Of a DNA stretch of 64,000 nt, positions 1-64,000 are shown in pieces. The translations under genes were made by a program, and so were the position numbers. The DNA lies in assembly GCA_903813345.2 (NCBI GenBank), contig CAIIXF020000007.1, forward strand, positions 3,291,730-3,355,729, read 5' to 3'. Every line of letters begins with the position of its first letter. Position 1 is the stretch's first letter. This DNA comes from Owenia fusiformis (lineage: Eukaryota; Annelida; Polychaeta; Sabellida; Oweniidae). The notes below the pieces were generated by a model. The model was not told the origin of the DNA. It saw nothing but the letters and a program-made list of their open reading frames with translations, and ran no database searches.

Positions 1-3000
1 GACATTTGGTATGGAAATAGACCCAAATTTTAGGATCTGATATGAGAATGCCCTCACATTTTGACTTTTGAGGTATGGCAATGGTCAGATTTTCCCACTT
101 TCTGGAATGAGAATGGTCGTGGAAAATATGTTATCTCACACTTGTGGTATGCATTGATCTAGTAGTTACATATATCCTTAATATAAGGTTGTTTTAGGAT
201 GTTTTCGTCAAAGATCGCCTTCTTCTCAATATTAGCTTTTTCCCCTGGAAATATTCTACTTTGGACCAGTCATAGCACTGGTATGGCATTGGTCCTATAT
301 TTAGTCATTTGGTATGGCATTGGTCTCATATTTGGACATTTGGTATGGCTTTGGGGTACTTTATTGGTTGGTATGGGAACACATCCAAATTTGACATTCA
401 GTATGGGAATATATTGATATCTGAGGGTTCCTAGGACCCCCACCGAAATTTGTACACAGTGAACCCCCGGTTGTGGTAACAGTGGCGTAGCCAGGATTTG
501 GTGACCAAGGGTTCTATTTTTTATGTTATCCACAAAGCTTTTTTGGATGTAAATTTTGGTCACCTTAATCACAAAAGTCCTTCTGAGCTCTGAATAAGTA
601 AAATGTTCAAGGTCAAAGGTCCTCAAACTAGGTCACAAACTGTGCTATCTGAGTTTCTCAAAGTTCGAGACTACAAATCAAAATCAATAATTTTGTTTGA
701 AAATCAGGAAAATCCTCTGAAGGTTCTACACTATGTGAGCATAGGTCCTTTATTTTAAATTTCAATGCCTTGCAACAAAAAAACACCTGGTGCTGAAAAC
801 ACCTATTTGTTCTTTCTTTGAATTGAAAATAAAAAATAATCTGTACTAATAACTTTGAAAACATTCTATTCTCTATCACTGTTCTGCTGTTTTTTATTAC
901 TAACGACGAGAATCAAGAGCGTTTTGTAACTTTTGAGAAATGAAAACATTTTAGATGAATTTGTGAATCATTATAAACTTTAATTTGTTTTTGAGAAATT
1001 GACATTTTATTATTTTATAAAGAATGCTGTCAAATCCTTTTTAGGACACACGATTTGAAACTTGTGCAAGGCTAATTCTCTCGTCGTTCTGACAAATACA
1101 CTTCCCTCCAAAGGTTTGGAAACCTTAGCTCCCTCATTGAACTATGTGTTAAAGTCTCTTTATTATGTTTGAATTTTATTTACATAACCTGTAAGGAAAA
1201 TACTTATTTATTATATTGATGGAAATGTATCCTTGACTTCATTTTCAATGCCTCCAAAAAATTTCCCCTCTTTCAATAGGTTCAAAATTGATGATAAAAA
1301 TGAACTTTTGAAAATTGTCATTCCCATGGGAACCAATATGGGCTCAATATTTAATTAGAAGATTAGATTCAACCACAGGCCATCTGTAATTAGGTCTTTG
1401 AAGTTTAAAGATCTCGATTATCCGTTGGGGGGCAACCTCGGTAGTATTGCTCCAAACAACCTCAGTAATACTGCTCCAAACATAAATAGGGCCGCCTTAA
1501 TGGACTCCCACATCAGTAAGTGTCCCTATTGTCTCTTTCCCCTGGTCTCCAACAGAAACAGACACGATTATCAACGTTGTGGAGGACACATCTTCTTTCA
1601 TCACATGATGTCATATGACACCAAAGATTAAGTCCGGAGTTATGGTGCTTTCTTGCCCATTGAAGGCACCTTTCATTGTTATGATCGGTCAGTTTTGGTC
1701 TCTTTAAAGGTCTCATGACCTTGCATCTGTTATTAAGAAATCACCGGCTGTCTATAGCTCTGAAACACGGGTTTTGAGGCAGCCATGACATATGCAGCAG
1801 GTGGTGGTCTTTTCTTGCACTTTTCTCTCTTGGGCATTGCTTTGACCTGGAGTCACATTCCTGTTCCTGACACACCCTTAGGGTCCTAACAATGCCAGTT
1901 TGTCTCATGCCAGAGAGCGCCATCCCTATACCATGCTTTTTTGCACTTTTTTATTGGGCATGCCTTCTAAAAACTCTTCCAACTCAAAATTATATTTTTA
2001 TGAAATGTGCACATTGATTCCAACTAAGATTTAGATGCCTCTTTCAAATAACCAATATCATGAGGTCATAGGGTCACTTGAGTGAATGCAAGTTTAATCA
2101 ACCATAAATGTTTTAACTTTTCATACCAATCAGCTTTATATGCAAAACTGATGAGGGAATCAGGACACATTACAAATTTTCAACAAATTGTTATCATTTT
2201 GTAGTAATTCCATCAAACAATTCATATCTATAAAATATTCCATATTTATGAGCAACAGTGTAATCCTTATGTCGTTTGCTTTCCTCAGAAAAATATGAAT
2301 GCATTAAAGAGTATAATATATTAAGTTAATAAAACTTTACCATTGATTTTGCTGTTTTCAACAGGATGAAGGATCAACTCAGAGGTGCACATTCTGATAA
2401 AATGCAAAAACTTTCGACTGTAATCCAGATTGCCCTTCAAACAAGTATTCTTGAACAATGGGTTGAACACCAGCAATTGTGCATTAACATGGGGGAGAAT
2501 ATTCCGAACACCTTATGGGACAATTGTTGTGACATTTATATATATATTAAGTTATATCATCGACAAATAGAAAACGGAGAAAATGCATGTGATACACTCA
2601 TAAACTTGCCTACTATTCTATTGTTTTTCTATTGAATGATGTGACGTAAAAAGTGCCCCACCTACCCAAAAGTCAAGTTACCATAGTGACCATCATTTTT
2701 GACCAATCAAATTAGAGATGCTGATATTTGATGAATTGATTACAAAATGTATTTTACACATAATGGGTATGTGATCTTTTCATGAGAAAATATCAAAAAT
2801 CTTTGAAATGATAGCATTTTTCCGAGAACTTATACTGTACTGATTGTGAATTAAAGCATGACAAGCCATGAAAATGTGAATAGACTAGATGCGAGTAGAA
2901 AAAAATCTTGATTTACGCCATTAAATATTTGAAATCTACATGTAAAAGTACATCTAGAAATATGGATTCGAAAATTGTTTATCAAGTTTGATTTCATTAT

Positions 3001-4126
3001 TTTTGAAAGTGTGACTTCTAGTTCGGGTTGATTCTCCATAGAGCCCATGTTACAAAATCACAAAAAGAGAAATATCTTTTCTTGTATTGGTCAGATAGCA
3101 TTTTCATTTACTGGACATATTTTGATTTGCATAACTATTAGATACATAAGGGTTATATGAAAATTGAACCACTAAAACAGATGTTATTTAAGTTAAAGGG
3201 ATTTTTCTACTATACCCGCCATGCTATCTGACCCGAAAGAGCCACCTGGTGGTGAAACTGGTAACTACCTACTCGCATCTGCGTTATTGAACGAGTGAAA
3301 TTAAATATTAATGTGTATGTGGGGGTTAACATCAGTTAACCAGTTAGCAATTTCAATACCCGTGAGTGCTCAATTCCGTACTGAACCCGTATTCTAAGAA
3401 TTTAATCGATTGGTTTCAATTAATGTGGAATGAGGTGATGAATGAAGTTCAAAACCGATACAAACATTATTTTCTATAAATATAACAGTAAAAATGCTCA
3501 ATTGATAGATTCCTGCACTCTTTCAAATTGCACTTAATAATATTTACTCAGTTCTGCTTCTTATATTAGGTAAACAAATTTTTAAAGATTAATATTTACA
3601 GAAGACAGAAAAAAAAGTTTATGAATGTAAATCAACTGAACAATACATAATATTCAAAACAAATTACACAAATAGCAACAGTAAAGCATTTTACATTGAA
3701 TTCAAGTGTAAAAAACAGCAGGGACTTTTTATACCAGTGGCCTTTTCATAAGTTTCATGTTTGGAAAGAAATATACGAATAACACATAACACACAGTTTT
3801 CTGCATTTTAATTCTGTATTTAGAGCAATTTCAAATTAAAATCAAACTTACACCATTTGAAGACTTTGATAAAGGAATTATTTTTGATAGATATATGACA
3901 GTATTAAAAATTACCCACATAGCTCATAAACTGAATTAATTGCATACACTTTTTCAATAGGCATTTTTTCACCTGCCAATTACAGGTCATACCATGTCAT
4001 GAAAAGTAAGCAATTTTCAATGTATAATACAGCATTTACGAAACGTCTGCAAGTTAGGTATGATTTTATCATTTTAAGGAAATTGCATGAACCAAGATAA
4101 ACATGAAGTCTTAAATGCTATTGCAG
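1..4126. other. Upstream non-coding region, no gene recognised
   Basis: The first 420 bases are degenerate repeats of a motif around CATTTGGTATGGCATTGG. A fragment resembling the common invertebrate element end CAGTGGCGTAGCCAGGA lies near 480-500. A modest open frame at 2366-2635, after an acceptor-like TTTTCAACAG, matches nothing I know. The GPD2 promoter and leader exon probably lie within the right part, but I cannot place them. Confidence 0.5.
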
Positions 4127-4138
4127 ATGATGCTATAG
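4127..4138 (+). promoter_or_regulatory. Minimal upstream ORF ending 3 nt before the GPD2 start
   Basis: Immediately after the inferred splice acceptor the sequence reads ATG ATG CTA TAG AAG ATG. The first two ATGs form a three-codon upstream ORF, in frame with the main start and closed by TAG 3 nt before it. If this is transcribed leader, reinitiation or leaky scanning would be needed to reach the GPD2 start. The inference depends on the exon really beginning at or before 4127. Confidence 0.4.
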
Positions 4139-4261
4139 AAGATGTCAGGAAGATCAGCAGTGTGGAGGAAGCTACCATCCAAGAGATTGGTGTTGGTAGG
4201 GAGCTCAATCGCTGTAGCTGTAACATTGTACAAAGCTAAACAAAAGCTTGGGAATGAAAAG
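4127..4261 (+). CDS. GPD2: GPD2 exon 1: start codon and mitochondrial targeting segment
   Basis: Coding begins at the ATG at 4142 and gives 40 residues starting [20 protein letters not shown]. This arginine/lysine-rich stretch is followed by a hydrophobic run ([13 protein letters not shown]), like the presequence and membrane segment of animal GPD2. The exon ends at AAG|GTACAC in phase 0 and joins exon 2 in frame. An in-frame TAG at 4136 rules out a longer start in this exon. A likely 3' splice site (TTGCAG) ends at 4126, so 4127-4141 would be 5' UTR preceded by an unseen leader exon. The segment is too short and too interrupted to appear as a long open frame. It was recognised by phase and family resemblance. 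Confidence 0.85.
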
Positions 4262-7200
4262 GTACACATAAACACACTTCATCATAGCCATCTATCAGTT
4301 GCTCTAGAATGTAAGTAGTTCTAGAATTAAACCAGTGAGTGAGCTTTGCCAGAAATAATGAGGATCTTTCAGATCTTTCATAATCTAAGGAAACCAGTAG
4401 AGAAAATCTTGATTTAGATTTTGCAACCAATGTAGAATATGATGCACATTATTCACGTGGAGAAAGTTGTGCTCCTCCCATCAGATCAAAGAATATGTCA
4501 AACTAAATCAGAGCATATTGCTAGTGTTTTATAAAAACAGAAACTATATGTTTGTTCCGTATCTGGAAATGAAATGTCAAATCTGTTTCATTATTGACAT
4601 TATTCCATCTGGTACATCATATAGAGATGAGTAACATTTCAATAAAAATACCAATTAGCACTGCTTGGAACATCTTCATCTGACATAAATGCACCAAAGA
4701 ACAAAAACCTGACCTTGGACTTCACAAGACCTTAAAAAGCATGCCAGCATTTAATTCACAAGGGTCCAATGAATGGCCTGATACATTGAAGTACATGTAT
4801 TGGAATAATCAGATTTTCATTGAATATCATAGATCGCAGAGCTCCAGATATGAAGTAGCATTTTTAGTAATAGAACCAATTGTATTATTTAATTGAAATA
4901 TCCCATAAATTCAGTTTTTGAGATCATTTTAGAAAGTTATACTTACTGTAAAAATATGTTTTTTAACTGAATTTAACATTTTCTTTGTTGCAAAAGGTAA
5001 AAGTACATGCAGCCACATCTTTATTGGACCAGAAGGAGGCTCTTAATTCACCACTTATCCCAAGGGCAGAGCAACTGTCCAACCTAGAGAAGACAACATA
5101 TGACATTCTAGTCATTGGTGGGGGCGCCAGTGGAGCAGGGGTGGCCCTTGATGCCCAAACTAGAGGTGAGAATTCATTTCTGAGCTAATAGTCCCCCTTT
5201 GGGGTCATGTAGCCACTATAGCATGTAAGGTTACATTGATTTTAATAAAAAAGAAACATAGTGAGTTCCAGAGATATTGCAAGCAAATTGATTTAGTCTC
5301 ATTATGCCTTCATGACAAGTGCTGACATACTGTTAGTCTCCTAACTTTTTTGTGAACTCTGACAGCAGTTGGCAGTCAGTGTTTGGCATTTGGCAGTCAG
5401 TGTTTGGCATTTGGCAGTCAGTGTTTGGCATTTGGCAGTCAGTGTTTGATTGTTGGTGTCTTTAACAAATGGCAGGTAGTGACATTTTGCATGTTAATGC
5501 CTTGGTATGTCTTGCAATGGTAGATATAAATGAACACATCATTGTATATTTGTATTTTGATTGTCAACAAAAAAATATTCAGTATTCAATCAATCTTTTT
5601 ACTTTGTTTTTTTAATAATATGACCAGAGGTAATATTGTTCTTATTGTTCTTCAGGACTTAAAACAGCTTTGGTGGAAAAGTTTGACTTTTCTAGTGGTA
5701 CAAGTAGTCGTAGCACCAAGCTTATACATGGAGGGGTGCGTTACCTACAGAAGGCAATCCTAGGCCTAGATCTAGAACAGGTGATATTTGCTTCTTAGTT
5801 TCTCGTTTTTACATCTTTTAATATATTTGTCTAGATGAGGTATGAATAGAATAACAGAGATGTTGAGTAATATATTTAGGGCAAATCTACCTACATTTAA
5901 TCTCACTTATAATAAGGCGTAAACATGCCCATGTTATGCATGTTTCCCTATGGCTAACTCCTTGGCTTTTTACAGCACATTGGATGAGTTTTTGAAATAC
6001 ACGTACTATGATTTCTATACTTACAGTACAGGATGGTTAAAGAGGCTCTTTCAGAGAGAGCAAACCTTCTGGAGATTGCGCCATATCTGTCATATCCCTT
6101 GCCAATCATGTTACCTGTATATAGGTAAGTCCATGCATGACCTACTGGGTTTTGAACACTATTCACTGTCTCTCAGAGCTTTTAGTCTGTTTTATTATTT
6201 CCTTTGACACTGATGACATCACTTTCCTATTTGATAGTTGTAGATGGCTCAGTCCTTTTAGATTAGTGGAGAGCTCTTTGAGATTTAATGGGGCAACAAT
6301 GAGAGAAAATGTTCAGAGAAAAATGGACAAATTTGACCTTTTCTGAGGTTTCAGAGCAGTGTATGGTTTAACATCTTCTTTATTCCTATTTTATAAAAAT
6401 GTATGGATATTCTGCAGCGAGTATAACTGACAAATCGTTAAAAATTCCTTATTCTTTTCAAGGAGTCCCATTTATAAAAGTATTCACCATGTGGAAATAC
6501 CTAGCGGGTCAATTGAAACTAATTTTTCTGGCTGCTCAAGTTGATAAAAACTCTGATAGTGTGAGTCTTTTTAATTATGAAAATGTTTCTAATAGAAATC
6601 ATTTGATGATTATGAGAAAGCATTAAAAGTCAAATCCAAAGTGGAATTCAAATAAAAGTGAAATAATATTACGCGGATGTTCAGAACAAACTTCAGGTTT
6701 AATAAAAATGGCAGACAGATGAAGGATATGAAGAAGACAAAGAATTAGAGGAATTTCTTTTGCCATTATCGATCGAAATTAAGTATGTGCACAAATTCTA
6801 GTTGCATGTATGGAAAATAGATACATTTTTAAAGGCTATAACACATTCAAAGCTTTCATTTTACGATAGGCCCAGGATCACTGGATACGACTCAGCAGTC
6901 CTTGTTGCTTCTTTAAGGTGAAATAATCATGGAAAAGTATGAAAGACTATGATTCAAATGTACATCATGTATTTGCAGAAAGGTCAAAACAGTAGGATAT
7001 TAATGTCATATGAAATACAGAAGCTTTATTTGTAACTTCAGAGAATAATTCAAATTAAGGTGTTAAGGTGTTAAAGTCCGTTAATGAACCAAAGAAATAT
7101 ACCACATAAGCTAAATGTCATACGTTTTGCTGCACCAAGAAGATTTTGAAAATTAACAACAATTTAATCTCATCTATGCCTTGATAATGTAAGAATAACA

Positions 7201-10200
7201 TCATAAAGATCATGATTTAGGCCAACTGGTTTATATTTTACTTGCAGATGGTGGCAAGTGCCTTATTTCTGGGCAGGTATCAAAGCTTATGATCTGGTAG
7301 CTGGAGGGCAAACATTAAAGAGCAGCTACTTCCTCAGCAAGACGAAAACTTTGGAATTATTCCCTATGCTTAAGAAGGAGAGGATGGTTGGCTCCCTTGT
7401 GTATTATGATGGTATGTATAATTTAAAATTGTTTTGATTACAGTTCCAGTGTCATTATCATACAAATAACTCTGTTGTTTGGTGGGCTGTGCAACTCTGA
7501 ACTTTTGTTAGGATCAAATAATTTTTGATATGGAATTTACCATTTACATCTGAAGACAAAAAATAATATTTATAAATGTGAAATCTGAAAATTAATTTTC
7601 ATATGCTTATGTAGGTCAGCACAATGATGCCAGAATGAACCTTGTGATTGCACTTACTGCAGCAAGGCTGGGAGCAACAATTACCAACCATACAGAAGTC
7701 CTAGAGCTCATCAAGTCCACTGATGAGAATGGCAAATCTACAATCAGTGGTGCTAAGGTGAAAGACAGAATGACAGGTAATAATCCTCTTCATTAAGATT
7801 ATACAGTGTATATACATTTTAGGTTGTTTCAATCATGAAAATGTAACTGAACTTAAGGCAGTTCTCATATGGCTAGTTTATTTACCACTTATCCAATCCA
7901 ACTTATGGTGCAAACAAAATGACATGAGATCATATACTCTACATTGCTCTGATGCCACAATGTTGTTTTTATCACTCGACGATCAATGTTGATGCTGACC
8001 ACGTTTGTTTGATTTTTTCTTTCGAGTTCTTCCTGCGCATTTTGAACCTCAATGGACGCTGCTATTATCCCAAGTTTTTGTTTTTAATTTTCCAACTACT
8101 AGAGATTGGCCCGTCCTGGGCAAATTTAGAAGTGACATTTTCTGATTTTGTAAAAACTAGACTGAAAATGACTTAATACACAGGACATCATCTAAACTTT
8201 GGCAAAAGATATAAATTAGCAGTTTTTCTATTTGCCAAATTCACAAACAAAGCTGGCATCAACTTAACCCAATCTACAGTATTGTTTACTGCTTTACAAA
8301 TACATGTATTTCCAAACAAATATATGATGTTGAGATATCTGAATAATCCATTTTCATGTTCTTCAGGCAAGGAATTTGAAGTGAAAGCTAAGTGCGTAAT
8401 TAACTGTACTGGGCCTTACACTGATTCTGTGCGGGGTATGGACCAGAAAAATATAAAGAAGATTTGCCAGCCAAGTTCAGGTGTCCACATCGTTCTGCCA
8501 GATTATTATAGGTAAGTGGTACAAATGCATAAATGTGGTCAATGTTTTTCAATTAATCAGGACATAGATTAGACAAGAGTGTGAAATAAAGATGATGGAC
8601 TTTCTGTAGGTCCATAAGACCGTATGTCCATATTAGAGTTGAATTAAAGAAATTATGAGCAGTCATTATTTAAGGAATAAAGACCGAGATTTTATGATTT
8701 ATGGTGTGATATATGACCGAAAAATTTATTCTGTTCATTGTTAAAAGACCAAAATCGAGTAGCAATTGAGGTCTTTGGCAATGGCCAGAATAAAATTTGA
8801 GATCATATATTGGACATAAATCATAAAATCGAGGTCTTTGTTACGATTCTAATATGATAAACAGACAAGAAATACAAATATTTGCATTTATGAATTTTAG
8901 TGGTCATACATACTGAAGAAGAAGAAAATATAACGAGGAAAATATTATAGCGAAAAATAGCGTCAGGCTTCGACCGTTATGATAAATTCCGCGAAAGTTT
9001 ATTCAAAAAAATAAAACTTACTGAAATCATGAAACGCCAGAATGTAAGACCGCCTCGTTGAAGTTTTATTGCTACATTAGATTTACGATCGGTATTTTAA
9101 TTACCTTTGCTACTAGAAAAAGAACGAACACAAAAACACATAACGTAAAACTACAGACATTGTTTCAAACTATACAAATCAGAAACAATATAAACAACAG
9201 TTTAGCATCTTATCAACGTACCATTCCTGAAGAAAATATTTAGATACAGGGATAAGCTGTTTGTTTTCCCGCTGGCATTAAACATTATATTAGGCGATTA
9301 TAAAGAAAGTCTTGTGTCACCGGTTTACTTGATTGTTATAATCCGTTAATTAGAATTAAAACTTACCTGGAAAGTACAATAAGTAAGCCAATAATTAACA
9401 GGTAATTACTGAGAGCATGTATGTATACATTTATTGAAAAACAAAAGGCGAACAAGTTGTTACTAATTTTATTCGTTCGTAAATTAAAAACGTCATGGCA
9501 AAATAGGTCATTTTATCTTTTGAATTAATACTGATTACGTACCAGGGAAACCAAATATGATGACTGTATGAGTAATCAAACAATCTAGGAAGCATAACTA
9601 GTATTAGAATGAGTATTCGAAAGTATATGAACCGTGAGGAGCTTTCATTTAAACACAGTAAGTTCGCGTGAATTAGTAACTCTATTATCGCTCACAGCGG
9701 TAACCCTTAATAATTTCGGGAATCAAGCATTAAAACCTCGGCTAGAACAATGGGCTTTCTAGGCCTAGTTTGACATGAAATTATTGGGCTCTTGGACCGT
9801 TATAATTTCTTCTCGCGACTTTTGATTTTGGCAGCATTTCGTTATAATTTGTTCCCGCTATAATTTCTTCTTCTACAGTATTCCAATATAGACCAGTAAA
9901 TCAATTGTTCTAGTTATTGTGACATCACGTATTATATTAGAATTTTAAGTAGATGAGAGTACAAGACTTAATTTACTGGTGTATCACCACTAAACTTTGG
10001 CCTAAGTTTGCTCTGAATCTCTCACTTGATAAATGAGAATTCATTAAATCCACATGCATTCATTTTTTAGCCCTGACCAGATGGGACTACTGGACCCCTC
10101 CACAAGTGATGGAAGGGTAATATTCTTTCTTCCATGGCAGAAACACACTATGGCTGGCACAACTGATAATTTATGTAGCGTTACAGATAATCCTGCACCA

Positions 10201-13200
10201 ACTGAAAAAGAGGTTGAGTTTATATTGAATGAGATCAAAAACTACTTGAATGCAGATGTAGAAGGTACATGCATCATATAGATAACCTGCATATGTTTTA
10301 TTAACTGTAATAATTCTAAGAAGGGAATAAAATATGGAATCAGAGTTAGACCAATATTCAATACATTTTGTCTTATTCAGTACCTTTTGTAATTACTCTG
10401 AAATTAAATGTATGTTCTCAAAAATCAGAAGAATCGTTGATATGGTATTCCTTATGATCCATTTGTCTCTTTGGACCATCACATATCTACTCATGGATAA
10501 CTGAAAAACAAGACAAAAGAACTTCTTGTTGAAACACATGTAACTGTATAATATGTTGTATATCCTAGTGAGGAGAGGGGATGTGCTATCTGCATGGAGT
10601 GGAATTAGACCCCTGGTGTCTGACCCTAATAAAGCAGATACCCAATCACTTGCAAGGAATCACATCATTGAAGTCAGCCCATCACAGCTCATCACTTTAG
10701 CAGGTAGAATATGTACACACGGCAAATCCTGGACTTGTCCAAATCTGTATTATTAGCATCAATTAATTTTGAATAATGAACACATAAATAGGATATTCAC
10801 GGGCTGTCTGCATTAGAACATTTAATCAGGTCCTTCAAATGAATTGCAAAGCTGGAGCAAAATTGCAAAGTTTTCAATTATACTAAAAAGTATTTGCTAC
10901 TCCTAGGTTATTACTAGTTGGTAAATGACTACATGTATTGCTACATTTATGTGCATGATAAATGCATATATGGCTATTTGCTTCATATATTCTTGAATTA
11001 GGTGGTAAATGGACGACATACAGACATATGGCTGAGGAGGCAGTTGATAAAGCTGTGCAAGTTTGTAATCTCAACCCTGCATCTCAGTGTGTTACCAAAG
11101 GACTCCTTTTGGATGGTTCTCACAATTGGACTCCAACTATGTTCATCAGATTAGTCCAAGATTTTGGCTTAGAAAATGAGGTAAGAACAAAACTCTGCAA
11201 ATGAAAAATGTTTTCACATGTCACCTCCAAAGGTATATTGTTATGGTCTCCCAACTTTTCTGTGACAGTGTCGATGGTTGGTGTGCTGTGTCTGTAACAA
11301 ATGGCAGGTGGTGCGGGAGGTGGTGACATTTTGCATGTTAATGCCTTGTTTTGGTATATTAATATTTTCTAAGTTTGCTTTATGAAAGCAAATGTAAGTT
11401 TTATGATAGCAAGAAAGACATCCAAGACAACAGAAGTTAGAATGGGAAGAAATACATGTAATTTAGTCCTGAACCAATCAAATCAAGCAATTTTGAATAA
11501 CATTTTGGCAACAATGTTTATTTTATCCTACTATTATCATCACAATACCTTTTGCTCTATGTTTTTTTGTAGGTAGCTCAACATTTAGCAAACACTTATG
11601 GGGACAGGGCTTTCAAAGTAGCGAAGATGGCCAAGATAACTGGGAAAAGGTGGCCAGTTGTAGGACAGCGTCTGCAAGAGGAATTCCCTTATTTAGAAGC
11701 AGAGGTAACAAATACATTTGCAAGTCGAAGTCGGTTAACACGCATGATTACAACTAAAATTAAGAATAGAGTAAAAATGCATTCTGTTATTATTTTCAAA
11801 TTTTTATTGCGGTTGATATGTACGTTGGCTCTATGTATGTAAATATTGTATGGGATCAGAGAGTATGCTTGCACAGCAGTTGACGTGTTGGCTTTGTGTT
11901 TGTAGATATTGTATGGGATCAGAGAGTATGCTTGTACAGCAGTTGACGTGTTGGCTTTGTGTTTGTAGATATTGTATGGGATCAGAGAGTATGCTTGCAC
12001 AGCAGTTGACATGTTGGCTTTGTGTTTGTAGATATTGTATGGCATCAGAGAGTATCCTTGCACAGCAGTTGACGTGTTGGCTTTGTGTTTGTAGATATTG
12101 TATGGGATCAGAGAGTATGCTTGTACAGCAGTTGACGTGTTGGCTTTGTGTTTGTAGATATTGTATGGGATCAGAGAGTATGCTTGTACAGCAGTTGACA
12201 TGTTGGCTTTGTGTTTGTAGATATTGTATGGGATCAGAGAGTATGCTTGTACAGCAGTTGACATGTTGGCTTTGTGTTTGTAGATATTGTATGGGATCAG
12301 AGAGTATGCTTGCACAGCAGTTGACATGTTGGCTTTGTGTTTGTAGATATTGTATGGGATCAGAGAGTATGCTTGTACAGCAGTTGACATTTTGGCTCGA
12401 TATTTGTAGATATTGTATGGGATCAGAGAGCATTCAGTGTATTGTATGGGATCAGAGAGTATGCTTGTACAGCAGTTGACATGTTGGCTTTGTGTTTGTA
12501 GATATTGTATGGGATCAGAGAGTATGCTTGTACAGCAGTTGACATGTTGGCTTTGTGTTTGTAGATATTGTATGGGATCAGAGAGTATTCAGTGTATTGT
12601 ATGGGATCAGAGAGTATGCTGGCACAGACATGTTGGCTCTATGTTTGTAGATATTGTATGGGATCAGAGAGCATTCAGTGTATTGTATGGGATCAGAGAG
12701 TATGCTTGTACAGCAGTTGACATGTTGGCTTTGTGTTTGTAGATATTGTATGGGATCAGAGAGTATTCAGTGTATTGTATGGGATCAGAGAGTATGCTGG
12801 CACAGACATGTTGGCTCTATGTTTGTAGATATTGTATGGGATCAGAGAGCATTCAGTGTATTGTATGGGATCAGAGAGTATGCTGGCACAGACATGTTGG
12901 CTTTGTGTTTGTAGATATTGTATGGGATCAGAGAGTATGCTTGTACAACAAGTTGACATGTTGGCTTTGTGTTTGTAGATATTGTATGGGATCAGAGAGT
13001 ATCCTTGCACAGCAGTTGACGTGTTGGCTTTGTGTTTGTAGATATTGTATGGGATCAGAGAGTATGCCTGTACAGCAGTTGACATGTTGGCTTTATGTTT
13101 GTAGATATTGTATGGGATTAGAGAGCATTCAGTGTATTGTATGAGATCAGAGAGTATGCTTGCACAGCAGTTGACGTGTTGGCTTTGTGTTTGTAGATAT

Positions 13201-16200
13201 TGTATGGGATCAGAGAGTATGCTTGTACAGCAGTTGACGTGTTGGCTTTGTGTTTGTAGATATTGTATGGGATCAGAGAGTATGCTTGTACAGCAGTTGA
13301 CGTGTTGGCTTTGTGTTTGTAGATATTGTATGGGATCAGAGAGTATGCTTGTACAGCAGTTGACATGTTGGCTAGAAGGACAAGGCTTGCTTTCCTCAAT
13401 GTACATGCTGCTGAAGAGGCCCTCCCTCGTATTATAGAAATCATGGCTAAAGAACTTGACTGGAGCAAAGCAAAACAAAAGGTACCTGATTATATCAAAT
13501 GTCTTGAGTTACCTTCAGAAAACTCATTTGAAGCCTTTAAATGACAAGATTCAATATAACGACTTATATGGCATGCAAATAAAGTGCATTTTGCTCTTAA
13601 TTCTTAAACAGAAATACGATGTGTGATGGGGTTTCCCTTGCCCTGAAATTGTTGTTGTCTAGTTATGAATTTGATGATTGCCTCGGACAGCTTGTCCTTA
13701 TAGAAGGAGCATACCAATCAGGATACAAAACTTCATAATTAGAGAAAATAGATGATTTTCAATTTATTTAGTTACATGAAAAATTCTCTGGCTTTCAATA
13801 GGTATCGATTGTGACTGATATTTCGTATTTGCAGGAAGAAATGGACAGTGCCCTACTGTTCCTGAAGAATGAGATGGGACTTGCTCTTAAGGCAGAAGCA
13901 AAGAATGTCCCTATCAACTTTACCAAGGAGGAAATTAATGAATATGTGAAAAGGTTTCACAAACTTGACACTGACAAGAAAGGGTATATTACTGTTAACG
14001 ACTTGCGCAGATATTTCAAGGTAAACTTATTTTGCATTTTGATATGAACATGAACATTGTTTTTTACATTTATTTATTTCCGTCTCATTGCATTCCTTTG
14101 TGTTAAAAATGAAATAATGAAAGTATGCTTGATTGAAAAATGTAAACAGCATTCAATTATTAATATTAATAGTAATTTATATTCCGTCTCTCAAAGTACA
14201 TGTACATATAATGTTCAATCAAAGCTATTATAATTTCTTGTTCAAAATAATTCGTTTACTGTACTTGGAAAAGTGTGTTTGGCAATGTGTACATTTTTAC
14301 ACTGTTTTACTGTTTCATATTTTGAATTAAATTATTCCTGAATCATTTTAGGGCAGATAATTAAAATGGATATATTTTCCCCTTGTCTCTTGGAACTGAG
14401 AGTATATCTTGAATTACATGGAGTGATTTGCATAATTACTGTAAACTGTGTGATATATATATAATTAATTAAATTAGACTAGATTCAAGATCTAGTCTGG
14501 CCAGTGGCCATGTCTATTATAGAATTGCTTTGTCTCGAGGAATACACAGACAAGATTCATTGTGCTCTTGATGCAGCTTAATCGTCTCTGCTTTCAGACT
14601 TAGTTTAATAATTTACAGTTCGCTTCTGTGTTAATCTGCTATATTAAGAATTTAAAGTCCCTTCCAACTGTGTGTTTCATAATATTTTGTTTGTTCATAT
14701 GTAACATGATATGGGCTTACACAGCCCCCTCCCTTTGTGTGAATCATAATATATAAACATTTTGTTTGTATGAAACTATGTAGGTTCGCAAGGAATTTAT
14801 CACTGAAGATATGCTTCATGACATCCTTAATGAAGTGGATGTGAGTAAAAATGGACATATCGAGTTGGGAGAATTCTTACAGGTATAGTAATAGTCTATC
14901 TTTTATAAATGTGCTTTCTTAAGGCCTCAACCCCCTCCCTCTGCTTGTGCATTGGGCTCTACCCCCTCCTGCTGCATGTGCATACAGCCTGGGCCACGGT
15001 AGCAGAGTTGCCTGCAGCGTTCAGAGTTAGGCCACATGAAGGCTTAACAGCATGTGCTATTGTGCTTTCTGGATACGTGTCCACTATTTTTCATTTGGTA
15101 CATTTTATAGAATCAAAGGGATCATGTATCAGAGGAAATGCTTCATGAAATGCTACGTGATGTAGATTTACACCACAATGGGGAAGTTGAATTGGGTGAA
15201 TTCTTACAGGTACTTTAGTTATAGCAGATTCATTTGAGAATTGTTTTTGTTGAGAATTGTTAATTGTTTTTAGCAACAGCTTCATACTTGAGATTCTCGA
15301 AATGATGCCCTTGGCTTTTATAATGAAAGTAGGGAACAAAACAACCCTTGTTATAATCACACATGGAACTTCTTAAGATATCTCTCAATTTTGTGCTTGT
15401 GGGTGCTGTCAAAGATTGGTGTTTGGCATTTGTAACAAATGGCAGGTGGTGACATTTTGCATGTTAATGCCTTGTTTTATTATGTCACCACCAGACCAGA
15501 AGTGGTTTTGACATCAAGTCTTCATTTTAATTCCCATGGGTGATATTGTAGATTGGCATCATTACGCAAATCTCCAGTATGGATAAGTTGATTGATAATG
15601 ATATGGGTTTGGGTGTTTTTTGATATTTTAGCTACTGGTTTAAAAAAGAAGAGAGCAAAGTAAATCTCCAAAAGATAGAAGTTAATGAACGGTTCTTTGA
15701 AATTCTTTAAAATTATTTTCCTCAGGATCAAAAAGAAGGCACTTGGCTGTATGCAAACACAAACTGTAAATCCTTAATCTTGTTACTTTTGGGACACCCT
15801 GTATATCATCTGTAATCTGATTGTGTAGCATAAGTTAAATGTATGAAAAACAAATCATATTATGTCATTTATTTTAAGTTAAATAACATATTTAAGTTGC
15901 TATAAGTTATATTTCTTGAAAGACCTTTCTTTCTAAATACCCCGAAATTTGTAGAAACAGCCTGAAATTTACACCATCAACAGAATTTGAGATAGCTTCC
16001 TTCCAGAAAATACCATGGCTTGGAAAATGTTGCTCACCTAGCATGACATGTGTAAAATCAAACCAAAGTGGTACATGCACTTCTTTTAATTTCTATAATG
16101 AACAAAGTGCGTAATTGTCTTCAAGTTCTAATATTTAGAAAAAAGAAGATATGCATGTTACAAAGTCTTTTGATGGCATAAGTTACTGTTAGTCTGAATT

Positions 16201-19200
16201 TTCCCAATTTTTGTTTATTTTGCAATCAGAAATGAGACAGACCCCCTCTAGGTACTCTTTCTAACTTCACATGTACATATTGTTGCATATGAAATTATCT
16301 TCTAACTTTCTCCCAGTCCCTACGAGTTCCATGCACTGTTTATAAATTATAAATAAAAAAAAACTTTAATTTTGACAAAATTGTTCTCTGTAAAAAATAA
16401 CTTAATAATCTGTTTGGGATTATACATGTAAAATAAAATATTTCAAATGACATTGAGTCCTTAAACATTTAATATGTCCAAATCTAATATGAGATAATCT
16501 TGATAATAGAATATTTCTCGTGATTTTTGGGAACCCCTATTGCTTGGGGAAGTCCCTCAGAAAAAATATAACATATTTCTTATCTAATGACATTTATTTT
16601 CACATAACGCCGATCATTAGGTTCACTATAAATATATGTGGGATGCTCCAAAAGTAGGATTGTCCCAGTATGGTTCATCAGAACAGTTATAACTGCTTAT
16701 AACTTCATCAGAATGTGAGTCTGCACACTCATGGTAGAAGATGCGTTTTACAAATCAGATAAATCCCAAGTAGCACTAATTTCTTCAACTTTTGAATGGT
16801 TCATTTAATTCAAGGTATTTTAATTTAACCGTAGAATCTGAGCCATTCCAAACTTGAATAAATGGCAGTATAATGGGTTTATGTATTTTAAACCATGGTT
16901 TACAAAGGATACACTGCAGCTAGGATTTATCCAACATGACCAGGGATTTAACATTTAGGTTGGATCAATCCCAGTTTGGAAAAAAGGACTATGGTTTAGT
17001 AACAAACACGTTGATCGAAATCTTGCTATGTAGAATTTGGTTGCAAACATTTTGGCACAGTAGGATATGGTTGCAAACATTTTGGCATAGTTGAATTTGG
17101 TTGCAAACATTTTGGCACAGTAGAATTTGGTTGCAAACATTTTAGCACAGTAGGTTATGGTTGCAAACATTTTGTACTTCATCAGCTGCTTCATACTAAA
17201 CTATTATGTCACCACCACAAGTGGTAACATATAGGGCCAACATTTTTATGGATGGTGTTTGGCGTCTGGTGGTCACCAGATGGCATTCAAAGTTCGGTAT
17301 CTGTAACAAATGGCAGGTGATGACATTTTGCATGTTTATGCCCTGTTTTGCATTGTAGAAATATTGAAGTCACAATTTGGGTTGGGACATTGATTTGGAA
17401 AAACCCAATTGGTTTCAATGATATTCCTGTGATGTCCAATGCATCAATGGTATTTTTGTTGCAATGAAAAAAGTTATAGGTGATTTAAAAACAAAAACAA
17501 CTTTTTCACCATATTTGTCCAAATCTTGGCACAATACTGGCCCATTATATTGTCATATGCTAATAAAAACTAACTTTTTATCATCAAGCTACAAATGATA
17601 CAAATGTATCTGATGTTATCTTATTAAATAGTTCTACTTTGAATATACATTATGTAACTAATAATTGTTAAACAAATTTAGTTTCTACCCCTACACTAAC
17701 AAATACTTATGTTCTACTAAGATGAGCAAAGCTATTACAAGAGTTGAATGCATTTTGAGCAAACCTTCACCATTAACAGATTGTGCTAAAGTTAATGGCC
17801 CATTGAGTGCCATAACAATTTAGAGTTATAAGATTGCTAAATACCATGATTATCAAGTGTCATAAACAATAATTTATAATAGCTGTGAAGGATGGGTGGG
17901 TGGCAATTCAAGATTCAATTACCATGCCAAGTCTAAACTGGCTAAACTGGCCTACTCCAGGCTGGCTTAGGAGACTGAAACAAGATATCCAGCATTATAG
18001 TCTGTTAGATTATTGGTGGAATCATCAAAATATGGATACTGAAAATCTATTGAACATGATTGAAAAGGAATTGAAAATATTATTTGTAGAAAAATGGAAA
18101 AATGATTTGTTTGAACACTTATCCTGTATTGAGAATATGTGAATTAATTCAAATGATTTTGGGAAAGATTTGTATTGGAAACTAGATAACAAAACGTATA
18201 AATTAGGTACAATTTCATTCAATTTGCAATTGAGACTAGAAGACATACAAAAACGAAACCCAAGAAGGATTGGATCTCGAGGTTCCAATTCCATTTCCAA
18301 CTTGATATTTTAATCTTCAATCAATTTGTTCAATGCTGATTTCTATGTCAAAAAACGCACTTGTGTGTTTTGAAATTCTTTGTTTGGAAATAAGATCAAA
18401 ACCCGCAATTTAAATGCTGAAGTAAAATAATGGAGGCTGTTGAATTTTGACAGAATATAAAATTAAATATATGGCATAATATCAATGGAACCCTAGGAGT
18501 CAATCCTCCTTGGCCAAAACCTATAGAGGAAAGATTATGCAATATTTGTGAAGATATAGAGGATGGGTGTCATTTCTTTTTATCTTTGTACAAAAAATTA
18601 TGAGACCGGGCATTAAATATTGTATAAAAAAGCTCATATTATTATGATGCATGTTACCTTAAACATGTATTTATTTTTAGTTTAATTAATGTTTTGTATT
18701 ATGCCCACCTGCCCTGTATTACCAGTACAATTTGTACAATTTGGTTTAACATGCTCTTCATATGATTGTCCCATTGGTCAAATAGAATTGTGTGTATGCT
18801 GTGATGTCAATATTAATATTTATGGTATGATCTGTAAAATGAAGCCCTCTAATTGGTCAGTTCTTTTGCTGTACCAATCTGTATTGCTACTGAGGTTGTC
18901 CCCGTCGATCATCTCCATTGCAATACAGAAAATATTGGTACGGAGGGGACAATCTCAGGAGCAATACAGAGGATCATACGATAAAAACGTTATTTATGTC
19001 TCGATATTCTGTATTGGCACTCGACTTCGTCTCGTTCCAATACAAAATTTCTCGAACAGAATATATCCTGTATTGCACTTCAAATCATTCAATAACTTAT
19101 AATGCATACACTGAGCTATTTGTATTACTTGAATTCTTGCACATGCATCTGAACAGGATGGAACTGCAGAATAACATATCCAATAGAATATTAGGATAAT

Positions 19201-21553
19201 TTGTCCAATACAGTACATTCAATTTATGTGCAGCATTTTAAGTTTCAATTATGCAATAGGCCTATTACAATGATTTTGAAAATTGGAACCCAGTGGAGAA
19301 AGTATTTTGAAAATGACCACTGTAACTTGAGATGTTCAGTGGGACTTGTTATGCCCTGTTATGCTGTTGTCATAGTGACACGTAGCATTTCTGTTATGTC
19401 TAAACTGAATAAATACATGTAATGCTGAGTTTACAGTGCATTCATGTCTCAGTTGATTTTCGATTTTTGTTAATACAGAAAAATGCTTAACATTTACCAA
19501 TGTTATGGTAGATGTATTCCACTGGAAGTAATGCACCAAATGACTAATGTTTCATGCTACATTAAAATGCTAAATCAATTTAATATTTTCACATACATTG
19601 TACACTACTGCATCTATTACTTATGGGTTTAACTCATTTTTATCAGGATATGGTTCTCATTCTACTCATTAAGCTCTGCTATTGGCATGCAATTCTAAGT
19701 AAAACATTATCTTTAATAGGTGGCTAATTGTAGTTTAAGCTTAAGTTTGTATGTAGACAAATCCAGTGTTACTACTTAGTCCTACCTGATTCTGTGTTGT
19801 TTTGAAATTAATGTGTTCATTTGAAAAAACTGTAGCTATTATTAATCAGAATATATATTTTTGAAAATTGAAGAGTATGAGTCTGTAAAAAGATGCAAAC
19901 AATTATTCCTTTAGTTTGAAAGTAACTTTGAATTTTGAAACATATTGATTGATTGAAACAACTTATTTTTGTTGATTATTTAAGATTGTATTGTGAATGT
20001 AAATTATTTATTTTATTTTTCTTCAGATACACAAGGTGAAATCGTAAAGTAGTTTTTAAGCATGTGCCTTCTTTCTCACACACCAAATTACTATCATTTT
20101 CACACCTATTCATTCACACACAATTTTTGTGATCTTTCCTAATTTTAGTTCTCCCCTTCAAAAATACATCAACTCCTTTGATGCATTTTTGCCAGTCACC
20201 TTACTAGACATTCAATGTTTTTATCAAAAAGCTTTTAATAAGACAAATAGATGTCACTGCAGTATTTCTATCTTTATTATGCTCCAACGGGAACAGCTTG
20301 GTGGGCAGGACTATGCCATAATATTTGCTCTATTAATTGTTGTGAGGGGTCTCATTTTACCTGTGTTATGCCATGTACTAATAATATGTATATGTGTGCT
20401 GATGTCTTAACAACACAAATATTTCAACTTTTGCTTTATAGGTGTTGTCATGTAGCATGTTATAGTGTGAAAATGTGTGTTTTTATTGCTGTAGTCATCA
20501 TATAGCCTTGTTATGTCACCACCAGAAAATGATGACATATTGTCATAGTCTCCATCTTTTCTGAGTTTGGCTGTTGGCATTCTGCAGTCAGTGTCTGTAA
20601 CAAATGGCAGGTGGTAACATTTTGCATGTTAATGCTTTGTTATTTGCTGCAGTCATCATGTAGCCTTGTTTAGTTTTAGAGATGGATTCTAAAAATGTAA
20701 CAATTACTCAAAGGGTTACTCGTAATCAATCAATTTAAATGAATGTTCTCCACATATTTTTATTTTATTTGTTCTCATGTAGTGGACAGCACCATTAAAA
20801 TACTAAGTCTTACATCAAGCCCCTGCATTCAGCCATTCTCATATAACAAAGGGTGTATCCAGGTACAACAATACACATAACAGAGCTTGATGCAAGACTA
20901 CAAAATGCTTAACATTATTTTGACATTGTTTCATAATCATAAGAGTTTGTCATCCCTGTGGGGGAACCTCTCTCCTACTTTGGGGTACAAGTCATAATCT
21001 GTGATCCACACTGATTTTTCTCAACCTAATACAATAATGCTTATTTGTGAATTGTGGTCTGCTCAATTAACCAAACTGGAAAACTAATGCTGTTTTGTGG
21101 GAGGTTGTGCTTTTTTCACAGAAATATCTCAAATAAATTCTTGATTACATGTGATATTTGTTAGTTATAATAGAAAGTTTATATCTGCTTTTATTATCTT
21201 TTATTTCCAACTAAATAACATTAAATCTGAAAAAGAACAGATATTTTTCAACAGTTTACCAAATGAGGAATCATGTATATAAAGTAAATTTATTTCTAGT
21301 ATAAATATATATTATAGCAGATCTGTAAGTGACTGAACTATGCTCAGTAAAATTTTGGTGCATTTTAAAGGAAAATAAAGGTTTTGGCCCACCCTGTATA
21401 TATAAAACAATACAATCATATAATTCTCTCCTATACTTTCAGTTATTGAGTGCTGTGAAGACAGGGGCCATTTCAAATGTGCGCTTGGCTCATGCATTGG
21501 ATATAGAAAAAAGAAAAGCTATCCCGGTGGACAGGAGTGGAGGTGGATTATAA
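4142..21553 (+). CDS. GPD2: Mitochondrial FAD-dependent glycerol-3-phosphate dehydrogenase, 15 coding exons
   Basis: The enzyme family oxidises sn-glycerol 3-phosphate to dihydroxyacetone phosphate on the outer face of the inner mitochondrial membrane and passes electrons through FAD to ubiquinone. I joined 4142-4261, 4997-5165, 5656-5780, 6027-6124, 7248-7411, 7615-7776, 8367-8511, 10071-10264, 10569-10703, 11002-11180, 11573-11704, 13323-13481, 13835-14020, one of 14784-14882 or 15111-15209, and 21443-21553. Every junction is GT..AG and all phases agree, giving 725 residues (the human enzyme is 727). Visible parts are a basic/hydrophobic N-terminus, FAD-binding GGGASG at residues 81-86, the conserved blocks [15 protein letters not shown] and [10 protein letters not shown], and two C-terminal EF-hands with calcium loops at 639-650 and 675-686. 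The C-terminal tail PVDRSGGGL matches the human end closely. The gene identity is secure. The choice between the duplicated exons is open. Confidence 0.96.
4997..5165 (+). CDS. GPD2: GPD2 exon 2: FAD-binding beta-alpha-beta motif
   Basis: Residues 41-97. The exon contains [20 protein letters not shown], the dinucleotide-binding GxGxxG fold (GGGASG at 81-86) that holds the ADP part of FAD. The acceptor is TTGCAAAAG before 4997 and the donor is GAG|GTGAG. The exon ends in phase 1. Confidence 0.95.
5362..5449 (+). repeat. 21-bp tandem repeat, about 4 copies
   Basis: The unit is TTGGCAGTCAGTGTTTGGCAT, in GPD2 intron 2. It lies inside a copy of the dispersed family that ends AACAAATGGCAGGTAGTGAC and then GCATGTTAATGCC. 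Confidence 0.85.
5465..5512 (+). repeat. Dispersed repeat family (GGCAGGTGGTGACATTTTGC), first copy
   Basis: A segment reading about TAACAAATGGCAGGTGGTGA then CATTTTGCATGTTAATGCC recurs near 11297-11348, 15434-15475, 17306-17347, 20599-20641 and, more weakly, 51868-51902. It often follows TGTCACCACCA...AAGTGGTGACATATTGT. All copies are in introns and in the same orientation. I see no coding capacity. Confidence 0.8.
5656..5780 (+). CDS. GPD2: GPD2 exon 3: [15 protein letters not shown] block
   Basis: Residues 97-138. It encodes [18 protein letters not shown] and then [17 protein letters not shown], the most conserved signature of FAD-dependent glycerol-3-phosphate dehydrogenases. The acceptor is TTCTTCAG and the donor CAG|GTGATA. 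The exon ends in phase 0. Confidence 0.96.
6027..6124 (+). CDS. GPD2: GPD2 exon 4
   Basis: Residues 139-171, beginning [19 protein letters not shown] and ending LPIMLPVY, collinear with the human protein. The acceptor is CTTACAG and the donor AG|GTAAGT. It ends in phase 2, leaving the split arginine codon completed by exon 5. Confidence 0.95.
7248..7411 (+). CDS. GPD2: GPD2 exon 5
   Basis: Residues 171-226, including [20 protein letters not shown] and ending VGSLVYYDG. The acceptor is ACTTGCAG and the donor G|GTATGT. The 1.1-kb intron before it has only chance open frames. Confidence 0.95.
7615..7776 (+). CDS. GPD2: GPD2 exon 6
   Basis: Residues 226-280. It encodes [20 protein letters not shown], the conserved QHNDARMN block of the substrate domain. 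The acceptor is TTATGTAG and the donor CAG|GTAATA. Phase 1 on both sides. Confidence 0.95.
8367..8511 (+). CDS. GPD2: GPD2 exon 7
   Basis: Residues 280-328, including [17 protein letters not shown] and [16 protein letters not shown], conserved in the family. The acceptor is TTCTTCAG and the donor AG|GTAAGT. It ends in phase 2. Confidence 0.95.
8622..8862. mobile_element. Inverted-repeat (MITE-like) element, copy 1
   Basis: The left arm GACCGAGATTTTATGATTTA is answered by a right arm reading TAAATCATAAAATCGAGGTC (about 8815-8840), with further matching sequence inside each arm. No open frame of note is present. A second copy is at 52665-52895. It sits in GPD2 intron 7. Confidence 0.65.
10071..10264 (+). 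CDS. GPD2: GPD2 exon 8
   Basis: Residues 328-393. It encodes [19 protein letters not shown] and [14 protein letters not shown], a strongly conserved catalytic-domain stretch. The acceptor is TTTTTTAG and the donor GAAG|GTACAT. It follows a 1.56-kb intron that contains an inverted-repeat element. Confidence 0.95.
10569..10703 (+). CDS. GPD2: GPD2 exon 9
   Basis: Residues 393-438. It encodes [20 protein letters not shown] and SQLITLAG, conserved in the family. The acceptor is TATCCTAG and the donor GCAG|GTAGAA. Phase 1 on both sides. Confidence 0.95.
11002..11180 (+). CDS. GPD2: GPD2 exon 10
   Basis: Residues 438-497, starting with the [18 protein letters not shown] block and ending [13 protein letters not shown]. 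The acceptor is GAATTAG before 11002 and the donor GAG|GTAAGA. It ends in phase 0. Confidence 0.95.
11225..11350 (+). repeat. Dispersed GGCAGGTGGTGACA repeat, second copy
   Basis: In GPD2 intron 10, starting near TGTTATGGTCTCCCAACTTT and ending with GCATGTTAATGCCTTGTT, it matches the copies at 5.5, 15.4, 17.3 and 20.6 kb. Confidence 0.75.
11573..11704 (+). CDS. GPD2: GPD2 exon 11
   Basis: Residues 498-541, [20 protein letters not shown] through EEFPYLEAE, matching the human segment before YGIKEYACTA. The acceptor is TTTTTTTGTAG and the donor GAG|GTAACA. Exactly 44 codons in phase 0. Confidence 0.95.
11824..13373 (+). repeat. 63-bp minisatellite made from the exon 12 splice acceptor and exon start
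   Basis: I count about 28 copies of a core beginning TATTGTATGGGATCAGAGAG. The standard unit is 63 bp: exon-like ATATTG...ATGTTGGCT followed by intron-like TTGTGTTTGTAG. The last copy is the true start of GPD2 exon 12 ([17 protein letters not shown]), so the array is an amplified intron/exon boundary. About 21 copies keep the TTTGTAG acceptor. Several copies are shortened (GAGAGCATTCAGTGTATTG, and GCTGGCACAGACATG lacking part of the unit). In the first copy the acceptor AG is AA. Because 63 is a multiple of 3, long open frames run through the array on both strands; those frames are artefacts of the repeat. Confidence 0.95.
13323..13481 (+). CDS. GPD2: GPD2 exon 12, whose 5' end is the last copy of the 63-bp array
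   Basis: Residues 542-594, [17 protein letters not shown] then [20 protein letters not shown] and [14 protein letters not shown]. It is homologous to the human [13 protein letters not shown] block, which shows this array copy is coding. The acceptor TGTTTGTAG before 13323 is identical to those in many upstream copies. It is chosen because only this copy continues into RRTRLAFLN instead of reaching TAG. The donor is AAG|GTACCT. Phase 0 on both sides. Confidence 0.94.
13835..14020 (+). CDS. GPD2: GPD2 exon 13: first EF-hand
   Basis: Residues 595-656. The calcium-loop candidate is [12 protein letters not shown] at 639-650, with D at loop positions 1 and 3, G at 6, I at 8, and Asp instead of the usual Glu at 12. 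The preceding helix is [13 protein letters not shown]. The acceptor is TATTTGCAG and the donor AAG|GTAAAC. Phase 0 on both sides. Confidence 0.95.
14784..14882 (+). CDS. GPD2: GPD2 exon 14a: second EF-hand, version A
   Basis: This 33-codon exon in phase 0 starts [18 protein letters not shown]. The calcium loop is [12 protein letters not shown], with D1, S3, N5, E9 and E12, a plausible calcium-binding set. The acceptor is CTATGTAG and the donor TTACAG|GTATAG. It fits the human position before LMSAIQKG. Its neighbour 14b, 228 nt downstream, is a diverged copy of the same length and phase. Either exon, or both in series, would keep the reading frame. Confidence 0.93.
15111..15209 (+). CDS. GPD2: GPD2 exon 14b: second EF-hand, version B (tandem duplicate exon)
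   Basis: This is a second 33-codon phase-0 exon, starting [18 protein letters not shown], with loop [12 protein letters not shown] and the same ending GEFLQ. It matches exon 14a at 16 of 33 residues by my count, and most differences are conservative (D/E, I/V, K/R, T/S). The acceptor is TTTTATAG and the donor TTACAG|GTACTT. Loop position 3 is His rather than Ser, so calcium affinity may differ. Intact splice sites, frame and conserved substitutions argue for a functional alternative exon rather than a relic. Confidence 0.88.
17030..17175 (+). repeat. 30-bp tandem repeat, about 5 copies
   Basis: The unit is about TTGGTTGCAAACATTTTGGC plus ACAGTAGAAT. Its period of 30 is a multiple of 3, which explains an open minus-strand frame here that is not a gene. 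Confidence 0.85.
17885..18605 (+). mobile_element. Decayed LINE-like (non-LTR retrotransposon) fragment
   Basis: A broken + strand reading begins [19 protein letters not shown], is interrupted by stops and ends around 18524-18602 with [20 protein letters not shown]. The C..C...ED..HF pattern is characteristic of the region after the reverse transcriptase in ORF2 of many invertebrate LINEs. The remnant has no intact reverse-transcriptase motif and cannot be active. Confidence 0.45.
18882..18966. repeat. Strong imperfect hairpin
   Basis: TGTATTGCTACTGAGGTTGT and CCCC at the left are answered by GGGGACAATCTCAGGAGCAA then TACA at the right, a stem of about 26 bp with a loop near 30 bases. Flanking copies of TGTATTGG/CCAATACA suggest a small foldback element. 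Confidence 0.6.
20510..20645 (+). repeat. Dispersed GGCAGGTGGTGACA repeat, copy with TGTCACCACCAG head
   Basis: This fuller copy has TATGTCACCACCAGAAAATG at its head and GCATGTTAATGCTTTGTT at its tail. It helps define the family that is also in introns at 5.5, 11.3, 15.4, 17.3 and 51.4 kb. Confidence 0.7.
21443..21553 (+). CDS. GPD2: GPD2 last coding exon
   Basis: Residues 690-725 and the stop TAA, beginning [19 protein letters not shown] and ending [11 protein letters not shown]. The human counterpart has LMSAIQKG near its start and PVDRSCGGL at its end. The acceptor is ACTTTCAG before 21443. It lies 6.2 kb from the duplicated EF-hand exons. Confidence 0.95.
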   Translation, partial: LLSAVKTGAISNVRLAHALDIEKRKAIPVDRSGGGL

Positions 21554-22199
21554 TGCAGAAACATGTGTATAGCTCCAGTTTCACATGTGTATAGACTACA
21601 AATATTCACAACTCAATATTCAAAACACAACCCTATACTACAAAGATACACACTAACCGAATCTATGATAGTATTATATTATTAGAGATGATGTCACTAT
21701 GACATGAAATTACCTGAGTTCTGCCAATATAGGTCGACCTTGGGAGGCTATATATTTGATCAAAAACGAAGGAATATTTCACGTCATAGTGACATAACTG
21801 ATGTATTACATACCTTTATTCCCATGGTTACTTTGGATCAGTGACATCACACTTCTGTGTGTGACTAGAATTTGATGGAAATGAAACATGACGTCATGAT
21901 ATTGTCATGGTAATCAAAGAAAGTGGGCAATATCAGTGTAAGCAAGCAATATCGGTGGATATAGCTGCTTACTTTTCCATTGACTTCCATACAAATGCTT
22001 CACTAGGTATGCAGTACTATTGAATACAGTAACAATCAAATATAGGCTAATTTTTTGTTTCAAATACATGGTAAAGAAAATATATAGTGCAGAATCTCCT
22101 TGTACATGTGTATTGTCTTTATCATGTCTTAAAAAATTAATTTAGAAAAAATTTAAAAAGCCAACAATGGAACAGTGAAATGAAAAGGAAATACACAGT

Positions 22200-22448
22200 A
22201 CAGTAAACCTGTCTTAATGATCACCTCTCTCTAGTGAACACATGTGTCTATGAACACCACTTCAAGATATATTTTACATTGACTTCTGTCTAAAATTGCC
22301 TCTCTCCAGCGAACACCACTTCAAGACATATTTTACATTGACTTCTGTCTAAAATTGCCTCTCTGTAGTGAACACCTACCTATAGTCTTGATAGTGGACA
22401 CATTTTTTGTGGCTCCATGGATGTTCCCTATATACAGGTTTACTTTAC
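22200..22448. mobile_element. Small inverted-repeat element with AGTAAACCTGT ends
   Basis: The left end CAGTAAACCTGTC and right end ACAGGTTTACT are inverted repeats about 250 bp apart. Inside, the phrase ACTTCAAGATATATTTTACA and following bases is repeated in tandem about every 70 bp. It has no coding capacity. Confidence 0.65.
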
Positions 22449-22660
22449 AATGTACAACACTATGATTTAAGTCCACCTGTAAACATTTGATTGACACCAT
22501 GTCACCATTTCATATGTATTATGTATTGTACATGCATTGCTTTTATAGATTATTTACTGTGAGGGATTCAATATGGGTTTTATTTTGACAGATGATATGA
22601 CAAGGGAAAAGATATTGCTAGAAATAAAACCTACATGTATATTGTTTTCATTCATTAGTA

Positions 22661-22666
22661 AATAAA
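22661..22666 (+). terminator. Candidate GPD2 poly(A) signal
   Basis: AATAAA stands about 1.1 kb after the GPD2 stop, followed by a T-rich stretch (GTTTTTATCCC). It is the first canonical hexamer I noticed in a sensible context, but earlier variants such as ATTAAA could be used. Confidence 0.35.
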
Positions 22667-23223
22667 GTTTTTATCCCAGGATACTAAATACATTCCTAGT
22701 TCCTAGTTGCTTTTTATAATACTAGGAAATATTGGTATTGTGGGGTAAAATTATCTATTCATAGACAACCATATTTCTCGAACATTAGAGGATATCCTCC
22801 AAATACCAAGGGTATGTGAAACTGGAAGATCTACACGAGAAACTAGGGAGATATATACATTATATCATAGGAGATCCCAACTTATAAACTAAGAGAAACG
22901 CACAAGAACAGAGAAGTTTAACCATGGGCTTTCTCATAAAAACCCATGGTTTAACAAATGAACAAGGACTGGTCATATTGAAAGATATGAAATATAGAGG
23001 AACAAGCAAGAAAAGAGTTAATAGATATAACCAGCACTGGCTCTTAGCTATATAGTGAGCTATTGTAAACACCTATTGTGTATGTTATTCAATTTGCTTA
23101 TCAATTTATCTTTAACATGTTTTACAATTGATTTTTAAAAATATCCCACATCCCATGTTAGAGGATGAGAAAACAGAACGGTGGGATGAATAGAATGAGC
23201 GTATCTGCAATATGCTTCCTAGA

Positions 23224-23488
23224 GTATCATCCTCCTAAGCAGGTGTCCAGAATCCGTACCTCCTTCTTCCCCCCTGCTATAACCAATTTGGAAACGCCCG
23301 ATTAAACTGAATCGCGTGATCTTATTATGCGCAATGACTTATACCTGTTATACATGATTTCTGTCGCAGTGTTGCGACAGCCAATCAGATTGCGAGTTCT
23401 TAATTGGGGAAATGCTAACTGCTTATCCCAGGGGGTAAAAAGAATATATTCTGGATTTTGAAGCCCTGTGATCGGAGGATGTAGAGTA
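23224..23488. mobile_element. Dispersed element, copy inverted relative to 35632-35860
   Basis: It runs from ATCCTCCTAAGCAGGTGTCC through GCCAATCAGATTGCGAGTTC to CCCTGTGATCGGAGGATGTA. The reverse complement recurs at 35.6 kb. Ends containing ATCCTCC and GGAGGAT form short terminal inverted repeats, consistent with a non-autonomous DNA transposon. Confidence 0.75.
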
Positions 23489-23673
23489 TAGGAGCCCAAT
23501 TTTTGATACTGGCATGTTAGTCCCGGGATATTTGACAATGTCCTTTTGTGGTCTTCTGTGAGTCCAGCTTTTGCATAGACCTATAGATCAAAGCCACATA
23601 ATTATTGGGTGAATTCGGCATTGTTCCCCAAACATTAAAGGAATGTGCCCAATCATCAACAGTTGTGGAATAA

Positions 23674-23813
23674 TGAGGTTAGTTTCAATAAGGGAGGGGG
23701 TAAATGATGAGGTTAGTTTCAATAAGGGAGGGGGTAAATGATTAGGTTAGTTTCAATAAGGGAGGGGGTAAATGAGGAGGTTAGTTTCAATAAGGGAGGG
23801 GGTAAATGATGAT
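23674..23813 (+). repeat. 34-bp tandem repeat, 4 copies
   Basis: The unit is about GAGGTTAGTTTCAATAAGGG then AGGGGGTAAATGAT. The copies are nearly identical, which suggests recent expansion. Confidence 0.9.
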
Positions 23814-25689
23814 TCTGTTTGTGAATAGTCTTGATTTTTAATATTAAAGTGAAAGGTAAATCAGTATTTTAAAATTGTGTTAGATGAAGGGAGGGAGGGG
23901 GTTCAAACTATAACAAAATTGACTTCGTTTTATGACTAATGTAATCATGTAATATTACAAGATGTCAATTAAAGTTATATATACATATCCTTAACTTGAT
24001 TTTTGGACACCATCCCTAACATTACAACTGAATGCTGCATAAAAAGCTAATGGATTCAAAGATATTGGAATCTTAAATATTGTTTTTTATTTTGCCAAAT
24101 TGGAAAATTGGTGATCTTATACAAAATTGGTGATCTTATACAAAATTGGTAGACCACCATGTTAAAGAGGGTGGTAAGTTTAACACAATTTATAATATCC
24201 ACTAGTGGATAAAAATGAAATCCTTCAAAAATCTTAGTATATCCTAAAAATCCATGATGTGAAGAAATATTGAAAGTACACTGATATGTCTTAACTTTTT
24301 AAACCACAGTGAAAAATAGTTATTCTAAGCATTTACAGTTTGTTTTAGGAATACATAACATGTAGTCCAAACGAGAAACGTTTTCAGTCCAAAATATTAT
24401 ATGGGATGAATATACTTGTGATAGGGATATGAAGCAGCTGATTGAGGTATATCATTATACACATTGGGCTTGGTTGATACATCATTTGAAAGCTATTCTG
24501 CTAATTGTTTTTCTTCAGTGTATACTCTCTTCTCTATTCAATTATAATTCAAATATTTGAACTTTTTGCCCAAAACCATTAAATATATATCATTTATAAA
24601 AAATACTTGTAACTCTAACATTTTGCATTCTGTTATTTAAAAAAATGCCTAATAGGGTCTATCATGGTTGTATCAATTATAAAGCTGAGATTGTGAGCAT
24701 AATGTTCTTAGTGTGCTGTATACTGAACTTTTTATATTATATGTATACTAATTCTATGTGGGGCCAGAGATATTTTTCCTCTGAGATGTGTATGAAATAC
24801 AGAATACTATTGCTCCTTATCCTTTTAATAAATATGTTAGTTCCATGATTGTAACAATTCTCAAAAAATTATTTTGTTCTCTTTTTTTATGATGTGTATT
24901 AATCATTATGTAGAAATGTAAAATACTGTATGTTCGTGTATTATGATTTTTATCATTACTTTTTGTAATTTATGTAACCACTATGTTGTATGTGTGCTAG
25001 ATATTTGGTTCTGTGAGCCAGGTAAAATGTTATTTAACTAATATTGTGAATTAAGAAATATATTGTACCTGTTATGTAGTGTTGAAATCTATCTTCTGTC
25101 ATTAATACTTTTAACAATTACATATGAACTAGTTTTATTAAACATCGTTGTCATGATGCTATGCTACAATACATTGAAGATGGTGGTGAGGGTTGGAAGG
25201 TCAATAAAGTGGACGAGTCGCATCATTAGTACTTCTACCTCCTCAGGTTTCGGGGCGCTCCGAAGTATATTGATTGGGGATGAAGTATACTTGAAGTCAT
25301 CAGAAATTATAAAAAGCAAAATAAAGCTCCCAAGAAATAAATTTACCCCAAAGGTCATATGATTATTATATGCACCATTAGATTTGGAAATCCTTTAGAC
25401 ATGTTAGAGCAATGAATTTAAATGTAAATAAAGTTATTATTAAATTAAATAAACATACTATTGTGGTACTCTCAAACAGACCTGCCTACCTCCCGTAAAT
25501 TTTTGTTTTTCCCAGTTAAAAAGGAATGTTTTTGAAAATCTGTTTTTTACTGTGAAAAAAGCCATACAATCTACCATATTTTTGCTGAAATCTCCCATAA
25601 ATCTACTTTGTTTTTCGTTGTTTTTGCTGAAATTTAGCATATTTTTTTCAAGAAATTTGACAAGTCTGTGACCTTGATCCAAATATTAA

Positions 25690-26330
25690 GCATCAAAACT
25701 CAGTCTATAATCAACCCGCCACAACCAGACAAACAACTACGTCGACACAACCAACTGTCGAACTAACACATCCCAATCAGTTACAACCCAATTATAAACC
25801 AACAGATCCAAACCGTACAGCCAACAAAACCAAACTCAACATTACCCTAATTAAACTAACACAACACCAATCGATCATAACACGACCAGGCACATTCTAA
25901 CTCACAAGGGATAAAACCAAACCATTAAACACAATCAGGCACAACCTATAAAACACAACCCTTTGAAACAGTGATATCAATATACCAAACTTACTTTCTT
26001 GAACTTGAGAAAACATCATTCACCCAACACAATCAGGCACAACTCACCATTCCAACCAGGGTACCATAACCACAACATAACACAACCCATTGTCATTGGA
26101 TGTGCCTAGTTGTATTATTTTAGTTGGGTTATACCTTATTGTGTTTTTGATTTGACAATGGGTTGTGTTTTGTTGTGATTGTGTGATGCTGGTTGAGTTG
26201 GAGGTTGTGCCAAATCGTGTGAGGTGTCGGGTTGTGCTGGATTGTGTTTTGTGATTGATCTGTCATCGGACAAATACATGGTGTCTTTGTATTATGTTGG
26301 TCCTGAGTTATCATGCTTACTGGCATAACA
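25690..26330. repeat. CA-rich block followed by its TG-rich counterpart
   Basis: About 400 bases rich in ACAACC/CACAACC words are followed from about 26095 by about 230 bases rich in GGTTGTG words. ACAACCCATTGTCA (about 26083) and TGACAATGGGTTGTG (about 26153) are inverted matches around a short centre. No gene. A degenerate satellite with an inversion point fits. Confidence 0.55.
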
Positions 26331-27829
26331 AAAAATATAATTACATACTAACTGCTTATAAGACAATACACTGTGTTTAAAGGAGGACGAAGAAAACAAT
26401 TTTTCATCAGATGTTAAAAACATGCAAGATATTTTCCATAATACTGTTGTATCCACTGTCATAGTCAGACTACATGGACTATGATTGAAATTATCACCTA
26501 CCTATCCCCGGGAAGTATTTGAATTACACTGGACGAACCATCAGACGGATGTTTGGAAAAAATCACGTCGACTTCCTTTCATTGTATTCTATCAAAAGCA
26601 TGGATTTTAGCTATATATATGGATTATAGGCATTATAAAATCAAGTCGACCATCTTATGGATAGAATGGCGTCCCAATCGATGTCTTCAATGCAATCAGT
26701 GCCGCTCAGGACGGGTTAGTAATCAGTATTTCAATTCCATAATTTTTTCAGATTTTTTAATTTCAATCACTCTAAAATGACTGAATTAATTAGTCTTTAG
26801 TCCTACTTGGCATCACCCAGATTGCATATAATTGTAGTTTTACAGTAGCTCGTGTAAAAAGGAAATATATCTCATAGATAAATGAGATACATAAATTCTG
26901 AAGGCCATTATTTCACTTTTTCTCTGAATCAAATAAAAGATTTTGACAATGAATGCGGCTTTCACTAAGTTACCTACCAGTATATAGTCATACCTCTAAC
27001 TTTACCAGTTTTGTTTTGTCAAGCATCCATAAGCACATTGAAGTGTTGAATACTTTTTTCAACTTTCCATTTCTCCCTGGTGATGCAGATGAAGTAGGTT
27101 GTCATTTATCGTATCCTACCGACCACTTTAGATTGAGGTTGTACGCCCATATTATTAGTAAGCCTGTCTTTCTACAATGTCGGAGAATGAACTACGCATT
27201 GCACTATTAAATGACCTACCTCGATACAAGAATGAAGAGATTTTCGTTTTTGATAGCAATGTATTTGCGTGTAATATTTAACTTATTTCAACCGTCAAAT
27301 TCCTCCATTCAGTTCCCGGCATGCACCAGTCATAAGGGAAATCCCTGGGGAATTCCCCTTGATTGTGTTTGGAGTGAATTTGCAACCATCTGGTACGCGT
27401 ACCCAGCGTACCGATCGGCACTACGCCTATGGTAGTACACAGGAATTTAGACTAAGTAGTGCACTATTGATGAGGGTAGAGGACCTTGTATCTTCTAGAC
27501 AAATACCAACATGAGTCGTCTACTGTATAAGTTTAACAATACAGTGAGACCTGCTGCTAATGCTCTAATATTGAGACCAAATTATCGAAGAATCCCTGAA
27601 CTACAAAATGTAAAATCAATGAACCAAGAATCGAATTTCACATGTGTTTGGTGATTTTTCCTAATGAGACTTCCGGAACTTAGGAAATAATTCCTACCTA
27701 TAATTAATTTTCACACTCAATTTATTTTCTTGGATTGCTTATGCTTCATGGTACCCTTTGCATTAGTTTGACTTCACTTCTTAAAAGAGAGCTTCATCTT
27801 CACTCTTTCAAACTAAAATAAACCTGTGA

Positions 27830-28168
27830 ACTCACCGCGCCAATCAGTGTTCGTCGGCTAAATTTGACCGACGTTCTATATATGGTCATTCCTTCTGACG
27901 TCATCGTTGAACCCGGAATTGACCAATGACATGGGCATATTTAATTAGAACGCATTTGGCGTATGTTTCTTCAACCTCGCTGAATGGTGGAAGAAAGGTC
28001 AGCGCATAGGTCAGAAGTGATTTATTACCCAAACTGTCACCGTACCCATCGTGGGGGCGGGGCTACTAAACTGTAATATGGTCTCTACTAGGCAGAGTGT
28101 AGATTAACTAGACTCTGCACGCAGGGTAGCTTCATGGTTGACTAAACTTAAAGCTGATACAATTAAAG
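27830..28168 (+). promoter_or_regulatory. Possible CDK14 promoter and leader exon
   Basis: Upstream of the first coding exon are CCAAT-like boxes (GCCAATCAG near 27839 and ACCAATGAC near 27921), a TATATATGG near 27878 and a GC box (GGGGGCGGGGC) near 28052. An AAG|GTATGAG donor at 28168 could end a non-coding leader exon that splices to 29909. Near 28095 GCAGAGT and ACTCTGC form a short hairpin. This is all inferred from motifs. Confidence 0.28.
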
Positions 28169-29700
28169 GTATGAGTGAAAGTAGCATTCGATTTCAAAAT
28201 CTTATTTTTTAATTTGATTGATACAGAGAGAAAAATGTAAAATGGAATTGATAAATGGCTTTCAGCTTTGAAGGTGTTCTAAAAGCAGAGGGTGTCATTA
28301 TTTCACTTAAGGAACTTTTTATTTTGGGATGACTGACATTTCCCTATTCAAATTGGTTGGTCTTGAGATATATAAAACATTTATATGTCTCTGGTTGGTT
28401 GATTTTGATTGAGCTCAACACTTATAAGTTTCAGGTAGAAAACATCTTATTACACTCATGACGGAGATTTCACCTGTTACATTACCCACCTTGTTAACCT
28501 ATGTGTAATGATTAACAAATAACAATGGACATCGGGTAATTTTAGTCATTATGACTCAACAGTTTCAAATCTACAAGAGTATCTAGGTATTTGTCATATC
28601 TTGCATCTAATCTCATGCATCTGCATATCTGATATATCTGATTTAAATAAGGCCACATAAAGCACTTGAAAGTCCCTTAAGAAAAACATATAAATCTTCT
28701 AGGAAATGAATGTTTTGGATTTTACAAACATTGATGCAACTTCTTTCAAAATTGAGCTAGAAGATTAAAAAAAGCATTTGAAGCTCCTTTCTTTCTCTTT
28801 CTCCTGATTTATTTATATTGTTTATGAGGGGGGGACATGAAATATGAAAAATGTGTCTAAATACAGGTTGGCCCAAGAGTAAAGTCATACCTACTTTACC
28901 TTTTGAAGGATTTGTCAGAATCATTTTTCAAATTTTACCACGATGATTACATTTAAACTTCTTAAAGCTAATAATTCTTAATGTTCATTATATTGTTCTC
29001 TTATTATGAAGTCTTAATTATATCAATGGTTAGAACAATTGATTTAGGAATTAGGAAGTTTCTGTTAATGCCCACCCCCCCCCCCCCCTCCCGCGACTGA
29101 TTATTGAGAACTTATAAAACAGGTGCTTTAATCTTGGGTTACCCTGTAAGTGGATGTAAATCTTGGTATGAGTCCCAGTGACCTAGTATTTCATTCCAAG
29201 GCAATTTTGGATGTGTGTTTAGAATTCAACTACATCTTGAGTGTAATCTCCTTGCATTAGGTTTAGAATATACAGAAAAAATATGTCACAAATTTTCGTT
29301 TTTATGCTTTCTTTGTTTCACTTTACAAAAAGTAGATTAGAAAAAGTATATTCAAAACAACAAAGAATGACTAGCACCAAGTATTGCAAAAATGTGTACT
29401 TATTATATGTCCCAAATTAAATGTGGAATGTTACTGTTCAGTTAACATGATTCATTTTTTACATTTTGTTTATTTGTGTACATGGAAGAACTAGTTCCCT
29501 AAAAATAAATGCTATATCTATCTATGGAAAGTTCAATACAAAGGAGGCACAGGTATCACAATTGTTATATATAGATCTGTCCGCATTTTTATCAAAAAAA
29601 ACAGTTCCATTGTTATAGCTCTTCATCTACCTCCAAAGTCCTCTTGTCTGTCCATGTTTGTACATCTAAATACCTTTAAAATGAAGCTGTTGATACAGTT

Positions 29701-29798
29701 CACTGGCGGATCCAGAAGCTAACAAGGGGGGGGGTACATTTCAATCAGAAATTTTTGGGGGAAAATTAAGCCCCCCCTTCCCCCCTGGATTCACCAGC
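29701..29798. mobile_element. Short palindromic element, CACTGGCGGATCCAG ends
   Basis: CACTGGCGGATCCAG at the left is matched inversely by CTGGATTCACCAGCG at the right, with G-run and C-run tracts inside. Ends of this type (CAGTGGCG...CCAGG) are widespread in invertebrate non-autonomous DNA transposons. Single-ended relatives lie near 480 and 35233. Confidence 0.6.
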
Positions 29799-29928
29799 GT
29801 AGTTCCATTGCAAAATATAGTTTGCTGCTTCATAATGCCAACCTTATATAACAGTGCACCTGTAAAGTGGTAAGAATAATTAAATGTTGTTTATTTATTT
29901 TGTTGCAGGACGTGATAAAGGAGCATCA

Positions 29929-57736
<27,808 letters not shown>

Positions 57737-57774
57737 ATACTGTAGGTCATTCAAAACTATAGTCTTGTAAACCA

Positions 57775-57780
57775 AATAAA
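57775..57780 (+). terminator. Candidate CDK14 poly(A) signal
   Basis: AATAAA lies 38 nt after the stop codon. Its use would give a very short 3' UTR. If it is bypassed, the UTR would run through the 51-bp repeats that follow. Confidence 0.35.
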
Positions 57781-58390
57781 CAAATCAGCTTTAGAGTTCC
57801 TTGCCATATAGAAATTGTAGTCTCGTAAAAGCATATGGATTAGCCAGCTAGGAGTAAATCTGCCCTAAAGCCTTGTATAAGCATATGGGATAGCCACCTA
57901 TGGCACCTAGGGTGTAAATCTGCTCCTTAGCCTTGTCAAAGCATATGGAATAGCAACCTAGGGTGTAAATCTGTTCCTAAGCCTTGTGAAAGCATATGGA
58001 TTAACCAGCTAGGGAGTAAATCTGCTCCTAAGCTTAGTAAAAGCATATGGATTAAACAGCTAGGGTCCTTGTAAATGCATATGGATTATCCAGCTTGGAT
58101 GTACATCTGCCCATAAGCCTTATAAAAGCATTTGGATTAGCCACCTAGGGTGTACATCTGCCCCAAAGCATTGTAAAAGCATATGGAATGGCCACCTAGG
58201 GTGTAAATCTGCCCTAAAGCCTTGTAAAAGCATATGGAATGGCCACCTAGGGTGTAAATCTGCCCTAAAGCCTTGTAAAAGCATATGGAATGGCCACCTA
58301 GGGGGTAAATCTGCCCCTAAGCATTGAAAAAGCATATGGATTAGCCAGCTAGGATGTATAATCTGCCCTAAAGCCTCGTAAAAAAATGGA
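57781..58390 (+). repeat. 51-bp degenerate tandem repeat after CDK14
   Basis: The unit is about AGCCTTGTAAAAGCATATGG, AATGGCCACCTAGGGTGTAA, ATCTGCCCTAA. There are about a dozen copies, the most regular at 58150-58330. The period of 51 keeps a minus-strand frame open, which is not a gene. It starts about 45 nt after the kinase stop and may be transcribed as 3' UTR. Confidence 0.85.
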
Positions 58391-61300
58391 TTAGCCAGCT
58401 CGGAAGTCCTTATACAGTTAATAAAGTCATGAAGTCTTGTAAATATATACATGTATGTATGAATTCAGGACATTAGAGACAATTCAATATATGATTGATG
58501 CATGTTGAAAGTAGGAATGATTTTGGATGCCAACATTTTGAGAGATTTACACATGCGCATACAGGTGTTTGATTCCTGTAAATGATTTAAACATGCATAA
58601 TGCAATGGGTATTAAGATTTTGTCAGCCCTCATGCATTCTTCAGTGTCCATTTGGTCCATTTAATGATCTTATAAAACACTGGCTCAATGGTCTCTCTGT
58701 ATATATGGCATATATACATAATGTTTAAGTATAATAGATTCTATATCTAACTTTTGGCATGATGAATAATAACCACTTATACAGTGTAATATGGATATTA
58801 TCAGAAAATATATGAATAGGAGATTTTTACTGACATTAAGAGAGAAACAACTAGAAAAGAATAAGTTATAGAGAAACGACTAACTGTAAGCCTGGAAAGC
58901 TAAAGTAAATAAAGGCATACCAGTATGATTAACACAGTGAGATACGCTTGGCCAGTGTAGTTTATGATAATGTTTATGTTCATGAGATACTTAAAAGACC
59001 ACTAGTCAGGGAAACATTTTGTTATTTTTATTTTATTTAGTTAAACTCTTTATACGCACTGCTTGCCGTAAGCATTTTTTATTTATTTGTAACATATTAG
59101 TAATCGTAGTTTTACTTGATAAAGATATTTCATTTTGTATAAGTTCGTGGAGTGAAAACACGGTGCAATGTGCAGTAAGATACACTGGGATTTAAAATGA
59201 ACAAATAGATGGAGCTATAATACAATGAAAATTTTTTTTAAATGAACAAATAGATGGCGCTTTAATACAATGAGCATTTTTTTAAATGAACAAATAGATA
59301 GAGCTATAATACAATGAAACATGGGTTATAGGATTTGACTGATTAACACTTTGATGACCATTTATGTTCAGATCAAATTTTCTTTCTTCTTTTCTCCTAA
59401 ACTTTTCTTTTATTTTATTGATTCCAATACTTTTTTATAGTTAAACCAGGGGGTATTACTATTATAGTATTTTATACCTGCCTGGTATGAAAAACTAGGG
59501 TCACATGATATGGGACATTCTGACTTGATTTAGAAGGCAAGTCCCATCAAATGTAGCATCTTTTGGCATATATGGAACCATATTGAACACACTGTACATA
59601 TATCTATTTTGTGTAATGCTCATGCATAAGCAATTACTTTTGTTATCATCGATGTATGAAAACATAAAAGGTATATTATAAAACAAATAAAATTATTATA
59701 CCCTCATAATGTATGATAATTATCAAACTTTCCTCAAAATCATTCAGGTAGTTTGTCAAAAAATGTGACTGACTTTCTGTGACCTCTAAGGTGACCTTTG
59801 ATCTAGGTTCAAATTTATAATCTGTTCTTTGGCCTATGACCTTGACCCCAACAACCAGATGATCAATGAATTGAAAATAAGTGAATAAATAGTCCCTTGG
59901 GCTATTTTAAACTATTTTGTACTACATCAGGGGTACCGAACATTATTTCCAATAAATGGTCTGTTCATGTGTCACCCAAAGGTGGCGCTGATAAGCAATA
60001 TATAGATGAAAAAATAATTTAAAGTGATATTATTACAGTGGTTTAGATTTGTAATAAATCCTGTATAAGGGGCTAATGTAAAAGAGTCTCTTCCCTGCAG
60101 AACATATGACAGTGGAATCTCATATTTCTCATATCTCATATTTCTTTCAATAAATATTATTCTAGATGTGCATGCTACTTTAGATCTTTGATATACACCT
60201 ATTTAACATGGGTTCCAAAATGTAATGTGAATTTTGCATTAAGTTACCATTATTTTTTCAATATATGCTGCTATATAGCCAATTTTCTAATGTTTACGAT
60301 TGTCTTCATGCAATACAGGGTGACTCAAAAAATGTTCCCCTCTAATTTTGGAATAACCTTCTCAAATATGATGTATTTGTGATTGAGAATTAATAACCTA
60401 TTGCCATTCAAAGATGGCTTTATCAAGGGTTATTGAGGGAGGTAGTCATCGTGGAATGGAATCTTGAATTCAATATGGCCACCCTTGTCAGGATTATTTA
60501 GCAATTTTAAAATTACCAAAACCAATAATATGTATAACAGTAATTGAAATGAGTAGTCATTGACTGTGTATACAAACTTACCACATCTTACCTTAAATTA
60601 CCTTAAATTACCTTTTATTGTGAAACAGTTACCATTGACAACATGCTGAGGTTTACAGACTGTTATGATCCATTTAGTGTAATGAAAATCCTAAGTATAT
60701 TTTAACAGAGTTCCTACTGGTTCCTACCACATGTTATAGAAGGATTTTGAATTTGGCTGAAAATGCCAAGAACTTGATTTTGAAATGTCAAAATATGTCA
60801 AAGAAGTCGTGCAGTTTTGAGGAAATGATTTCATTGCAAGATAAGTGTATTTAGTAAATGTAAATATGCTCATTAAATGTTTTGTGAATGACAGAGCTTT
60901 CTCCATGTTAAGTGTAATGTGTAGAAGGTTAGCTATGACTAAACTACAGGGTGATAAAAAATGGAAACCCTTGTGCTCTTTTCCTCATATCTTTGTCATT
61001 TTTGGAAATAACTCCCTGATATTTTACACATTTGTACATCATTCATTTCCCTACCAGCATATCATATTTCATGATGATATGACTGATAGTCACAATGTTG
61101 CAGCACTTCAAAGAACATACTTCAGTTGATTCTATTGCGCTGTATGCAAATAGTAAACCTACAAACCTCATCCAAAATGTCCTTCCCTAACTTCTACCTG
61201 TGGGGATATGGCAAAGATGGAGTGTATAAAAATGACCTCAGGACAATTTCAGACCTCAAAAGTTAAATCATTTGTGTCATTCAGGCCATACCTGCCGAGG

Positions 61301-61774
61301 AGTGCATTCAGGTCATTGACAACTGTGCAGGTTTGCCTATAGCATGATGATGGCCAAACTGAAACATGTTGATCAAAGTGGTGTAACATTGTGACTATCA
61401 GTCTGATGGCCATGAAATATGGTAGGGTGGTAGGAAATCAATGACAAAGATATGAGAAAAATGCAGGGTTTCCATTTTTTGACCAACCAGTAGCATGAAA
61501 TTCTGTTTCCAAAAGCTGCTAGGAACCCATGTGTATAAATTGTGATTTGTGTGAATTTTACACTACATTGTTCAATAAAGTCTTAATATTTGCTAAATGT
61601 TTCTCATGTTTTGTTGTTCAAGGCTTTTTAGTATTGAAGGGATAGATTTAAGCCACATGTACTTTATAACAGTATTGCAGGTTGTCTTCATGGACATTAG
61701 ACAATGTACTTTTAAAAAACTACCAAAATACAAATTCATGAATACAGTAAGGACATAAAACATAAGCTGAACAT
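58391..61774. other. Intergenic region downstream of CDK14
   Basis: No gene recognised. It includes three ~56-bp repeats at about 59195-59325 (AAATGAACAAATAGATGGAG, CTATAATACAATGA), a CAGGGTGACTCAAAAAATG transposon end at about 60316, and the deleted mariner-like element at 60.9-61.5 kb. Confidence 0.55.
60945..61500 (+). mobile_element. Deleted mariner-like element with long inverted ends and transposase remnant
   Basis: The left end CAGGGTGATAAAAAATGGAA and following bases (…CTCATATCTTTGTCATTTTT, TCATGATGATATGACTGATA) are mirrored at the right end (…TATCAGTCTGATGGCCATGA, CAATGACAAAGATATGAGAA, GGTTTCCATTTTTTGA). The inverted arms are about 130-160 bp. Between them 61180-61332 reads SFPNFYLWGYGKDGVYKNDL, RTISDLKS*, then IPAEECIQVIDNC, a transposase C-terminus with one stop. 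The main catalytic part is deleted. Confidence 0.65.
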
Positions 61775-62560
61775 AATGTACCTCATTTACACACAGTGAG
61801 GCTATTAAGAACTGAAGGCAATGCACCTCACAATTTGCAAAGACACAGACTGACCATTATGAGCTAAACACAATGCACCTTATTTACACACAGAGGGACC
61901 ATATATAACTGAACACAATGCACCTCCTAAAGACAAAGGTTGACCAATAAGAGCTGAACACAATGCACCTCCTAAAGACAAAGGTTGACCAATAAGAGCT
62001 GAACACAATGCACCTCCTAAAGACAAAGGTTGACCAATAAGAGCTGAACACAATGCACCTCAAAAAGACAAAGGTTGACCAATAAGAGCTGAACACAATG
62101 CACCTCCTAAAGACAAAGGTTGACCAATAAGAGCTGAACACAATGCACCTCATAAAGACAAAGGTTGACCAATAAGAGCTGAACACAATGCACCTCATAA
62201 AGACAAAGGTTGACCAATAAGAGCTGAACACAATGCACCTCATAAAGACAAAGGTTGACCAATAAGAGCTGAACACAATTCACCTCATAAAGACAAAGGT
62301 TGACCAATAAGAGCTGAACACAATTCACCTCATAAAGACAAAGGTTGACCAATAAGAGCTGAACACAATGCACCTCATAAAGACAAAGGTTGACCAATAA
62401 GAGCTGAACACAATTCACCTCATAAAGACAAAGGTTGACCATTAGAAGCTGGACACAATGTACCTCATAAATAAATAGTGAACAATAAGAGCTGAACACA
62501 ATGCACCTCATGAAGACAAAGGTTGACCATTAGAAGCTGGACACAATGTACCTCATAAAC
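61775..62560 (+). repeat. 45-bp minisatellite, about 16 copies
   Basis: The unit is about CATAAAGACAAAGGTTGACC, AATAAGAGCTGAACACAATG, CACCT. The central copies are almost identical and the flanks degenerate. As 45 is a multiple of 3, two long minus-strand frames run through it (FSSYWSTFVFMRCIV repeats). They reflect the repeat, not a protein. Confidence 0.92.
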
Positions 62561-63570
62561 GCATGTATCATTCATTAAAATGGACATGTTGAATGCGGGG
62601 AATGATATTTGGCAGTTTGTAATTAGAGTTGGAGTTTGTTTCTTTATAATTGGTTTCTTTTTTCTGTTACAAAGAGTTTCTTTAGTATTGTTTTATTTCC
62701 CCTTCAGCTGTTTTGTTTGCGTAGATTTTATACGACTTAGCATTGAATTCAGCTGATTTATATAACCGTAAATTCGATTTAATTAAAGCACCAAAACTAG
62801 AAGGCATCATTCCCCAAAAATCAGAATCGTTGTCTAAAACACTGCCCTATATACCTATAAACTCGGATTTCTTGTGTCAAAGAACTTATATGGAAAAGTC
62901 TGTATCAAATGTAAAAATACTTCAACGTCAATTATCCTACGCCGGCGTTGGCTTTCTTTGTGACTAATTCAATCATACGAATATTACTAAGAGTCATTTT
63001 CCCCACTTTCGACCCATTATCAATTAGTTTCCTAATGACATAAGTATTCATTTCTTTCTTAAAGCATATTTCTATGTAGTTTATGACCTTAAGCAATATT
63101 CGCCTCTTCTTTGAATAATTTTATGTTGGTAACTTGTGTGTTAAAGGGCTACTTGATGTGCAAACTTACGTTCTATAGTAGGCGCAACTCATTCCAGAAA
63201 TTGAAACCGCAAATATAAGCGAGAGACAATCGAGGGCATAGTAAACGTCGAACGTGAATCAGGATTCATATCTCGTTGCGTAAATTAAAGTTAACGATTA
63301 TAAACTCTGTAAGAATCCATAGAATACAAAAGGGCGGAAAATGCGTGGACAATAGATAAGATTGCGAACACCAGTCGAGGCAACAGCGACGGGTACTTCA
63401 GAACAGCAGGTCAGGTCATCGAACATTGCTATGCAGTAGTTTAGAGATGAAGTGATTACTTCTATCGACCACACATACATCATCAGAAGTTAATTCATTG
63501 ACAATAAAAACTCGAGGAATCAATTGCAATATAACGTACTTTTAATTAAGTCAAGCAGACATTCACGGCA
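62561..63570. other. Region upstream of the peptide-precursor frame
   Basis: It is unique-looking and less repetitive than the DNA to the left. A polypyrimidine tract with CCCCTTCAG ends near 62707, and a 74-codon non-ATG frame at 62743-62967 follows; I recognise no homology. A weak TATA-like CAATATAACG lies about 40 nt before the precursor ATG. It could be promoter and 5' UTR of the gene at 63571. Confidence 0.4.
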
Positions 63571-64000
63571 ATGGTGAGAATGGGTAGTTCATGTATTTCG
63601 AAATTGAGTAAAATTATACTTTTTCTCTCACTGTTACAAATAGCGTCAACTCGTGACATAATAACACTTAAACGTCGATTTAAAAATGCACCAACTTTAA
63701 CGGCGCTCTTGCGTGACGTACAAACTATTAATAGAAACGATAAGCAGCGTATGGCACACTCGAACATCAACGATGGACGAAAAATGCATCTAGTCGAAAT
63801 AAAAGAACCAATGTTTGAAAACGAGAATGGGCTTCACAACGGGCTTCACAAACGTCAATGGGATGACTACGGTATACCAGCAAATCGATTTGGCAAACGA
63901 AACGCCGAGGCTCATAAGCGATGGGGAGCGATATGGTTGTCACCTTTTAAACGCCAAGGGTCAGCGCCATCTAGCTCTGCTACCAGGGAATACAATATGA
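63571..64000 (+). CDS. Candidate neuropeptide/hormone precursor, 5' part, open at the window edge
   Basis: The ATG at 63571 follows an in-frame TAA at 63547 and opens 143 codons with no stop before the edge. The start MVRMGSSCISKLSKIILFLS continues LLQIASTRD, a typical signal peptide with a basic n-region and hydrophobic core (about residues 15-27). Convertase sites follow: KRR 34-36, GRK 69-71, KR 94-95, GKR 108-110, KR 116-117 and KR 127-128. Between KR 94-95 and GKR lies QWDDYGIPANRF, which would mature to an N-terminal pyroglutamate, C-terminal amidated RFamide of 12 residues. Next come NAEAH and WGAIWLSPF, each bounded by KR. I do not recognise the peptide family. Signal peptide, clustered KR and an amidation signal in one frame are unlikely by chance, but transcription and the 3' end are unseen. 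Confidence 0.68.
   Translation, partial: MVRMGSSCISKLSKIILFLSLLQIASTRDIITLKRRFKNAPTLTALLRDVQTINRNDKQRMAHSNINDGRKMHLVEIKEPMFENENGLHNGLHKRQWDDYGIPANRFGKRNAEAHKRWGAIWLSPFKRQGSAPSSSATREYNM

Follow-up and report, generated by a model that had tools for sequence, protein, structure and literature searches.

The end of the window, by which we mean the whole 64-kb stretch of DNA analysed here (C7:3291730-3355729 in a genome of 498 Mb and 525 contigs), very probably carries, judging by sequence comparison, a second, diverged CCK/sulfakinin (CCK/SK) precursor gene that arose by duplication in a lophotrochozoan, probably an annelid, and whose single IPAN-core peptide would act on CCK-type GPCRs. On our best reading, the gene retains the Gln start, the DYG motif and the RF-Gly end, carries IPAN where the usual core would stand, and encodes one CCK-type peptide, not two. 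CCK/SK peptides form a conserved feeding hormone system and, if the assignment is right, an annelid with two CCK/SK genes, one of them core-changed, would make post-duplication ligand-receptor co-evolution testable outside vertebrates. Such precursors also evade profile search, Pfam having named neither gene.

The frame lies on the + strand, begins with an ATG at 63571 and stays open up to the end of the window (64000), which holds residues 1-143 of 252; there is no stop inside the window because the window edge cuts the gene. On the contig it runs on without interruption through 326 more coding bases and stops at C7:3356056-3356058, which closes the protein at 252 aa, and no decay of the frame is seen beyond the edge. 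The further peptide copies looked for in the extension did not appear: two CCK-type peptides are usual in the family, if not defining for it, as one spider precursor has a single SK (PMC8921109), and this gene carries one in all 252 aa. A DNA search of the genome returned a single location, the window itself. The predicted signal peptide (residues 1-27, 63571-63651, +; the cut site is inferred, and Met4 is a possible start) has the hydrophobic core IILFLSLLQIA at residues 15-25, where the 11-residue hydropathy of 2.64 is the maximum of the whole protein, so that by hydropathy the start is signal-peptide-like, as had been proposed. It is followed on the + strand by KRR (63670-63678), KR (63850-63855), GKR (63892-63900) and two further KR sites (63916-63921 and 63949-63954), in agreement with an earlier count of at least five basic cleavage sites in one frame. 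Between the second and third of these sites lies QWDDYGIPANRF (63856-63891; 63856-63900 with its GKR), predicted to be a pyroglutamate-capped and amidated CCK/SK-type 12-mer. The stretch KR-QWDDYGIPANRF-GKR (63850-63900) provides dibasic bounds and an amidation glycine, contains DDYG (63862-63873) and hence the (D/E)Y(G) motif, and ends in IPAN-RF-GKR, which would give the C-terminal RFamide of protostome members of the family, the four-residue spacing after YG being that of the molluscan peptides; together with the hydrophobic start, it supports the reading as a neuropeptide precursor, from which a pGlu...RFamide is predicted. The Tyr of the peptide (63868-63870) is preceded by two Asp and, by analogy with the family, is a likely sulfation site.

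As the first reading was done by eye on raw sequence, an open frame might merely resemble a precursor by chance, an idea to which we give next to no credence. When a crude filter (a frame of at least 100 aa with a hydrophobic start and a dibasic...G-dibasic arrangement) was applied to the real window together with the next 1,270 bases of the contig, the window gene was its one match; 60 simulated 64-kb windows gave a mean of 0.017 and a maximum of 1, and the KR..GKR form occurred in 0/60. Likewise, none of 20,000 order-1 Markov sequences, modelled on the ORF itself, remained open for 252 codons. Frames of this kind, with a hydrophobic start and KR..GKR, are not chance; the simulations speak against that explanation, and the match to the paralogue described below also stands against it.

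This paralogue lies 11 Mb from the window gene on the same contig (C7:14590726-14591154, 142 aa plus stop) and ends in ...SKR-QWDDYGLSGARF-GKR-DDMYGFAGGRF-GR-DTDHVDPEREE. With the window protein as genome query at E up to 10, only itself and one place in the paralogue (C7:14591002-14591082, E 0.061) were found among the best candidates scored; the reverse search led from the paralogue to the window gene at E 0.037, and a 34-residue query holding the paralogue's peptides recovered, besides its own locus, the window gene at E 0.019, with no others at E up to 10 among the best candidates scored. Since these genome searches score best candidates only, a further paralogue is possible. The best ungapped 17-residue comparison of the two proteins, over KR..GKR, has 13 identities, against a maximum of 9 in 3000 shuffled pairs, and local alignment of the whole proteins scores 81, where shuffles give 30 +/- 5 (0/500 as good; the shuffle comparisons and the full-length Pfam run used 251 of the 252 residues of the window protein). 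The genes share an identical KRQWDDYG----RFGKR, a hydrophobic start and one open frame, whereas the paralogue has the core LSGA and a second peptide, DDMYGFAGGRF-GR, and ends 11 residues past it. Outside the peptide little can be aligned: the parts after GKR give a marginal alignment (29/500 shuffles as good), the parts before the peptide match no better than many shuffles do (127/500; 233/500 without the leaders), the N-terminal spacers are not alike, and in the paralogue nothing apart from this marginal match corresponds to the 124 residues that follow the last KR of the window precursor. Shared flanks were not found either, as the 9.9-kb neighbourhoods of the two loci give no blastn match at E up to 1e-3. 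Compared codon by codon, KR..GKR (17 codons) has 8 identities, 5 silent differences and 4 residue changes; the two codons next to it are both changed, and the KR ahead of the CCK-type peptide is itself written with different codons. A peptide that has been kept while its surroundings diverged beyond recognition points to a peptide under selection and functional in both genes; from this one sequence pair, we infer that selection retains the CCK-type peptide in each of them.

The family assignment is reached through the paralogue. Molluscan CCK/SK peptides (taken from PMC4208409 and PMC12535377), used as genome query at E up to 10, matched the paralogue alone among the best candidates scored (E 0.045) and did not reach the window gene itself, whose link to a known family member is thus found only via the paralogue. 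In a six-row alignment of the peptides with molluscan CCK, Y, G, R, F and G are invariant, and the excerpt of PMC6219549 names a terminal F-amide alongside (D/E)Y(G) as the common CCK/SK features. Taken together, the paralogue matches, the molluscan match and the shared motif place the pair in the CCK/sulfakinin family. Any single precursor match reaches only E 0.02-0.06; it is the agreement of several lines that carries the case. The earlier view that YGIPANRFamide matches no nameable family is therefore superseded: the pattern WDDYG-x4-RFamide is that of lophotrochozoan CCK/sulfakinin, and the same contig carries a paralogue that encodes two peptides of the CCK type. Pfam reported no family above its cut-off for the window precursor, also when given 251 of its 252 residues, or for the paralogue; Tox-ART-HYD1 (143 window residues, E 0.14) and Exo_endo_phos2 (paralogue, E 0.018) fell below the cut-off and were read as chance.

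Convergence on DYG...RFamide by a new RFamide family without kinship to CCK/SK would account for this missing Pfam match, for an IPAN core unlike the CCK peptides in the excerpts of literature compared, and for the fact that GIPANRF and five other precursor strings (GLSGARF, GFAGGRF, IPANRF, WGAIWLSPF and PANRFamide) were not found in the open-access papers searched. We consider it improbable and set it aside in favour of CCK/SK on the strength of the paralogue identity and the searches: 13/17 identity lies far above shuffles, and the paralogue, with two YG..RFamide peptides in CCK order, is the sole match of the molluscan CCK peptides among the best candidates scored. About as improbable, in our judgement, is that the window gene is a decaying CCK/SK duplicate on its way to a pseudogene. 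Its second CCK copy is missing, its core is altered and its codon usage is unremarkable: among 157 other window ORFs (at least 60 codons, tandem arrays left out), it was beaten by 10 after training on GPCR pieces (which contain flanks outside exons), by 4 after training on HSP70 and by 2 with both, and compared with the other five frames of its stretch (read through stops), its standing depended on the training set: below 5/5 (GPCR), above 5/5 (HSP70) and below 1 (both). Yet although the spacers have diverged, the start, the leader with its hydrophobic core, the 252 open codons, the amidation glycine and the two cleavage sites remain intact, which argues against decay because a copy relaxed for long should have lost them.

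Several known systems, as they are described in the excerpted text of the papers cited here, come close to the window gene. The oyster peptide QGAWDYDYGLGGGRFamide is, like that of the window gene, a pGlu peptide with DYG-x4-RFamide that is placed first in its precursor, but it has the core GLGGGRF and two Tyr where the window gene has GIPANRF and one (PMC6219549, PMC4200219). In the oyster, an RWamide second peptide follows directly after the first, whereas the window gene has a long tail and no second CCK-type peptide; the paralogue keeps the oyster order, with its second CCK-type peptide directly behind the first (PMC4200219). Aplysia CCK, QGAWSYDYGLGGGRF-NH2 and SYGDYGIGGGRF-NH2, shares DYG-x4-RFamide with the window gene and differs from it in having two peptides from one precursor and a GGG core; sulfated forms and a satiety role have been demonstrated (PMC12535377). 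Leucosulfakinin-II is alike in reading pQxDDYG...RFamide against pQWDDYG...RFamide, but separates YG from RF by two residues (HM), where the window peptide has four (PMC8921109). The same source, as excerpted, reports introns in CCK/SK genes for mammals and C. elegans only, a pattern that the single open frame of the window gene fits. GTRAG occurs at codons 2 and 179 of the ORF; splicing is possible.

In the place of the second CCK-type peptide of its relatives, the window gene reads NAEAH-KR-WGAIWLSPF-KR (KR-WGAIWLSPF-KR at 63916-63954, with the nonamer itself at 63922-63948, +). The original prediction had taken WGAIWLSPF to be a free 9-mer; the KR on both sides stands, while its release is a cleavage prediction only, an amidation glycine is lacking and no other genome match was found among the best candidates scored. 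Most likely, although we hold this with low confidence, it is a linker fragment at the site of a lost second CCK copy; loss in the window gene, rather than gain elsewhere, is suggested because the oyster layout has two. After the last KR, in the part of the precursor past the window edge (L002 2731-3059), the tail contains the cysteine-bearing GCTFMCLP and RCFPRNC and might hold a further peptide.

In the proposed mechanism, the precursor would enter the secretory pathway and lose its leader, convertases would cut it at KR, the N-terminal Gln would cyclise to pyroglutamate, the Gly would be converted into the C-terminal amide, and the Tyr after the two Asp would be sulfated. The released pQWDDY(SO3H)GIPANRFamide could then act on CCK-type GPCRs and so control feeding or gut motility, by analogy with the gut and feeding roles of CCK reported in excerpts on oyster and Aplysia (PMC6219549, PMC12535377). 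That IPAN stands before RFamide where the paralogue has LSGA and molluscs have LGGG suggests an altered receptor preference or potency.

Candidate receptors are present in the genome. A query of 82 aa, matched to CCKAR by a PDB search, gave at least 102 matches among the best 150 of 333 candidates, and many matches are to be expected for rhodopsin-type GPCRs; they lie on contigs C1-C12, at coordinates of tens of megabases, and on the small C101 and C230. The top two among these best 150 of 333 are both on C2 (48% identity at E 4e-20, and 47% at E 2e-16), and open stretches next to them, which lie on the same strand outside the query coverage and were taken as exons of the same gene, retrieved CCK receptors first in PDB (E 2e-25 and 8e-25), the next family following at 6e-14 and 5e-13. 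Both C2 loci read ERY...SRGWQT-SH, which we take to be a CCK-receptor feature. At a third locus, on C1, the matching exon itself retrieved CCKAR (3e-14) and then galanin receptor 2 (5e-9); the PDB comparison covered these three of the six receptor loci retrieved, out of at least 102 matches. The three candidates lie at C2:29.35 Mb, C2:21.48 Mb and C1:40.3 Mb. The two C2 genes are, by best match, candidate CCK-type receptors, closest to CCK receptors among solved structures, and are comparable to the two CCK-type receptors described in excerpts for the oyster (PMC6219549, PMC4200219).

A second CCK/SK gene is of modest novelty, because the excerpted review gives one SK gene for all studied invertebrates except spiders (PMC8921109). 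Elsewhere in the excerpted literature, two Saccoglossus precursors appear in a figure legend and one in the text (PMC4062910), Platynereis sulfakinin is listed (PMC3890597), and sulfakinin is named in nemerteans, brachiopods and phoronids in PMC8557429, the excerpt of which gives second forms for other families and mentions none for sulfakinin. Owenia and sulfakinin together were not found in the open-access papers searched, and a term search of the main text of the Owenia paper PMC10880339 returned neither CCK nor sulfakinin. As to the animal, the genome has three matches to annelid haemoglobin linker domains, all above the cut-off and one with an internal stop, while COX1 gave no match in the assembly. 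We put forward only tentatively, and with clearly less conviction than the family assignment, the wider scenario that the lineage split CCK/SK into two genes, as vertebrates did with CCK/gastrin, one of which keeps the two-peptide layout while the other makes a single IPAN-core peptide with its own preference among the two or three receptors of CCK type, perhaps along with a new co-peptide that is not amidated.

The rest of the window gave no Rfam match above gathering scores and contains several other features. A + strand frame at 8177-8515 has a sub-threshold Pfam match to DAO (E 1.2e-5, 25.4 bits vs 27.9) and reads like an exon of, presumably, mitochondrial glycerol-3-phosphate dehydrogenase. 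A minisatellite at 11824-13373, with a 63-base unit and variants of it, contains the window's longest open frames, which reach 299 codons. About 1 kb upstream of the gene, at 61839-62559, lies a tandem array of 16 copies of a 45-base unit (90% matches), with - strand open frames of 131 and 140 codons. Tandem arrays of longer period are found at 37221-38230 (144/287 bases) and 43345-44269 (463 bases), and the units of both contain an ATGGCSGCC-like motif.
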